Source: Prevotella melaninogenica (GTDB taxonomy: Bacteria > Bacteroidota > Bacteroidia > Bacteroidales > Bacteroidaceae). Taken from it: a stretch of DNA of 64,000 bases. The translations under genes were made by a program, and so were the position numbers. The notes under the pieces were generated by a model. That model was not told the origin of the DNA and did no database searches. It saw only the letters and a program-made list of their open reading frames with translations. Location: NCBI RefSeq assembly GCF_018127925.1, contig NZ_CP072347.1, positions 1,242,501-1,306,500 on the forward strand, given 5' to 3'. The stretch's first letter is position 1; each line of letters opens with the position of its first letter. Below are positions 1 to 64,000 of this stretch, one piece after another.

Positions 1-208
1 CCCAATAGAAATCGCCTGTTGCATAATCGATTGAGGTACGAGTCTGTGTTGGTGCATCTGCAACAAAGGTTGCAAAGCCTTTGCCGTTCTCTCTGGTTGT
101 ACCATTCTGCACGATGTCTTCGTTGGCACAAGAGATGGCTGCCAGTGCCATACTGAAAAGTGCTGCAAGGGAGAATAAACGTGTCTTAAATAATTGTTTT
201 GTTTTCAT
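1..208 (-). CDS. Partial surface lipoprotein, fimbrillin-like (N-terminus only)
   Basis: The first 69 codons are visible; the rest lies beyond the left edge. The protein opens with a basic N-terminus (MKTKQLFKTR), a hydrophobic stretch and a lipobox AISC with the lipidated cysteine at residue 27, followed by ANED. It should therefore be exported and anchored as a lipoprotein. After the signal, the segment with TRTSIDYATGDFYW resembles the start of Bacteroidetes fimbrillin-family (Mfa/FimA-like) lipoproteins, in which a TRTSxD motif precedes the first beta domain. The family assignment rests on this short motif only. It lies 39 bases downstream of a small gene on the same strand, and the two probably share a transcript. 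Confidence 0.55.
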   Translation of the reverse strand, partial: MKTKQLFKTRLFSLAALFSMALAAISCANEDIVQNGTTRENGKGFATFVADAPTQTRTSIDYATGDFYW

Positions 209-247
209 CATTACTTTTTCTAATTTGTGATTATAACTCTCATTTTA

Positions 248-454
248 CTATTCTTCCCAAGAAGGGCTGTCCCATGTCTCTTCATTGTCATCTTGCCAAG
301 CTGGGGCTGATTTTGCACTGGCAGGTCCAGTACCATGATTTGCCTTCTTATGCTGACCAGGCATGGATGTATCCATTAAATAACTAGTTTCATTCACTTG
401 AATTATCATGCAACGTGGTGCAGAATAATTCTTCTTTTCTTGTCTTTTTCTCAT
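248..454 (-). CDS. Small hypothetical protein (68 aa) upstream of the lipoprotein
   Basis: This is a 68-residue protein without a signal peptide or membrane segment. The N-terminus is basic (MRKRQEKKNY), the middle reads SAPRCMIIQV, and the C-terminus is acidic and tryptophan-rich (DDNEETWDSPSWEE). Short Prevotella proteins with this plan (basic start, a YxAP-xxxxIxV core, acidic aromatic tail) often precede surface-protein genes; their function is unknown. It ends 39 bases before the partial lipoprotein, consistent with co-transcription. No close ribosome-binding site or promoter is obvious. Real coding potential is likely but not certain, because the ORF is short. Confidence 0.5.
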   Translation of the reverse strand: MRKRQEKKNYSAPRCMIIQVNETSYLMDTSMPGQHKKANHGTGPASAKSAPAWQDDNEETWDSPSWEE

Positions 455-732
455 TGCTTTTTTGATTTGATTAAAAATAGTTGTTATCTACTCTCTATTA
501 TGTGGCTTCATTGCTCACCTTTTATTATATACATCCTGTTGAACTCATTATCTATTCCTCTTAACCGCTTGCCCTCTCCCTCTCTACAGGCAGACAGCAT
601 CTTACTGCTGCCTACCTGAGAAATCAACGAGAGAAAACAAACTATTACTAGAGAAATACAATGAATTATTGTGGTAAAATCAGTACTTAAAACGTTCTTA
701 TTTTGCTTTCTTGACAGCTCGCAAATGGGCAC
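455..732. other. Intergenic stretch with no recognised feature
   Basis: This AT-rich stretch is the immediate upstream region of the small gene ending at 248. I found no TAnnTTTG box on the minus strand and no hairpin here. ORFs in both directions are short and of low-complexity composition, so I treat it as untranslated leader or spacer DNA. Confidence 0.4.
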
Positions 733-770
733 AAAAAAGCGAACAAAGGAACCTTCGTGAAGTCCTTTGT
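733..770 (-). terminator. Hairpin with T-tract (minus strand)
   Basis: ACAAAGGA (743-750) pairs with TCCTTTGT (763-770), and a smaller CTTC/GAAG stem can form inside. Read on the minus strand, TTTTTT follows at 738-733. It sits between the promoter near 1000 and the lipoprotein operon, so it may be an attenuator rather than a gene end. Confidence 0.5.
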
Positions 771-842
771 TTACAAGGGTTACGCCACGCTTCGCGCGCG
801 CGTAGGATGGAAGAAAAAATAGATGATTAAACGCTAGGTGCG

Positions 843-883
<41 letters not shown>

Positions 884-917
884 GCAAAATATCTGAAACT
901 ACCAAATATAAAGCACT

Positions 918-948
918 AAAAAAGGCAAAGAAATTAAAGTTTCTTTGC
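918..948 (-). terminator. Hairpin plus T6 (minus strand), possible attenuator
   Basis: GCAAAGAAA (925-933) pairs with TTTCTTTGC (940-948) around a 6-base loop. On the minus strand CCTTTTTT follows at once. It lies about 50-75 bases downstream of the strong minus-strand promoter at 995-1025, so most transcripts from that promoter could end here. Confidence 0.6.
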
Positions 949-994
949 TGCGCTGGATTGGTCTGATATGTCATTGCTAATTGTTTCACGGCTG

Positions 995-1025
995 CAAAGG
1001 TAATAAGAATATTCTAAATGCCAAA
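995..1025 (-). promoter_or_regulatory. Bacteroidetes-type promoter, minus strand
   Basis: Read on the minus strand: TTTG (1025-1022), a 19-base spacer, then TACCTTTG (1002-995). This fits the Bacteroidetes sigma consensus closely. It points away from the phytase-like gene's 3' end toward the hairpin, the microsatellite and the lipoprotein operon. Confidence 0.65.
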
Positions 1026-1101
1026 AGCTTTTAAGCAAAAAAGACCTTTTTGATAAAATAATATAAAGAGGCATATCATCCCTTAATAATAGAAAACGTA
1101 T

Positions 1102-2136
1102 TCACGAACGAATAATAATCGTGCGAAACCAGTCACGAAGAACACCACCATACTGGTCTTGGCTGTCAGCACAAAGTACTATAACTTGGCTTCCGTCTGC
1201 AAGGCGGGGGCCAAGACACATACCCTCATAGTTAGCAAGATTCTGACGAAGCAGTCCTAAGGAGGTTTTCCACGTTGCAATCAAAGTCTTCTGCATATAC
1301 GGACTATCCGTATCAAGTGCTTTTTCTTGACTGATAGTCATAGACTTCACTGGGTCAACACAATAAATCTTATTCTCTACAAACGAACCAATCTTACTTG
1401 AAGTCACTAAGAACTCCCGCTCCAAGACAAGTAACCTTCCATCATCTAAGGCTGTCATTGCTGATACACCCATTGCATAATTAGGCACAGAAGGGTGAAT
1501 CTCCGCAGCATCCATCAGATAAGCATACTGCTTTTGAGGAATAAAGGAGTCATCGAAACTTTGAAAACGAAGTCTATTCTTCACTTGATTCTTTGCATTA
1601 GCTTGTTCTCCATCTATCTTCAACGTACTTTCAGAAGTCGTCCAAAAACGATGCGTATGGGCATTGTAAGTTAGTGCTTCAAAACTATAAGCAGGTATAG
1701 CCATACTGAAAACGGAGGGAATAGTAAGCTTCCGACCCGTCTGTTTACCATTCATTCCATATTCTAAGATACTATTATCTGCTTCACGGGAAATGAACAA
1801 CGTGCTGTCTTTAGGAAAGAAAGCTATGCCCTCTTCATCTTTATTCAACTCGCCCGATGATTGGAAGCCCTCATTCACAACGTCTTTAATATCTCCACTA
1901 ACAGAATCTATCTGTATACGAAAGCGAAAGAAGCCACTTTCAGACGTCTTATCAGAAACCACTGCATAACGGTCACCACCCAACCATGTCAACCCACTAT
2001 AGTTTCCTTTAGGAACTGTACGCTGAAAGTAATGCTGTGGATTGAGTCTGACAAGCTGTTGAGCTTGTGCAAAAAGCGTAAATGGGAAACAGAAAACAAA
2101 GAATAAAATATGCTTGAGTTTTAGTTTCATAACCAT
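1102..2136 (-). CDS. Secreted phytase-like esterase (beta-propeller) family protein
   Basis: The 344-residue protein starts with a signal peptide that probably ends after FAQA near residue 25. Motifs of the phytase-like esterase family (PF13449) follow: NYSGLTWLGGDRYAVVSDK, DEEGIAFF, SFEALTYN and YEGMCLG near the C-terminus. These are the repeated blades of a propeller with conserved acidic residues. Family members are exported; substrate specificity is mostly unproven and several are called alkaline phosphatase or phytase-like. Two possible starts, M1 and M3, are six bases apart; I kept the first. It appears to be monocistronic, with 361 bases separating it from manC upstream. Confidence 0.8.
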   Translation of the reverse strand: MVMKLKLKHILFFVFCFPFTLFAQAQQLVRLNPQHYFQRTVPKGNYSGLTWLGGDRYAVVSDKTSESGFFRFRIQIDSVSGDIKDVVNEGFQSSGELNKDEEGIAFFPKDSTLFISREADNSILEYGMNGKQTGRKLTIPSVFSMAIPAYSFEALTYNAHTHRFWTTSESTLKIDGEQANAKNQVKNRLRFQSFDDSFIPQKQYAYLMDAAEIHPSVPNYAMGVSAMTALDDGRLLVLEREFLVTSSKIGSFVENKIYCVDPVKSMTISQEKALDTDSPYMQKTLIATWKTSLGLLRQNLANYEGMCLGPRLADGSQVIVLCADSQDQYGGVLRDWFRTIIIRS

Positions 2137-2235
2137 GAATTTTTGGTTTTAAGCCGTCTAATAATAACTCCCTTTTACCTTAATCAATAAAGTCTTATTA
2201 TATAAGATAAGGTTAATTAACATCCTTACTATCCT

Positions 2236-2298
2236 TGGCACATACTGTGCGAAGGCTTCGCACGAGGCGTGCGGAGGGTGAACACCAATGGTGCGGGG
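2236..2298. repeat. Family A intergenic repeat, copy 1 (about three 22-bp units)
   Basis: Three tandem imperfect palindromes: one built on GCACATACTGTGC, one on CGCACGAGGCGTGCGG and one on ACACCAATGGTGCGG. It is the same 22-bp unit as copies 2-6. It lies in the 361-base gap between manC and the phytase-like gene, which otherwise holds only the manC terminator. Confidence 0.8.
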
Positions 2299-2428
2299 AC
2301 CTAACACAACACAAACGAACCTCAGAAAGAGAACGAAAAGTTGGTTAACCAAATCAGACAACAGCCTTTTTAATCGTTAAACAAGCTATTAGTACATCTC
2401 ACATAGCCCTCTTGTTATAAAAGAGATA

Positions 2429-2464
2429 TGCGTAGGTCTCGTTTATAAAACAAGTACCTACGCA
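2429..2464 (-). terminator. Hairpin downstream of manC
   Basis: TGCGTAGGT (2429-2437) pairs with ACCTACGCA (2456-2464) across an 18-base loop. It starts 33 bases after the manC stop codon; a short T-rich stretch (CTCTTTTAT) follows on the minus strand. Confidence 0.55.
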
Positions 2465-2497
2465 AGCTTTTAATTTACGAATTCGAATTGAATAAGC

Positions 2498-3565
2498 CTA
2501 TCCTTCTCCTGTAAACTGCTTCAGACGCTGCTCTTCAGAAAGGCGACAAATAAGCAATTTACCATCCTGTTCAGCTACAATATAGCCATCAAGACCTTGG
2601 ATAACCACCTTACGTTCCTCCGTTGTATGTACAATACAGTTCTTACTATCAAACAGATGAACATCATTACCAATAACAGCATTACCGTAAATATCATGCT
2701 GTGTCTGGGCAAGCAACGAGCCCCAAGTTCCTAAATCACTCCATCCAAAGTCTGCAGGACAAACAAATATCTCTTCAGCCTTTTCCATAATAGCATAATC
2801 GACAGAGATATTCTCACACTCAGGATATACCTCATCAATCACGCGTTGTTCATCGACTGTATCCAAGACATCCATGATACGCTCGAAAATTCTTGCTATA
2901 CTTGGTTGATAGATACGGAAAGCATTGACAATAGTAGAGGCACTCCAAATAAAGATTCCTGCATTCCAGAAGAAGTTATTCTGCTTGATATATTGTTCTG
3001 CTGTTGGTAAATCAGGCTTCTCACGGAACTGATCAACACGATAAATCTCGCGATTACGCGCTGAAGCTGTTGAAAGGTCAGCTTGTATATAGCCATAACC
3101 CGTCTCTGGGCGTGTTGGTTTCATACCCAAAGTAACCACAGCATCCGTTTCTGCAGTAAACTTCAAACAGTTAGAAATAACACGTTTGAACTCCGTTTCA
3201 TTGGTCACAATATGATCACTTGGTGACACCACGATATTAGCCTTTGGGTTTTCTTTCTTGATACGCCAACTCACGTATGCAATACAAGGTGCTGTATTAC
3301 GACGGCAAGGCTCGCTCAAGATGTGATTCAAAGGTATCTCTGGGAGCTGTTCATGAACTAAAGAGACATACTTTTGGTTCGTGACAACCCACACATTGTC
3401 AGAAGGAACAACACCTGCAAAGCGATCATAGGTCAACTGGATGAGTGATCTACCTACTCCTAAGACATCAATAAACTGCTTAGGACAGTCTGCAGTACTC
3501 ATCGGCCAGAATCTACCTCCTACGCCACCTGCCATAATGACGAGATGATTATCAGTTTGCGCCAT
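2498..3565 (-). CDS. manC: Mannose-1-phosphate guanylyltransferase
   Basis: This enzyme makes GDP-mannose from mannose-1-phosphate and GTP, feeding cell-surface glycans. The 355-residue length fits the short form, which lacks the C-terminal phosphomannose isomerase domain. The nucleotide-binding signature GGVGGRFWP lies at residues 13-21 with CPKQF just after. Other family motifs are RRNTAPCIAY, SPSDHIV, RPETGYGYI, FREKPD, WNAGIFIW and DFGWSDLGTW. It has its own promoter (3595-3625) and downstream hairpin, so it is probably monocistronic. Confidence 0.93.
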   Translation of the reverse strand: MAQTDNHLVIMAGGVGGRFWPMSTADCPKQFIDVLGVGRSLIQLTYDRFAGVVPSDNVWVVTNQKYVSLVHEQLPEIPLNHILSEPCRRNTAPCIAYVSWRIKKENPKANIVVSPSDHIVTNETEFKRVISNCLKFTAETDAVVTLGMKPTRPETGYGYIQADLSTASARNREIYRVDQFREKPDLPTAEQYIKQNNFFWNAGIFIWSASTIVNAFRIYQPSIARIFERIMDVLDTVDEQRVIDEVYPECENISVDYAIMEKAEEIFVCPADFGWSDLGTWGSLLAQTQHDIYGNAVIGNDVHLFDSKNCIVHTTEERKVVIQGLDGYIVAEQDGKLLICRLSEEQRLKQFTGEG

Positions 3566-3594
3566 AACTTATTATCAAAAAATTAATATGATTG

Positions 3595-3625
3595 CAAATA
3601 TACAAATAAAAATGAATAACGACAA
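3595..3625 (-). promoter_or_regulatory. Promoter of manC
   Basis: On the minus strand: TTG (3625-3623), 20-base spacer, TATATTTG (3602-3595), about 30 bases before the manC start codon. Confidence 0.65.
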
Positions 3626-3692
3626 TTATTAATGTCGCTTTTTCTTTTTTAGTGGTAGAAAGCAAGGATTACTGAGTAATAAAGCTATAAAA

Positions 3693-4022
3693 TCAGAAAT
3701 CAAACAGATTCAGACTTCTATCTTCAGCAGGCTTTTCTTTAGGAGTTTCTACCTCGTCATGAAACTGAAGAATCAGTTGTTGAGATAACTGATTATTCTC
3801 ATTTAGCCTATAAACTCCTTTCCTACTCTTTTCTATAAGAGAGTTGCAAGACTTGCTATTCTTCAAGAGGTACGTCTGTACATACTTGTGTACGTCTTCT
3901 TGATTCAATGAATTGAAAAGAGAATTACAAGCATTAAAAACATGACGGGAGACTTTCTGAACTGAAAGTCCCTCGTTTCCTGCTTCAGCAAGAACCCGTA
4001 ATATTTCCTTATCGTATTGCAT
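3693..4022 (-). CDS. Conserved hypothetical winged-helix-like protein (109 aa)
   Basis: A small, cytosolic protein without signal or membrane segment. The first 75 residues (MQYDKEILRVLAEAGNEGLS...KGVYRLNEN) have the spacing of a winged-helix fold: helix, helix-turn-helix around SVQKVSRHVFNACNS, and a C-terminal wing ending KGVYRL. The last 30 residues are polar and end in LNLFDF, a possible docking peptide. It lies 65 bases after the DUF2582 gene on the same strand, so the two may be co-transcribed. Function unknown; a DNA- or RNA-binding role is only inferred from the fold. Confidence 0.65.
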   Translation of the reverse strand: MQYDKEILRVLAEAGNEGLSVQKVSRHVFNACNSLFNSLNQEDVHKYVQTYLLKNSKSCNSLIEKSRKGVYRLNENNQLSQQLILQFHDEVETPKEKPAEDRSLNLFDF

Positions 4023-4087
4023 ACAAAAAGGGAGCCTATACCTTAACCATACAGACTCCCCCTCCTGTGTTATAATAATTACTCTAA

Positions 4088-4369
4088 TTATGCAAGAGCA
4101 ACTTTATCGTTTTCACCTTTAACTTTGCCCTCCTTAAAGAGCCAACCAATGCCAAGATAAACCTCCTCAGTGCTAATATTAGCAGCCTTAGCAATCTCAG
4201 CAACTGTCAAAGCCTTGGCTTCAGCAGCAAGAGCATTGTAAACATCGCCAGCCTTAAAACCGACATTCTCTGCATTAATAGCTACAACTGACTTCTTAGC
4301 AGGAGCTTTCTTAGCAGGAGCCTTCTTTGCTGCTTTAGGAGCAGACTTAACTTCTTTCTTTTCTGTCAT
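4088..4369 (-). CDS. Winged-helix (DUF2582-like) protein with Lys/Ala-rich tail
   Basis: The N-terminal 28 residues are a lysine/alanine-rich, histone H1-like tail (APKAAKKAPAKKAPAKK). The rest (FKAGDVYNALAAEAKALTVAEIAKAANISTEEV...) is a winged helix-turn-helix domain of the DUF2582/PF10771 kind found in Bacteroidetes. The combination suggests an abundant nucleoid-associated DNA-binding protein. I start it at the ATG at 4369 (93 codons); a TTG four codons upstream is in frame but less likely. It lies just upstream of the 109-aa winged-helix gene on the same strand. Confidence 0.8.
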   Translation of the reverse strand: MTEKKEVKSAPKAAKKAPAKKAPAKKSVVAINAENVGFKAGDVYNALAAEAKALTVAEIAKAANISTEEVYLGIGWLFKEGKVKGENDKVALA

Positions 4370-4610
4370 AGTTTTACACAATTAAAGTATTGTTCAAGCA
4401 ATCGAATAATTATTTATATGTATCAATCTACTTAAATAATGCAAACATACAAAAGAGTTGTTAGCTTTCTTCTGGTGAATGCTATTTATTTGTTGCAAAA
4501 GTACATCAAATATTCCAATGTGTCAAATACTTACGACGAAAAGTAACAGATAATGAACGCTTTAACTCCTCCTGCGACATTTTATTGACTTAAGTCAACC
4601 CAAAAGAGTG

Positions 4611-6368
4611 TTATGCCTTCAAATCTAACTTGATTTCCAATTCGTCCAACTGCTTCTGATCAATAAACGAAGGAGCATCCAACATGACATCACGTCCACT
4701 ATTATTCTTAGGGAATGCGATACAATCACGAATTGAATCAAGACCTGCCATGATACTCACAAAGCGATCAAGACCGAAAGCAAGACCTGCATGAGGTGGT
4801 GCACCATACTTGAAAGCATTCATCAAGAAGCCAAACTGTGCCTTAGCACTCTCCGGTGTGAAGCCGAGAACCTCAAACATCTTCTCCTGCAACTGAGTAT
4901 CGTGAATACGAAGTGAACCACCACCAACTTCGATACCATTGCAAACAAAGTCGTATGCCTTTGCTCGAACCTGCTCTGGATGCTCATCCAACAACTTGAT
5001 ATCATCAGGGTTAGGCATTGTAAATGGATGGTGAGTAGCCATCAAACGCTGCTCTTCATCACTCCATTCAAACAATGGGAAGTCGACAATCCAAAGACAC
5101 TTAAATACGTTCTTATCGCGAAGTCCTAAGCGATCGCCCATCTCAAGACGCAGAGAACAAAGCTGAACTTGTGTCTTTCTAACGTTGCTACCAGAAAGAA
5201 TCAACACAAGGTCGCCATCCTTAGCACCTGTTGTTTCCTTAACTTTCAGCAACTGCTCCTCTGTATAGAACTTATCGATAGAACTCTTAATAGTACCATC
5301 TGCATTGTACTTAATGAATACAAGGCCCTGAGCACCTACCTGTGGACGCTTCACAAAGTCGGTCAATTCGTTGATTTGTTTGCGGCTATAGTCAGCGCAA
5401 CCAGGAACAACAATACCTCCAATGTAAGCAGCCTCATCAAATACAGAGAATGAACCTGTACCCTTCAAGTCGTTCATCAACTCTACGAACTCCATGCCGA
5501 AACGCAAGTCTGGCTTATCAGAACCATAACGCTTCATAGCATCATGCCACTTCATCTGCTCTAACTTAGGAAGCTCTACACCGCGAATCTCACGGAAAAG
5601 ATGACGTGCCATCTCCTCAAACAAATTGATAACATCATCCTGATCAACGAATGACATTTCACAGTCTATCTGTGTAAACTCTGGCTGACGGTCGGCACGT
5701 AAGTCCTCATCACGGAAACACTTAGCAATCTGGAAGTAGCGATCAAAACCCGCAACCATCAACAACTGCTTCAATGTCTGTGGACTCTGTGGGAGTGCAT
5801 AGAACTGACCTGGGTTCATACGTGATGGTACAACGAAGTCGCGTGCACCCTCTGGTGTTGAACCAATGAGTATAGGTGTCTCAACTTCCATAAACTGTGC
5901 AGCATCAAGGAAGTTGCGAATAAGAATCGTCATGCGGTGACGTAATTCCATATTCTTGCGCACTGCCTCACGACGAAGGTCTAAGTAGCGATATTTCATA
6001 CGGAGGTCATCACCACCGTCTGTGTTATCTTCAATTGTGAAAGGAGGAGTTTCTGAGCTACTAAGCACCTTCAACTCCTTAGCAATAATCTCTATATCAC
6101 CTGTAGGAATCTTGCTATTCTTACTCTGACGCTCATTAACAACACCCTTAACTTGGATGCAATATTCACGTCCTAACTTGTTAGCTTCGCCACAAAGGTC
6201 TGCATTATCGGCCTCATTGAAAACTAACTGGGTAATACCATAGCGGTCACGAAGGTCGACAAAAGTCATACCTCCCATTTTACGTGCGCGCTGTACCCAT
6301 CCAGCGAGGGTCACTTCCTTGCCTGCATCCGAAAGGCGCAGCTCTCCACAAGTATTTGTTCTATACAT
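4611..6368 (-). CDS. aspS: Aspartyl-tRNA synthetase
   Basis: Class II synthetase that charges tRNA-Asp. The 585-residue length fits the bacterial type with a GAD insertion. An N-terminal OB-fold anticodon domain ([21 protein letters not shown]) is followed by [13 protein letters not shown]. Motif 2 is [18 protein letters not shown], and motif 3 is [15 protein letters not shown] near the C-terminus. A TATCTTTG box on the minus strand (6464-6457) lies about 90 bases upstream of the start, so it is probably transcribed alone. Confidence 0.97.
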
Positions 6369-6456
6369 ATCTTATTATATGTTTATTATATTTCGCTTCT
6401 GCAATTATCCCCAAAAGGGAAATCAAACGTAATTGTTTGGTTTTAATAATCTCCTG

Positions 6457-6464
6457 CAAAGATA
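6457..6464 (-). promoter_or_regulatory. -7 box of the aspS promoter
   Basis: TATCTTTG on the minus strand. No clear TTTG partner is visible 19-21 bases upstream, so the call rests on the -7 box and its position. Confidence 0.45.
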
Positions 6465-6613
6465 CGAACTTTAAATTAAAAATGGGAAACACCTTATAAA
6501 AATATAAAGAAAGTTCTACGGATTTATTGTTAAGTCTGCTATCTGAAAGGCGTTAAAATAACAATATCTCCTTAATTATTGTGAAATTTTAATGAAACTA
6601 TAAACTTTCTCAT

Positions 6614-6621
6614 TACTTTTG
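6614..6621 (+). promoter_or_regulatory. -7 box upstream of the DUF1573 gene
   Basis: TACTTTTG followed by CATCG, 38 bases before the ATG at 6659. The -33 partner is not clear. Confidence 0.45.
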
Positions 6622-6658
6622 CATCGAACTTAATAAATATCAATTAAACAAAGACGAC

Positions 6659-7045
6659 ATGAAAAAGTTCTTATTAATGACAGTGATGTTAGTTTTCGGA
6701 CTGACATTTGCAGTAGCACAGAATCAGGCAGAAATTAAATTTGATAAGGTAACTTACGACTTCGGTACTTTCTCTGACGACAACCCAGTGCACAAAACAA
6801 CATTCACATTCACAAATGTTGGAAAGGCGCCATTGGTTATTAATCAGATTGTTGCAAGTTGTGGATGCACTATTCCTAACTACGATAAGAAACCGATTGC
6901 ACCAGGTCAGAAAGGTACGATTGACGTGACATACAACGGAACTGGTAAGTTCCCTGGACACTTCAAGAAGAGTATTACCGTACGAACAAATGGAAAAGTA
7001 GAAATGACCCGACTATATATAGAGGGTGTCATGACTGGTAAATAA
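6659..7045 (+). CDS. DUF1573 domain exported protein
   Basis: A 128-residue protein with a signal peptide (KKFLLMTVMLVFGLTFAVAQ). One DUF1573 domain (PF07610) fills the rest. Typical elements are VTYDFGTFSDD, FTFTNVGKAPLVI, the conserved VASCGCTIPNY and the FPGHFKKSITVRTN strand. These domains are immunoglobulin-like (ASPM/SPD-2/Hydin-related) and very common in Bacteroidetes periplasms; their precise role is unknown. The gene is followed by a strong terminator and has its own promoter box, so it is monocistronic. Confidence 0.88.
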   Translation: MKKFLLMTVMLVFGLTFAVAQNQAEIKFDKVTYDFGTFSDDNPVHKTTFTFTNVGKAPLVINQIVASCGCTIPNYDKKPIAPGQKGTIDVTYNGTGKFPGHFKKSITVRTNGKVEMTRLYIEGVMTGK

Positions 7046-7060
7046 ATAACAAACTAAAAT

Positions 7061-7102
7061 AATAGAGCCAACTTTTACGCATCTGTAAAAGTTGGCTCTA
7101 TT
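7061..7102 (+). terminator. Strong terminator after the DUF1573 gene
   Basis: An 18-base perfect stem: AATAGAGCCAACTTTTAC (7061-7078) pairs with GTAAAAGTTGGCTCTATT (7085-7102) around a 6-base loop, followed by TGTTTTG. Confidence 0.85.
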
Positions 7103-7163
7103 GTTTTGTAAACACTGAACAATCAAGTGTTTTGTAATAAAAATTCACAAGTTCAATTTTTAT

Positions 7164-7262
7164 TGATGCTTAATTGCATTCGAATTAAGCACCAATCGGC
7201 TTCTAAAAGATGCCCTTTTGGAGTCTAACTAACGCCCTTTTGAACCCTTATTAAGCACCTTC
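7164..7262 (+). repeat. Family B intergenic repeat, copy 1
   Basis: Roughly 100 bp bounded by TGCTTAATTG and TTAAGCACCTT. Internal blocks AAGATGCCCTTTTGGA and ACTAACGCCCTTTTGAA recur in copies 2 (37441) and 3 (57896, reversed). It lies between convergent genes in a 334-base gap. Weaker similarity to copy 2 continues to about 7350 (TAGTTACAAAG...CAAAAAGA). Confidence 0.75.
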
Positions 7263-7379
7263 AAGAACACGACTTTACTACAAACTGATATACTGATAGT
7301 TACAAAGTCGACAAAAAGACGTACATTCTTAGGGTTTTAAGAGTAAATCACCCTAATTGTTGTAAAGTATTTTCACAAC

Positions 7380-7913
7380 TTAATCTTCATCTGGAGTATG
7401 AAGAATAATACTTGTGGCACCAATCGTAAAGAGCGTACCGCCTTCGATAACACGACGTTCACGGTCGCCAAGAATCACATTGTCAACAAACGTACCTGTA
7501 TAAGAAGGACCATCACGCAACACATATTGCAATTTTCCATGCTTATTCTTACTAACAGTAATAGAGCAGTGCGTCATGTCAACACTTGGGTCAACCGTCT
7601 CAATCGGACAGTTAATTGGATTTCCCTTCATATAACGTCCGATAACATTTTCACCCATCTGTAGAGGAATTACTTGGCGGAAATGAAAGACGTTTTCAAT
7701 CACGTGAAGAGAGCCATACTTGTTCTCTGCTTCTTCATCTGCTGGAGCATCGTTTTCCTCTTTTTGTGTCTTACGAAGTTTAGAAACTCCTATACGGATT
7801 CCAAACTCCTTACTACACTGAGGACACTGGAAAACAAGACGTTGTCCCGACTTATATTTTGTCTCATCAAAAGTTATGAAGTTATCACACTTCGGACATC
7901 TTACGCGCTTCAT
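7380..7913 (-). CDS. Zinc-ribbon FHA-domain protein
   Basis: A 177-residue cytosolic protein. The N-terminus is a zinc ribbon with CPKC (C6, C9) and CPQC (C30, C33). A linker rich in acidic residues leads to a forkhead-associated domain (about 75-175) with GRYMKGNP, THCSITV, GPSYTGTFVDN and a final IGATSIILHT strand. FHA domains bind phosphothreonine peptides, which points to a role in Ser/Thr kinase signalling. The usual SRxH motif is replaced by MTHCSI, so phosphopeptide recognition may be altered. No kinase gene is nearby. Confidence 0.82.
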   Translation of the reverse strand: MKRVRCPKCDNFITFDETKYKSGQRLVFQCPQCSKEFGIRIGVSKLRKTQKEENDAPADEEAENKYGSLHVIENVFHFRQVIPLQMGENVIGRYMKGNPINCPIETVDPSVDMTHCSITVSKNKHGKLQYVLRDGPSYTGTFVDNVILGDRERRVIEGGTLFTIGATSIILHTPDED

Positions 7914-8102
7914 ATATAATAAAAGTAATTTTAATAAAAATGCCCCTCACCTCAGAAGAGGATAAAGAGGCTATCATGGAGAAACATACAAGGCTAAACA
8001 TAAATAAGCAATGAAAAGTCTTCTCTCTAAACTTTATTGTATTGGATTCTATGTGGAAGAAAAATATATCTGCCCTACCCCTTCGTTGTATGTGAGCCTA
8101 TC

Positions 8103-9098
8103 TTACTTTCCTATCTCTATCACCCAAGCTTCCTTAAAATCTGTAGTTTTATTGATAAACTTCATCTTTTCATAAGCTTCCTTTTGACTTGAGAAATAGC
8201 CATAAAGAACCTTTATGCTTTCAGCTCCTTCATAGACACGTGCATCAGAAAGTCCACTCTTTTGCAATTTATGTACAAAAGCACGTGCATTACTCTCTGT
8301 TACGTGGCTTGCCATAACGATTGCCCAATAATGAGAAGTAATAGTAGGAGTTGTCTGCTGTAGCTTTACACCTGACACTTGATTGGTAGGTGTTAACGTA
8401 TTTAATTGCTGAGAAGCATTTGACGTATCGTCTGAATCAAAGATATTATAAAGAACTCCGCTCTTTATTTGCTGTTTATCATTTGCTCCTTGACGGTTAG
8501 AACCAGGGAAAGCAACAAGGAAGACCGCAGTAAGGAAGACTGCTGCAGCAGCTACATTGCGCACGGCACGCATACTGATGCTAATACGTTTATTCGCAGT
8601 ATCTGAGTCATCAACAAAGACAACACCCTGCTTTTGTGTCTTAACCTCAATCGTTGTAGGTGCAGACTGCTTCTCAGTAACAAACTTTGTGAAGTTAAAG
8701 CTACTCAAACCATAATACAATGGCGTGAGAATACCACTTTCAAAAGGTTCAAACTCTAAATTACCTTCACTATTTCTTGATAGACTTCCAAGGTCATTTA
8801 GCTCAAATAATCCTTCCTCATCTAATGCTTGATAAATCTCATCAACCTCTTTTTCTATCTGTGCTAAAGCCTCAGGATAGCTTAATTCATAGGCATCAAC
8901 ATAAGATTGTACCAACAAAGAGTCGTTCATTCGCAGCTGTGCATTAAAGCCGAGTGTGCGATAAGGTGGCAGAAACAAGCCATCCTGCTCATCATATCTT
9001 GCTGAAACATGATGGGCAACAAAGCCACCTAAGCCTGGGACAATAACACAGTCATTCTCCAACAGAAGTATCTCTATATGTCGGTCGAGTTTTATCAC
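8103..9098 (-). CDS. HU-CCDC81 and SPOR domain membrane protein
   Basis: Residues near the start (IKLDRHIEILLLENDCVIVPGLGGF) match the Bacteroidetes CCDC81-like HU domain 1. A second HU-like domain runs to about residue 130, then a polar linker. A transmembrane helix follows (NVAAAAVFLTAVFLVAFPG), and the C-terminus is a SPOR domain (HYWAIVMASHV...YFSSQKEAYEKM) that binds denuded peptidoglycan strands. Such proteins may link DNA or the cytoplasm to the cell wall at division sites. I chose the GTG at 9098: the longer TTG start at 9134 lies upstream of a promoter-like -7 box and adds residues the family lacks. Confidence 0.8.
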   Translation of the reverse strand: MIKLDRHIEILLLENDCVIVPGLGGFVAHHVSARYDEQDGLFLPPYRTLGFNAQLRMNDSLLVQSYVDAYELSYPEALAQIEKEVDEIYQALDEEGLFELNDLGSLSRNSEGNLEFEPFESGILTPLYYGLSSFNFTKFVTEKQSAPTTIEVKTQKQGVVFVDDSDTANKRISISMRAVRNVAAAAVFLTAVFLVAFPGSNRQGANDKQQIKSGVLYNIFDSDDTSNASQQLNTLTPTNQVSGVKLQQTTPTITSHYWAIVMASHVTESNARAFVHKLQKSGLSDARVYEGAESIKVLYGYFSSQKEAYEKMKFINKTTDFKEAWVIEIGK

Positions 9099-9103
9099 GT
9101 TTG

Positions 9104-9134
9104 CAAAATTAAGTAATTTATTTGGAAGTGGCAA
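9104..9134 (-). promoter_or_regulatory. Promoter-like pair just before the HU/SPOR gene
   Basis: On the minus strand: TTG (9134-9132), 20-base spacer, TAATTTTG (9111-9104), only five bases before the chosen GTG. If used, the mRNA would be nearly leaderless. Confidence 0.4.
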
Positions 9135-9205
9135 GTCCCCAACGTTAAATTCTTATTTGAATAATGAAAAAGGAAATAATCCTTCCGATAATCGATAAAA
9201 CTTAC

Positions 9206-9213
9206 TATCTTTG
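9206..9213 (+). promoter_or_regulatory. -7 box of rfbC
   Basis: TATCTTTG followed by CAATAAG, 23 bases before the rfbC ATG at 9237. Divergent from the HU/SPOR promoter. Confidence 0.55.
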
Positions 9214-9236
9214 CAATAAGAACTAAAAATAAAGCA

Positions 9237-9791
9237 ATGGAGTTTATTAAGACAGAAATTGATGGCGTTTGGATTATTGAACCTAAGGTGTTCAATGACG
9301 ACAGAGGTTATTTCTTTGAATCATTCAAACAGGCTGAATTCGACAAAAACGTTGGTTATCATGTTGATTTCATACAGGACAATGAGTCTAAATCAAGCTA
9401 TGGTGTTCTGCGTGGACTACATTACCAAGAGGGCGATACCGCACAGGCTAAGCTGGTGCGTGTCATCAAAGGTAAGGTAGTTGATGTGGCTGTTGACCTT
9501 CGCAAGAGCTCACCTACATTCGGAAAGTATGTTATGGTTGAGTTGTCTGACGAGAATAAGCGTCAGTTCTTTGTACCACGTGGCTTTGCACATGGCTTCC
9601 TCGTTCTGTCTGATGAGGCAATCTTTACTTATAAGGTGGACAATGTTTACTCTCCACAGACTGAAGCAAGCCTTCGTTGGAATGATGAGACTGTAGGTGT
9701 TAAATGGCCTATCGATGCAAAGGATGTCATACTTTCAGACAAAGACCTTAACAAGGGACTGTCTTTGAAGGACGCAAAAGTATTTGAATAA
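9237..9791 (+). CDS. rfbC: dTDP-4-dehydrorhamnose 3,5-epimerase
   Basis: Third step of dTDP-L-rhamnose synthesis for surface polysaccharides. The 184-residue length fits. Family motifs: FNDDRGYFFESF, GVLRGLHYQ with the catalytic histidine, KVVDVAVDLR, PRGFAHGFLVLSDEA and the C-terminal SLRWNDETVGVKWP. The other rml genes are not next to it, so it is a scattered copy. It is transcribed divergently from the HU/SPOR gene, with a TATCTTTG box 23 bases before the start. Confidence 0.95.
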   Translation: MEFIKTEIDGVWIIEPKVFNDDRGYFFESFKQAEFDKNVGYHVDFIQDNESKSSYGVLRGLHYQEGDTAQAKLVRVIKGKVVDVAVDLRKSSPTFGKYVMVELSDENKRQFFVPRGFAHGFLVLSDEAIFTYKVDNVYSPQTEASLRWNDETVGVKWPIDAKDVILSDKDLNKGLSLKDAKVFE

Positions 9792-9894
9792 ACACCAAAA
9801 TCATTTACAATATCGGGCGCAGTGATTGTGCGTCCGACATAACAAATTTATTTACGAACGTACAATCGGAGCGTTCTACTATGTATCAGTAAAG

Positions 9895-10686
9895 ATGAAA
9901 CAGAAGTTATTTGTCTGCATATTAACGTTACTGGTTCTTTTAACAGCTTGCCACAATCGTGGAGCTGATTATCAACAGCAACATGAGGACAAGCAAGCAA
10001 AAGAGATGTTGCAGGGCTTATGGACCAATGGAGAGAATAGTGATCCTGCTATGTTAGTAAAGGGAGATAGCATCTTCTACCCTGACTCTGCAAGTATGCC
10101 TGTACGCTTCTGGATTTATCAAGATACAATCTACCTGCAAGGTCAAAACATTCATGGCTATAAAATTGAGAAACAGGCTGCTCACCTACTGAAATTTGCC
10201 AACCAAAATGGTGATGAAGTAAAGTTGATAAAGAGTAATGATAAAGCGCTCTATCCTGCTTTTAACTATCATGTTTACGCTATGAACACCTTCTTGGAGC
10301 AATCACAAGATACCGTTATCTGTACAGACTTAGGTTATTTCCAGAGTAAAGTTCATGTACAAACAACATCTGATAAGGTGGTTAAGTCAACTTATAACGA
10401 TAACGGAGTAGAAGTTGATAACATCTATCTTGATAATGTTGCATTACTGCGATTGTACAATCATGGTACTCCTGTCTTCGCACATGACTTCCGTAAGCAG
10501 GAGTTCCAGTCGCTTATCCCTAAGAGTTTTCTCTCTCGCAGCATCCTGCGTAAGATGTATTTCACACATGCTGATGCCAAAGCACTCTACTATTATGTTA
10601 TTATCGGAATCCCTGATGCTGCCACAACATACGTTATCGAACTGAGAGTAACTCCTGATGGAAGAATGAGTAAGAAGTTAAAGTAA
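9895..10686 (+). CDS. DUF4738-like lipoprotein
   Basis: I start at the ATG at 9895, which gives a clean lipoprotein signal (MKQKLFVCILTLLVLLTAC, lipobox LTAC, Cys19); the longer frame adds 23 non-signal residues. The mature part is about 245 residues with WTNGENSDPAMLVKGDSIFYPD, a stretch typical of the DUF4738 family in Prevotella and Bacteroides. Function unknown; it should face the periplasm or cell surface. It follows rfbC by about 100 bases and ends in a strong terminator, so read-through from rfbC is possible. Confidence 0.7.
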   Translation: MKQKLFVCILTLLVLLTACHNRGADYQQQHEDKQAKEMLQGLWTNGENSDPAMLVKGDSIFYPDSASMPVRFWIYQDTIYLQGQNIHGYKIEKQAAHLLKFANQNGDEVKLIKSNDKALYPAFNYHVYAMNTFLEQSQDTVICTDLGYFQSKVHVQTTSDKVVKSTYNDNGVEVDNIYLDNVALLRLYNHGTPVFAHDFRKQEFQSLIPKSFLSRSILRKMYFTHADAKALYYYVIIGIPDAATTYVIELRVTPDGRMSKKLK

Positions 10687-10726
10687 AATTGATTATCGTC
10701 AACAACAAATCAATATTCTAACAAAT

Positions 10727-10770
10727 AAAAAACCGTACTTAATTACGAGAGTAACTAAGTACGGTTTTTT
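10727..10770 (+). terminator. Terminator after the DUF4738 gene
   Basis: AAAAAACCGTACTTA (10727-10741) pairs with TAAGTACGGTTTTTT (10756-10770); the T-run is part of the stem, so it can act on both strands. Confidence 0.8.
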
Positions 10771-10927
10771 AATATTACCTAATTAAACAGGAAGAAGAAA
10801 CCATACTATATAAGATACTATTTATCAAATGCTTACGCCATCCTAACCACATAGAAATTCATGCCAATCAGATAACTTTTGCACACTTCTCGACGATAAG
10901 TTACCTTTATCCTTACCATAAACTTGT

Positions 10928-10992
10928 GTGGTGTTAAGCCTCCGCACGCATAGTGTTAAGCCTCCGCACCACATGTGCGGAGCACCCGCACA
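10928..10992. repeat. Family A intergenic repeat, copy 2
   Basis: Three 22-bp units in reverse orientation (GGTGTTAAGCCTCCGCAC, AGTGTTAAGCCTCCGCAC, CACATGTGCGGAGC). It lies in the 525-base gap between the DUF4738 terminator and the SMC operon; the rest of the gap shows only a weak promoter box near 11134. Confidence 0.8.
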
Positions 10993-11133
10993 ATAAGAGA
11001 AAGATGTATATAAGTTCGTCTATTACTATCCATTTCACACGAACATACCGATAAAAGGGCATGTACACGGTGTGTTTATCATAAGTTACTCAGATTTTAT
11101 CAGGAATTAGCAACATTGTTCAAAAGTAATTAT

Positions 11134-11141
11134 TATATTTG
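11134..11141 (+). promoter_or_regulatory. Possible -7 box of the Wadjet-like operon
   Basis: TATATTTG with ATTG 15 bases upstream, shorter than the usual spacing. It would give an untranslated leader of roughly 150 bases before the ATG at 11296. It is the only box of this kind I saw on the plus strand in the gap. Confidence 0.35.
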
Positions 11142-11295
11142 TATCTGTTTTAATACCTTAAGTATAAGATGCTGGTCTGAAAGCAAACAAATTCTTATCC
11201 ATACAAAACTGATGTATTAAGAAATCTTGCTTATTCCCACCTTATTCAATAATAAAGTTAAAGACTATCATACTCTTGATATATAAAACAAGCAC

Positions 11296-12495
11296 ATGGA
11301 CATACTGTCACACTTTAGAACAATAGAAGAGCTAACTAAAACACTCTCACGCGAACAAAGACTACTGAGTGAGATGTTTGAAAAGCGAAAGCTGATAAAA
11401 TTCCCCAAAGGAATAGCACTGGAGTTAGTTGGAGGGAATGAGAGCCGACTAAGTAGGCTCATTGACTATGGTGTAGTAGTAGAAACTGGCAATTCTCTTG
11501 AAATAGAGAGCGACTATCTTAATTTCTTCGAGGAGGTACTGAACGTGAATGAGGAAATAAGTGTGTTAAGTGTGCAGGAATGTATCAACACACTAAAGGA
11601 GCATATCACTTATTTCCTACAAGAGACAAACGTAAATCGGAAGGCTGGCTACCAAGATAGTGTACGCCAAATCTTGAAGAAGACAGGCTTTAGGACGTTG
11701 AAAAATGTAGTGGACTTGAAACGAAACATGGACAACACCTATAAGCAAGAACCAAACTATCTCAACAAGAAAACGAAACTCCAGAACCTTGATGAGAAAA
11801 GTCATAGCATACGCTCGATGATACGTGAATGTGAGAAACTAATGGACAATGAGCAAGCCTTCTTCATTATGGCCAATGACCCACACATGGCTAAGACTTG
11901 TAGCAATGTAAGACACGATTTCGTTGAAGCCTATCATGCACTGATGGAGATAGATAGACAAATTATTGTCTATATCAATCAAATAGACCAACAGAACCAG
12001 CTTTACAAGAAGATACGCAAATTAAAGTATCTGAAAGACCAAGTTCTCATCAAGACAGAAACTAATATTACACAAGTATTAGAAGATAACAATCCGCTAT
12101 GGATGGAGTCTCGGCAATATAGTAAGATTCGTCTTTCATTGGAGGCATTAAGAGAAAATGATGAGATAGCAAAGGTTTTAAGGAGAATAGCAGAACGTAA
12201 CGGTATACAAAAGACGTCACGAACAGAGGCAGAGCCACTTACAAAGGAAGACTTACAAGAGCAAGTACAACTTCTGAAAGAGATTGACCCTACTGAAGTC
12301 TGGAATGCCTTTGCTGCATCAAGCTACAATTTATTTGAGTTCATCCTAAAGTATAACTATACCACAAAACGTGAAATAGAAGATCATGCAACCCTCTTTT
12401 GTCAACTTGTCATCCTACATTCTGACGAATGTAAAATGACAGGAGAATACGCAACTTACCAAAACATTGAATATCCAATCATCTATGCGAAATAA
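11296..12495 (+). CDS. jetA: Wadjet-like kleisin subunit (JetA/MukF-like)
   Basis: First gene of a four-gene condensin-type operon. The 399-residue protein is highly charged and mostly helical: an N-terminal region (MDILSHFRTIEELTKTLSR) that could be a winged helix, a long central helical part with coiled-coil character (about 150-260), and a C-terminal domain ending TYQNIEYPIIYAK. No enzymatic motif is visible. Position, size and helical layout match the kleisin that bridges the SMC heads in JetABC/MukBEF. The call rests more on gene order next to an unmistakable SMC gene than on sequence motifs. It overlaps the next gene by 11 bases. Confidence 0.72.
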   Translation: MDILSHFRTIEELTKTLSREQRLLSEMFEKRKLIKFPKGIALELVGGNESRLSRLIDYGVVVETGNSLEIESDYLNFFEEVLNVNEEISVLSVQECINTLKEHITYFLQETNVNRKAGYQDSVRQILKKTGFRTLKNVVDLKRNMDNTYKQEPNYLNKKTKLQNLDEKSHSIRSMIRECEKLMDNEQAFFIMANDPHMAKTCSNVRHDFVEAYHALMEIDRQIIVYINQIDQQNQLYKKIRKLKYLKDQVLIKTETNITQVLEDNNPLWMESRQYSKIRLSLEALRENDEIAKVLRRIAERNGIQKTSRTEAEPLTKEDLQEQVQLLKEIDPTEVWNAFAASSYNLFEFILKYNYTTKREIEDHATLFCQLVILHSDECKMTGEYATYQNIEYPIIYAK

Positions 12496-13042
12496 CACTC
12501 AACGAATATATGAACGATTAATCCGCGGAGAATTCCTCTCTGTTGACAGTTCTGACAATTCTATCCGCCATCTATATGATGACTTAGAAGAAAACTTTGA
12601 AGATTATGCAGACTACTTTAAGGAGATTGGTCTACAATTAGAACAAGGCAATGGTTACTTCTACTTCTCTCGTATAGGGGAAGGAAAACAAGCTATAGAA
12701 CAGAAGTTAGAGAGTTTCTCTAAGTGGCTTGATTATCTTGACTTCCTTAAATGCTACAATCAAGCATTCTCGGCTGGCTATCAATTTCGTAAAGGACATC
12801 TGATAGAACAAATCAGTTTAGATATTGAATTGAAGGAAAAAGCTAACCACCTGTTTAAGAAGTATGGCGCAGGCTCAAATCAAGAGATAGTGAACAAGCT
12901 ACTCCAAGAGATGCAAAACATGGGGTTTGCTGAATGTGTCAATATTCAAGATGAGACTTTTAAGATAACCTCTGCATTCCGTTATGCTGAGGAATTGGTT
13001 AACATGATTCAAATAGCTAACGAAGATGAAATACCTGAATAG
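12485..13042 (+). CDS. jetB: Wadjet-like KITE subunit (JetB/MukE-like)
   Basis: 185 residues from the ATG at 12485, inside the end of jetA (11-base overlap); an upstream in-frame TTG at 12467 is less likely. The protein is acidic and helical, with two probable winged-helix domains: about 1-90 (RIYERLIRGEFLSVDSSDN...) and about 110-175 (EIVNKLLQEMQNMGFAECV...FKITSAFRYAEELV). This matches the small KITE/MukE-like subunit that binds the kleisin. It overlaps jetC by 17 bases, which suggests translational coupling and fixed stoichiometry. Confidence 0.72.
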   Translation: MRNNTQRIYERLIRGEFLSVDSSDNSIRHLYDDLEENFEDYADYFKEIGLQLEQGNGYFYFSRIGEGKQAIEQKLESFSKWLDYLDFLKCYNQAFSAGYQFRKGHLIEQISLDIELKEKANHLFKKYGAGSNQEIVNKLLQEMQNMGFAECVNIQDETFKITSAFRYAEELVNMIQIANEDEIPE

Positions 13043-16000
13043 AATCATATTTATCAATAGTGCTAATATTCCTTATGCTGAAATATCAGTAGATGGCAAC
13101 GTGCATTTCACTGGGACACAGGGTGTAGGAAAGAGTACAGTACTAAGAGCACTACTGTTCTTCTACAATGCCGACAAGCATAAGTTGGGTATTCAACAAG
13201 GCCAGAAGTCGTTTGATGAGTTCTATTTCCGCCAATCTAACTCGCATATCCTCTATGAGGTAATGCGTGATAATGGAGCATATACCATATTAGTCAACCG
13301 ATACCAAGGACGTGCTTCTTGGCGCTTTATTGATGCACCATACCAAAGGGAGTGGCTCATTGACAATGATAAACAGGTATTAAGTGACTGGGTGAAGATA
13401 CGTGAACGTATTGATAAGAATGTGAGTGTATCGGCAAGAATCGACTCAGGGGTGATGTTTAAGGATATCATCTTTGGTAATACACACGACCATAAGTTTA
13501 CTCGCTATGCCTTAGTACAGAGTTCCCACTATCAAAACATACCCCGAAGTATTCAAAATGTATTCCTTAACACGAAGTTGGATGCTGACTTTGTGAAGAA
13601 TACTATCATCCAGTCAATGGCTGACGAAGACCACCCTATTGATTTACAAACGTACAGAAGACTGGTAACAGACTTTGAAAGGGAATACGATGAAATAGAC
13701 TGTTGGTTCCGACAGACACGTGACGGAATTTATCCCGTACGCCAGCAGGCACTGAAAATAGCAGAACAGGGCCGTAAGATTGTTGCGTTTGATCAGCAAC
13801 TACTTGATGTATGGCACATGCTGAACTATGTTGTAGCGGACGATGAACAACAAATACCACTATTGGAAAGTAAACTTGTAGATGTAAGAAACAATATTGA
13901 GAAAGAGAGTAAACGTCAGAAGGAACTTAAAGCAGACTATGACAAAGAAAAAGACTCACTCAATCAAGACCTTGGAGGAAAGAATAGTAAACTGAAAGAG
14001 ATAGCTGAGAAACGGAAGTATTTTGATGCTATCAATATAAAAGAAAAGGTTGCTCTTAACGCCCGTGAGAAGTCATTAAAGTATGAGGCGGATGAGAAAA
14101 AAATGCTATTGGATGATTTGCTCAAAACGAATGAATCAATAGCAGAGAAATATAATATCGCCAAAACAAAACTTGAAAATGCTCATCAAGCATTTACCAA
14201 TAGGCTGAGAGAGGCTTTGTATACAAAGCAAACAGAGCTACAACAAGAACGAAATCGCTATGAAGAAAAGCGTTCTAAGAACAGAAATCAGGTTATGAAC
14301 CTGTATCGTACCTTATCACTTGAATCTAAAGAACGCCTTCAAAGCCTTATAGCTGAACAGTATAGAACAGATAGTAGACTTAAAGAACTGCGTCAATGGC
14401 ACCCTAAAGAGGATGATATTAAGCTGGTAAAGGAGCAACTGGTACAATTAGATATCAAAGAAAAGGCGAACGAAGCACAGCAGACAACTGTTAGAATTCA
14501 AATAGAAAAGCTGACTAACGAATTCGAAATGAAAGAGGCTGAGTTGAAACAAGCCTCTTTGCAGGAACAAAAGCGATTGGAAGACAATCGTGCGATATGC
14601 CGTAATGAGATTGAAAGAATCAACGACTTGCTATCACATCTGGATGACTCGCTGTATCATTGGTTGTGTGAGAATGCTGAAGGATGGGAAGATACGATTG
14701 GAAAAGTTGTAGATGAAGAACGAATACTCTATGCGCAAGGACTTGAACCAACGTTAGACTATAAAACAAACAACTTATTTGGTGTAAGACTCAACTTAGA
14801 CAACATTGAGTCAACTCACCGTACTCCTGATGAGTATCGGACAGAGAAGAAGAAATTAGAAGAACGACTTCAACTTCTGAATAGACAGTTATCACAACTG
14901 CCAATAACCCTCCAAGAGGAAATATCTAAACTTGGTAAGAAGTATGGTAACCTACTTAAACCATTGCGTCAAGAGGCTACTCAGTTAAGAGTGGAGGTTG
15001 ATCAAATACCTATAAAGAGACAGAACCTGCAGAACCAATGGCATAAATTAGAGATGGAAGAGCAGGAAATAATCTCAAGCGAACAAGAGTTACGTATGCG
15101 TGCATTCAATGATGCCACTCTTAAAGTTGAAGCTGAGAAAGAAAGGCAAGCTAAGAATGATGCTAAGAACGAAAAGGACTTGAAGGAACTTGATGCTGCT
15201 TTCAATAGGTCTGTAAAGGCACTTAATAATGAACTACATGCGTTTCAAGAGCAACAAAAGTCTGAATCCGAATTGCATAATCAGGAGTTTGAAAATCAAA
15301 AAGCTCAACTTGACAAGCAACAAAAAGCTGAGCTTGAAGGTAAGGGAGTAGATATCAAACTATTGAACGAATATCGCAAAGCACTTGATGAACTTAACAA
15401 GCTACTTCAACAGATAGAAACAGACCGCAATGACGTAATCAAATACGAAGATGCGGTGGAGTCTCTATTCTCCAAAGAGGCTGATATTAGAAACAATATA
15501 AAGGAGATTGGGCAGCGACTTATTATGTTGCAACAACGTTACGAAGACAAGAGAATACGCATAGAGAAGAAGAGGCAGGGATTTGAAGACCAACAGAGAG
15601 CGATCCAAAAAGACCTCGCTCATAGACGAGATGGACTAAATCAATATCATCAAGTTATAGAAAATGAACACTTAGTATCCAACGATTATCTTGCTGATAA
15701 TAAGGTTAAGTCTACACATTTAGACTGTCTACAGCTAATAAGTCAGCTGAGAGGCACCATTAATCAGAAACGAGAAGCCATTGAGATACTAAAAGGAACA
15801 GTCGTAAACTTCAATCGTAACTTTAAGCCTCAGAATGCTTTTCACTTCAACACAATGCCTATCACAGACGCAGATTATATGCAGATTGCAGTTGACTTAC
15901 AAGAGTTTATCGACAATAATAAGATAGAAGAGTATCGAAGACGTACCAGTGAACATTATAAAGACATCTTAGGACGTATTTCAACTGAGGTCGGCGCGTT

Positions 16001-16673
16001 GATGAAACGTAGATCAGATGTAGATGGAGTAATCCTTGACATCAATCGAGACTTTGTTGAGAAGAACTTTGCTGGAGTTATTAAAAGTATAGAATTAAGA
16101 GCAAATGAGTCGTCAGACAAGCTTATGCAGTTGCTTATATCCATTCATAATTACTGCATAGAGAATGCTCTTTCTATAGGAGAACTTAACCTCTTCTCAA
16201 GTGATAATCGTGATGAAGTAAACCGAAAGGTTGTAGACTATCTGAAGAGCTTATCTCGTCAGTTACAGAACGAGCCAAATCGTAACATCGTATCATTGGG
16301 CGATGCCTTCCGTTTACAGTTCCGTGTAAAGGAGAACGACAACGATACAAGCTGGGTAGAACGCATTAATAACGTTGGTTCAGACGGAACAGACATCTTA
16401 GTGAAGGCAATGGTTAACATCATGCTTATCAACGTATTCAAGAAGAAGGCAGCCCGTAAGAGTGGTGATTTCATCGTCCATTGTATGATGGATGAGATTG
16501 GTCGTCTACATCCAAACAACATTAAAGGAATCTTACAGTTTGCCAACTCACGTAATATCCAGCTAATAAATAGTTCACCAACATCCTATAATCCGTACGA
16601 TTACCGGTACACTTACCTACTAAGCAAGCATGGTGTAAAGACGAAAGTTGAGAAACTTTTAAAGAGAATATAA
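13026..16673 (+). CDS. jetC: SMC/MukB-like ATPase of Wadjet-like system (JetC)
   Basis: A 1215-residue SMC-family ATPase. The N-terminal head has Walker A GTQGVGKST at residues 30-38 followed by LRALLFFYNADKHKLG. Two long coiled-coil arms (about 270-560 and 640-1000, rich in E, K, Q and L) flank a likely hinge. The C-terminal head has NNVGSDGTDILVKAMV as ABC signature region and Walker B FIVHCMMDEIGRL with the DE pair near 1156-1157. The short Walker A-proximal head and GSDGT signature are MukB/JetC-like, not canonical Smc-like. In known Wadjet systems this motor extrudes loops on plasmid DNA until JetD cuts it. Confidence 0.88.
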   Translation: MKYLNRIIFINSANIPYAEISVDGNVHFTGTQGVGKSTVLRALLFFYNADKHKLGIQQGQKSFDEFYFRQSNSHILYEVMRDNGAYTILVNRYQGRASWRFIDAPYQREWLIDNDKQVLSDWVKIRERIDKNVSVSARIDSGVMFKDIIFGNTHDHKFTRYALVQSSHYQNIPRSIQNVFLNTKLDADFVKNTIIQSMADEDHPIDLQTYRRLVTDFEREYDEIDCWFRQTRDGIYPVRQQALKIAEQGRKIVAFDQQLLDVWHMLNYVVADDEQQIPLLESKLVDVRNNIEKESKRQKELKADYDKEKDSLNQDLGGKNSKLKEIAEKRKYFDAINIKEKVALNAREKSLKYEADEKKMLLDDLLKTNESIAEKYNIAKTKLENAHQAFTNRLREALYTKQTELQQERNRYEEKRSKNRNQVMNLYRTLSLESKERLQSLIAEQYRTDSRLKELRQWHPKEDDIKLVKEQLVQLDIKEKANEAQQTTVRIQIEKLTNEFEMKEAELKQASLQEQKRLEDNRAICRNEIERINDLLSHLDDSLYHWLCENAEGWEDTIGKVVDEERILYAQGLEPTLDYKTNNLFGVRLNLDNIESTHRTPDEYRTEKKKLEERLQLLNRQLSQLPITLQEEISKLGKKYGNLLKPLRQEATQLRVEVDQIPIKRQNLQNQWHKLEMEEQEIISSEQELRMRAFNDATLKVEAEKERQAKNDAKNEKDLKELDAAFNRSVKALNNELHAFQEQQKSESELHNQEFENQKAQLDKQQKAELEGKGVDIKLLNEYRKALDELNKLLQQIETDRNDVIKYEDAVESLFSKEADIRNNIKEIGQRLIMLQQRYEDKRIRIEKKRQGFEDQQRAIQKDLAHRRDGLNQYHQVIENEHLVSNDYLADNKVKSTHLDCLQLISQLRGTINQKREAIEILKGTVVNFNRNFKPQNAFHFNTMPITDADYMQIAVDLQEFIDNNKIEEYRRRTSEHYKDILGRISTEVGALMKRRSDVDGVILDINRDFVEKNFAGVIKSIELRANESSDKLMQLLISIHNYCIENALSIGELNLFSSDNRDEVNRKVVDYLKSLSRQLQNEPNRNIVSLGDAFRLQFRVKENDNDTSWVERINNVGSDGTDILVKAMVNIMLINVFKKKAARKSGDFIVHCMMDEIGRLHPNNIKGILQFANSRNIQLINSSPTSYNPYDYRYTYLLSKHGVKTKVEKLLKRI

Positions 16674-16685
16674 CATCGAAAGACT

Positions 16686-17531
16686 ATGGCAGTAAGTGCA
16701 TCTATACAAGCGTTAATAGCTGGTGAGACCGTTGCAGGCTCAAGGATAAGTAATAGACTACTGACAGAACTTATTCAGGAAGGTCTATTGCAAATCATTA
16801 CACATGGGTCGAGAAAGTCGTATCGTGCTAATAACATCGAAGCATTGAAGAGATTTCTCATTGACAAGGATGAGAACTATCGGATTTTAGATGTCGATAA
16901 TTTCAACTCAAGAAGTTCTATGGCAAGCGAGACAGGAAACTCTAAACTCGTGACTGTACGTTCGTGTCCTGGATTCCCAGTGAATACGTATGAGCCTATT
17001 GAATGTCGATTGAATGAAAAGCCATTTATCATCAATCCGCAAGAAGGATGTTTCCTATTTGTTTCTGATTGGAGAACTTTTACAATTCCAGAAGATGTAA
17101 CTATCATTGGAATTGAGAACATGGAGAATTTCAGAAAAGTACGTCAACAAAGGCTCTTCTTCGATGAATATCTACATAAACACTGCCTTTCACAAAAAGT
17201 ACTGTTCGTCTCACGCTATCCACAATCAACTGATCTTAGAGAATGGCTGGTAACTATTCCCAATCCATATATCCACTTTGGTGACTTTGATTTGGCTGGT
17301 ATTCATATATTCCTGTCTGAGTTCCAGAAGCATTTAGGCACAGAACGCACATCTTTCTTAATCCCAGAAGATATCTCCTCACGATTAAGATGTGCCTCAA
17401 CAAGACGTTATAACGAACAATATGCTCGTTATAAGGATATTAAATCAGATAGAATAGAGATTCAACAATTGATAGACCTCATTCATCATGAGCGTAAAGG
17501 CTATGATCAAGAGGGTTACATTTCTCAATAA
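16686..17531 (+). CDS. jetD: TOPRIM-domain nuclease of Wadjet-like system (JetD-like, short)
   Basis: 281 residues, 12 bases after jetC. The N-terminal ~60 residues look like a winged helix (LLTELIQEGLLQIITHGSRKSYRA). The C-terminal half holds a TOPRIM core: IIGIENMENF with the catalytic Glu at 144, and HFGDFDLAG with Asp200 and Asp202 for metal binding. JetD proteins are typically longer (about 350-400 residues), so the arm domain before the TOPRIM is reduced here. In characterised Wadjet systems JetD cleaves the extruded circular DNA. The catalytic residues are all present, so it is probably active. Confidence 0.78.
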   Translation: MAVSASIQALIAGETVAGSRISNRLLTELIQEGLLQIITHGSRKSYRANNIEALKRFLIDKDENYRILDVDNFNSRSSMASETGNSKLVTVRSCPGFPVNTYEPIECRLNEKPFIINPQEGCFLFVSDWRTFTIPEDVTIIGIENMENFRKVRQQRLFFDEYLHKHCLSQKVLFVSRYPQSTDLREWLVTIPNPYIHFGDFDLAGIHIFLSEFQKHLGTERTSFLIPEDISSRLRCASTRRYNEQYARYKDIKSDRIEIQQLIDLIHHERKGYDQEGYISQ

Positions 17532-17572
17532 TAAGGACTTACAACACAAAGAGAGCAACCTATCCAAAGACC

Positions 17573-18961
17573 TTACTTACCGATACAGAAATGCTTAAAT
17601 ATATTCCCAAGCACTTCATGTGGGGTAATCTGACCACCAGTTATATCAGCGAGTTGATGAAGACAGATGCGTAAATCTTCACTAACGAGGTCACCACTAA
17701 GTCCAAAGTCAAGAGCTTCTATGACACGTAAGATAGATTCGTCAGCATGCGTTAATGCCTCGTAATGACGCGCAGAAGTAATGATAACGCTATTCTCGCT
17801 TATCTCAGAGATATCAGCAGCTTCATAAATAGCCTCCTCCAAAGCCTTAATATTTTGCTTTAACTTTGCTGATATATAGACCGTATGTAAGTCATTATCT
17901 ACCTGCTTAGGCTCTACCGCTTTACTATCGATTTTATTGAAGATTGTTATCAAGTGCTTACCCTGTGTCAAACGTTGCATTTCAGTACATTCTTCTGCTG
18001 TTGGTTGTTCATCAATAACCCACACAACAATGGCTGCCTCATCCATCTTTTGATAAGCGCGCTCAATGCCTAACTTCTCAATTTGATCATCAGTGTGACG
18101 AATACCAGCCGTATCTATAAAACGGAATGTGACACCTTTGATTTCTGTAGTATCTTCAATGACATCGCGTGTCGTACCATGAATATCTGAAACAATAGCT
18201 TTCTCCTCATGAAGAAGGCAATTCAACAGAGTCGACTTACCCACATTTGTCTTACCAACAATGGCTACAGGCACACCTTTCTTCAAAGCCTTACCCGTCT
18301 CAAAGGAATCTGTGAGAAGTTTTATCTTTTGATGAATCGTCTCTGCCAAAGCTTTTAGTTCTGTACGATCAGCAAACTCAAGTTCCTCATGATCAGAGAA
18401 ATCAAGTTCTAACTCCAACAAAGAAGTCATTTTCAAAAGCTGTTCACGCAAGAGTGAAAGCTCTGAACTAAAATGGCCCTTCAGTTGACTCAAAGCCACT
18501 TGATGCGTAGCACGATTAGAAGCAGCGATAAGGTCGGCAACAGCTTCTGCCTGACTAAGATCCATCTTACCATTCAGATAAGCGCGCTGTGTATACTCTC
18601 CCGGCTGAGCCTGACGACAGCCAGCATTAATGAGTGCCTTTACAACCTGATTAAGAATATAAGCAGAACCATGACAGGATATCTCCGTACTGTTCTCACC
18701 CGTATAACTATGGGGAGCACGGAAGACACTAACTAAAACATCATCAATGGTATTTCCCTCCTTATCGAGGATTTCACCATAATGCAAGGTGTTCCCTTTC
18801 GCATCTGTTAAATGCTTTCCACGAACACCATGAAAGACTTTGTCCGTCACTTCTATCGCCTTCTCACCACTCACACGGATGACACCTATAGCTCCACCCG
18901 GCTGAGTAGCAAGACTACACACTGTATCAGATACTGATAAAAATGTACCCTTTGAATTCAT
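17573..18961 (-). CDS. mnmE: tRNA modification GTPase MnmE
   Basis: With MnmG, this protein adds the carboxymethylaminomethyl group to U34 of certain tRNAs. The 462-residue length fits. An N-terminal folate-binding domain (SVSDTVCSLATQPGGAIGVIRVSG) and helical domain flank a GTPase domain with GKTNVGKSTLLN (G1), a GTTRD switch, DTAGI (G3) and FNKID (G4). The conserved C-terminal FCIGK with the catalytic cysteine is intact. It is the last gene of the udp-xth-mnmE operon and lies 10 bases after the exonuclease-like gene. Confidence 0.96.
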   Translation of the reverse strand: MNSKGTFLSVSDTVCSLATQPGGAIGVIRVSGEKAIEVTDKVFHGVRGKHLTDAKGNTLHYGEILDKEGNTIDDVLVSVFRAPHSYTGENSTEISCHGSAYILNQVVKALINAGCRQAQPGEYTQRAYLNGKMDLSQAEAVADLIAASNRATHQVALSQLKGHFSSELSLLREQLLKMTSLLELELDFSDHEELEFADRTELKALAETIHQKIKLLTDSFETGKALKKGVPVAIVGKTNVGKSTLLNCLLHEEKAIVSDIHGTTRDVIEDTTEIKGVTFRFIDTAGIRHTDDQIEKLGIERAYQKMDEAAIVVWVIDEQPTAEECTEMQRLTQGKHLITIFNKIDSKAVEPKQVDNDLHTVYISAKLKQNIKALEEAIYEAADISEISENSVIITSARHYEALTHADESILRVIEALDFGLSGDLVSEDLRICLHQLADITGGQITPHEVLGNIFKHFCIGK

Positions 18962-18971
18962 TTTACTATTG

Positions 18972-19733
18972 TTATATATCTATATCGAGTAAGAGAGGAA
19001 CATTACATGAACCTTCTACATCCTGTAATGGACAGCAGTCAACAACCTTACTGATTAATTGTTTGCTAATGAGAAACAAGTCTATTCTATACCCTTTCTT
19101 ATTCTTTCTATAGTCAGACCCGAACGGGAAATAAGTAAATCCCTCACTTTTAGTGCTGGGATATAGGTAACGATAGACATCAATCAACTGTTCTTCTTGA
19201 ACAAACCTTTCAATCTCTGCACGTTCTTCTTTACTAAAACAAGCTAAAGAAGTGTTTATAACAGCCTTATCCCAAGCATCTATATCTTGCTGCACAACAT
19301 TGAAATCACCACATATAACACATGGCTTATTTTGCTGTAATTGGTGAATAAGACTTTGAAAACATTTATACCAATGGTGTCTATTATCTCTTGTTGTTGC
19401 TGTTGCCCCTGCATAAGGAACATAAACACATACAACATAAATCTCTTTTAACTCTGTAACAATGACATTCCCTTTGTCGTAATATGCATCAAAGTTATCA
19501 TATGTAACAGATATAAGAGAGCTTGATTTTGACAAAAGAGCAGTACCTAAATGTGCAAAGTCTGTTGACTCATTCCAATACTGCCGATAGCCTTTAAAGT
19601 CAAAATTGGCATATCGCGTTCTTACTTTGGTTTCTTGTAGACATACTATATCAGGAGTACAGCTTTCCAACATCTTCTGGAGATTTGGTAAAGCTGTCCT
19701 AATACCAAAAGTATTCCAAGAAATTATCCTCAT
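18972..19733 (-). CDS. Exonuclease III-like protein, catalytic Asp-His replaced
   Basis: A 253-residue member of the endonuclease/exonuclease/phosphatase superfamily, AP-endonuclease (XthA) branch. Conserved motifs: SWNTFGIR, CLQETKV with the metal-binding Glu, VYVPYAG with the active-site Tyr, CGDFNV with the catalytic Asp/Asn and KGYRIDLFLIS. The C-terminal motif, usually SDHxP, reads GSCNVPLLLD here: the Asp is Cys and the catalytic His is Asn. The protein may therefore be inactive or use another mechanism. It sits between udp and mnmE with 8- and 10-base gaps, so it is surely co-transcribed. Confidence 0.8.
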   Translation of the reverse strand: MRIISWNTFGIRTALPNLQKMLESCTPDIVCLQETKVRTRYANFDFKGYRQYWNESTDFAHLGTALLSKSSSLISVTYDNFDAYYDKGNVIVTELKEIYVVCVYVPYAGATATTRDNRHHWYKCFQSLIHQLQQNKPCVICGDFNVVQQDIDAWDKAVINTSLACFSKEERAEIERFVQEEQLIDVYRYLYPSTKSEGFTYFPFGSDYRKNKKGYRIDLFLISKQLISKVVDCCPLQDVEGSCNVPLLLDIDI

Positions 19734-19741
19734 AAAGAGTC

Positions 19742-20617
19742 CTATATTCTCTCCAACACCTTCTCTATCAAGCCGTCGATAATATTCTTATAGCTTGCAT
19801 TTGCTTCTTTTGCAAGGCGGTTGGCAATAACCATACAAACCGTTACAGCCTTATGCCCCATAAGCGTTGCAAGACCAGCAAGAGCCGATGACTCCATCTC
19901 GAAGTTAGTTACCTGCATACCATTATAAGAGAAGTTTTCTATCTTCTCATTCAGTTTAGGGTCCTGCAATGGCAAACGAAGTTCACGTCCCTGTGGTCCG
20001 AAGAATCCTCCACAAGCAATCGTAACACCACGTACCATATCATCAGCAGCGATAGTGTCAAGCAAATCCTTGTCAGCACAAGCCACGTATGGATTTCCCA
20101 ACTGCGAATCCCATTCAACCTGCTTCTTGAATTCCGCTTCAAACTCAAGGTCAGAAGCCTGATTACGACCTGCATAGAAGTTTAACAAACCATCGAAACC
20201 AATACTCTTGGCAGATGCAATGTAAGTACCAACAGGAGTGTAAGGCTGCAATCCTCCACAAGTACCGATTCGTACAAGTGTCAACTGGCGCAACTGCTCA
20301 TTCTCTGTACGTGTCTTGAAATCTATGTTAGCAAGCGCATCCAATTCGTTTAAAACGATATCAATATTGTCACAGCCAATACCTGTACTCAAAACCGTAA
20401 TTCTCTTTCCCTTGAAAGTACCTGTGATAGCACAGAACTCACGATTAGAAACCTCACATTCTTTATTCTCAAAGTGTGAAGCAACGAGTGCCACGCGACC
20501 AGGGTCACCAACAAGTATAACCTTATCTGCAAGATTCTCTGGCTTCAAGTGTAAGTGGAAGATACTTCCATCCTCATTTATAATCAGTTCTGAAGGGGCA
20601 AAATATTTCTTCTCCAT
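19742..20617 (-). CDS. udp: Nucleoside phosphorylase (uridine phosphorylase-like)
   Basis: A 291-residue member of the PNP/UDP phosphorylase family, which splits nucleosides with phosphate to base and ribose-1-phosphate. Motifs: VGDPGRVALVA, STGIGCDNIDIVL, RIGTCGGLQP, GFFGPQGREL and the purine/pyrimidine site region TNFEMESSALAGL. The FEMESS and GGFFGPQGR segments favour uridine over purine substrates, but this is an inference. It is the first gene of an operon with the exonuclease III-like gene and mnmE, driven by the promoter at 20665-20696. Confidence 0.88.
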   Translation of the reverse strand: MEKKYFAPSELIINEDGSIFHLHLKPENLADKVILVGDPGRVALVASHFENKECEVSNREFCAITGTFKGKRITVLSTGIGCDNIDIVLNELDALANIDFKTRTENEQLRQLTLVRIGTCGGLQPYTPVGTYIASAKSIGFDGLLNFYAGRNQASDLEFEAEFKKQVEWDSQLGNPYVACADKDLLDTIAADDMVRGVTIACGGFFGPQGRELRLPLQDPKLNEKIENFSYNGMQVTNFEMESSALAGLATLMGHKAVTVCMVIANRLAKEANASYKNIIDGLIEKVLERI

Positions 20618-20664
20618 AGTCGAAAGATGATTTGGTAATATTGTGATTGATCATGTTTAAAAAA

Positions 20665-20696
20665 CAAAGGTAAGCATAAAAGAAGAGATAACCAAA
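20665..20696 (-). promoter_or_regulatory. Promoter of the udp-xth-mnmE operon
   Basis: On the minus strand: TTTG (20696-20693), 20-base spacer, TACCTTTG (20672-20665), some 48 bases before the udp start. Confidence 0.7.
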
Positions 20697-20792
20697 GGTT
20701 GTAAAGGAAAAAACATATCAGAATGAAGCCTCACAAAAGGGCGAATAACATAGTTTCCGCACCAAAAAGGGAGATATATAACATCGTTATTA

Positions 20793-20858
20793 AGCATCAG
20801 CACCATTAGTGCGGAGCGTCAGCACCATTGGTGCGGAGCATTAACACCATTGGTGCTT
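20793..20858. repeat. Family A intergenic repeat, copy 3 (exact 3 x 22 bp)
   Basis: The clearest copy: units at 20793-20814, 20815-20836 and 20837-20858, each of the form AGCnTnAnCACCATTnGTGC. It lies between the divergent udp and asparaginase genes in a 445-base gap, away from both promoters. Confidence 0.9.
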
Positions 20859-21031
20859 ACCTACAAAACAAGGCTTAACAAGCCACAATATAACAAAAGA
20901 AAACGATAAGATAAAGGGCATTACCATATGAAACAAGCCACTAACAACTAACATATAAGATATTTGCTTACCATACAGCATTATATAGAAAATTATCTTT
21001 TAAAATTACGATAGGAATTAAATGTTTTTCT

Positions 21032-21039
21032 TATCTTTG
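21032..21039 (+). promoter_or_regulatory. -7 box of the asparaginase gene
   Basis: TATCTTTG followed by CAAAAAT, 23 bases before the ATG at 21063. The -33 region is AT-rich without a clear TTTG. Confidence 0.5.
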
Positions 21040-21062
21040 CAAAAATAACAAACTAATGCACG

Positions 21063-22103
21063 ATGAACAGAACCAACAAAGTATTACTTATTTATACAGG
21101 CGGCACCATTGGTATGGGACATAACCAACGGACAGGCGCATTGGAGCCATTAGACTTCAATCATCTTGTTGAGAACGTTCCTGAGTTTAAACTAATCCCT
21201 ACGGAGGTTGATACCTATCAGTTCGACCCTCCTATCGACTCTTCTGACATGTCGCCAGTGCGATGGAAGCAGTTGGTGAAAGTTATTTCAGACCGATATG
21301 ATGAGTATGATGGTTTTGTTGTTTTGCATGGTACAGATACGATGTCTTATACAGCCTCTGTCTTGTCATTTATGTTTGAGAACCTTACAAAACCAATCAT
21401 CCTTACAGGTTCACAACTTCCAATAGGTCAGCTGCGTACAGACGGTAAGGAAAACCTCATGACAAGTCTTGAATTAGCATCTGCTCATCACTTAGATGGC
21501 ACGCCAATGGTACCAGAAGTTTGTATCTACTTTAGCGGTCATCTCCTACGTGGCAACCGCTCAACTAAGCAGAACGCAGACGAATTCAATGCGTTTGACA
21601 CCTTTAACTATCCTCATCTTTGTGAGGCTGGCGTCAACTTCAACTTTAATGAACACAATATCCTAAAGCCAGACTTTGCAAAACCAATGGTGCCACACTT
21701 CGAGTTGGATAACAATGTGATTATCTTTTCTCTCTTCCCTGGTATTGAGGAGCATTTGATTCATCACATGTTTGATGCGCCAGAGTTGAGAAGTATTGTC
21801 ATGCGTTCATACGGAAGTGGAAACGCTCCACAGCAACCTTGGCTTATGAACATACTTCGTAAGGTTTCAGAACGTGACGTTATTGTGGTTAATATCAGTC
21901 AGTGTATTAGCGGACAGGTTGAGATGAATCGTTACGATACGGGGTATCAACTTAAGGATACTGGCGTTATTAGTGGTTATGATAGTACGGTTGAAGCTGC
22001 TGTAACAAAGTTGATGTATCTGCAAGCTAAATACAACGACACAGAAACAATTCGCAAATATATGAACCAGTCGATTGCAGGTGAAATCACTATCTATAAT
22101 TGA
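21063..22103 (+). CDS. ansA: Type I L-asparaginase
   Basis: Hydrolyses asparagine to aspartate and ammonia. The 346-residue protein has no signal peptide, which fits the cytosolic type I form. The first catalytic Thr lies in LLIYTGGTIGMGH, and the second in VVLHGTDTMSYTAS with Asp just before it. The middle has PIILTGSQLPIGQLRTDG and FSGHLLRGNRSTKQNA, both typical of the family. It is single, with its own promoter box and a shared hairpin with the convergent nanA. Confidence 0.92.
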   Translation: MNRTNKVLLIYTGGTIGMGHNQRTGALEPLDFNHLVENVPEFKLIPTEVDTYQFDPPIDSSDMSPVRWKQLVKVISDRYDEYDGFVVLHGTDTMSYTASVLSFMFENLTKPIILTGSQLPIGQLRTDGKENLMTSLELASAHHLDGTPMVPEVCIYFSGHLLRGNRSTKQNADEFNAFDTFNYPHLCEAGVNFNFNEHNILKPDFAKPMVPHFELDNNVIIFSLFPGIEEHLIHHMFDAPELRSIVMRSYGSGNAPQQPWLMNILRKVSERDVIVVNISQCISGQVEMNRYDTGYQLKDTGVISGYDSTVEAAVTKLMYLQAKYNDTETIRKYMNQSIAGEITIYN

Positions 22104-22138
22104 TAGACTACTGCGAACGGCTTGATAAAAAACAAAAC

Positions 22139-22209
22139 AGCCCAATATTTCCCACTCTTCCTACAAATCAATAAGCATTGAAAGGAAGAATAAAAGGAAA
22201 TATTGGGCT
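22139..22209. terminator. Bidirectional terminator between ansA and nanA
   Basis: AGCCCAATATTTCC (22139-22152) is perfectly complementary to GGAAATATTGGGCT (22196-22209). The 43-base loop can form an inner CTTCCT/AGGAAG stem. It lies between convergent stop codons. Confidence 0.65.
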
Positions 22210-22221
22210 GAATTATGTTTG

Positions 22222-23145
22222 TTAGAACTTATTGCAACGCTCGAAGAAACCGATTTCTTCAAGTTCTTTCTTCATGCGTGCCTCTTCTTCATCTGTCATA
22301 TTCTGGAAAGGAACACGGTTAGGACCAAGGTCAAAACCCATCAACTTCATGATGCGCTTACCACCAACGATATTGCCACGGAAGTGACAAATGACGTTGA
22401 TAACCTCTTGTGAGAAGTTTTGTTTCTCACGTGCTGTTTCGATATCACCCTTGTTCCATGCCTCGATGATACCTGTCAGCTCACGACCATTATAGTTGGT
22501 TGTACCGCCAATACCACCCTTTGCACCGCCTTGAGCCAAACTTGGGAGAATCGTTTCGTCCTGTCCATGCAGCATATCAAACTTACCATCCTTGTAAAGA
22601 CGGCACTGGTTGTACTCGTAAAGACTCTCAAAGGTGTACTTGATACCTGCGAAGTTAGGGATACGACCATCGACAGCTTTCAAGAGTTCGAGCATAGATA
22701 AGAATGCACCATTAAATGCTGGGATGTGATAGTAGTAGAAAGGAAGTGAGGGAGCTGCGGCTGCAATCGTCTCACAATACTTCACTAACTCCTCGATACG
22801 ACCAATCTTTGGGAATGGAGGAGCCATAGCTCCGATACCCCATGCACCAATCTTCTCTGCATGTTCTGCCAAACGTACGCTCTCACGCAAGCAACAACTA
22901 CCCACGTGTACAATAACCTTGAAGCCCTCTGGTGCAGCCTGCATCCAGCGTTCTGCCAACTGCATACGCTCCTCAGTTGTGAGCATATAGCCCTCACCAG
23001 ATGAACCATTGATAAACACTCCCTTCAAACCGTTCTTCTGCAACATGGCTGCATAAGCCTCAATAGGCTCAAGATTGACATCGCCATTAGCATAGAATGG
23101 CGTAAACGGTGCGTCAATTAATCCAATAATCTTTTCCATAAACAT
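22222..23145 (-). CDS. nanA: N-acetylneuraminate lyase
   Basis: Class I aldolase that splits sialic acid into N-acetylmannosamine and pyruvate. The 307-residue length fits. Motifs: PFTPFYANGDVN, FINGSSGEGYML (carboxylate binding), FYYYHIPAFNG with the catalytic Tyr, and FAGIKYT with the Schiff-base Lys. I keep the first ATG, which has a GGAGGG ribosome-binding site 6 bases before it; a second ATG is two codons on. It is the last gene of the nanM-transporter-nanA set on the minus strand. Confidence 0.94.
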   Translation of the reverse strand: MFMEKIIGLIDAPFTPFYANGDVNLEPIEAYAAMLQKNGLKGVFINGSSGEGYMLTTEERMQLAERWMQAAPEGFKVIVHVGSCCLRESVRLAEHAEKIGAWGIGAMAPPFPKIGRIEELVKYCETIAAAAPSLPFYYYHIPAFNGAFLSMLELLKAVDGRIPNFAGIKYTFESLYEYNQCRLYKDGKFDMLHGQDETILPSLAQGGAKGGIGGTTNYNGRELTGIIEAWNKGDIETAREKQNFSQEVINVICHFRGNIVGGKRIMKLMGFDLGPNRVPFQNMTDEEEARMKKELEEIGFFERCNKF

Positions 23146-23237
23146 TGTTGCCCTCCACCTTTAATCCTCTAAAAGGGGGTTGTATGCGTGGGAAAGGCGA
23201 TTATATATGATAATAATAAGCAATTATAAGCGATTCG

Positions 23238-24464
23238 TTACTCCATATTGTCGGTTGTTGGTTTCAAGCAAGAGAGCTGCAAAACCAAAGCTAATACAAC
23301 AATACCTCCCAAGATAGCAAAGCCATTACCAAGGTTACCACCATCAGTCCACTTGCCTAATACCTGTGTAACAGCAGCACCAGCGAAGACTCCAGTCATG
23401 TTCATAATACCATAAGCAGTACTACGATACTTTGAAGAAATGAACTGACAGAGGATTGGCATATTGTTAGCATCAAACATACCATAACCAATACCAAAGC
23501 ATAAACCTGCTCCGACGACAGACACAAGACTATGACCAAAGCCCAATAACATAAGGGCTGGAACGGTAAGACCAAGTCCAATGGCACTAGTATAGACACG
23601 TCCTCGCAAGTTACGCTGTACCCAACGGTCAGAAATAACACCTCCCATGATAACGCCAATGAATGATGATACGGCGATAGTTATCGTTGACATTGGTCCT
23701 GCACTTGACATTGGAATATCCAAACTATTAGCAAATAGCGTTGGCAACCAGTTCTTTGTTGCCCAACCTGGGAGACTTGGCACGGCAAAATAGAAGAGTA
23801 TTACCCAGAAAGCCCACGTCGAGAAGACAATAGACAAGCCACGGAAAGGGTTCTTACTTGACTTAGTCTCACCTTGTAAAACCGCTTTCTGTCCATGCTT
23901 AGGATTCTCTTTCAAGAATAAAAGTAATACAAGTGAATAAACAATACCGATAATACCAAACCAATGAAAGGCAGCATGCCATGAGAACATCGCTGCCAAC
24001 GTTGCACCAAAACCTCCAACAGCCTGACCAACATAAAGTCCTGTCATGTGAATACCTATCGCTAATGAGCGTGATTTTCCCTCATGCCAATCAGCAATGA
24101 GCGACAAAGCTGCAGGAATATAAAGTGCTTCGCTAATGCCCATAAAGGCACGGAGCCAATAAAGTTGGTCGAAACTCTCAGCATAACCCATAAGATAAGT
24201 CACAGCAGACCATACAAAGATGCTACCAACAACAAGCCACTTACGATTAACTCGGTCGGCAATAATACCTGCGAATGGACTTACAATACCATAAATCCAC
24301 AAGAAAACAGCCATCAATGCACCAAAAGCCTCTGCGTGATTTAGTTCTGCAATATCGACTTTCATAGCTTCCTGCATCGTCGACAACATCTGTCGATCCA
24401 TATAATTCAGTAAGGCTACAAACCAAAGGAGGGCAACAAGTACCCAAGGATAGTATTTTTTCAT
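23238..24464 (-). CDS. nanT: MFS transporter, probable sialic-acid carrier
   Basis: A 408-residue, 12-helix major facilitator of the anion:cation symporter type. MFS signatures: NYMDRQMLSTM after helix 1, the loop GIIADRVNRKWLVVG between helices 2 and 3, and GVISDRWVQRNLRGRV at the matching place in the second half. Its place between nanM and nanA indicates that it imports N-acetylneuraminate across the inner membrane; substrate specificity is inferred from context alone. It is 92 bases upstream of nanA and 120 bases downstream of nanM. Confidence 0.78.
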   Translation of the reverse strand: MKKYYPWVLVALLWFVALLNYMDRQMLSTMQEAMKVDIAELNHAEAFGALMAVFLWIYGIVSPFAGIIADRVNRKWLVVGSIFVWSAVTYLMGYAESFDQLYWLRAFMGISEALYIPAALSLIADWHEGKSRSLAIGIHMTGLYVGQAVGGFGATLAAMFSWHAAFHWFGIIGIVYSLVLLLFLKENPKHGQKAVLQGETKSSKNPFRGLSIVFSTWAFWVILFYFAVPSLPGWATKNWLPTLFANSLDIPMSSAGPMSTITIAVSSFIGVIMGGVISDRWVQRNLRGRVYTSAIGLGLTVPALMLLGFGHSLVSVVGAGLCFGIGYGMFDANNMPILCQFISSKYRSTAYGIMNMTGVFAGAAVTQVLGKWTDGGNLGNGFAILGGIVVLALVLQLSCLKPTTDNME

Positions 24465-24584
24465 AAAAGATTACAGCCCTCCCCGCATATCAATCATCTT
24501 ACATAAGTAAGCAATGAATGTCATAGAGAACAACGGGCGATTAATAAATTACTTAAATTAGAAGCTTAATTTCTCCAATAGATA

Positions 24585-25682
24585 TTAGCGTTTCGGGTAC
24601 TTTACTATCTTATTACTACGCACTCTCGGCTTCAACTCGCCACCAATGACGTACAAACCATGATCTGTCTGTGCCAAGGATGCACCAGCACGTGCCGTTT
24701 CTGAACTCTTATAAAGAACTTTCCAGCCATCTTTGTTATAGTATAAAGTGTATGGATTAAAGCGATACCACTCAATAGGATGACTCAAATAATCTGGTTG
24801 AGGATGATTGACAGCAGAGAGAAAAACATCTTTGTTTACGCCTCCCATTACTAAAAGCTGGTCTTTAGTTAGGTTTATACCTGTACCACCTCCAACGAAT
24901 AGAGGCTCTCCTTGGTCGTCTTTCGGACCTTCAACCAACTCCCACTCATCAGTCGTCTCGTCATATACACAACCATTCAACGACAACTTTGCTTCCTCAC
25001 CATTTGCTGCAGGAGCGAAACCACCGAAAAGACAGAAACGATTATCACCCATACACCCTGCCACTGGCTGCACACGTACCATACCGGGGAAAGGCTTTAT
25101 GTCCTTCCATCCTGCTGAGATGTTATCTAAATCAAGGCGCAAAATACGATTAGAAGCCTTACCATCCATTGCTCCTCCTGCTATATAGAGATGTTTACCG
25201 ACCAAAGCACCAGCCATATTATCCACTGAGCAAGGCATAGAAGGGAGAGGAGAAACTTCAGCTTTACCATCAACAAGAGTTACACGATAAACTTTTCCAT
25301 AGCTTCCGTCGTTATTCATTCCGCCTACAACAATCATACTGTTGTCGCAAGTCACAGTAACACCATAAGCCAAAGGTTCAGGCAAGTGACCAACCAACTT
25401 CCAATTCAGTTGATTTCCATTGCCAGTTTTGGTAGCATAAATCCCACTGTAATAAACCTTCTTACTATCAGGAGCCAACGTATTTACCGGAAAGTTACAA
25501 CCACCAGCCATAACAAGTTGGTCATCAATTCTACCTGCATAACAAGCAGAAACGCCATGTTCGATTCCTACTTCATCCGTAGGAAAACCACGCATCACCA
25601 TTAAGCTATCGGCATCAGAGGCGTTTGCACCCAATCCCGTCAATAAAGTTATCGTTGTCATTATTAGGTTTTTAATTCTCAT
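24585..25682 (-). CDS. nanM: N-acetylneuraminate epimerase (kelch propeller)
   Basis: I start at the ATG at 25682, which gives a signal peptide (MRIKNLIMTTITLLTGLGANA); the longer frame adds 17 non-signal residues. The mature protein is a six-bladed kelch propeller, with repeats such as VMAGGCNFPV, VVGGMNNDGSYGKVY, LYIAGGAMDG, CLFGGFAPA, LVMGGVNKD and LYVIGGEL. NanM proteins are periplasmic and convert alpha- to beta-N-acetylneuraminate, the form used for transport and lysis. It is the first gene of the nan set, and a dense palindrome array lies 197-281 bases upstream. Confidence 0.85.
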   Translation of the reverse strand: MRIKNLIMTTITLLTGLGANASDADSLMVMRGFPTDEVGIEHGVSACYAGRIDDQLVMAGGCNFPVNTLAPDSKKVYYSGIYATKTGNGNQLNWKLVGHLPEPLAYGVTVTCDNSMIVVGGMNNDGSYGKVYRVTLVDGKAEVSPLPSMPCSVDNMAGALVGKHLYIAGGAMDGKASNRILRLDLDNISAGWKDIKPFPGMVRVQPVAGCMGDNRFCLFGGFAPAANGEEAKLSLNGCVYDETTDEWELVEGPKDDQGEPLFVGGGTGINLTKDQLLVMGGVNKDVFLSAVNHPQPDYLSHPIEWYRFNPYTLYYNKDGWKVLYKSSETARAGASLAQTDHGLYVIGGELKPRVRSNKIVKYPKR

Positions 25683-25878
25683 CGTTTTAGGTTGAAATAT
25701 CGCTTGGGTTACCCCCATCTTACTATAATACAACTATACAACAGTATTTACGTACGTATAATGTAAAATTCCATGCCGTAATCATTTTGCCTACTAACCA
25801 CAAGTAGCCTACATTTCCCTTACTATTTAATTGAAAACGACCGAGATAGCTGAGGCAATATGATAGTATAAAAACAAA

Positions 25879-25963
25879 TTCTTTTCATGAAAAGAAAGAA
25901 TTATTATCATGAAAAGAAATCTTTTTCATCACGAAAATAAATATTTTTTTTCATGAAAAGAAT
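25879..25963. promoter_or_regulatory. Array of four TTTTCATGAAAA palindromes upstream of nanM
   Basis: A perfect 18-bp palindrome, TTCTTTTCATGAAAAGAA (25879-25896), is followed by three related sites centred near 25909, 25930 and 25953. Centre-to-centre distance is 21-23 bp, about two helical turns. The array lies between the cupin stop codon and the nan genes, so it could be an operator set for nan expression. It might also act as a weak hairpin terminator for the cupin gene. Confidence 0.6.
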
Positions 25964-25969
25964 TCGCTC

Positions 25970-26302
25970 TTATCTCAAAGTTGGTACGAGAGCAAGGTAA
26001 ACGACATCATGGTCTGTACAGTTTTCAAACCAATGGAAGTGCCCTTCTGGACAATAATGTAACTGTCCTACCCTTGCAACTTCCGTTGTATCGTCATAAT
26101 GAACAGTCAGTTCACCACTAATAACATACATCACCTCAAAAGAGCCAACATGCTGATGCTTTCCACTATTTGCACCAGGACGCAAGGTTGAGTACATGAT
26201 ACGTGCCTGATCATCTACAAAAGCACGCACATCCAATTTTCCTTCACCGCCTTTAAAGCCTTCAATATGCTCTTCGGTAATCTTGTCAAAATCAATAATC
26301 AT
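25970..26302 (-). CDS. Small cupin-domain protein
   Basis: A 110-residue single-domain cupin. Motif 1 is GKHQHVGSFEVMYVISGE with metal-binding His, His and Glu. Motif 2 is HYCPEGHFHWFENCTDHDVVYL with a further His. These form the usual beta-barrel metal site. Many such proteins bind or isomerise sugars or sense small molecules; no activity can be assigned from the sequence. It lies upstream of the nan genes on the same strand but is separated by the palindrome array, so a link to sialic-acid use is possible but unproven. Confidence 0.82.
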   Translation of the reverse strand: MIIDFDKITEEHIEGFKGGEGKLDVRAFVDDQARIMYSTLRPGANSGKHQHVGSFEVMYVISGELTVHYDDTTEVARVGQLHYCPEGHFHWFENCTDHDVVYLALVPTLR

Positions 26303-26404
26303 AATGTATGGTTTTTAAATCTTATATGAAGATAGTGCAAATGGATGCTATGAACGATTGCTCACAGATTACCGAATGCAGTCTATCAAGCACAAAGGTA
26401 ACAA

Positions 26405-26440
26405 AAAAAGCAGAGACCCCAACAAGAGTCTCTGCTTTTT
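26405..26440. terminator. Terminator of the TonB-receptor gene
   Basis: AAAAAGCAGAGAC (26405-26417) pairs with GTCTCTGCTTTTT (26428-26440) over a 10-base loop; it lies 21 bases beyond the receptor's stop codon and can act on both strands. Confidence 0.8.
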
Positions 26441-26460
26441 ATATAGTTTTATCTTACATC

Positions 26461-29400
26461 TTAGAATGTGTAACGCAAGCCAAGCTGACCACGCCAACGG
26501 CTGTAGTAGTCGTTATAGTTACGTGTTGCATAACCACCAGTGAACTGGTAACGACCATTTCTCTGGTAGTTAACTGGACTATAATAAACACCGAAACCAT
26601 CACCATAAGTATGACCCCAGTTCTTATTCAGCATGTTACCAGCATTGATGATATCGAAGCTCAACTCAAGAGAATTAATCTGACCACCTACCTTAAAGCT
26701 ATACTTCTGTGCGAAGTGAACATCGAAGTGATGTTCGAAAGCGAGGTTATCAGCATAACGCTTGTAGTATTCACCACGGTGATTCTTCATGTAAGAGTCA
26801 TTGCCAATCCAATGCTTCATCATTGCACGCTGCATATCAGCAGTCAACTTAGGTGCAGTGAAGTTATCACCAAAGACTGCTTTGGTAAGTGCATTAGCAG
26901 AGAAGTTAGTCTCTTCAAACTGCATCTTATCAATCTGAGCATCTGTTGGGATAAAGAAGAGGTCGTTACCATTTGCGCCATCTTCGTTAACATCACCATA
27001 ATAATAGATACTATATGGAGAGCCACTCTTAGCCTGATAGATAAGACCTACGGTAGTCTGCCACTGCTTCTGTGCACCATAGTTTATGTGATAGTAAGCA
27101 GAAGCCTGAATACGATGAGGAATATTGTAAGCAGAATAGCCCAACTCTGGGTCGTTAGGGTTACGATAAGTATAATTATATCTCCAGTTACTCTCAGCAA
27201 CAGATGAGCTACCATTATTAACACTCATAGCCTTTGTCCAAGTATAACTTGCCATCAAGTCAAGTCCAAAGTCGAAATGCTTCTCAGCCTTCAAGCTCAA
27301 GTTCATTGTATAACCCTTTGAAGTATTGCTGAGTTTATAAACATTTGTATAAGGACTTCCAGCAGTTACCTTAGAGAAAAGTGGACGATTGTCTTCTACT
27401 GGAGCACCTGCACTACCATAGACTTCACCGAAGGTCTTACCAGTCTGCTCGTAAGCAAGATTCTCATAAAGGATATCATTCAATGTCTTTGAGTAGATAG
27501 CCTCAGCTGTCCAGTTGATTCCAAGAACATTGAAGTCAAAGCCGAGGTTGAAACGAAGGTTCTGTGCATACTTGAAGTTACGATCGTAAACATTGATAGT
27601 CTGACTTCCTAATGCCTTCAACTTATTAGCATTTGCCTCCTGTCCATTAGGGTCAAGCAACAAATCCAAGCCAGTTGGAGAATTAACATTAAATGATGAA
27701 ACCTGAATACCAGTATTAGCATAGTTGTTGCTAATCCAAACGAAAGGTATACGACCAGTGAACACACCAGCACCACCACGGAGAATAAATCTGCGATCTT
27801 TCTTGATATCCCAACGGAAACCTACACGTGGGCTAAAAAGAGGACTACTTGCCAAACGCTGATTAGTCTTAACATTCCATCCCTTTGTCTCTGCATACTG
27901 AGCAAATGGCTCATTTGCTGTAGGGGTATCCATGATAATTGGAATATCCATACGCAAACCATAAGTCAATTGGAAGTTTGTGGTTGCATCCCACTTATCC
28001 TGTGCATAGAAACTCAACTGAGCCGCACCAAATGAAGATTCCCAACGTGGGTTACCTGTTACGTCAACATTTGCATGACCATAACGATACAAGTTGATAT
28101 ATGACTTCTTTGGATCGATAGTTCCATTAACATAATCATTGTAGTAGCTTACGAAAGAATCATAGTTCTTGAAGGTATAACTACCAAAGAGATCCTGAAG
28201 GAAGAGGTTGGTAAACTTATACAATTCGTTGTGAGTACCGAATGTAAAGGTGTGATTACCCTTATACCAAGTCAAGTTATCTTCCAATGTATAGATGTCC
28301 TGATCCAAGCGGTTAGCCATAGAAGAACGGTCAATACCTAAGTTTACTGCGCCACCACCGACGTTATTGATAGTAACATTAGGATATTCACCAGAGATAG
28401 CACGATTATCTCTTACACGTACATAGCTTGCACGAGCCTCATTAGCAACAGATGGAGAGATACGACTCTGCAACTCTGCAATGAATGAATTGGTAGTACT
28501 TTCAAATGGGAAAGCATAGCTACTACCATTAACAGCTGTTCGTGAACCTGCATTATTCAACTGAACTGCATCAACAAGACTCCAACGAAGAGAGGCTTTA
28601 TTGGTCTCATTAATATTCCAGTCGAGCTTCAAACCCACCTTATTACTCTTTGTATAAATATCACTGTTAGAAAGTGCTGTTGGGAAGTTTACACCTTGAC
28701 GCTTAGCAATATCAGCAATCTTAACCAAGATATCATTTGCCTTTGCTGCATCAACAGCTGACTGCTCAGAGCCTAAAGTATAAAGGTTTGGATAGGTTTT
28801 GTTGGTTTTTTCATAGTTTGCAAAGAAGAATAACTTATCTTTGATAATCGGACCACCTAAAGTTACACCAATATTATATTCTTGCTGCTTGTTGAACTTT
28901 GGCGCATAACCACCATCTGCGAGAGGATACTTTGATCCAACTAAGTTCTGATTGTTACCAAAGCCATAAACACTACCGTGGAAATTATTGGTACCACTCT
29001 TTGTAATAGCATTGATAGCACCACCAGTAAAACCACCTTGACGAACGTCGAAAGGAGCAACATTTACCTGAATCTGCTCAATGGTCTCCATTGATACAGG
29101 CTGTGCACCAGCTCTACCACCATTCGTTCCGTCACCAGAAAGACCAAACACGTCGTTGTTGGCAGCACCGTCAATCATGAAAGAGTTATAACGGTTACTG
29201 GTACCTGCAAAAGACATTGCACCGCTATTTGTTGTTGTCAACTGTGGATTAAGTCGAGCAACATCGGCAATACCGTGCGTGATACTTGGCATATCAGCAA
29301 TCTGCTTAGAGTTGATACTCTGTGCAGCACCTGTCTTGGTTGCGTTGACACCTGCACTACCCTTTACAACAACCTCTTGAAGTTCCTTGGTGTCATCTTG

Positions 29401-29721
29401 AAGAGAACAAGAGAGATCTTCCGTCTCACCCAGACGAAGTGTTACATTATCAAAAGTCTTTGTCTTCTGACCAATGTAAGCTACGGTCACCTTGTAAGGA
29501 CCACCGACGCGCATACCCTGAATAGTGTAACGACCATCGATGTTCGTCACAGCACGGTAAACAGTTCCTGAAGGTTGGTGGGTCGCTGTAATGGTAGCAC
29601 CAATAACATCTTCACCCTGAGATACAACCTTACCGCTGATTCCAGAAGTTGTAACCTGTGCCATGACAGTAGTTGTCATTGCAAGCAACAACGTAATCAA
29701 GAAAAGTAATCTTTTCTGCAT
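26461..29721 (-). CDS. Oar-like TonB-dependent outer-membrane receptor
   Basis: 1086 residues. A signal peptide (MQKRLLFLITLLLAMTTTVMAQ) is followed by a carboxypeptidase-regulatory-like domain (SGISGKVVSQGEDVIGATIT...DGRYTIQGMRVGG, to about 110). A plug domain comes next (SINSKQIADMPSITHGIADVARLNPQ, GGFTGGAINAITKSGTNNFHGSVYG), and a 22-strand barrel ends WRGQLGLRYTF with the terminal Phe needed for outer-membrane insertion. The layout matches Oar-type receptors, which import or assemble peptides or large ligands. No SusD partner follows, so it is not a classic SusCD pair. It stands alone between its terminator and a 381-base gap. Confidence 0.88.
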   Translation of the reverse strand: MQKRLLFLITLLLAMTTTVMAQVTTSGISGKVVSQGEDVIGATITATHQPSGTVYRAVTNIDGRYTIQGMRVGGPYKVTVAYIGQKTKTFDNVTLRLGETEDLSCSLQDDTKELQEVVVKGSAGVNATKTGAAQSINSKQIADMPSITHGIADVARLNPQLTTTNSGAMSFAGTSNRYNSFMIDGAANNDVFGLSGDGTNGGRAGAQPVSMETIEQIQVNVAPFDVRQGGFTGGAINAITKSGTNNFHGSVYGFGNNQNLVGSKYPLADGGYAPKFNKQQEYNIGVTLGGPIIKDKLFFFANYEKTNKTYPNLYTLGSEQSAVDAAKANDILVKIADIAKRQGVNFPTALSNSDIYTKSNKVGLKLDWNINETNKASLRWSLVDAVQLNNAGSRTAVNGSSYAFPFESTTNSFIAELQSRISPSVANEARASYVRVRDNRAISGEYPNVTINNVGGGAVNLGIDRSSMANRLDQDIYTLEDNLTWYKGNHTFTFGTHNELYKFTNLFLQDLFGSYTFKNYDSFVSYYNDYVNGTIDPKKSYINLYRYGHANVDVTGNPRWESSFGAAQLSFYAQDKWDATTNFQLTYGLRMDIPIIMDTPTANEPFAQYAETKGWNVKTNQRLASSPLFSPRVGFRWDIKKDRRFILRGGAGVFTGRIPFVWISNNYANTGIQVSSFNVNSPTGLDLLLDPNGQEANANKLKALGSQTINVYDRNFKYAQNLRFNLGFDFNVLGINWTAEAIYSKTLNDILYENLAYEQTGKTFGEVYGSAGAPVEDNRPLFSKVTAGSPYTNVYKLSNTSKGYTMNLSLKAEKHFDFGLDLMASYTWTKAMSVNNGSSSVAESNWRYNYTYRNPNDPELGYSAYNIPHRIQASAYYHINYGAQKQWQTTVGLIYQAKSGSPYSIYYYGDVNEDGANGNDLFFIPTDAQIDKMQFEETNFSANALTKAVFGDNFTAPKLTADMQRAMMKHWIGNDSYMKNHRGEYYKRYADNLAFEHHFDVHFAQKYSFKVGGQINSLELSFDIINAGNMLNKNWGHTYGDGFGVYYSPVNYQRNGRYQFTGGYATRNYNDYYSRWRGQLGLRYTF

Positions 29722-29773
29722 AGTTTAGCTAAAAAATTTAATATAAATAATAACGTTATTTAAATGTATGCTG

Positions 29774-29781
29774 CAAAATTA
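29774..29781 (-). promoter_or_regulatory. -7 box of the TonB-receptor gene
   Basis: TAATTTTG on the minus strand, about 50 bases before the start codon; a TTTG lies 16 bases upstream, which is shorter than usual. Confidence 0.4.
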
Positions 29782-29957
29782 AGCATTTTTTTTGATACAA
29801 ACACGGGAGAACAATGAAAAAAAATAATTCTATTGCACTCGATAAACTTTTTCTCATATAACTTAATTATTAGTGTCCTATTACCTATTATTTGTCTTGT
29901 TGCATTCCAACTAATGTCCATAAAGGACGATTCTATCCATTATTTGCTGTCGTATTG

Positions 29958-30023
29958 ATGCTCCGCACATCATGTGCGGAGGCTTAGCACACATTGTGCG
30001 AAGGCTTAACACCATTGGTGCGG
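29958..30023. repeat. Family A intergenic repeat, copy 4 (3 x 22 bp)
   Basis: Units at 29958-29979, 29980-30001 and 30002-30023, e.g. AGGCTTAACACCATTGGTGC. It lies in the 381-base gap between rsmE and the TonB receptor; apart from the receptor's promoter box nothing else is visible there. Confidence 0.88.
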
Positions 30024-30102
30024 AATATGATAATTACAATTACACATATCTATTTTTAGAAGTCTTCACCATCTATTCAAACTTTATACACACAAAAACA
30101 GC

Positions 30103-30837
30103 TTACACTCTACGTGCAAGCTGCGACATCATAACGGCACTAAGTCCTGCGGTCTCTGTGCGTAAACGGCTGTTACCCAATGTAACACTCTCAAAACCAT
30201 GCTCCAAAGCAAAACGTACTTCATCAATAGAGAAATCGCCTTCTGGACCTACCAATACGGTAATATCCTTTGCAGAAGAAGGCTGTTCTCCCTGTGAGAT
30301 AGCGGTAAAGAAGTCTGCGCGTGGAATCTCTGGATAACAATGACAAATAAACTTCCGCCCATTGTTGGAACAATTTTCTATGAAACGACGAAAAGGTGTC
30401 ATCGGATTTACAACAGGTTTCCAGCCCTTACGACTTTGCTTTACAGCAGAAATGACAATCTTTTCTATACGATCAACACGCAATGTCTTACGCTCAGAGA
30501 ACTTACAATCTAAGAAGCTGATTTCGTCAAAGCCTACTTCAGTAGCCTTTTCTGTCATCCATTCTATGCGCCCCATGTCTTTTGTTGGAGCAATAGCAAG
30601 ATGAATCTTTCCACGCCAAACAGGTTCTTGTTTCAGCGTTTCTTTAATAGTATAAAGGCACTTCTTTGATGATACCAGTGCTACTTCCGCTTTATAAAAG
30701 CAGCCTTCACCATCCATAAGGAACATTTCGTCGCCTTCCTTCAACCGAAGTACACGTATTGCATGAACTGCTTCCTCAGCAGGCAACTCCGTTTCTACGG
30801 CTGCATTAGGGACAAAAAAATATCTTACTTCTTTCAT
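30103..30837 (-). CDS. rsmE: 16S rRNA (uracil1498-N3)-methyltransferase
   Basis: A 244-residue SPOUT-class methyltransferase for U1498 in 16S rRNA. An N-terminal PUA-like part (EAVHAIRVLRLKEGDEMFLMDGEG) is followed by the SPOUT knot, with VLVGPEGDFSIDEV and LGNSRLRTETAGLSAVM, the two SAM-binding loops. Length and motifs fit well. The gene may share a transcript with the BFN/UVR gene (stop to start distance 78 bases) on the same strand. Confidence 0.95.
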   Translation of the reverse strand: MKEVRYFFVPNAAVETELPAEEAVHAIRVLRLKEGDEMFLMDGEGCFYKAEVALVSSKKCLYTIKETLKQEPVWRGKIHLAIAPTKDMGRIEWMTEKATEVGFDEISFLDCKFSERKTLRVDRIEKIVISAVKQSRKGWKPVVNPMTPFRRFIENCSNNGRKFICHCYPEIPRADFFTAISQGEQPSSAKDITVLVGPEGDFSIDEVRFALEHGFESVTLGNSRLRTETAGLSAVMMSQLARRV

Positions 30838-30915
30838 TCTCTGGTTTTATAACATCGTCTTCTTTAAAAAGAATGTTCTATATAGTAATTCGGTATTCTT
30901 GATTAGCTTTCGTAA

Positions 30916-31464
30916 TCAAGGTTCCTTTGCCCTATTCTTCATTTCATCTCTAAGCATAGAAGCAAGTTCATAATTCTCATCTTCTATAGCTTTCTCCAAG
31001 GCATGATGTAACATCTCAAAGTTTAAAGCATTTAAAGGTAATGCCATCTTGTTCTGACTTACACTGCTATCAACACTCTGACGCTTGAATAAATGCTCTT
31101 CCATAAAGATGTTCAACTTTGCCACATGTGCCAATAATATTGCATCAGAAGCACGTATAGGGGTAAGTGTTAAGTCATCTTTATTTACCAAAAGAGCCTT
31201 ATATTGTCCATCAATAATAGAATTAAAGAGTATCTCATAGTGCTCACTTTTCATCATTGGATTCACACTACAAAGCACTTCTGGCAACAACCTTTCTGTA
31301 ACAGACTTCTCACCTGTTCGCAAGCCAAGTTCATACTCCATATGTTTATCACACACAATAGCAATCTGCCTTGTGTGTGTAAGATCAGACAGAACGAGGA
31401 GCCCTAACTCTGGACCTCCTACTATCTGTGAGACACCTTCATATATAAGTTGAACTTTACTCAT
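30916..31464 (-). CDS. Bifunctional nuclease-family (DUF151) protein with UVR motif
   Basis: 182 residues from the ATG at 31464; a longer frame begins inside the nucleoside-transporter gene and is unlikely. The N-terminal domain (IVGGPELGLLVLSDLTHTRQIAIVCD) is the BFN/DUF151 fold, with acidic residues that bind metal in relatives. The C-terminal EKAIEDENYELASMLRDEM is a UVR motif, the helical hairpin of UvrB/UvrC. A role in nucleic-acid metabolism is likely, and the exact activity is unknown. It follows nupG by 28 bases and is probably co-transcribed with it. Confidence 0.82.
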   Translation of the reverse strand: MSKVQLIYEGVSQIVGGPELGLLVLSDLTHTRQIAIVCDKHMEYELGLRTGEKSVTERLLPEVLCSVNPMMKSEHYEILFNSIIDGQYKALLVNKDDLTLTPIRASDAILLAHVAKLNIFMEEHLFKRQSVDSSVSQNKMALPLNALNFEMLHHALEKAIEDENYELASMLRDEMKNRAKEP

Positions 31465-31492
31465 TAATTCTATACGATTTATCAGTATGCAA

Positions 31493-32755
31493 TTATGCTT
31501 TCTTTGGTCGGAAGATAATAGCAAACAAGACACCTACAACAAAGGCATAGCCTGCGAAGATGAACCAACAAGACTGCCAATCACCTACTGTCAACGTGTC
31601 TGAACCCACTGTCTGTGGATGTGTATAGGCATTTACAACAGCCTGAGCTGCCAATGTTCCTACTGTTGCACCAACACCATTGGTCATCAACATGAACAAA
31701 CCTTGTGCTGAAGAACGAAGAGCTGGCTCCGTACTATTATCAACAAAGAGTGAACCTGAGATATTGAAGAAGTCGAAGGCTACTCCATAGACAATCATTG
31801 AAAGTACGAACATCAAGATACCTGGGAAGCCTGGATTACCAACTCCAAACAAACCAAAGCGCAATACCCATGCAAACATAGCTATCAACATCACATTCTT
31901 AATACCATAATGACGCATAAAGAATGGAATCAGAAGGATACAACAAGTCTCGCTAACCTGTGAAAGACTAATCAAGATATTAGCATGCTGTACTCCGAAA
32001 GAGTTTACAAACTCTGGTTGAGCACCAAAACTAAAGAGGAATGGATTGGCAAAACTATTGGTAATCTGAAGACTTACACCCAATAACATTGAGAAGATAA
32101 AGAAGATTGCCATCTTCTTCTCCTTGAATAAGGCGAAAGCACGTAAGCCAAAGGCGTCCACAAAGCTCTTCTGTTCAGTGCCTTTATTAACTGCACACTT
32201 AGGTAATGTAAAGGTATAAAGGAAGAGAAGGATACTTACCACACCAGAAGTAATAAACTGATTCTGATTGCTTTGGAAGCCTAAGAGGTCTACCAACCAC
32301 ATGGTAAGGATAAAACCGATTGTACCGAACACGCGGATAGGTGGGAAAGCTTTCACCGTATCCATACCCGCATCACTCAAAGCACTATAAGCAACAGAGT
32401 TTGAGAGAGCCAATGTTGGCATATAGAAGGCAACAGAAAGCGAATAAAGAGTGAAGATGGTAGAGAAGTCTGCATGGTCACCAACGCTCAAGCCATAGCC
32501 TGCTGTGGCAAACATAAACAAGCCTGCAAGCAGATGACAGAAGCCTAATAAACGCTGAGCAGGTACCCAACGGTCAGCAACAATACCCATCAAAGCAGGC
32601 ATAAAGATTGACACTACACCTTGCATTGAGTAGAAATAGCCAATCTCAGGACCAATACCAATATTACCAAGATAGCGACCCATAGAGGTCAAATAAGCTC
32701 CCCACACTGCGAACTCCAAGAAGTTCATCAATGCTAAACGTACCTTCAAATTCAT
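31493..32755 (-). CDS. nupG: Nucleoside:H+ symporter (NupG-type MFS)
   Basis: A 420-residue, 12-helix transporter. The start MNLKVRLALMNFLEFAVWGAY and the following YLGNIGIGPEIGYFYSMQG are typical of nucleoside permeases of the NupG/XapB family, as is ALMGIVADRWVPAQRLLG between helices 2 and 3. It would import nucleosides across the inner membrane, which suits this region's uridine phosphorylase and deoxynucleoside kinases. It is driven by the promoter at 32781-32812 and followed closely by the BFN/UVR gene. Confidence 0.88.
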   Translation of the reverse strand: MNLKVRLALMNFLEFAVWGAYLTSMGRYLGNIGIGPEIGYFYSMQGVVSIFMPALMGIVADRWVPAQRLLGFCHLLAGLFMFATAGYGLSVGDHADFSTIFTLYSLSVAFYMPTLALSNSVAYSALSDAGMDTVKAFPPIRVFGTIGFILTMWLVDLLGFQSNQNQFITSGVVSILLFLYTFTLPKCAVNKGTEQKSFVDAFGLRAFALFKEKKMAIFFIFSMLLGVSLQITNSFANPFLFSFGAQPEFVNSFGVQHANILISLSQVSETCCILLIPFFMRHYGIKNVMLIAMFAWVLRFGLFGVGNPGFPGILMFVLSMIVYGVAFDFFNISGSLFVDNSTEPALRSSAQGLFMLMTNGVGATVGTLAAQAVVNAYTHPQTVGSDTLTVGDWQSCWFIFAGYAFVVGVLFAIIFRPKKA

Positions 32756-32780
32756 GCTATAAGCTATTATTTTATGACCA

Positions 32781-32812
32781 CAAAAGTACTGATTTTATCA
32801 GAAACTGCCAAA
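32781..32812 (-). promoter_or_regulatory. Promoter of nupG
   Basis: On the minus strand: TTTG (32812-32809), 20-base spacer, TACTTTTG (32788-32781), 26 bases before the start codon. Confidence 0.65.
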
Positions 32813-32829
32813 TGTGCAATCGTTTTTTA

Positions 32830-33426
32830 CTATCGAAAATCTTTTCCTGTCCAGTTAAGTACCTGCGACTTTAATATCTCTGTGACACGCTTGACATCCT
32901 TCTTAGAAAGCAATGGATAGTTCCAACTTACTGACAATGAGTTGTTATCTGCTGACAATCGATATTCTTTTAGGCGAGGAAACATCAATGTTTTCAAATC
33001 AGCAAAGTCTTCATCGCTCATTGATTCGGGTTTTACAATATTTGCTTTATAGTCTACAACTACCTCTTTAGGTTGCCATTGTAGGTTGAAAAGACTCAAC
33101 TTACTCTCTGCAGCAGGTGCCATCCATGTCTGAACTAAAGCCAACGTGTTATTATCCAACAGCTTGATTTCCAATCGTGTTGCCTCGTTTGCCTTCAATA
33201 AAAGATAGTTATTGGTCATGCGTTCAATCCGAACAGAATCACCAAAAGTACTCAAGACGGCTGGTTCTGCCTTCATTTCAACATAGTCAGCCAGCTCTGT
33301 ACGCTGGCTCTTGCTCAAATAAGGCAGTATACTATCAGGCATTTCTATCCATACCTCACGCAGACTTTGGGCAGAAACACCCAACCAACAAGTAAGGAAA
33401 CATATAATTATCAATATCTTTTTCAT
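32830..33426 (-). CDS. DUF3256 exported protein
   Basis: I start at the ATG at 33426, which gives a signal peptide (MKKILIIICFLTCWLGVSAQ); 38 residues of the longer frame lie across the promoter and are not expected. The mature part is about 178 residues with WIEMPDSILPYLSKSQRTEL and QTWMAPAAESKLSLFN, the hallmarks of DUF3256. Such proteins are common in Prevotella and Bacteroides and have no known role. It is divergent from the zinc-ribbon gene; a minus-strand TATCTTTG box lies at 33494-33487. Confidence 0.8.
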   Translation of the reverse strand: MKKILIIICFLTCWLGVSAQSLREVWIEMPDSILPYLSKSQRTELADYVEMKAEPAVLSTFGDSVRIERMTNNYLLLKANEATRLEIKLLDNNTLALVQTWMAPAAESKLSLFNLQWQPKEVVVDYKANIVKPESMSDEDFADLKTLMFPRLKEYRLSADNNSLSVSWNYPLLSKKDVKRVTEILKSQVLNWTGKDFR

Positions 33427-33532
33427 ATCGAGAAACTCCTTCTTTTCTGTTTTTAAAATGATTATATCATCTCTTGAAAATCCCTGCAAAGATACAAAAA
33501 AGAAAGAAGAAACGAATAAAAAGGCAAATCGT

Positions 33533-33563
33533 TTTGTCATCTCTACCTTTTCTTTTACCTTTG
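33533..33563 (+). promoter_or_regulatory. Promoter of the zinc-ribbon membrane protein operon
   Basis: TTTG (33533-33536), 19-base spacer, TACCTTTG (33556-33563), 30 bases before the ATG at 33594. A textbook Bacteroidetes promoter, and it supports the downstream start. Confidence 0.75.
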
Positions 33564-33593
33564 CCGATAGAAATCAAAGCTAAAGAAAGAAAT

Positions 33594-34094
33594 ATGAAAT
33601 GTCGTAATTGTAATAATGAGGTGAGTGAGAAGGATAAGAATTGTCCTTACTGCAATACTCCATTGAATAATAATGATACAGACAACAGACCAACCTTAGG
33701 GCGCGGTATGGTTGCTTTTATTATTCTTGGAACAATTTTCCTTGTTGCCTTTGGATTCTATTATTACGGTCAACATAAGAACGATCCAGAGTATACACAG
33801 ACTGCTATTGAACCAGATTCAAACTTAGCAGACAACAATAAGGCTAAGTTCGACACAGTTGTTAAGGACACAACAGCCAACGATTCTACCCAGAAACAGG
33901 AAGAAGAACAGGCTGAGAAGGTATTCAACAGTATTCGTAGAAGTCATCGTTCAAGTCGCAAGAGTAGTAGCAACGACGCTTCTTCAGGCAGTTCTGACAA
34001 TCAGAACAGCACCTCCGAGCCTTCTTCTAATGAGCCACAACCTATTGCTCCATCGGTTTCCAAACCACGTGTTGAGTCTATTGAAACAGATTAA
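33594..34094 (+). CDS. Zinc-ribbon single-pass membrane protein
   Basis: 166 residues from the ATG at 33594, chosen because the promoter lies just upstream. The N-terminus is a zinc ribbon with CRNC (C3, C6) and CPYC (C17, C20). One transmembrane helix follows (MVAFIILGTIFLVAFGFYYY, about 39-60). The rest is a disordered, Ser/Asn/Gln-rich tail. The zinc ribbon is probably cytosolic and the tail periplasmic. Role unknown. Its stop codon overlaps the next start (TAATG), so the pair is translationally coupled. Confidence 0.75.
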   Translation: MKCRNCNNEVSEKDKNCPYCNTPLNNNDTDNRPTLGRGMVAFIILGTIFLVAFGFYYYGQHKNDPEYTQTAIEPDSNLADNNKAKFDTVVKDTTANDSTQKQEEEQAEKVFNSIRRSHRSSRKSSSNDASSGSSDNQNSTSEPSSNEPQPIAPSVSKPRVESIETD

Positions 34095-34417
34095 TGAAGA
34101 TTATTCGGACGAAATATCTACCGCCCAAGAATTATGATGCAATCAACATTCTTGGGTTTCTTTTTGTTCATCCTGGCGTTAAACTAACGAAGGAGATAAT
34201 CAATCACGAGCGTATTCATACACGTCAAATGTTAGAAATGCTCATCCTTCCCTTTTATTTATGGTATCTTATAGAATGGCTTATACGCTTACCCATGGAA
34301 GGGCGGGCCTATCTTAACCTCTCCTTTGAACGGGAAGCTTATGGGAATATGAACAACCTTAATTATCTATCACATCGTCGCCCCTTTGCGTGGATACAAT
34401 ATTTGAAGAAGAAATAG
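34094..34417 (+). CDS. Small HExxH putative metalloprotease-like membrane protein
   Basis: 107 residues, starting one base inside the upstream stop codon. It has HERIH at 38-42, the HExxH zinc motif, followed by a hydrophobic helix (MLILPFYLWYLIEWLI) and a later FEREAYGN that could supply the third zinc ligand. This is the arrangement of small membrane metalloproteases, but the protein is shorter than characterised families. Enzyme activity is not shown. Coupled translation with the zinc-ribbon membrane protein suggests that the two work together. Confidence 0.65.
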   Translation: MKIIRTKYLPPKNYDAINILGFLFVHPGVKLTKEIINHERIHTRQMLEMLILPFYLWYLIEWLIRLPMEGRAYLNLSFEREAYGNMNNLNYLSHRRPFAWIQYLKKK

Positions 34418-34448
34418 GTGATTATTGAGATAATAACTTTCTTGGGTT

Positions 34449-34502
34449 TATTAGCCTAATTGGGCTAATTGGGCTTATAAGGCTAATTAGCCTAATAAGC
34501 CA
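34449..34502. repeat. Interleaved TTAGCC/GGCTAA inverted repeats
   Basis: A 54-base stretch between convergent genes built from repeated TTAGCC, GGCTAATT and GGCTTATAAGGC blocks. Several mutually exclusive stems can form. It may serve as a bidirectional transcription end for the HExxH gene and trmO. Confidence 0.55.
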
Positions 34503-34511
34503 AATAGCTTT

Positions 34512-35174
34512 CTAATCAATCCCAACAACCTCTAACACATCTCCTTCAACCCTAAACTTCACATCCTTCCCTGCGAAAGGCATACCATAAACACGTGCTG
34601 CATCATGTTGATATTGTGGGCGTGGATCTTGCGAAAGAACCTCCTTCAAGGCTGCAAGTTCCTCTACATCAAACAACTTAGAATACTCCTCTGCAATAAC
34701 AACAGACAATAATTTCCACTCTTTCTTATCAGTAAAACCACCCCTTGCCTCTGGGTGACTATCGACGTAAGAGATATAAGGTTTTACATCATAAATAGGT
34801 GTACCGTCCATCAAATCAGCCCCAACAACTTCAATCACTCCATCCACTATTCGTTTAATACGGACAGAAGACAGCCCAAGACCATTTGGACGAAAGGGCG
34901 AACGTGTGGCAAACACGCCTAAACGCTCATTCCCACCCAACCGCGGAGGACGAACAGTCAGTTTGCCCTCATCAGTAGACTTATTCGCAGAAAAGCCCCA
35001 AATTAACCACAGGTAATCAAAGTCTTCCAGTCCACGCAATGCCTCCTCACGTTGGTATTGAGGCTCAAACACAATCTTACCCACCAGATTGTCAGCCAGT
35101 CCACTTTGCCGAGGAATACCAAACTTTGACGTCAAGGGAGAACGGAAAAAAGCAATAGGTCTAATCTCTTTCAT
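34512..35174 (-). CDS. trmO: tRNA (t6A37) N6-methyltransferase TrmO
   Basis: A 220-residue protein of the TsaA/TrmO family, which methylates N6 of t6A37 in tRNA-Thr. The N-terminal beta-barrel begins IRPIAFFRSPLTSKFGIPRQ. The SAM-site motif FATRSPFRPNGLGLSSVRI is fully conserved, as is DLMDGTPIYDVKPYI. A minus-strand promoter (TTG, 21-base spacer, TATCTTTG at 35187-35180) lies just upstream, back to back with the OPT gene. Confidence 0.93.
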   Translation of the reverse strand: MKEIRPIAFFRSPLTSKFGIPRQSGLADNLVGKIVFEPQYQREEALRGLEDFDYLWLIWGFSANKSTDEGKLTVRPPRLGGNERLGVFATRSPFRPNGLGLSSVRIKRIVDGVIEVVGADLMDGTPIYDVKPYISYVDSHPEARGGFTDKKEWKLLSVVIAEEYSKLFDVEELAALKEVLSQDPRPQYQHDAARVYGMPFAGKDVKFRVEGDVLEVVGID

Positions 35175-35179
35175 ACTGA

Positions 35180-35211
35180 CAAAGATAATATTTTATGCTG
35201 AATTGGTACAA
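35180..35211 (-). promoter_or_regulatory. Promoter of trmO
   Basis: TTG (35211-35209), 21-base spacer, TATCTTTG (35187-35180), six bases before the trmO ATG, so the leader would be extremely short. Confidence 0.5.
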
Positions 35212-35228
35212 GATAAATGATTTTTATT

Positions 35229-35236
35229 TATCTTTG
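35229..35236 (+). promoter_or_regulatory. -7 box of the OPT transporter gene
   Basis: TATCTTTG followed by CAAGC, 23 bases before the ATG at 35260; the nearest TTG is 23 bases upstream. Confidence 0.5.
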
Positions 35237-35259
35237 CAAGCAAATAATACTATTAAACA

Positions 35260-37254
35260 ATGGAAAATAACCAGAATCAAAACATTGACCTTCCTGAGAA
35301 TGCCTTTAGGGAGTTGAAAGATGGCGAAGAGTATAAGCCAGTCATGTCTCCACAAGAGACCTATCGTGAAGTAAGCCCATGGTCTATCACTTGGGGTATT
35401 CTCATGGCAGTTCTCTTCTCTGCTGCCGCAGCTTATCTTGGTTTGAAAGTTGGACAAGTATTTGAGGCTGCAATCCCAATTGCCATTATTGCTATTGGAG
35501 TATCATCTGCCACAAAGCGTAAGAACGCATTAGGCGAGAATGTCATTATCCAGAGTATCGGAGCCTGTTCAGGTGCTGTTGTTGCGGGAGGTATCTTCGT
35601 TATGCCAGCGATCTATATGCTTGAGTTGGAAGCCGACTTCTTCAATATCTTCATTGCAGCTGCTTTAGGCGGTGTCTTGGGTATTCTCTTTTTGATTCCT
35701 TTCCGTAAATACTTTGTTAAGGACCAGCATGGTAAATATCCTTTCCCTGAAGCAACGGCTACCACACAGGTACTCGTGAGTGGCGAGAAAGGTGGAAGTC
35801 AGGCAAAACCTCTTCTCCTCGCTGGTCTTGTAGGTGGACTCTATGACTTCACAGTTGCCACTTTTGGATGGTGGAATGAGAATGTAACGAGTCGTATGAT
35901 TGGCTTTGGCGAGACGATAGCAGACAAAGCTAAACTCGTTTTCAAGGTTAATACAGGCGCAGCCGTCCTCGGTCTTGGTTATATCATCGGTCTGAAATAT
36001 GCCTTCATTATCTGTGTTGGTTCGCTGACAGTATGGTGGCTTATCGTACCAGGTATGGCACTCATCTTCCCAGACACCGTACTGAACCAATGGGACCCGT
36101 CAATCACTACAGCCGTAGGACAGATGGCACCAGAAGTTATCTTTAAGTCATACGCTCGTTCAATCGGTATCGGTGGCATTGCGATGTCAGGTATCATCGG
36201 TATCATCAAGTCATGGGGTATCATCAAGAGTGCGGTTGGTTTGGCTGCACGCGAGATGAAAGGTAAAGGCAGTGGACAGGAAGAAATCCTCCGTACACAG
36301 CGTGATATTTCCTTTAAGATTATTGCTTTCGGAAGTATTGCCACGCTCATCATCACCTTCCTGTTCTTCTATTTTGGTGTGATGGACTTCAACCTGCTGC
36401 ATGCAGTTGTGGGTATTCTTCTCGTTGCCATCATTGCCTTCCTCTTCACAACTGTTGCTGCTAACGCCATTGCGATTGTAGGAAGCAATCCAGTATCTGG
36501 TATGACATTGATGACCCTCATCCTTGCGTCTGTCGTTATGGTAGCAGTTGGACTGAAGGGTAACGCTGGTATGTTGGCAGCCCTTTTGATGGGTGGCGTT
36601 GTTTGTACAGCGCTTTCTATGGCAGGTTCATTTATCACCGACTTGAAGATTGGCTATTGGCTCGGCACAACTCCTAAGAAGCAGGAAACATGGAAGTTCC
36701 TTGGTACGATTATCTCAGCTGCAACAGTAGCGGGTGTGATGATTGTCTTGGATAAGACATATGGCTTCAACTCTGGCAAGTTGGCTGCACCACAGGCAAA
36801 CGCAATGGCAGCTGTTATCAAACCATTGATGAGTGGACAAGGTGCACCTTGGGTTCTCTATGGCATTGGTGCAGTTATCGCACTCATCCTCGACCGTTGC
36901 AAGGTTCCTGCTTTAGCTTTCGCTTTGGGTATGTTCATTCCTTTAGAGTTGAATATTCCTCTCTTGGTGGGTGGTGCTGTAAACTGGTATGTAACCACTC
37001 GTTCTAAAGATGAAGCAGTCAACAAGACACGTGGCGATAAGGGTACCCTCTTAGCATCAGGCTTCATTGCTGGTGGTGCGTTGATGGGTGTCGTTTCTGC
37101 CCTACTGAAGTTTGGTGGTATCGAGTTCGATTACTCATCATGGTGGGAGAATCATCTTTCAGAACTTCTCTCACTTGTGGCTTACGCTGCTTTGATTCTC
37201 TACTTCATTCTTGCAACCAAGCTTAGCAAAAAGGAGTTAGCAGACCAAAACTAA
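35260..37254 (+). CDS. OPT-family oligopeptide transporter
   Basis: A 664-residue inner-membrane protein with 14-16 predicted helices. Family features: ITWGILMAVLFSAAAAYLGLKVGQVFEAAIPI at the start, QSIGACSGAVVAGGIFVMPA and FPEATATTQVL in the first half, and GMFIPLELNIPLLVGG near the end. OPT proteins import small peptides or metal-chelate complexes with protons, which would suit a proteolytic oral anaerobe. It stands alone and is followed by a strong terminator. Confidence 0.93.
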   Translation: MENNQNQNIDLPENAFRELKDGEEYKPVMSPQETYREVSPWSITWGILMAVLFSAAAAYLGLKVGQVFEAAIPIAIIAIGVSSATKRKNALGENVIIQSIGACSGAVVAGGIFVMPAIYMLELEADFFNIFIAAALGGVLGILFLIPFRKYFVKDQHGKYPFPEATATTQVLVSGEKGGSQAKPLLLAGLVGGLYDFTVATFGWWNENVTSRMIGFGETIADKAKLVFKVNTGAAVLGLGYIIGLKYAFIICVGSLTVWWLIVPGMALIFPDTVLNQWDPSITTAVGQMAPEVIFKSYARSIGIGGIAMSGIIGIIKSWGIIKSAVGLAAREMKGKGSGQEEILRTQRDISFKIIAFGSIATLIITFLFFYFGVMDFNLLHAVVGILLVAIIAFLFTTVAANAIAIVGSNPVSGMTLMTLILASVVMVAVGLKGNAGMLAALLMGGVVCTALSMAGSFITDLKIGYWLGTTPKKQETWKFLGTIISAATVAGVMIVLDKTYGFNSGKLAAPQANAMAAVIKPLMSGQGAPWVLYGIGAVIALILDRCKVPALAFALGMFIPLELNIPLLVGGAVNWYVTTRSKDEAVNKTRGDKGTLLASGFIAGGALMGVVSALLKFGGIEFDYSSWWENHLSELLSLVAYAALILYFILATKLSKKELADQN

Positions 37255-37283
37255 AATTATTTTTTCGGTCATTACACATACGA

Positions 37284-37329
37284 AAAGAGCCATATCGATT
37301 CACGCTAACAGTGTTTGATATGGCTCTTT
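37284..37329 (+). terminator. Terminator after the OPT gene
   Basis: AAAGAGCCATATC (37284-37296) pairs with GATATGGCTCTTT (37317-37329) over a 20-base loop; T-rich sequence follows. Confidence 0.75.
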
Positions 37330-37440
37330 CTGTTGTCATCAACCTACATTGTAAGGAGTCTACAACATTATAAGGTGGCTTCAAGAAAAACATCAATTCA
37401 AACCACATTGTAATAAAAAAGTCACTACTTAAAAATCAAT

Positions 37441-37540
37441 AGATGCTTAATTGGGTTCGAAAAGACGCCCAATTGGCTTGCTAAAGATGCCCTTTAGCAA
37501 CGTTACTAACGCCCTTTTGAAGTCCAATTAAGCACCTTTT
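37441..37540 (+). repeat. Family B intergenic repeat, copy 2
   Basis: Bounded by AGATGCTTAATTGG and CCAATTAAGCACCTTTT, with AAAGATGCCCTTTAGC and ACTAACGCCCTTTTGAAG inside. Same plan and orientation as copy 1, again between convergent genes. Apart from this and the OPT terminator the 478-base gap shows nothing else clear; similarity to copy 1 continues weakly to about 37620. Confidence 0.75.
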
Positions 37541-37732
37541 ACAATTATGTTTTATAACCATTTGATTTCAAGTTAGTTACAAAAGCAACAAAAGATGGTA
37601 TTTTTTAGGTGAGATTAGGGCAAATAGACAAGCATAAGTGTAAATATATTTCGCAATTCATGCGCATAAATTTCTATCCTTTCAAATCAAGAGAAGGAGG
37701 GGAAAGATGATTAGGGTTTAACAAGACATACC

Positions 37733-38377
37733 TTAAATGTAATATTCTGCAGCATCTACTAATCCCGAACGCATCGCATAGCGGATAGCTTCATGAACAT
37801 TATTCACCCCCAACTTACGAAAGATGTTCTTTCTATGTGTGTTGACCGTGTGGAAAGAAGAAAAACGTTTCTCAGCAATCTCACGTGTCGTAGCACCTAA
37901 AGCAATCTCTTTAAGAATCTCTGTCTCTGTTTTTGTCAACGCGACAATCTCCTTATCAACTAACGCAGTAGGGGCCAAAATCATGTTAGTAGCGTGCTGA
38001 GAAAGGAAACGTTGCCCCTGCAACACATAGTCAAGACATTGTTCTATTTCAGACATCTTGGCGTCCTTCATAAGCACACTAATCCGATTGCTTGCATTAA
38101 CAAGGCTGCGAATGAAGTCGACACTCAACTCCTCACTCCACAATATGAGATGAGCAAGCGGAAAACGCTGTCCTATATTCAGTAGATCTGACTCACTGGA
38201 AATATCAAACAAGGTATAATCTAATATCACAACCGCTTCGGGCCAATCGCTTAAAAGAAGAATCAACTCAGACTTATCCCTTGCCACGCGGCAAGATATA
38301 TTATCCCTTTTAGAAAGCACATAAGCCATTCCAGCCTGTGTGATATCTTGATTATCTGCGATGATAATATTCTTCAT
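37733..38377 (-). CDS. Orphan NarL/FixJ-type response regulator
   Basis: A 214-residue two-domain regulator. The receiver has the acidic site (IIIADNQD, D8), the phospho-acceptor D53 in VVILDYTLFD and the conserved Lys104 in VLMKDAK. The C-terminal LuxR-type helix-turn-helix (about 150-210) reads LTKTETEILKEIALGATTREIAEK...HTVNTHRKNIFRKLGV. No sensor kinase gene adjoins it. It reads toward the OPT gene and is divergent from the PafA gene. Confidence 0.9.
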   Translation of the reverse strand: MKNIIIADNQDITQAGMAYVLSKRDNISCRVARDKSELILLLSDWPEAVVILDYTLFDISSESDLLNIGQRFPLAHLILWSEELSVDFIRSLVNASNRISVLMKDAKMSEIEQCLDYVLQGQRFLSQHATNMILAPTALVDKEIVALTKTETEILKEIALGATTREIAEKRFSSFHTVNTHRKNIFRKLGVNNVHEAIRYAMRSGLVDAAEYYI

Positions 38378-38454
38378 GTTTCTTGTTTGTATTTAATATC
38401 ATTCCGACAAGTGCAAAAGTAGACAAAAAAGTCGAGAAATTAAAAAAAATATTG

Positions 38455-38462
38455 TAAGTTTG
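38455..38462 (+). promoter_or_regulatory. -7 box of the PafA-like phosphatase gene
   Basis: TAAGTTTG followed by CAAG, 27 bases before the ATG at 38490. No clear -33 partner. Confidence 0.4.
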
Positions 38463-38489
38463 CAAGATAATTTAAACACATGACCTAAA

Positions 38490-39959
38490 ATGAAAAAACT
38501 GCTTTTTCTTGTAGCTGGATTGCTGATTGCAGCAGCAGCGAATGCGCAGATACAACGACCAAAGTTGGTGGTTGGTCTTGTTGTCGACCAAATGCGTTGG
38601 GATTATCTTTACTATTATAATAATGAATATGGTAATGATGGCTTAAAAAGATTGCTCAACCAAGGTTTCTCTTTTGAGAATACACATATCAACTATGCGC
38701 CAACAGTGACTGCAATCGGACATAGTTCTGTTTATACGGGCTCTATTCCTGCCTTCACTGGTATTGCTGGTAATTCTTTCTATCAAGACGATAAGAGTGT
38801 TTACTGCTGCGAAGATAATACCGTGAAGAGTGTTGGTTCTGATAGTAAAGAAGGTCAGATGAGCCCTCACCGTATGCTTACATCCACCATTGGTGACGAG
38901 CTTCAAGTTGCAACAGACTTCCGTTCAAAGGTGATTGGTGTAGCATTGAAAGACCGCGCATCAATCCTTCCTGCTGGTCATGCAGCCGATGCCGCTTACT
39001 GGTGGGACACTTCAGCAGGTCGCTTTGTATCTTCTACCTTCTACATGGATAAACTTCCACAGTGGGTTGAGGACTTTAATGCAAAGAATCACACAGACCC
39101 TAATTTTGATATCAAGGGTTCTCCACAGGGCGTTACTATGACTTTCAAGATGGCTGAGGCTGCATTGAAGAATGAGAAACTCGGTAAAGGGAAAGAAACA
39201 GACATGCTTACAGTGAGTATCTCATCAACAGATATCATCGGACATAGATTCTCTACACGTGGAAAGGAGAATCGCGAAGTTTACATGCAGTTAGACAAAG
39301 ACTTGGCATGGTTCCTTAAGGTGCTTGATAAAGAGGTGGGTGAAGGCAACTATCTGCTCTTCCTTACAGCCGACCATGGTGCTGCTCACAACTATAACTA
39401 CATGCATGAGCACCACATTCCAGCAGGCGGATGGGATTATAAGCAGACTGTTAAAGACCTCAATACCTATCTGCAAGGAAAGTTTGGTATCAGTCCTGTA
39501 ATGGGTGAAGACAACTACCAATTCTACTTTAATGACTCTACTATCGCTGCTGCTGGTAAGAAGAAGCAGGAGATTATAGATGAGTCTGTAGAGTGGTTGA
39601 AGAAAGATCCACAGTTCCTCTACGTCTTTGACGAGGAGAAAATAAGCGAGACAACAATGCCTAATTGGATAAAGGAGCGTATGCAGAATGGTTATTTCCG
39701 TGGCCGTTCAGGTGAGATTGGTGTTGTAACACGTCCACAATTCTTCGGTGGTAAGGACAGACCTGACTTCCGTGGAACACAACATGGACAACCATTCCCA
39801 TACGACACACACATTCCTTTCCTCCTCTTTGGATGGAACGTGAAGCATGGTGCAAGTAATATGGAGACACATATCGTAGATATCGCACCAACCGTATGCG
39901 CGATGTTACATATCCAGATGCCAGATGGTTGTGTAGGTAAGGCAAGAAATCAATTCTAA
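38490..39959 (+). CDS. pafA: PafA-like alkaline phosphatase, periplasmic
   Basis: 489 residues with a signal peptide (MKKLLFLVAGLLIAAAANAQ). It belongs to the alkaline phosphatase superfamily: metal-binding Asp33 in GLVVDQMRWDYLYYY, the nucleophilic Thr in NYAPTVTAIGHSS, TADHGAAHNYNYMHEH, and the C-terminal HGQPFPYDTHIPF with metal-binding His. The Bacteroidetes enzyme PafA has this layout (Thr nucleophile, calcium- and phosphate-independent) and releases phosphate from organic phosphomonoesters. It is somewhat shorter than typical PafA (about 530-545). Confidence 0.85.
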   Translation: MKKLLFLVAGLLIAAAANAQIQRPKLVVGLVVDQMRWDYLYYYNNEYGNDGLKRLLNQGFSFENTHINYAPTVTAIGHSSVYTGSIPAFTGIAGNSFYQDDKSVYCCEDNTVKSVGSDSKEGQMSPHRMLTSTIGDELQVATDFRSKVIGVALKDRASILPAGHAADAAYWWDTSAGRFVSSTFYMDKLPQWVEDFNAKNHTDPNFDIKGSPQGVTMTFKMAEAALKNEKLGKGKETDMLTVSISSTDIIGHRFSTRGKENREVYMQLDKDLAWFLKVLDKEVGEGNYLLFLTADHGAAHNYNYMHEHHIPAGGWDYKQTVKDLNTYLQGKFGISPVMGEDNYQFYFNDSTIAAAGKKKQEIIDESVEWLKKDPQFLYVFDEEKISETTMPNWIKERMQNGYFRGRSGEIGVVTRPQFFGGKDRPDFRGTQHGQPFPYDTHIPFLLFGWNVKHGASNMETHIVDIAPTVCAMLHIQMPDGCVGKARNQF

Positions 39960-40040
39960 ATATAAACGATATTTTCCACTGACATCTCTGGCTTTGTCTA
40001 TCACTGAGAAAGTCAGAGATGTACATGTGGACACTATGTT

Positions 40041-40655
40041 ATGCACATTGCAATTGCAGGAAATATAGGTAGCGGTAAGACAACACTCACAACAATGCTT
40101 GCCAAACGCTATGGTTGGAAGCCAAGATTTGAGTCTGTTGACTATAATCCCTACTTAGAAGATTATTATAAGGACATTAAGCGTTGGTCGTTCCCTATGG
40201 AAGTATTCTTCCTAAAGGAGCGTTTTAAGGACTTGCTTGAGATAAGTCGGAGTGATGAGTCAGTAGTACAAGACCGCTCTATCTATGAAGGTGTCTACGT
40301 GTTTACGGAAAACAACTATGCCATGGGTAATCTTGATGATCGTGACTATGAGACTTATATGGAGCTATTTGAGGACATGACAGATGCTGTTCAGTTCCCT
40401 GACCTGATGATTTATCTTCGTGCTTCGGTCAGTCACCTTGTTTCTAACATTGAGAAACGTGGACGAGAGTATGAACAGAAGATGCCTTTGGACTATCTTG
40501 AGAACCTCAATAAACGCTATGAAGAGTTTATCAAAGAGAAGTATAAAGGGCGTGTTCTGACGATAGATGTCGACAACCTCGATTATCAACATCGCCCAAA
40601 AGACTTTGGTTTCATTACTGATAAGATAGACAGAGAGCTCTTTGGCTTATTCTAA
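40041..40655 (+). CDS. Deoxynucleoside kinase, copy 1
   Basis: A 204-residue kinase of the dCK/dGK/TK2 family. P-loop GNIGSGKTTLT (about 7-17); ESVDYNPYLEDYYKD in the nucleoside site; VQDRSIYEGVYVF is the DRS motif with the catalytic region; YLRASVSHLVSNIEKRGREYE is the lid. In Bacteroidetes this family phosphorylates deoxyadenosine or deoxyguanosine. It is followed 165 bases later by a clear paralogue, and the pair may form a heterodimer, as in lactobacilli. Confidence 0.87.
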   Translation: MHIAIAGNIGSGKTTLTTMLAKRYGWKPRFESVDYNPYLEDYYKDIKRWSFPMEVFFLKERFKDLLEISRSDESVVQDRSIYEGVYVFTENNYAMGNLDDRDYETYMELFEDMTDAVQFPDLMIYLRASVSHLVSNIEKRGREYEQKMPLDYLENLNKRYEEFIKEKYKGRVLTIDVDNLDYQHRPKDFGFITDKIDRELFGLF

Positions 40656-40820
40656 ATACAGATAATGGAATCCCTACCCTACATAAAAATCAGAGTCTCA
40701 AAGTACTGAAAGGGATTTAATACAGACAAAACAACAAGAAATTATAAGCTCACAACGCCAATATCAACCACTCCTACTTTAGGAGATACCGTAAGGTGGG
40801 CAATTAGATACACATATATT

Positions 40821-41441
40821 ATGCATATAGCAATCGCAGGAAATATTGGAGCAGGCAAGACAACACTCACCAAAATGCTCGCGAAACGTTACGGATGGAC
40901 AGCTCATTTCGAGCCAGTCGACAACAATCCGTACTTGGAAGACTATTATAATGACATGACTCGTTGGTCGTTCAATCTGCAAATTTACTTCCTCAACAAG
41001 CGTTTTCGTGATGTTGTAGAGATCTCACAATCAAAGGATACGATTATCCAAGACCGTACTATCTTCGAGGATGCACGTATCTTTGCACCGAATCTCTATG
41101 ATATGGGATTGATGTCAGAGCGTGATTTCAACAACTACACCGACCTCTTCGACTTGATGCTCTCATTAGTTAAACTGCCAGACTTAATGATTTACATCCG
41201 TTGTTCTATCCCACGTCTCATCGATCACATACAACAACGTGGCCGTGACTACGAACAAACAATGCGTATTGACTACCTCCGTGGTCTCAACGAGCGTTAT
41301 GAGGAATGGATTAAGACCTACAAAGGACATCTGATGATTGTCGATGGTGACACAACTGACTTCCAAGACAACCCACAAGACTTCAAACGTGTCACAGATA
41401 TGATTGATGACCGACTCTTTGGCTTATTCCCAATGGAATAA
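40821..41441 (+). CDS. Deoxynucleoside kinase, copy 2 (paralogue)
   Basis: 206 residues, closely similar to copy 1 throughout. P-loop GNIGAGKTTLTKMLAKRYGW, EPVDNNPYLEDYYND, IIQDRTIFEDARIFA (DRT instead of DRS) and the lid IRCSIPRLIDHIQQRGRDYE. Active-site differences between the copies (S to T after the DR pair, S to N nearby) suggest different base preference, perhaps deoxyadenosine against deoxyguanosine. Tandem duplication is likely; the gap of 165 bases holds no promoter I can recognise, so co-transcription is likely. Confidence 0.87.
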   Translation: MHIAIAGNIGAGKTTLTKMLAKRYGWTAHFEPVDNNPYLEDYYNDMTRWSFNLQIYFLNKRFRDVVEISQSKDTIIQDRTIFEDARIFAPNLYDMGLMSERDFNNYTDLFDLMLSLVKLPDLMIYIRCSIPRLIDHIQQRGRDYEQTMRIDYLRGLNERYEEWIKTYKGHLMIVDGDTTDFQDNPQDFKRVTDMIDDRLFGLFPME

Positions 41442-41554
41442 GAGGAATAGTCTTTCTTTGGCACAATGTTTGTTCTGTAATAAGTACAAAAATATTAATC
41501 AAGCCCCGCTTAGAAGTTAAGTCTTATTTAAGGGGCAACATACAATATATTGAT

Positions 41555-42487
41555 ATGGAAAAAGTAAAAACCCTTATAATTGGTAGCGGCCCTGCAGGTT
41601 ACACTGCTGCGATTTATGCTGGACGTGCTAATCTTCAGCCAGTACTCTATTCTGGTCTGCAGCCAGGTGGTCAGTTGACCACCACAACCATTGTAGAAAA
41701 CTTCCCAGGTTTCCACGAAGGAATCGATGCTAACCAACTCATGTCAGAGATGCGTGAGCAGGCTAAGCTCTATGGTGCTGACCTTCGCGATGGTTCTATC
41801 GTAAAGGCAGACCTCAGCAGTCGTCCATTCCACCTCGAAGATGAGCGTGGCAACCAGATTGAAGCTGAGACAGTAATCATCGCAACAGGTGCAAGTGCAA
41901 AGTACTTGGGCTTACCTGATGAGGAGAAATACCGTGGTCAGGGTGTGAGTGCATGTGCTACTTGCGACGGTTTCTTCTATCGTAAGCGCACCGTAGCCGT
42001 TGTTGGTGGTGGTGACACTGCTTGCGAAGAGGCTATGTATCTCTCAGGTTTGGCAAAGAAGGTCTACATGATTGTACGTAAACCTCAGTTGCGTGCAGCA
42101 GAGATTATGCGTAAGCGTGTGACAGAGAAGGAGAATATTGAGATTCTTTACAATACCAACACACTCGGTCTCTTTGGTGAAGACGGTGTAGAGGGAGCAC
42201 ATTTGGTACGCTTCAAGGGTGAGGAGAACGAGGAGAAATTCGATATCAACATCGATGGTTTCTTCTTGGCTATTGGTCACACTCCTAACACCGACCTCTT
42301 CAAAGGTCAGGTAGAGATGGACGATCACGGCTTTATCATCACCAAACCAAAGTCTACAGCAACCAATATCGAGGGTGTTTTTGCTGCGGGTGACGTGGCA
42401 GACCCAACCTATCGTCAGGGTGTCGTAGCAGCTGGTACAGGTGCAATGGCAGCTATTGAGGTTGACCGTTTCTTGCAGAAGCTGTAA
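41555..42487 (+). CDS. trxB: Thioredoxin-disulfide reductase
   Basis: A 310-residue FAD/NADPH enzyme that keeps thioredoxin reduced. FAD motif GSGPAGYTAAIYAGRA at the N-terminus, QPGGQLTTTTIVENFPGF, the redox pair in SACATCDGFFYRK, NADPH motif VVGGGDTACEEAMYLSG, and AAGDVADPTYRQGVVAAGTG at the end. It stands just upstream of the MsrB-MsrA fusion, an obvious functional link because thioredoxin reduces these enzymes, but a hairpin separates them. Confidence 0.96.
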   Translation: MEKVKTLIIGSGPAGYTAAIYAGRANLQPVLYSGLQPGGQLTTTTIVENFPGFHEGIDANQLMSEMREQAKLYGADLRDGSIVKADLSSRPFHLEDERGNQIEAETVIIATGASAKYLGLPDEEKYRGQGVSACATCDGFFYRKRTVAVVGGGDTACEEAMYLSGLAKKVYMIVRKPQLRAAEIMRKRVTEKENIEILYNTNTLGLFGEDGVEGAHLVRFKGEENEEKFDINIDGFFLAIGHTPNTDLFKGQVEMDDHGFIITKPKSTATNIEGVFAAGDVADPTYRQGVVAAGTGAMAAIEVDRFLQKL

Positions 42488-42503
42488 ACAAAACAAATAT
42501 AAA

Positions 42504-42550
42504 GAAGGGTGTTTCAGAATCCAGCAAATTGGATTTTGACGCACCCTTTA
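42504..42550 (+). terminator. Hairpin after trxB
   Basis: An imperfect stem: AAGGGTG...AATCC on the left pairs with GGATT...CGCACCCTT on the right, followed by T-rich sequence. It should reduce read-through into the msr gene. Confidence 0.6.
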
Positions 42551-42596
42551 TTATCTCTTGCTTTTTTATTAATCACATTTATAAACACAACAAACT

Positions 42597-43700
42597 ATGC
42601 GTAACATTTTATCCATATTGTGCACACTGATTCTTCCGACCATTGTTGAAGCTGCCTCTTGTGGCTTACTGATGGCAGGAACAGCATCTTGCACAAACAA
42701 AACCAAGACAGCTATGACACAAACTGATTCTATCATCGCTCCTAAGACGAAATTCACACGTCCCGACGATGCCACCTTACGAAAGATGCTTACCCCCGAA
42801 CAGTATGCTGTAACACAGCAGGCTGCCACCGAACGACCTTTCACCAACGAGTATGATCATGAGTTCAGAGAGGGTATCTATGTAGATATCACAACTGGCG
42901 AACCACTGTTCTCTTCTACTGATAAGTTCGATTCTGGATGCGGTTGGCCAGCTTTTTCAAAGCCAATTGATAAGAAGGTCGTTACAAATCATACTGACAC
43001 ATCACATGGCATGGTACGTACGGAAGTGAGAAGTAAGACTGGCAAAGCGCACCTTGGGCACGTCTTTGATGACGGACCAGCAGCGACTGGGGGCAAAAGA
43101 TATTGTATCAACAGTGCTTCGTTACGTTTCATTCCACTTGAAGAGATGAAAGCAAAAGGCTACGGAGCCTATATAAAATTAGTTAGACCAATGAAAGAAA
43201 TTTACGTGGCAGGTGGTTGTTTCTGGGGAACAGAGCATTACCTTAAACAGATAGAAGGCGTTACGGCTACCGAAGTGGGCTATGCCAACGGTATTATCAA
43301 GAACCCAACATATGAAGAGGTTTGCACAGATAAGACGCAGTTTGCCGAGGCTGTGCACATCACCTACGACCCTAAGGTTATCAGTTTGGACTTCTTATTG
43401 GGCTTATACTTTAAGTCTATCGACCCAACAAGCATAAACAAGCAGGGAAATGACCGTGGTAGTCAGTATCGTACAGGCGTTTATTACACCGATCCAGCCG
43501 ACCTCCCGACGATCAAAAAGGTGTTTGAAAAGGAGCAAAAGCAGATTAACGGAAAGATTGCCGTTGAGGTGAAACCGCTCAAGAACTTCTACACAGCAGA
43601 AGAATATCATCAAGATTATCTTGACAAACACCCAACAGGCTATTGCCATCTGCCTGCAGCGCTCTTTGAGTATGCCCGCAAGGCTAAGATGAAAAAGTAA
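42597..43700 (+). CDS. Fused methionine sulfoxide reductase MsrB-MsrA, exported
   Basis: A 367-residue two-domain repair enzyme. The N-terminus has a hydrophobic signal ([20 protein letters not shown]) with cysteines that could give lipid anchoring (TASCTNK). The MsrB domain (about 50-190) shows [12 protein letters not shown] and the catalytic [11 protein letters not shown]; the zinc CxxC pairs are absent. The MsrA domain (about 200-360) shows the catalytic [11 protein letters not shown] and [10 protein letters not shown]. Domain order B-A is the less common one. It reduces both R- and S-methionine sulfoxide in envelope proteins, with electrons ultimately from thioredoxin (trxB upstream). Confidence 0.93.
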
Positions 43701-43706
43701 GAAAAA

Positions 43707-43746
43707 GCTCTGGCAGGACTATTAAGTTCTCTGCCAGAGCATTTTT
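43707..43746 (+). terminator. Terminator after the MsrB-MsrA gene
   Basis: GCTCTGGCAG (43707-43716) pairs with CTGCCAGAGC (43731-43740), followed by ATTTTT. Confidence 0.85.
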
Positions 43747-43840
43747 ATTTATAGCTGCTCGATGAACTTAAAAGGACTCTTCTACCATGCACAATCTATC
43801 TTCCAACAACAAGTTGGATATCTTTTAACGACATTTTGTA

Positions 43841-43907
43841 ATGGTGTTAAGCCTCCGCACACTTCGTGCTAAGCCTCCGCACCATCCGTGCGGGACGTCC
43901 GCACGAG
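43841..43907. repeat. Family A intergenic repeat, copy 5
   Basis: About three 22-bp units in reverse orientation (GGTGTTAAGCCTCCGCAC, GTGCTAAGCCTCCGCACC, GTGCGGGACGTCCGCAC). It lies between the convergent msr and DUF1460 genes in a 308-base gap. Confidence 0.85.
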
Positions 43908-44008
43908 TATAAAAGGGACTAAAACAAACGCTTTACCACCATCATTCATCATCTTGGAAACAAATGACAATCAGATAGAAAGGATTGTTTCGTAAGTTGT
44001 ACGCATTA

Positions 44009-44995
44009 TTATTGAATACGCACAACACGTATTCCGAGATTAGCTGGACGAGCCATCATATAATTATAGAGTGTCTCTGCAGGGTCAACAACCTTATTGC
44101 CGTTCTTCCTAAGATTAGAAGCATTCATGAGATGAAGTCCATCCTTATGCCATACAGCAAAGCCAAGATGTGTCGTATCCAACTCTCGCTTACTGGTTAC
44201 AATCGCAAGGATGTCACCATCTCGCACTACTCCTCGAAGTAGTTTGCTATTGTTAAGCAGGCTCTTAGGGATATAGCGTAGCTTTGTTCCGTTAGTAGCG
44301 TCCTCCAATTTCTTAAGTTCAGCCACGCGTTCAGGATTGTTCTTCAACATTTCATAGAGTCTTGCGTTCTGACTCATATAGTTGATTTTCAACGTCTGAA
44401 CAGCTGTGAAAGGAGGATTAGGCGTGTCTATCTCTCTGACAAAACCCATTCGTTCATTGTCTTCCAACCACCAATGGAAATAATGCAGACGGTTTACATA
44501 ACTCATCTTACCGCCACGATAGCGGACTTGTTCTAACTGACGTACATAGTCAGAGAAACGTGTTTCGCCCTTCTTGACACAAAGTGTAAGAGCCGTAACA
44601 GCCTCAACGTATGTTGTACAGTCTAATCCATGAAGATTAACAACGAGTTTCTCATCCTCGTTGATATCTAAGGTATGGGCAACATAAGGCACCCCAATAA
44701 ACTTTCGTGCAATCTTAATAATAAGCTGATCATTGGTAAGCTGTTGTCTTTGTGGTACAAACTCTTGTAACAACTGACAAGCCAAAGCACTATCAGCCTT
44801 TGTATACGTGTCTATATAGGTGGGGAGTGTGTCATTTTGTTCGGCTGCAGATGCCTCAGGAACAGCACTTGCCATCTGCTCTGATGTCACAACAGTGTCA
44901 GCAACTTGCTGTGTCTTTGCCTTCTGTTCGGGCTTTGCACCACAAGCAGAGAAAGCAAAGAGAGCAGAGAATATAAGTGAATATTTTAGTGTCAT
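44009..44995 (-). CDS. DUF1460 lipoprotein, NlpC/P60-like amidase
   Basis: I start at the ATG at 44995: this gives a lipoprotein signal MTLKYSLIFSALFAFSAC with lipobox FSAC (Cys18). The domain (about 70-325) belongs to DUF1460, a papain-like NlpC/P60 relative that cuts N-acetylmuramoyl-L-alanine bonds or similar. The probable catalytic Cys lies in VNLHGLDCTTYVEAVTAL and the His in DTTHLGFAVWHKDGLHLMNAS. It should act on peptidoglycan fragments in the periplasm. Next upstream is the DUF4421 gene, 65 bases away on the same strand. Confidence 0.85.
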   Translation of the reverse strand: MTLKYSLIFSALFAFSACGAKPEQKAKTQQVADTVVTSEQMASAVPEASAAEQNDTLPTYIDTYTKADSALACQLLQEFVPQRQQLTNDQLIIKIARKFIGVPYVAHTLDINEDEKLVVNLHGLDCTTYVEAVTALTLCVKKGETRFSDYVRQLEQVRYRGGKMSYVNRLHYFHWWLEDNERMGFVREIDTPNPPFTAVQTLKINYMSQNARLYEMLKNNPERVAELKKLEDATNGTKLRYIPKSLLNNSKLLRGVVRDGDILAIVTSKRELDTTHLGFAVWHKDGLHLMNASNLRKNGNKVVDPAETLYNYMMARPANLGIRVVRIQ

Positions 44996-45060
44996 ATTAA
45001 TAAGTTTTAATTCAAAAAACAACATATCGTTAGACTACTAATGCTCTAACAATGTCTATT

Positions 45061-46266
45061 CTATTTCTCCTTCTTTCTTCCAAAGTTAAAACCTGCATAG
45101 AGATTAATACTTCCAAAGAAGTTATTGGTAGAGAAATTACTGCGACGATAATTATAGGCATGAAGGATAGTACTCATACCAACATACCATTTGCTATTGT
45201 TCCACACCACGCCAAAGCGTCCAATACCATCAACGTTAATATTACTAAACTTAAAATCGTTGATAGAAAAGGTACGCTGAGTAACGTCTCCCTTACTACT
45301 TTTATAAGCTAAAGCCAACGAAAGTGAACCTGCCAAGACCCAGTTTCGAGCAAAAACCCAGTTATAGGCATAGCCACCACTGATAGAAATATCAGTGTAC
45401 TTAATCTCACTAAACATCAATGTACTGTCTATCGGATTGGTAGGAACCTGACTACCAAGACGATCTGAGATGACTCTATTAAGTTCTCCCCAATTGACAT
45501 CAAGGCTATGCTGCGTATAGCCAATGCCCAACAGCGGACTACCTGCTGAACGACGTTGTATCGTACTTTGGCTGAAAGCTGCTGGATAAGAGAATCGACG
45601 ATGATTGAAGATATAATAAAGATTGAAACCCTTAATGGTTGAGGTCAATCCACCAAAGTCAGTGCCACGTATCGCATCTGTGTTAATATCCTTCCCAAGA
45701 TACAACTGTCTGATTTTATAATCATTGCCTGTCTTACGATAATAAATATCGAGTCCGAGCATCGAACTATATAAACTTAAATCATATTCTTGTCGAGAAC
45801 TGTTGTTCTTGTTCCAGAAATCTAAGTGCTTTATATCGAGTGTGTAACCCAAGAATATCCAACGCCAACCGAAATAAGGTCCTATACGTACCGTAGCTTC
45901 AGGTGCAAAGGTAATACTTTGCTCTTTCGAACTACTCAAACGATACACCTCATAGGTATTTGTATTCTGCAACATAAAAGCAAAATTATACTTCTGAGGC
46001 TCAATATAAGAAGTGTCTATCTCATTGAAATGCTGGAAAAAGCCACCGCCCTTACCCGCCTTCTGCTTAAAAATGCGTGAAGGTTCACCTCTGCGCATCC
46101 ATCGCACAGAGTCTGTTGACTGCTTGCTTGGAGGAATTACACCACTATCTTTCCTAACTTCTAAGCTATCAGATAGAGTCGTTGTTGAAAACGCATAAGC
46201 CTTTGTTCCTCCTAAAAACAATAGGAGGAAACACAGAACCAAGTAGTCGTTGAAAGTTAGCTTCAT
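45061..46266 (-). CDS. DUF4421 outer-membrane-like protein
   Basis: A 401-residue protein with a signal peptide (MKLTFNDYLVLCFLLLFLGGTKAYA). The mature part (about 90-400) is rich in alternating aromatic strands such as YNFAFMLQNT, GPYFGWRWIFLGYTLDI, GFNLYYIFNHRRFSYPAAFSQ and GGYAYNWVFARNWVLAGSLSL. This is the pattern of DUF4421, a predicted beta-barrel of the outer membrane. No function is known. It is followed by the DUF1460 lipoprotein gene, so the two envelope proteins may be co-expressed. Confidence 0.8.
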   Translation of the reverse strand: MKLTFNDYLVLCFLLLFLGGTKAYAFSTTTLSDSLEVRKDSGVIPPSKQSTDSVRWMRRGEPSRIFKQKAGKGGGFFQHFNEIDTSYIEPQKYNFAFMLQNTNTYEVYRLSSSKEQSITFAPEATVRIGPYFGWRWIFLGYTLDIKHLDFWNKNNSSRQEYDLSLYSSMLGLDIYYRKTGNDYKIRQLYLGKDINTDAIRGTDFGGLTSTIKGFNLYYIFNHRRFSYPAAFSQSTIQRRSAGSPLLGIGYTQHSLDVNWGELNRVISDRLGSQVPTNPIDSTLMFSEIKYTDISISGGYAYNWVFARNWVLAGSLSLALAYKSSKGDVTQRTFSINDFKFSNINVDGIGRFGVVWNNSKWYVGMSTILHAYNYRRSNFSTNNFFGSINLYAGFNFGRKKEK

Positions 46267-46307
46267 CTAATTAATAAAACAAAAACAAATACCCTCAAGG
46301 GCTTTTC

Positions 46308-47291
46308 CTATATCTTTCCGAGGATGCGATCCATCACCCAGTTGGTTGGAGTTGCACTAATACTCGTACAATCACACGCTCCATAACCCTGCATATCCTC
46401 AATAACAGACTTAATAATAGGGAGTTGAACGTATGGAGGATTAGCGACCTCAATATCTCTTTCACCCTCACTGGTACAGAGGTGGATAGGTGCATAAGTA
46501 TAAACAGAGAAGGATAGTCTGCCTTTTGAGCCATAAATCTCTATACGGTCCTCACGCGCACTCTCATGAGCTGCAAAGCACCAAGCACCACTACCTGTTA
46601 AACCATTCTCAAAACGGAAGACAGCATTTACCGTATCTTCGAGATTGTAGAGCCCCGCACGATTAGCTGTGTAGCCATGCGCCTTGATAATAACGCCAAA
46701 TAAGTTTTGTAGTAGGTCGAGCTGATGAGGAGCAAGGTCATAGAAATAACCGCCACCGGAGATATGTGATTGTAGACGCCATGGTAGTTGCACGTTCTTT
46801 TCGTAGTCCAAATCGCGTGGAGGAACGGCAAAACGCACTTGCACCGTAAGTATCTTACCTAATTCACCACTATCAACAATCTCTTTTACCTTCTTAAAGT
46901 AAGGAAGATAACGACGGTAATAAGCAACAAAACAAGGTACTCCCGTCTGCTCTGACACACGATTGATACGCACGCAATCCTCGTAAGAAGCCGCCAAAGG
47001 TTTCTCTATATAACAAGGCTTTCTGGCACGCATTGCCATGATAGCAAAGGTTGCATGGGCAGAAGGAGGTGTAGCAATATATATTGCATTTACGTCAGGA
47101 TCATCTACCAAAGCCTGTGCATCGGTATACCATTTCCGTATACCCTGACGCTCAGCATACGAACGCGCCTTTAACTCGCTACGGCTAAACACAGCGACAA
47201 CATGCGAACCCATTACTTCATTGAACGCAGGTCCAGACTTCTTTTCTGTCACCTCACCGCAGCCAATAAATCCCCAATTGATTTGTTTCAT
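46308..47291 (-). CDS. Gfo/Idh/MocA-family oxidoreductase
   Basis: A 327-residue NAD(P)-dependent oxidoreductase. The Rossmann fold starts with WGFIGCGEVTEKKSG (GxGxxx), and the conserved EKP motif lies in KPCYIEKPLAASYEDC. A second alpha/beta domain follows, with SGGGYFYDLAPHQLDLL carrying the conserved Asp/His dyad. Substrates in this family are sugars, inositols or biliverdin-like molecules; none can be named here. It is 41 bases upstream of the DUF4421 gene on the same strand, so the two may be one transcript. Confidence 0.88.
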   Translation of the reverse strand: MKQINWGFIGCGEVTEKKSGPAFNEVMGSHVVAVFSRSELKARSYAERQGIRKWYTDAQALVDDPDVNAIYIATPPSAHATFAIMAMRARKPCYIEKPLAASYEDCVRINRVSEQTGVPCFVAYYRRYLPYFKKVKEIVDSGELGKILTVQVRFAVPPRDLDYEKNVQLPWRLQSHISGGGYFYDLAPHQLDLLQNLFGVIIKAHGYTANRAGLYNLEDTVNAVFRFENGLTGSGAWCFAAHESAREDRIEIYGSKGRLSFSVYTYAPIHLCTSEGERDIEVANPPYVQLPIIKSVIEDMQGYGACDCTSISATPTNWVMDRILGKI

Positions 47292-47424
47292 TTACACATC
47301 AGTTATCTACAAACGCATCGACAAGAGTAAAAGAAGCTTGCTTCAACTTTGCCGAGTGCAGCATATTTTCTGCAAAAATACGAAAAAACTATCAACTGAC
47401 CATTCATAGCTATTAACTTTTTAG

Positions 47425-47432
47425 TAACTTTG
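47425..47432 (+). promoter_or_regulatory. -7 box of engB-uup
   Basis: TAACTTTG followed by CAGG, 36 bases before the ATG at 47469; it overlaps the earliest in-frame start and so excludes it. Confidence 0.5.
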
Positions 47433-47468
47433 CAGGAAAAGCTGATTATATCACATACTCTTCAAAAT

Positions 47469-48065
47469 ATGATTATCAAGAATTCAGAATTCACTATATC
47501 TTCACCTTCATTGTCAAAGTGTCCAGAAGATACAAAGGCAGAATATGCTTTTATTGGACGCTCAAATGTAGGAAAGTCAAGCCTTATCAATATGCTTTGT
47601 AACCATAAGGGCTTGGCAAAAACCTCATCAAAACCGGGCAAGACGCTACTTATCAATCACTTTATTATCAATAACGAGTGGTACTTAGTCGACCTTCCAG
47701 GCTATGGATATGCCAAAAGTTCAAAGACTGTAAGAAATAAGTTGGAGCAAATGATTGCTCAATATATCCTCCAACGCAAACAACTTGTGAACGTATTTGT
47801 ACTGATTGATATCCGCCATGAACAGCAGAAGATAGACCGTGAGTTTGTTGACTGGTTAGGTGAAAGCAATGTTCCTTTCTCTATTATCTTTACAAAAGCA
47901 GACAAGCTATCACCTGCCAAGGCTAAGTCAAACGCCCTTCTTTGGATGAAAAAGCTACAAGATAGATGGGAAGAACTTCCTCCTTACTTCATTACGTCAG
48001 CTGAAAACAAGACTGGAAGAGAAGAGGTATTAAACTATATTGAAGAAATCAATAAGACTTTATAA
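47469..48065 (+). CDS. engB: Ribosome-biogenesis GTPase EngB/YsxC
   Basis: 198 residues from the ATG at 47469. GTPase motifs: [12 protein letters not shown] (G1), GKTLLINHF (switch I), [12 protein letters not shown] (G3) and FTKADKL (G4). It helps assembly of the large ribosomal subunit. It is the first gene of a two-gene unit, ending nine bases before the ABC-F gene. Confidence 0.94.
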
Positions 48066-48074
48066 TAGGACTTT

Positions 48075-49865
48075 ATGGCGCAGATACCCTATCTTGATGT
48101 CCAAAATCTAACAAAGAGCTTCGGTGCACAGGTCCTCTTTAAAGACATCTCTTTCTCTATTGCAGAAGGACAGCATGTTGGACTCGTAGCACAAAACGGT
48201 ACAGGAAAGTCTACTCTACTCTCTATTCTAACTGGAAAAGAGGGTTATGACAGCGGTTCTATCATCTATCGCAATGACTTGCGAGTGGGAATGTTAGAGC
48301 AAAGTCCGCATTTCGACCCAGAAGAAAGCGTATTGGATGCTTGTTTCAACCATGAAGGAAATCCTGAAAGGCTCCTAAAGGCAAAGCAAATCCTCACCAT
48401 GCTGAAGCTCTATGACTTAGATCAGCCTATGGGACAACTAAGTGGTGGACAGCAGAAGCGCGTTGCTTTGGCAAATGTTCTTATATTGGAACCAGACTTC
48501 CTCATACTTGATGAGCCCACCAACCACCTTGACTTAGAGATGATTGAATGGTTAGAAGGCTACCTTTCTCGTGGTAACAAGACCATCTTTATGGTGACAC
48601 ACGACCGTTATTTCCTTGATAACGTGTGTAATACTATCTTAGAATTAGACAACAACGCGATATACACCTATCGTGGCAATTACTCTTATTACTTAGAGAA
48701 ACGTCAAGAGAGAATCGACAACACCCGCGCTGAGATTGCACGTGCAAACAACCTCTATCGTACGGAGTTAGAGTGGATGCGCCGAATGCCACAAGCTCGT
48801 GGACACAAAGCACGCTATCGTGAGGAAGCTTTCTATGAATTAGAAGCAAAAGCTAAGCAGCGAATTGAAGAACGACAGGTACGTTTGAAGTCATCAAGTG
48901 TGTATATCGGAAGTAAAATCTTTGAGTGTCAATATGTCTCAAAGAGGTTTGATGAAAAGATAATACTGAACGACTTCTACTATAACTTCTCACGATTTGA
49001 GAAGATGGGTATCGTTGGTAACAATGGTACTGGCAAGTCAACCTTTGTAAAGATGCTACTTGGAGAGGTTGCACCTGATAGTGGTAAGTTTGATATTGGT
49101 GAGACAGTGCGCTTTGGTTATTTCTCACAAGAAGGCTTAAAGTTCCGTGATGATCAAAAAGTTATTGATATTATCACAGACATAGCAGACTATATCGACC
49201 TTGGAGGAGGGAAGCATATGACGGCTTCACAGTTCCTCAACTACTTCCTCTTCTCACCAGAACAACAGCACAACTATGTGTACAAGCTCTCTGGTGGTGA
49301 GAAACGCAAGCTCTATCTCTGTACGGTTTTGATGAAAAATCCGAACTTCTTAGTACTCGACGAGCCTACCAACGACTTGGATATTCAGACCTTACAAATT
49401 CTTGAGGAGTATCTTCAAGACTTCCCTGGCTGTGTCATCGTGGTATCACACGACCGATATTTTATGGATAAGGTTGTTGATCATCTCTTAGTTTTCAAAG
49501 GTGAAGGAGAGATTCAAGACTTCCCAGGTAACTACACGCAGTTCCGTGACTTTCAAAAGATGAAGTCTAAGGAAGAAGAACAGCAGAAACCAACAAAGAA
49601 TAGTAGCCCAACAGCAAACGAACAGAAGAAGGATTATCGTAACAACACAAAGCGTAAGATGTCTTTCAAGGAGAAGCGGGAATACGAACAGCTTTCTGAT
49701 AAGATTGCACAATTAGAAGAAGAGAAACAACAACTTGAAGAAGAACTCTGCTCTGGTAATCTCTCTGTAGACGAACTTACAGAAAAGAGCAAACGTCTAC
49801 CTATCTTAAAAGATGAGCTGGACGAGTTAGAACTTCGTTGGTTAGAGTTGGCTGAACTTGCTTAA
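48075..49865 (+). CDS. uup: ABC-F ATPase, Uup-type
   Basis: 596 residues with two ABC domains and no membrane part. Domain 1: VAQNGTGKSTLLSIL (Walker A), GQLSGGQQKRVALANVL (signature), FLILDEPTNHLD (Walker B). A charged linker follows (about 185-280). Domain 2: VGNNGTGKSTFVKML, YKLSGGEKRKLYLCTVL, FLVLDEPTNDLD. The C-terminal 60 residues form a coiled coil (EKREYEQLSDKIAQLEEEKQ...), as in Uup. ABC-F proteins bind the ribosome or branched DNA; this subgroup is linked to ribosome assembly and transposon-excision control. It is co-transcribed with engB. Confidence 0.9.
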   Translation: MAQIPYLDVQNLTKSFGAQVLFKDISFSIAEGQHVGLVAQNGTGKSTLLSILTGKEGYDSGSIIYRNDLRVGMLEQSPHFDPEESVLDACFNHEGNPERLLKAKQILTMLKLYDLDQPMGQLSGGQQKRVALANVLILEPDFLILDEPTNHLDLEMIEWLEGYLSRGNKTIFMVTHDRYFLDNVCNTILELDNNAIYTYRGNYSYYLEKRQERIDNTRAEIARANNLYRTELEWMRRMPQARGHKARYREEAFYELEAKAKQRIEERQVRLKSSSVYIGSKIFECQYVSKRFDEKIILNDFYYNFSRFEKMGIVGNNGTGKSTFVKMLLGEVAPDSGKFDIGETVRFGYFSQEGLKFRDDQKVIDIITDIADYIDLGGGKHMTASQFLNYFLFSPEQQHNYVYKLSGGEKRKLYLCTVLMKNPNFLVLDEPTNDLDIQTLQILEEYLQDFPGCVIVVSHDRYFMDKVVDHLLVFKGEGEIQDFPGNYTQFRDFQKMKSKEEEQQKPTKNSSPTANEQKKDYRNNTKRKMSFKEKREYEQLSDKIAQLEEEKQQLEEELCSGNLSVDELTEKSKRLPILKDELDELELRWLELAELA

Positions 49866-50053
49866 CACCCTCAACCCTACTCTACCTAATGAGGTTCTCA
49901 TTATGAAGAGGTAAATAATTCACTCCACGATGTACATGGAAGAGTCTTCACTTTTCAAAAGACAATTCTTCATATCGGAAGTCCCGACAACAAAAAAGGT
50001 GTTCCCCTAATTTCTTTTAGGGTAATTCCATGAAGTGAATGAACAATTCCTAT

Positions 50054-50061
50054 TACCTTTG
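50054..50061 (+). promoter_or_regulatory. -7 box upstream of the DKNYY gene
   Basis: TACCTTTG followed by CGGT, 39 bases before the ATG at 50101. The -33 partner is not clear. Confidence 0.45.
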
Positions 50062-50100
50062 CGGTATAACAATTAAGATAATAACTAATAAAAGATAATT

Positions 50101-50691
50101 ATGGGAAAGAAGAACTTTTATCACCAGCTTCGCCTTAGTTGCGTAGTCCTTATGACAGTCTTTGCACTCAGTGCTTCAGCACAGTCTTCACGTCAAGTAC
50201 GTCCTTACTCTTTCAATAAGAATGGTGTATTCTATGGTCGTCAACCAGTTATGGGAATAGACATACGCACCTTCGTTGATCTTGGGTATGGTTATGCAAA
50301 AGATAGATATAACGTTTATTTTGAAGGACAGATTCTTCCATTCGTTGACCCAATGACCTTCCGTCTAAAGGTACCAGGAAGTGTTTATCAAGGTGGCTAT
50401 CCTGGCGATTATTCTGGCAACTATCCAGTTAATCCTCGTGATGAGTACGACCCTTATTATAATGAAGGTTACATCGTTACTTCTAATGCAGTCCTCTATA
50501 ATGGACGAAAGATTAGCAGTAGCGCAAGCAGCTTCAAGGATTTAGGTTGGGGATATGGTAAAGACGCATTCGAAGTCTATTATATGGGTAACAAGGTAAG
50601 TGGCGCCAGCAGTTCCAGCTTCAAAGTACTCAAAGATGGATATGCAGAAGATGCATTTGACACCTATTATCGTGGAAAAGTCGTAAGATAA
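50101..50691 (+). CDS. DKNYY-repeat exported protein
   Basis: 196 residues with a signal peptide (LRLSCVVLMTVFALSASAQ). Four short repeats of the DKNYY type follow, each with a phenylalanine/leucine segment and GYxKDxxxVYYxGxxV, e.g. LGYGYAKDRYNVYFEG, LGWGYGKDAFEVYYMG and LKDGYAEDAFDTYYRG. The central stretch is Pro/Tyr/Asp-rich (GDYSGNYPVNPRDEYDPYY). Such proteins are periplasmic or surface-exposed; their function is unknown. It ends 10 bases before the carbonic anhydrase gene, so the two are probably co-transcribed. Confidence 0.78.
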   Translation: MGKKNFYHQLRLSCVVLMTVFALSASAQSSRQVRPYSFNKNGVFYGRQPVMGIDIRTFVDLGYGYAKDRYNVYFEGQILPFVDPMTFRLKVPGSVYQGGYPGDYSGNYPVNPRDEYDPYYNEGYIVTSNAVLYNGRKISSSASSFKDLGWGYGKDAFEVYYMGNKVSGASSSSFKVLKDGYAEDAFDTYYRGKVVR

Positions 50692-50701
50692 TTATTCAAT
50701 T

Positions 50702-51241
50702 ATGATAGATCAGATACTTTCTTATAACAAAAGGTTTGTGGCTGAAAAAGGCTACGAACCTTTTATTACATCTGGGCAACCAGATATGAAGTTAGCTATT
50801 GTCAGTTGCATGGACACCCGTCTGACGAAGTTGCTACCCAATGCACTCGGCTTAAGAAACGGAGATGCAAAGATTATCAAAGTCGCTGGTGGGACCATTC
50901 TTACTCCTTACGACTCTGTGATGCGCTCTCTTCTTGTGGCAATCTATGAGTTGCGTTGTCAAGAGGTTATGATTGTCCATCACTCTGGTTGTGGTGCTTG
51001 CAACATGAATGCAGACCATTTCCTACATTTGATGCGTGAGCGTGGAATCACGGACGAAGCTATCAAAGAAGCTGAGCAGCAGATTAATCTAAACGAATAT
51101 TTGGACGGTTTTCATGACACAGAGGCAAGCGTACGCCGTACGGTGAGCACTGTTCAGCAACACCCACTCGTACCGAAAGACATTAGTGTACGTGGTTTTA
51201 TCATAGACTCACGTACAGGCGAACTAACACCCGTCGACTAA
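50702..51241 (+). CDS. Beta-class carbonic anhydrase-like protein
   Basis: 179 residues. Zinc ligands are visible: SCMDTRL (C36 with D38 and R40 of the dyad) and VHHSGCGACNM (H94, C97). VAGGTILTPYDSVMRSLLVAIYELRC is also typical. The C-terminal ISVRGFIIDSRTGEL fits. Beta-carbonic anhydrases interconvert CO2 and bicarbonate in the cytosol. It is 10 bases downstream of the DKNYY gene and followed by a strong terminator. Confidence 0.9.
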   Translation: MIDQILSYNKRFVAEKGYEPFITSGQPDMKLAIVSCMDTRLTKLLPNALGLRNGDAKIIKVAGGTILTPYDSVMRSLLVAIYELRCQEVMIVHHSGCGACNMNADHFLHLMRERGITDEAIKEAEQQINLNEYLDGFHDTEASVRRTVSTVQQHPLVPKDISVRGFIIDSRTGELTPVD

Positions 51242-51257
51242 CAAAGCATCAAAATAG

Positions 51258-51298
51258 TGAGACCCTTGTTGATAATCGCATATCACACAAGGGTCTCA
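51258..51298 (+). terminator. Terminator after the carbonic anhydrase gene
   Basis: TGAGACCCTTGT (51258-51269) pairs with ACAAGGGTCTCA (51287-51298). Confidence 0.75.
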
Positions 51299-51761
51299 TC
51301 AATTACATACTTGACATTTAGATGTCACTGAGAATTCTCCCAGCTGCTTGTAGATTAAGATAACGTTTATATAGTTAGTTTTAATGTCATCTCCGACATT
51401 CAGATACAAAGATATACATTTCTGTTAGAACAACCAAAAATTATCCTATTTTTGTTATATTTTAGTAAAAATATCACATCAGAACCGCTTTAATTCTTAA
51501 CTTTCTACATAAAATACAATAATTATTCATTCTATGTATAAATAAACTCTTTTCGTCATTTGAGTATCCTATTTAAATACATCTTACACTGAAATATTCT
51601 GCTATTATACACGAGATATGTAATATTCATCATTCGCTATTATTTAAGAAGGAAATATAGTCTGAGAAAACATACACATATTTGTTACCCATTAGACACT
51701 TACGAACCTTCTTAATAATAACCACAACGCCTCTCTTTACTTACTTTTAAGCTACGTGATA
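51299..51761. other. AT-rich intergenic region, no gene recognised
   Basis: About 460 bases of AT-rich DNA with only short, unconvincing ORFs. I see no hairpin with a T-tract and no convincing promoter here. The family A repeat follows at 51762. Confidence 0.4.
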
Positions 51762-51827
51762 ATAGTCCGCACATGTCGTGCTGATGCTCCGCACATATGG
51801 TGCTGATGGTAAACACCAATGGTGCGA
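51762..51827. repeat. Family A intergenic repeat, copy 6 (3 x 22 bp)
   Basis: Units at 51762-51783, 51784-51805 and 51806-51827, e.g. ATGCTCCGCACATATGGTGC. It lies in the 766-base gap between the convergent carbonic anhydrase and M56 genes. Confidence 0.85.
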
Positions 51828-52007
51828 AGTACTAAATACCATGCAATCTATTGTCGATGTGGAACAAACTTATTGTTAGAAGCAAGCATGGGTAACCATC
51901 CACACATTTAAGTAAAGAACCAGAAAAAAAACTGGGACACACAAAATAATGTACATCCCAGCATTAGAAACCATTTTAGAATACTATAATTTACACCTAT
52001 ATATATT

Positions 52008-53249
52008 CTACTTCGAGCCTAAGGAGAATTTAACAGGTAACGTATACCTTGTAGCAACCTTCTTATTACCATTTCTACCAGGATTCCACGCTGGCATCTT
52101 TGACACAACACGAAGGGCTTCCTTATCAAGAGAAGGACAAACAGAACGTACAATCTCTGGCTTAATAACCTCACCCTTAGCCGTTATGATAAACTGTACC
52201 ATAACACGTCCTTGCTCTTTTCTACTTACTGCATCTTTCGGATAACGAAGATTCTCTGATAGCCATTGATATAAATTACCTTTAAATGTAGGCATGACTT
52301 CTGTAACTGTAAATACTCGTTCAGACTCTTTCGTTGGCTTCTTTTGAAGTTCAACACTTGCCGTAAGCTTTGTTACATTACGTGCAATAGTCTCGATATT
52401 ACTTACCGCCAATAGCATTGCAACCAATGGAATATAAAGCGCATACTTAGCTTTTAAAAATCCCTTTGTTTCTTTTTTGTTCATCATCTTGATCCGTTTT
52501 TTAATAGGTAAAACATTAAAATTATTTGATATTGTAGCTACATTCTTCCTATATGTTAGCCCAAGCAGATGGTACTGATACTCTTTATTATCCTTACCAT
52601 TAGCAAGTACGCTGTTATCAGCAAGATATTCAAGATTTAATCGCACTTCACGTTTGAGCAGCCAAACGAAAGGATTAAACCAAAAGATAATACAAAATAG
52701 TTCTGAAAAGATTATGTCTATTGAGTGGAGTTGCTGGCAATGTGTCAATTCATGCATCATTATCTCCTCTATCTCATCGCTCTTATGTCGCTCTGGGTTG
52801 ATGAATATCCAATCAAAGAAGGAGAAAGGACCTTCGTCATCGGTCAACAGATAAACCTCTGTATCACATATATAAGAAGTTTGACTATTGTTCTTTAGCA
52901 ATATAATAGAAGCCAACTGCCACAAAAAACGTAGTAGTAAGACACAGGCAACAACACTATAGACAATCAACACTATCAACTCCCATAGTAGAACTCCACC
53001 ACCCTCCGAGGAAATAGACACAGCTGGTAAAACGACTGTTGCATATTCATTGGCAATAGATGTCATCCCTTCGCTGTTGCTTAGCCATGCTGAAAAATCC
53101 ATTACTGGTACCAACATGGCAACAAGATACATTCCGATAAGCGTAGCCCTACGCCATGAAAAGAAGGTATCTCCTGTGAACATCAACTTATAAAAGCTGA
53201 AAAGTAGAATAAGGGCAATATTCAATTTCAATAAATACATTATCATCAA
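52008..53249 (-). CDS. BlaR1-like M56 metallopeptidase with TonB C-terminal domain
   Basis: A 413-residue membrane protein. Three to four N-terminal helices (LLKLNIALILLFSFYKLMF, ATLIGMYLVAMLVPVM, LLWELIVLIVYSVVACVLLL) flank a cytosolic zinc peptidase with HELTH in IEEIMMHELTHCQQL and the helper LEYLADNSVL. A helix (YALYIPLVAMLLAVS) leads to a periplasmic TonB-C domain (about 330-413, AVSRKEQGRVMVQFIITAKGEVIKPEIV). BlaR1 relatives sense a signal outside and cleave the paired BlaI repressor inside. Bacteroidetes often replace the penicillin-binding sensor with a TonB-type domain, as here, so beta-lactam sensing is not implied. It lies 48 bases after the blaI-like gene. Confidence 0.88.
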   Translation of the reverse strand: MMIMYLLKLNIALILLFSFYKLMFTGDTFFSWRRATLIGMYLVAMLVPVMDFSAWLSNSEGMTSIANEYATVVLPAVSISSEGGGVLLWELIVLIVYSVVACVLLLRFLWQLASIILLKNNSQTSYICDTEVYLLTDDEGPFSFFDWIFINPERHKSDEIEEIMMHELTHCQQLHSIDIIFSELFCIIFWFNPFVWLLKREVRLNLEYLADNSVLANGKDNKEYQYHLLGLTYRKNVATISNNFNVLPIKKRIKMMNKKETKGFLKAKYALYIPLVAMLLAVSNIETIARNVTKLTASVELQKKPTKESERVFTVTEVMPTFKGNLYQWLSENLRYPKDAVSRKEQGRVMVQFIITAKGEVIKPEIVRSVCPSLDKEALRVVSKMPAWNPGRNGNKKVATRYTLPVKFSLGSK

Positions 53250-53297
53250 AACGTTAACTTATTGTTGTTGGAGAAAAGAAAAACACGTATTTATCGG

Positions 53298-53663
53298 CTA
53301 CTCCTCTTTCCCCTTTTCAATCTCATTTATAATATCTTTCAGTTCTTCTGGCGAGATATTATCCTCCTTTGCAAAAAAGGAAACCATTTCACGGAAGGAA
53401 CTCTTAAAGTACTTATCAACAAAGCCTTTCATGAAGTCTGACTTATACTTCGTCTGTTCTATCTTCGGAACAAAGTGATAAGTCAGTCCATGCTGCTCAG
53501 CGACTACATATCCCTTACGCTTCAGATTGTTCATGATTGAAGCCACTGTAGTATAAGGAGGTTTAGGATCTTCCAACTTTTGCAGTACATCTTTGATAGT
53601 GCAAGTTTTTAAACTCCATACCTGCAACATTATTTCTTCTTCTTGTTTAGTTAGTTTCTCCAT
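53298..53663 (-). CDS. BlaI/MecI-type transcriptional repressor
   Basis: A 121-residue winged-helix repressor. The N-terminal domain (MEKLTKQEEEIMLQVWSLKTCTIKDVLQKL...YTTVASIMNNLKRKGYVV) carries the recognition helix; the C-terminal part (about 75-121) is the dimerisation domain, with the region cut by the partner protease. It is the upstream half of a repressor/M56-peptidase pair and is expected to repress its own promoter and possibly nearby genes such as the lipoprotein gene at 53974. Confidence 0.92.
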   Translation of the reverse strand: MEKLTKQEEEIMLQVWSLKTCTIKDVLQKLEDPKPPYTTVASIMNNLKRKGYVVAEQHGLTYHFVPKIEQTKYKSDFMKGFVDKYFKSSFREMVSFFAKEDNISPEELKDIINEIEKGKEE

Positions 53664-53690
53664 AAATTATATATCTAAAAGTTCACGCCA

Positions 53691-53721
53691 CAAAGCTACG
53701 AATAATTCGTAAGAAAGTCAA
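53691..53721 (-). promoter_or_regulatory. Promoter of the blaI-like/M56 pair
   Basis: On the minus strand: TTG (53721-53719), 20-base spacer, TAGCTTTG (53698-53691), about 28 bases before the repressor's ATG. Confidence 0.6.
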
Positions 53722-53938
53722 GCATTAGATAGTGAAATAAAGTTAATTAGATAATATTTCACATTATATTTTAATGCAATACGAAATATTAGTAAGAATA
53801 CATGATTAGTAAAATGTCAGCTTTTACATTAGGTTTACCCTATAAATAATAAAGTTGTTCCTTTGGAATTATCACCCTTTATTAATAAGAAAGTTATCGT
53901 TTTTATTCAACATCTCTTGTCTTTATGCTTGTAAAAGT

Positions 53939-53950
53939 GTACATTTGTAC
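53939..53950. promoter_or_regulatory. GTACA-TT-TGTAC dyad, candidate BlaI-type operator
   Basis: A perfect dyad with TACA/TGTA half-sites, the core used by BlaI/MecI repressors. It lies 24 bases before the ATG of the lipoprotein gene at 53974 and 276 bases from the repressor gene. The rest of the 310-base gap shows only the repressor promoter. Confidence 0.45.
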
Positions 53951-53973
53951 TTACATTTTAAGCGTAAAACAAA

Positions 53974-54405
53974 ATGATTAGAAAACTCTATACCTTCCTT
54001 GCTGTGGCTACCTTTACGTTGAGTGGCTGTAATAAAGGGACACAAGATAAACCGAAAGCAGACAGTCATGACATTAAAACTATCCCAACGGAGATAACTG
54101 ACAATGGCGATCAGGCTGTTAAGAATGCAAACAAAAGAGATGCAGGCTTTATCAGCAACAGAGCAAACGAGGTTACACTGACGATCCCTTGTTTGGGAGT
54201 TGTCAATATGGATGCCCTTGACCTACTGCCCCCTCCTAACGAGATAAGCAAGAAGGATTCTACCATTATTAAACAACTAAATAATGGAGAGGTATTCTTA
54301 TTACAACCAGGGACTAAAGGTATCATGCTAACGGACGCAGGATCAAAGCTATTAGTTCGCTTCCAAATGGGCGAATTATGGGTTTGGAAGTCGGCTACAA
54401 AATAA
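53974..54405 (+). CDS. Hypothetical lipoprotein (143 aa)
   Basis: A signal peptide with lipobox LSGC (Cys19, MIRKLYTFLAVATFTLSGC) is followed by a polar linker and a small domain of about 85 residues (VTLTIPCLGVVNMDALDLLPPP...VFLLQPGTKGIMLTDAGSKLLVRFQMGELWVW). I do not recognise the family. It is divergent from the BlaI-like pair, and a BlaI-type dyad lies just upstream, so it may be regulated by that pair. It stands 118 bases before the GH92 gene. Confidence 0.65.
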   Translation: MIRKLYTFLAVATFTLSGCNKGTQDKPKADSHDIKTIPTEITDNGDQAVKNANKRDAGFISNRANEVTLTIPCLGVVNMDALDLLPPPNEISKKDSTIIKQLNNGEVFLLQPGTKGIMLTDAGSKLLVRFQMGELWVWKSATK

Positions 54406-54523
54406 GTACGACCATCCTATCGGTCCTCAATAGAAATCCGTTACTACTTTCTGTCATTAACTAAGCCTAACTATCAGGCTGACTCTTAACCTAAAATATA
54501 CAAATAAATCACCTTATCAAAAG

Positions 54524-56755
54524 ATGAAAAGAAACCTTTTTCTTATTTTCTTATTGCTGACATTTACTGCTCATCTACATGCTATCACGGTAAACAACCC
54601 TGTTGATTACGTAAGTACTTTAGTGGGTTCAGCCTCAAAACCAGAACTTTCAACGGGTAACACTTACCCCGCTATTGCCCTACCATGGGGCATGAACTTC
54701 TGGACTCCACAGACAGGAAAGATGGGAGATGGCTGGACTTACACCTATCGAGCCGATAAGATTCGCGGAATTAAGCAGACACACCAACCCAGTCCGTGGA
54801 TTAACGACTACGGACAGTTCTCTATCATGCCCGTTGTGGGTAAGAAAGTCTTTGACGAAGAGGGTCGTGCCAGTTGGTTTTCCCACAAAGCAGAGACGGC
54901 AACACCTTATTACTATAAGGTTTATTTAGCTGACTATGACGTCACTGCAGAGATTAGTCCTACCAGTCGTGCTGCTGCAATGCGTATCACCTATCCACAA
55001 ACAAAAGAAGCTTATTTTGTTGTTGATGCCTTTGATAAGGGTTCTTCCGTAACGATTATGCCTGACAAACGTACTATCATAGGCTATACAACCAAGAATA
55101 GCGGAGGTGTACCAGCAAACTTCAAGAACTATTTTGTGCTTCGCTTCGACCACGATTTCTCTTTCGTTGGCTGTATTGAAGATGGAAAACTATCAGAGGG
55201 AAAGACTTCTGCAACCAGCAATCACGCCATGGCTGTTGTCGGATTTCACACGAAACGAGGCGAACAAGTTAATATACAGGTAGCCTCATCGTTTATTAGT
55301 GACGAACAAGCTTTGCGTAACCTCAAGGAAGTTGAGGGAAAGACATTCGACGATGTAAAGTCAGAAGGTAGAAAAGAATGGAACAATATCTTAGGACGTA
55401 TCGAAGTGGAGGACGATAATATCGACCATCTTCGCACTTTCTATAGTTGCCTCTATCGCTCCGTACTTTTCCCACGTTCGTTCTATGAGTTTGACGAACA
55501 GGGTAATCCTATCCATTATAGTCCATATAATGGCAAAGTATTACCGGGCTATCTCTTTACCGACACAGGTTTCTGGGACACCTTCCGTTCGCTCTTTCCA
55601 TTGCTCAACCTTGTCTATCCATCAATGAATGAGAAGATGCAAGCAGGCTTAGTCAACGCCTATAAGGAGAGTGGATTCCTTCCAGAGTGGGCAAGTCCAG
55701 GGCATCGTGATTGTATGGTGGGCAACAACTCGGCTTCGGTCGTTGCTGATGCTTACATCAAGGGATTGCGTGGCTACGACATTGAAACACTTTGGAAGGC
55801 TGTTGTGCATGGTGCTAATGCTGTTCATCCAACCGTCAACTCTACTGGACGTAAAGGCTTTGACTATTATAATCGCTTAGGTTACGTACCTTATAACGTG
55901 GGAATCAACGAGAGTGTTGCCCGTACCTTAGAGTACGCCTACGATGATTGGTGTATCTATCAATTGGGATTAAAACTCGGAAAGAGTGCTAAGGAACTCA
56001 AACCTTTCAAACTCCGAGCAATGAACTATCAGAAGGTTTTCGACAAGGAAACGGGTCTTATGCGTGGACGTAATGAGGATGGTAGCTTCCAATCGCCATT
56101 TAATCCTTTCAAATGGGGCGACGCCTTCACAGAAGGCAACAGCTGGCATTACACGTGGAGTGTATTCCATGACCCTGCTGGGCTGGCAAAGCTGATGGGA
56201 GGATACGATAAGTTTAATGCAATGTTAGACAGTGTCTTCCAACTTCCTCCTATCTTTGACGATAGCTATTACGGCTTTACAATTCACGAAATACGTGAGA
56301 TGCAAATCATGAACATGGGTAATTACGCACATGGAAACCAACCTATCCAGCACATGATTTACCTCTATGACTACAGCAGACAGCCTTGGAAGGCGCAGTA
56401 TTGGGTGCGTGAGGTGATGGACCGACTCTATACTGCACATCCTGATGGCTATTGTGGCGACGAAGATAATGGTCAGACATCAGCTTGGTATGTCTTCTCC
56501 GCTCTCGGTTTCTACCCAGTTTGCCCTGGCAGTACACAATATATGATTGGTACCCCCTACTTTCGTAAAGTCAAGATACAGTTGGAGAATGGCAAGACTG
56601 TCACAATTCGGGCGGAAAAGAATAACAAAGACAATCGCTTCATTCAGCATATTACAATGAATGAGCAGCCTTATCCACATTATTATCTTGAGCATGAACA
56701 GCTGTTATCAGGTCCTATAATCGACTTCACAATGGGCAATAAACCTGCGAAATAG
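54524..56755 (+). CDS. GH92-family alpha-1,2-mannosidase
   Basis: 743 residues with a signal peptide (MKRNLFLIFLLLTFTAHLHA). The N-terminal beta-sandwich begins VDYVSTLVGSASKPELSTGNTYPAIALPWGMNFWTPQTGKMGDGW, and the catalytic (alpha/alpha)6 barrel has GFWDTFRSLFPLLNLVYP, GFLPEWASPGHRDCMVGNNSA, NSWHYTWSVFHDP and GYCGDEDNGQTSAWYVFSALGFYPVCPGS, with the catalytic acid/base residues. GH92 enzymes are calcium-dependent exo-mannosidases that trim host or yeast N-glycans. This suits a mucosal lifestyle together with the nan genes. Confidence 0.95.
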   Translation: MKRNLFLIFLLLTFTAHLHAITVNNPVDYVSTLVGSASKPELSTGNTYPAIALPWGMNFWTPQTGKMGDGWTYTYRADKIRGIKQTHQPSPWINDYGQFSIMPVVGKKVFDEEGRASWFSHKAETATPYYYKVYLADYDVTAEISPTSRAAAMRITYPQTKEAYFVVDAFDKGSSVTIMPDKRTIIGYTTKNSGGVPANFKNYFVLRFDHDFSFVGCIEDGKLSEGKTSATSNHAMAVVGFHTKRGEQVNIQVASSFISDEQALRNLKEVEGKTFDDVKSEGRKEWNNILGRIEVEDDNIDHLRTFYSCLYRSVLFPRSFYEFDEQGNPIHYSPYNGKVLPGYLFTDTGFWDTFRSLFPLLNLVYPSMNEKMQAGLVNAYKESGFLPEWASPGHRDCMVGNNSASVVADAYIKGLRGYDIETLWKAVVHGANAVHPTVNSTGRKGFDYYNRLGYVPYNVGINESVARTLEYAYDDWCIYQLGLKLGKSAKELKPFKLRAMNYQKVFDKETGLMRGRNEDGSFQSPFNPFKWGDAFTEGNSWHYTWSVFHDPAGLAKLMGGYDKFNAMLDSVFQLPPIFDDSYYGFTIHEIREMQIMNMGNYAHGNQPIQHMIYLYDYSRQPWKAQYWVREVMDRLYTAHPDGYCGDEDNGQTSAWYVFSALGFYPVCPGSTQYMIGTPYFRKVKIQLENGKTVTIRAEKNNKDNRFIQHITMNEQPYPHYYLEHEQLLSGPIIDFTMGNKPAK

Positions 56756-56901
56756 GAAGCTATCACATCCCCTTTGCACTCAATTAACAGATTTTGTTTC
56801 TATTTGAACAAATCTGTTAATTAAGAGGCAGTATGTTAATGAGTTCTATAAAATCATTTAAAACGGTATAAATACTTCCCTGCTATTATAATTTCTTTAC
56901 G

Positions 56902-56909
56902 TATATTTG
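56902..56909 (+). promoter_or_regulatory. -7 box of the 205-aa exported protein gene
   Basis: TATATTTG followed by CAAC, 33 bases before the ATG at 56942. Confidence 0.5.
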
Positions 56910-56941
56910 CAACATATTAATCCAAAAATGAATATATAACA

Positions 56942-57559
56942 ATGAAGAAAAACTTTTTTTCTAACCACGCTTTATGTGCTGGTTTAGTATTAGGTGGACT
57001 GTTTACATTTTCCAGTTCATACGCTGCAAACAATGAAGTAAAGGATAATAACAACGTAGTAGCTGCTGAACCTACAACCAACTCTAAGATTGTTGGTACC
57101 TGGGAGCTTACAAATAAGGGTAGCTATGCCATTGTGCGCAATCCAAGAACACATAAGGAATATAAGGTAGGTTTCACGATTGACAGATATGACGACTATA
57201 AGTTCCTCCCTGTTGACTTCGCTACAGGTGAGCCTGTTAATCTTCGTACGCTTGTTGGTCATGATGATAACGACCTCGATGATGAGTTGCACCGTTTCGA
57301 TTTCTACCATGATGGAACCATGAGTGTTATAGAAAGAGAAGACAACGGCAGATGGAAGCGTGATGATGATATCGGTGTTTATGGTTTCCGCCGTGATGGT
57401 TTCTTTATGAAGATAGACGGTAAGATGCGCAAGAACCTCCAAATTAGATTCTTGAACAGCAATGAGTTTGAGCTAACTCAGACCAAATTCAATGACAGCG
57501 ACTTGAGAAGAGTAGTCGTTAAGAAGGTTATGAGATATGTTCGTGTTACAAGAAAGTAA
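56942..57559 (+). CDS. Hypothetical exported protein, possible lipocalin-like fold
   Basis: 205 residues with a signal peptide (HALCAGLVLGGLFTFSSSYAA). The mature part contains IVGTWELTNKGSY, a GxW start seen in lipocalin-like domains of Bacteroidetes, and a strand-rich remainder (FDFYHDGTMSVIEREDNG, FRRDGFFMKIDGKMRKNLQIRFLNSNEFELTQ). The family is not certain. It has its own promoter box and a strong terminator, so it is monocistronic. Confidence 0.65.
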   Translation: MKKNFFSNHALCAGLVLGGLFTFSSSYAANNEVKDNNNVVAAEPTTNSKIVGTWELTNKGSYAIVRNPRTHKEYKVGFTIDRYDDYKFLPVDFATGEPVNLRTLVGHDDNDLDDELHRFDFYHDGTMSVIEREDNGRWKRDDDIGVYGFRRDGFFMKIDGKMRKNLQIRFLNSNEFELTQTKFNDSDLRRVVVKKVMRYVRVTRK

Positions 57560-57588
57560 GACATAACAAACCCAAACTTATAATATAC

Positions 57589-57650
57589 ACCCCAATTAAT
57601 AGTAGCTTGAACTTATATAAAGCTCTGTTAATTGGGGTTTCTTTTTTTGT
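57589..57650 (+). terminator. Terminator after the 205-aa exported protein gene
   Basis: ACCCCAATTAA (57589-57599) pairs with TTAATTGGGGT (57628-57638), then TTCTTTTTTT. Confidence 0.8.
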
Positions 57651-57895
57651 TCTTCAAGATAAGGAGTGATAAAGTAAACCCCTATTACATAATAAATCAC
57701 ACGAAGAAACAAAGCAGACGAAGTTAAAAGTAACACCCGAAAACACCCCTATAGGCAACATATTTTAGTCTAAAAGGCAAAGAAATATATTGACAAAAAG
57801 ATTAAAGAAAAGGTAGGAAAATGGATTAAAAGTGACCTATTTTATCACCTTTGCAAGTTATTTGCTATCAAGTAGTTGCAAATTAAGATTTCAAA

Positions 57896-57985
57896 AGGTG
57901 CTTAATAAGGCTTTAAAAGGGCGTTAGTAAGAGGCTTAAAGAGCATCTTTTAGAAGCCTAAAGGGCGTTAATAGCAAGCCATTTT
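57896..57985 (-). repeat. Family B intergenic repeat, copy 3 (reversed)
   Basis: Begins AAAAGGTGCTTAATAAGG and contains AAAAGGGCGTTAGTAAG and AAGAGCATCTTTTAGAAGCC, the reverse complements of the blocks in copies 1 and 2, plus an extra AAAGGGCGTTAATAGC. It lies in the 904-base gap before the PepSY gene. The remainder of that gap is AT-rich with no convincing gene. Confidence 0.7.
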
Positions 57986-58463
57986 ATGGTCTTTACAAAA
58001 TCAGTTTATGAAAAAAATAGGACAAAGAGGAGTACTCGGAAACTTGAAATGGTTAGGTTTTCTTTTGCATTTAGAATCTTAACAAATATCACACAGAGAA
58101 AAGGAGATAACTGAGAATTGTCAAAACAAAGCGATAGAAGTTACCAAAGCAACGTCGATGCTTGAAACAACGGAGGTTGTTTGCGAGTTTTATGTACAAA
58201 GCATGAATTCCTTTAAGGTATCAAGAATCTGTACGCATCACCTCTGTCTCTCTTTAAGCCATCACCAACTCCATGATTTTGCGTTTAGATCCTTCCGCTC
58301 TATTTCTCCGTGTGACTTATTACGTAATAGCTTCACTTTACTACTCCAACTTCCGGAAGAACCAAAAATATAGCTCAAAAAGCCCCGAAATACAGTTTTT
58401 TTGTGTAAGTTTGTACAGCATTTTAAAACTGAGTTAAAAATAACATAACACAAACAACAAAAT
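57986..58463. other. Intergenic region upstream of the PepSY gene
   Basis: No convincing gene. A TAAGTTTG box at 58406-58413, 50 bases before the PepSY ATG, is the likely promoter core. Short ORFs here have no recognisable protein features. Confidence 0.4.
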
Positions 58464-59882
58464 ATGAAACGTAAGACATGGGTTAAAAACCATAAGTGGA
58501 TTGGCATCATCATAACATTCTTCTTAGTAATGTTCTGCCTTTCAGGTATTGTCCTCAATCATCGTCAACTCTTTTCTGATATTAATGTAAGCCGTGGAAT
58601 ATTGCCTGGTCAGTATGAATTCAAACAATGGAACAACGGATTACTACGTGGAACATTACGCTACAAAGATAATAAAAACAAAGATAAAGTGTTCATATAT
58701 GGCGCAGCGGGTGTCATTCAAACTGATACAACTGCTTCTCACTTCACCGAATATAACCAAGGTCTACCTGCTGGTGCTGACTATCGACAGATGCGAGGAA
58801 TGGCTAAAACCCCACAAAATGACCTGTTTGCGGTTAGCGTCATAGACTTATATAAACTGGGGAAGAACGCATCTTGGCAAAAAATTGACCTACCTAAGCA
58901 AGAGGATGACGAACTATTGACAGACATCACCACCCATGGTGATACGCTCATCGTTCTTTCTCGCTCCCACCTCTACTATGCTACAGCCCCTTATAAGAAG
59001 TTTACTTGTCTGACACTACAAGCTGGTGAGGGCAATGAGGGGAAGGTATCACTGTTCCGTCAAATATGGTTATTGCATAGTGGTGCACTGTTTGGAACCG
59101 TAGGGAAACTCATTGTAGACGGAATTGGAGTCGTCTTAATTATCCTTTGTGTGACGGGTATATGGTATTGGGTTCGTCGCAAAACAGCATTAATGATCGT
59201 TTGGCATACGAAGATTGGGTATTACACATTCGCCTTAACGCTATTTATCGCAATAACGGGATGGGCTTTACGTCCCCCACTGATGATTCTCCTTGCCACA
59301 AACAATACGAAACCATTGCCTGGTACGACCTTAGACAATGATAATCCTTGGAATGATAAACTAAGAATGATTCGATATGATGAGCAAGCTCACGACTGGC
59401 TCATCTCGACTTCGGAAGGTTTCTACTCTCTTAAGAATCTCTCTTCCAAGCCAACACCTATCACCACAGCACCCCCAGTGAGTGTTATGGGTCAAAATGT
59501 TTGGCAACATGCAGACAACAAATCATGGATAGTAGGCTCCTTCGATGGTCTGTTCTACTGGGATCGTAAGAATAACGTCGTACTTTACTACAATGATGCT
59601 ATGGTCTCTACTCCCCGCATACCGGGTACTGCACCAGACGAACAGACAATCTCTGGCTATAGTTCTGATTTCACAAACAAGGAATGTATAGCAACCTATT
59701 TCCAAGGTTCATCCTTCGCAAAACAGCCAGAAGAATTGAAAGATAAACCCATGTCGCTTTGGAGTCTTGCTTTAGAGGTACACACAGGTAGAATCTATGC
59801 CGGTGCATTAGGCTCCTTCCTCTTCATTTTCGTCATCGGCATCCTCATCATCTTCACCCTTGTGTCTGGTAAAAAGGCATAG
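58464..59882 (+). CDS. PepSY-associated transmembrane protein
   Basis: 472 residues, four transmembrane helices: WIGIIITFFLVMFCLSGIVLN (about 12-32), LIVDGIGVVLIILCVTGIWYW, IGYYTFALTLFIAITGWAL and a last one near the C-terminus (GSFLFIFVIGILIIFTLVSG). Conserved histidines near the helix ends (NHKWIG, LNHRQL, WHTKIGYYT) are typical of PepSY_TM proteins, some of which act in iron or haem reduction. The large extracytoplasmic loops have propeller-like repeats. The exact function is unknown. It lies just upstream of the CRISPR array with no obvious link. Confidence 0.8.
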   Translation: MKRKTWVKNHKWIGIIITFFLVMFCLSGIVLNHRQLFSDINVSRGILPGQYEFKQWNNGLLRGTLRYKDNKNKDKVFIYGAAGVIQTDTTASHFTEYNQGLPAGADYRQMRGMAKTPQNDLFAVSVIDLYKLGKNASWQKIDLPKQEDDELLTDITTHGDTLIVLSRSHLYYATAPYKKFTCLTLQAGEGNEGKVSLFRQIWLLHSGALFGTVGKLIVDGIGVVLIILCVTGIWYWVRRKTALMIVWHTKIGYYTFALTLFIAITGWALRPPLMILLATNNTKPLPGTTLDNDNPWNDKLRMIRYDEQAHDWLISTSEGFYSLKNLSSKPTPITTAPPVSVMGQNVWQHADNKSWIVGSFDGLFYWDRKNNVVLYYNDAMVSTPRIPGTAPDEQTISGYSSDFTNKECIATYFQGSSFAKQPEELKDKPMSLWSLALEVHTGRIYAGALGSFLFIFVIGILIIFTLVSGKKA

Positions 59883-59894
59883 GGATAGAATTTA

Positions 59895-59938
59895 TCCGTG
59901 AACAAATGAGATGTGCTGCAGACTTTAGCACATACAAC
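59895..59938 (+). repeat. Eroded CRISPR repeat before the array
   Basis: The 3' part TTTAGCACATACAAC matches the repeat end in 13 of 15 bases. Upstream, GTGAA (59898) and ATGTG (59911) match the repeat in order, with about three bases lost overall. It is followed by exactly 30 bases (59939-59968), the standard spacer length, before the first recognisable repeat. The promoter-like TATCTTTG is lost here. Confidence 0.7.
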
Positions 59939-59968
59939 TCTGTTTAATATCTAAGCAAAGCTTTTCTA

Positions 59969-62900
59969 TTTGCGAATTGCTTCAAAATGTGTATCTTTGC
60001 ATTAGCACGTACAACCTACGGTATTGTTTTTCCCGCTCCGTATGGGTTGTGAATTGCTTCAAAATGTGTATCTTTGCATTAGCACGTACAACCGACTTTT
60101 CAATGACAAACCTATCCAAGTGGTTGTGAATTGCTTCAAAATGTGTATCTTTGCATTAGCACGTACAACAGAACTAATGATACCGAGATAAGCAGAACGG
60201 TTGTGAATTGCTTCAAAATGTGTATCTTTGCATTAGCACGTACAACTATAAAGGAGAATTAACAAGCGCATCACGAGTTGTGAATTGCTTCAAAATGTGT
60301 ATCTTTGCATTAGCACGTACAACAGAGGGTTAGCATAATCAGAAGACCCGTACGTTGTGAATTGCTTCAAAATGTGTATCTTTGCATTAGCACGTACAAC
60401 CCAGATTGCTCTAAAGTCAATCTAATCCATGTTGTGAATTGCTTCAAAATGTGTATCTTTGCATTAGCACGTACAACTGCTCTTCTATATTGAATGTACA
60501 ATAATCGTTGTGAATTGCTTCAAAATGTGTATCTTTGCATTAGCACGTACAACAAGACCACCGCGAGAACCAAGAGCCTGTCCGTTGTGAATTGCTTCAA
60601 AATGTGTATCTTTGCATTAGCACGTACAACCTGCATATAGCGTGCAAAGTTTAGTAACCGTTGTGAATTGCTTCAAAATGTGTATCTTTGCATTAGCACG
60701 TACAACAGCTATTCTCTTAGAACGAGCATCTTCTTTGTTGTGAATTGCTTCAAAATGTGTATCTTTGCATTAGCACGTACAACCTTCGTGCTTCTGATTA
60801 TCTTCGTAAGTAGTTGTGAATTGCTTCAAAATGTGTATCTTTGCATTAGCACGTACAACGAGTTTAACGCCTGCCCACTGATACCTAAGTTGTGAATTGC
60901 TTCAAAATGTGTATCTTTGCATTAGCACGTACAACACGTCCATCGTAGACATTGACCCGTTAACTGTTGTGAATTGCTTCAAAATGTGTATCTTTGCATT
61001 AGCACGTACAACTCCAAGTTTTAGCTTTATTTCTCGGCTCATGTTGTGAATTGCTTCAAAATGTGTATCTTTGCATTAGCACGTACAACAGCCTCAACCG
61101 GGGTTAAATCTTGTTCGTTGTTGTGAATTGCTTCAAAATGTGTATCTTTGCATTAGCACGTACAACAATAGTTCCCACAGAAGCAGACAAATACGCGTTG
61201 TGAATTGCTTCAAAATGTGTATCTTTGCATTAGCACGTACAACAATTTCTCCTGCGGCTAAAATAGGGTTATTGTTGTGAATTGCTTCAAAATGTGTATC
61301 TTTGCATTAGCACGTACAACTCGCATGTTAGAATTTGCAGTCAATTCACCGTTGTGAATTGCTTCAAAATGTGTATCTTTGCATTAGCACGTACAACCTG
61401 GACGCTTATGGGGGCAAAGCCCCCTATAGTTGTGAATTGCTTCAAAATGTGTATCTTTGCATTAGCACGTACAACAGGCGCATCATACTTTAACGAAAAG
61501 TTGTTGTTGTGAATTGCTTCAAAATGTGTATCTTTGCATTAGCACGTACAACTTACCGTTTTTAGCAGTAACAGTTGCATCAGTTGTGAATTGCTTCAAA
61601 ATGTGTATCTTTGCATTAGCACGTACAACTTTTGCAAGATTTCTCCCGTAATCTCTTGGTTGTGAATTGCTTCAAAATGTGTATCTTTGCATTAGCACGT
61701 ACAACTGCTATCGCTATGGGGGCAAAGCCCCCTATGTTGTGAATTGCTTCAAAATGTGTATCTTTGCATTAGCACGTACAACCGAGCATAACAACAGTAA
61801 GGCGCAAGGTGTGTTGTGAATTGCTTCAAAATGTGTATCTTTGCATTAGCACGTACAACAAGCAAACGACACCACCATTTTTATAAGTAGTTGTGAATTG
61901 CTTCAAAATGTGTATCTTTGCATTAGCACGTACAACAGAGAACGGAGCAGAGAGGGCAGCTACACTGTTGTGAATTGCTTCAAAATGTGTATCTTTGCAT
62001 TAGCACGTACAACTACCACTTGAGATAATTCTGCATACGAAGGTTGTGAATTGCTTCAAAATGTGTATCTTTGCATTAGCACGTACAACATATATTCACG
62101 CCGCAGCTTCGTCGGTGTAGTTGTGAATTGCTTCAAAATGTGTATCTTTGCATTAGCACGTACAACAGACGTGAGAGTATCTGCAGTTGAGCAGAAGTTG
62201 TGAATTGCTTCAAAATGTGTATCTTTGCATTAGCACGTACAACTATTAGCAGAGACGAAGTCTGTATCATAAGGTTGTGAATTGCTTCAAAATGTGTATC
62301 TTTGCATTAGCACGTACAACAAAAAAGAAAATAGAATCCGCTCTGCAGAAGTTGTGAATTGCTTCAAAATGTGTATCTTTGCATTAGCACGTACAACTAT
62401 ACTCACGTCTCAGCTTAGTTGGAGTAGTTGTGAATTGCTTCAAAATGTGTATCTTTGCATTAGCACGTACAACGCTATCGCTATGGGGGCTTTCAGCCCC
62501 CTAGTTGTGAATTGCTTCAAAATGTGTATCTTTGCATTAGCACGTACAACAAGTCCTTTACCTGCAAGGTCACCAAGCTGGTTGTGAATTGCTTCAAAAT
62601 GTGTATCTTTGCATTAGCACGTACAACAAGTAGTTTCACGCTGTTTAGAGCGGAAAGTTGTGAATTGCTTCAAAATGTGTATCTTTGCATTAGCACGTAC
62701 AACATTATGACAAAATTCACCAAGGCAAACTGGGTTGTGAATTGCTTCAAAATGTGTATCTTTGCATTAGCACGTACAACAAATTCTTTAGGACTTACAG
62801 GAACAGTTAAGTTGTGAATTGCTTCAAAATGTGTATCTTTGCATTAGCACGTACAACCAAAGCGTGCATATGTTGACGCTTAGTATTGTTGTGAATTGCT

Positions 62901-63703
62901 TCAAAATGTGTATCTTTGCATTAGCACGTACAACACCAGCAATCAGAGAGAGAAGCAACAAAACGTTGTGAATTGCTTCAAAATGTGTATCTTTGCATTA
63001 GCACGTACAACTTGAAAATGTTCAGAGGGGTTACACTCCCAGTTGTGAATTGCTTCAAAATGTGTATCTTTGCATTAGCACGTACAACTATCATATGCAC
63101 GTTGAGCAGCATCGTTGGGTTGTGAATTGCTTCAAAATGTGTATCTTTGCATTAGCACGTACAACTGCTGCTTCTCCTCAAACTCTTTGCGCTGCGTTGT
63201 GAATTGCTTCAAAATGTGTATCTTTGCATTAGCACGTACAACCACCAGTAGTTTCTTCAGCTGTTTTAATAGGTTGTGAATTGCTTCAAAATGTGTATCT
63301 TTGCATTAGCACGTACAACAAGCTATCACGAGTTGAGCGTTTACTCATGTTGTGAATTGCTTCAAAATGTGTATCTTTGCATTAGCACGTACAACATATA
63401 CTCACGTCGTAACTTAGTAGGAGTGGTTGTGAATTGCTTCAAAATGTGTATCTTTGCATTAGCACGTACAACGAAGCTATCACGAGTTGAGCGCTTACTC
63501 ATGTTGTGAATTGCTTCAAAATGTGTATCTTTGCATTAGCACGTACAACCGATTGACGAAACATAGCGTCAATAGTATCGTTGTGAATTGCTTCAAAATG
63601 TGTATCTTTGCATTAGCACGTACAACGGAGTTGAGCGGAAGTAACAAGACCATTTGGTTGTGAATTGCTTCAAAATGTGTATCTTTGCATTAGCACGTAC
63701 AAC
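59969..63703 (+). CRISPR. Type II-C-like CRISPR array: 49 repeats, 48 spacers
   Basis: Repeat length is 47 bases; it starts GTTGTGAATTGCTTC and ends TTAGCACGTACAAC. I located every repeat: the first is 59969-60015, with changes at positions 1 and 5; all others I compared, including the last (63657-63703), match the consensus. Spacers are 30 bases in 38 cases, 29 in nine and 31 in one. Long repeats with GTTGTG starts and ACAAC ends are typical of Bacteroidetes type II-C systems. Each repeat carries TTG (positions 2-4), 19 bases, then TATCTTTG (24-31), a Bacteroidetes promoter. The array converges with cas2 at the right. No tracrRNA anti-repeat was seen in the window. ORFs across the array are artefacts of the repeats. 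Confidence 0.98.
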
Positions 63704-63770
63704 TTAAAAGTTATATTTACCTGTATTACAGCAAGTAACAAGACTTTTGTACAAACAAAAAATGCAAAAC
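63704..63770. other. AT-rich segment between the array and the terminator
   Basis: Sixty-seven AT-rich bases adjoin the last perfect repeat on the cas2 side. Because the decayed repeats are at the other end, this is the best candidate for the leader-like site where new spacers enter. Confidence 0.4.
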
Positions 63771-63803
63771 AAAAGAGTCCTATCACAATGATGGGACTCT
63801 TTT
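63771..63803. terminator. Bidirectional terminator between the array and cas2
   Basis: AAAAGAGTCC (63771-63780) pairs with GGACTCTTTT (63794-63803) over a 13-base loop. It would end array transcripts on the plus strand and cas transcripts on the minus strand; the cas2 stop codon follows at once (63806-63804). Confidence 0.85.

Positions 63804-64000
<197 letters not shown>

Follow-up and report, generated by a model that had tools for sequence, protein, structure and literature searches.

Three spacers of one type II-C CRISPR array appear to have been taken from a single site in one phage gene, sampled in at least three diverged alleles; the sequences of the guides and of their target support this reading. 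The array offers a well-resolved example of how CRISPR re-samples phages of a fast-evolving group. A second result, more striking than the first, goes beyond the original observation and concerns strand: guides of this array and of related arrays that match single-stranded DNA phages pair almost only with the coding strand, which is the reverse of the published type II trend and merits a survey.

The array occupies the end of the window, by which we mean the whole 64,000-nt stretch of DNA that was analysed, and is followed by the first of its cas genes:

59969..63703, + strand: type II-C CRISPR array with 49 repeats (47 nt each) and 48 spacers; its crRNAs are read from the + strand
63804..64000, - strand: 3' part of cas2; the gene extends beyond the window end, and cas1 and cas9 lie beyond the window

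The spacers are 29-31 nt long and span positions 60016-63656. Forty-eight of the 49 repeats are identical, the first alone departing from the consensus, at two positions, and each repeat carries a TAnnTTTG box, a Bacteroidota promoter element. Adjoining the array, on the single strand opposite to it, cas2, cas1 and cas9 (1423 aa) form three overlapping open reading frames. In profile searches Cas9 matched TIGR01865 at 336 bits (cut-off 100), and Cas1 and Cas2 matched type II profiles. Such overlapping cas2-cas1-cas9 frames with type II profiles indicate a type II-C arrangement, and neither csn2 nor cas4 was found among the cas9-cas1-cas2 genes at the locus; the array belongs to a complete type II-C CRISPR-Cas9 system. 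Genome-wide, the 32-nt repeat core occurs in this array only and there is one copy of cas1.

Upstream of cas9 we identified a candidate tracrRNA (L007 5886-5968) with hairpins and a terminator (fold z -4.79). The stretch before its hairpins pairs with the 5' half of the repeat in + orientation, ranking first of 6782 windows at -19.9 kcal/mol, a small margin over the next at -19.0, and the candidate ranks low against the repeat in the opposite orientation. An ungapped scan for a tracrRNA anti-repeat had missed it. By this predicted pairing, the candidate would provide the tracrRNA with anti-repeat that is looked for in a type II-C system. Because it pairs with the + repeat, we read the crRNAs as the + strand of the window. 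A CC flank on the targets then lies on the 3' side of the protospacer, where Cas9 needs its PAM; this independently supports the + orientation.

The three spacers at the centre of this study are the following:

62090..62119, + strand: spacer 28, whose reverse complement codes for TPTKLRREY; matches the IME-16 pilot gene at 8 mismatches
62398..62426, + strand: spacer 32, a synonymous allele of the TPTKLRREY site; matches IME-16 at 5 mismatches
63396..63425, + strand: spacer 45, a synonymous allele of the TPTKLRREY site; matches IME-16 at 6 mismatches

On re-extraction of the array, the positions of these spacers and their shared TPTKLRREY frame agreed exactly with the preliminary description. 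At aligned positions the guides differ by 6 (28/32), 8 (28/45) and 5 (32/45) bases. Its statement that they differ at synonymous positions only holds within the nine TPTKLRREY codons, where all of the 6, 7 and 4 differences, respectively, are synonymous, and the leucine and arginine codons it quoted as examples are correct. It had also ruled out chance, and rightly so: when sharing a peptide was defined as at least eight aligned residues with at most one different, none of 24,000 comparisons between the 48 spacers here and 500 spacers from other same-genus arrays reached this level, which excludes coincidence for the triple. The 500 spacers, drawn from 53 loci with some arrays represented in part, cover 32 of the 33 further genomes in which the repeat had a match. 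On the PAM-proximal side the differences fall at positions 4, 7 and 10 (28/32), 1, 4, 7 and 10 (28/45) and 1 and 7 (32/45), all third codon positions within the seed; PAM-distal differences are present too.

All three guides match Microviridae IME-16 (KM276541) at position 594, in the frame TPAKLKREY of gene M16p1 and with the flank TATCCC. The IME-16 site departs from TPTKLRREY at two residues and is 5-8 bases off the three guides. For spacer 28, 8 mismatches alone are not significant, since 4 of 144 shuffles reach 8, and a peptide score of 40 carries the match. M16p1 is 26-29% similar to proteins of the group, some of them annotated as DNA pilot protein, and on this similarity we consider it a putative DNA pilot protein gene; NCBIfam and PHROG models did not recognize it. 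M16p1 is also matched by spacer 26. The protospacer in IME-16 is thus homologous, coding, in frame and flanked by N4CC, rather than lying in unrelated, non-coding or differently framed sequence, in agreement with the proposal that one site was taken from at least three diverged lineages of one phage family. Three allelic protospacers with a common PAM had been predicted as well, and this was borne out in part: the homologous IME-16 site with N4CC exists, but three exact allelic protospacers were not found. The exact degenerate TPTKLRREY pattern had no match in IMG/VR contigs and the relaxed pattern matched IME-16 only, while across 299 same-genus genomes the exact pattern occurred in this array only. 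Scanning IMG/VR with a capsid alignment turned up no relative, and the pilot protein as query gave IME-16 again and nothing else. A blastn search with spacer 28 alone returned hits at E 2 or above only; the one microvirus record taken forward from it, PQ006681, lacks a good copy of the site. The exact TPTKLRREY pattern also occurs in three Alteromonas-like contigs from GTDB genomes, which we took as chance matches given the distant hosts. Contigs with IME-16 as best hit have been described from saliva viromes (PMC6022446). The target assignment links IME-16-like microviruses with a Bacteroidota host from the mouth and predicts an N4CC PAM for the Cas9 of that host.

The rest of the array points to the same phage group. 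A blastn search of the whole array against phages matched 18 records, mostly microviruses. Against 25 microvirus reference records (L021, a copy of IME-16, was excluded), 20 of the 48 spacers matched at no more than 7 mismatches and none of 144 shuffles did; peptide matches at a score of at least 39 were likewise obtained for 20 of 48 spacers, and for 1 of 480 shuffles. The union of nucleotide and peptide matches assigned 25 of the 48 spacers to microviruses. The type II-C array has a 3' PAM, N4CC: of the 20 matches at no more than 7 mismatches, 15 carry CC at positions 5-6 (1.21 and 1.42 bits) and five do not (spacers 4, 29, 35, 42 and 43). An earlier study of P. intermedia reported matches for 9 of 105 spacers and did not settle the PAM (PMC5608340). 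Further spacers with mapped targets are:

63320..63348, + strand: spacer 44, site MSKRSTRDS in the microvirus major capsid, 3 mismatches to PV594039
63473..63502, + strand: spacer 46, the same capsid site MSKRSTRDS as spacer 44, 4 mismatches to PV594039
62167..62196, + strand: spacer 29, SAQLQILSR of the major capsid; its phage site overlaps that of spacer 48
63627..63656, + strand: spacer 48, NGLVTSAQL of the major capsid, at a distance of 16 nt from where spacer 29 matches
61937..61966, + strand: spacer 26, SVAALSAPFS of the IME-16 pilot gene, with 10 of 10 residues
62858..62887, + strand: spacer 38, exact match to saliva microvirus OR149014, within its replication initiator gene
61706..61735, + strand: spacer 23, identical to a hairpin that two human microviruses carry, PV067920 and PV067922
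61398-61428 and 62474-62503: spacers 19 and 33, matching variants of the spacer 23 hairpin

Spacers 44 and 46, with MSKRSTRDS in the target frame, are the one further pair here that passes the shared-peptide test. The C-rich hairpin downstream of the pilot gene is a second site sampled three times (spacers 19, 23 and 33). Separately, in the rodent microvirus PQ006225.1 (L013), one of the 18 records matched by the whole array, a stretch at 3085-3117 resembles the 5' part of the CRISPR repeat, with 19 nt exact, and stands directly before a terminator-like hairpin, as in a solitary repeat-like RNA; it matches the repeat and no spacer, is absent from the other phage records and, at E 0.3, may be a chance match.

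Taken at face value, the triple looks like ordinary immunity against fast-changing phages. We consider it very likely that the array records repeated immunisation against Bacteroidales microviruses, with synonymous escape followed by re-capture of the N4CC site. The type II-C system of a (probably) oral Prevotella would have been immunised again and again against these diverse, small single-stranded DNA phages. An IME-16-like lineage would return with synonymous changes in its pilot gene that leave the older guide mismatched in the seed, and the acquisition machinery, confined to the N4CC sites of a genome of about 6 kb, would retake the protospacer from the new allele; the seed mismatches are presumed to break immunity and so to favour re-capture. 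Matched spacers become denser toward cas2 (4, 8 and 13 per successive 16) and the imperfect repeat is at the far end, so the order of acquisition was probably 28, 32, 45. Successive guides would then have tracked one phage site allele by allele, making synonymous seed changes a likely escape route. In a Legionella type I-C priming experiment two independent spacers likewise fell on one protospacer, but that case involved one plasmid sequence in the laboratory and a type I system, whereas here the alleles are diverged natural ones of a phage and the system is type II-C (PMC5071653).

How often one site would be hit three times by sampling alone bears on whether uptake there exceeds what genome size and PAM impose, through a hot spot or through Cas9-primed acquisition, in which cleavage directed by an earlier, imperfectly matching guide would steer new uptake to the site; we regard either as unlikely but worth weighing. 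With about 150 N4CC sites on one strand and 25 draws, at least one triple has P=0.09; once 75 or 350 sites are also considered, the probability of one triple spans 0.02 to 0.91, depending on how many spacers derive from this phage group and how many sites are usable. The 25 mapped spacers hold two groups of three and one pair, and at least two triples would arise with P=0.002 for 150 sites and 25 draws; uniform sampling fits poorly at 25 draws because of the hairpin group (19/23/33) and the 44/46 pair. If most spacers came from this phage group, however, 48 draws over the same 150 sites would give at least one triple with P=0.48 and at least two with P=0.12, and the second group is a C-rich hairpin in which several PAM registers are available. 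Spacer 35 matches a nearby homologous stretch in the pilot gene of another lineage, and same-peptide pairs occur in five other loci (the repetitive L063 excluded) and, once in addition to an identical pair, in P. nigrescens, as a preferred site would lead one to expect; these pairs also indicate that re-sampling is not special to this array. Against a preference for this particular site, none of the 500 spacers of other same-genus arrays carries the TPTKLRREY peptide.

The preliminary description had also suggested that guides against an essential protein motif were retained, and the synonymous nature of every nine-codon difference among the three guides would fit this. Comparison gave no support for an essential motif, however: five related pilot proteins have other residues at the aligned place, and synonymous-only change over nine codons is expected from ordinary purifying selection between close lineages, which makes such retention improbable. 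Hardly any weight can be given to the last alternative, that one spacer was copied and then drifted within the array. Spacer duplication does occur, as the identical spacers 52 and 54 of P. nigrescens illustrate, but array DNA keeps no frame, and yet the nine-codon differences are all synonymous in the phage frame, a pattern that in practice refutes drift; the identity of 48 of the 49 repeats is likewise contrary to it. Repeated immunisation with re-capture from changed alleles is the reading we retain.

The strand on which the guides pair was counted in three sets of spacers. At no more than 6 mismatches, 49 of 53 DNA matches pooled over the sets have the guide paired to the coding strand of the phage: 14 of 14 for this array, 24 of 27 for P. 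nigrescens FDAARGOS_1486, which has 73 distinct spacers, and 11 of 12 for the 500 spacers from other same-genus genomes; no shuffle matched in any set. By peptide, coding-strand pairing was seen for 19 of 20, 23 of 25 and 15 of 18 matches, respectively, the P. nigrescens tally (23 to 2) counting its identical spacers 52 and 54 twice; the corresponding shuffles gave 1 of 480, 1 of 370 and 2 of 1000 matches. Spacers 1 and 42 of the present array match in plus orientation at 7 mismatches, outside the tally at no more than 6, and the union of 25 mapped spacers comprises 23 on the minus and 2 on the plus strand. Spacer 1 (60016-60045), which lies at the old end of the array, is clearly an exception in the coding sense: 9 of 9 residues agree with the IME-16 replication gene, and the flank has CC.

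PAM composition accounts for this lean in part at most. Against a null built from flank profiles, which were trained on the hits themselves, and with hairpin spacers and repeated sites collapsed, we obtained P 3e-3 for the collapsed ORF sites of this array (null 0.58), 1.4e-5 for P. nigrescens (null 0.48) and 0.046 for the mixed set (null 0.62), so that the mixed set is weak alone. On their plus strand the 25 records contain more TGG than CCA, and a strict N4CCA PAM would therefore weaken the lean of this array. Since microviruses encode their genes on the virion strand, the coding, virion and mRNA senses are indistinguishable here. The same arrays yielded no confident matches to double-stranded DNA phages as a control, and the lean could thus be a property of these hosts in general. 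As its cause we also considered an RNA-targeting effector that uses the array as well; searches for Cas13b and Csm1 found neither in the genome, which has one cas1, although among the controls the Cas13b model matched only once, below its cut-off. Tentatively, and with somewhat less than even confidence, we suggest that Prevotella type II-C arrays take or keep anti-microvirus guides almost only against the coding strand, either because Cas9 acts on a single-stranded phase or because capture is coupled to it. That phase could be incoming or displaced virion DNA, or mRNA, and only one guide orientation would then pay; the smaller choice of usable sites would also aid re-sampling of minus-strand PAM sites.

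Published strand counts differ from ours. Type II spacers showed a modest template-strand preference over mixed targets, 59% for II-A, in a study that, like this one, counted the strands of spacers within open reading frames; here 49 of 53 matches are to the coding strand, and single-stranded DNA phages are the only targets (PMC8482600). For the II-C system of F. columnare, the mRNA-targeting share of phage spacers was 0.319 by total counts, and about half in earlier natural isolates (PMC8092290). Some II-A and II-C Cas9s are reported to cut single-stranded RNA, and SauCas9 cut more than 80% of single-stranded DNA in vitro (PMC5796797); counter to the single-strand idea, Cas12a guides to invasive single-stranded DNA were unprotective (PMC9226536). 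Among the literature matches listed, titles and the opening parts of abstracts mention no such lean against single-stranded DNA phages, which is no proof of novelty. Found here, in P. nigrescens and more weakly in the mixed arrays, the lean makes it testable whether natural Cas9 immunity acts on single-stranded nucleic acid.

Finally, in a search of a plasmid collection, the P. nigrescens array was the only full-length similar array, alongside one weak hit; this likeness is the ground for placing the present host, with probability, in Prevotella. Like the array described here, it has 47-nt repeats that start with GTTGTGA and contain TATCTTTG, spacers of about 30 nt, an adjoining cas2, many microvirus spacers and the coding-strand lean; it differs in repeat sequence, in a flank profile with no CC and in the microvirus relatives matched. 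In that array (L092, NZ_CP082843.1 508500-516500), peptide comparison assigns 25 of the 74 spacers to oral microviruses; 52 and 54 are the identical spacers noted above, and spacers 51 and 72 overlap on a single site. Another same-genus array (L037/L074, G378 contig 30) has two spacers on one IME-16 pilot-gene site, AEDIKNKKI/AEDIKNKRV, and also a near-synonymous pair, GSVVKIPNS/GSEVKIPNS.
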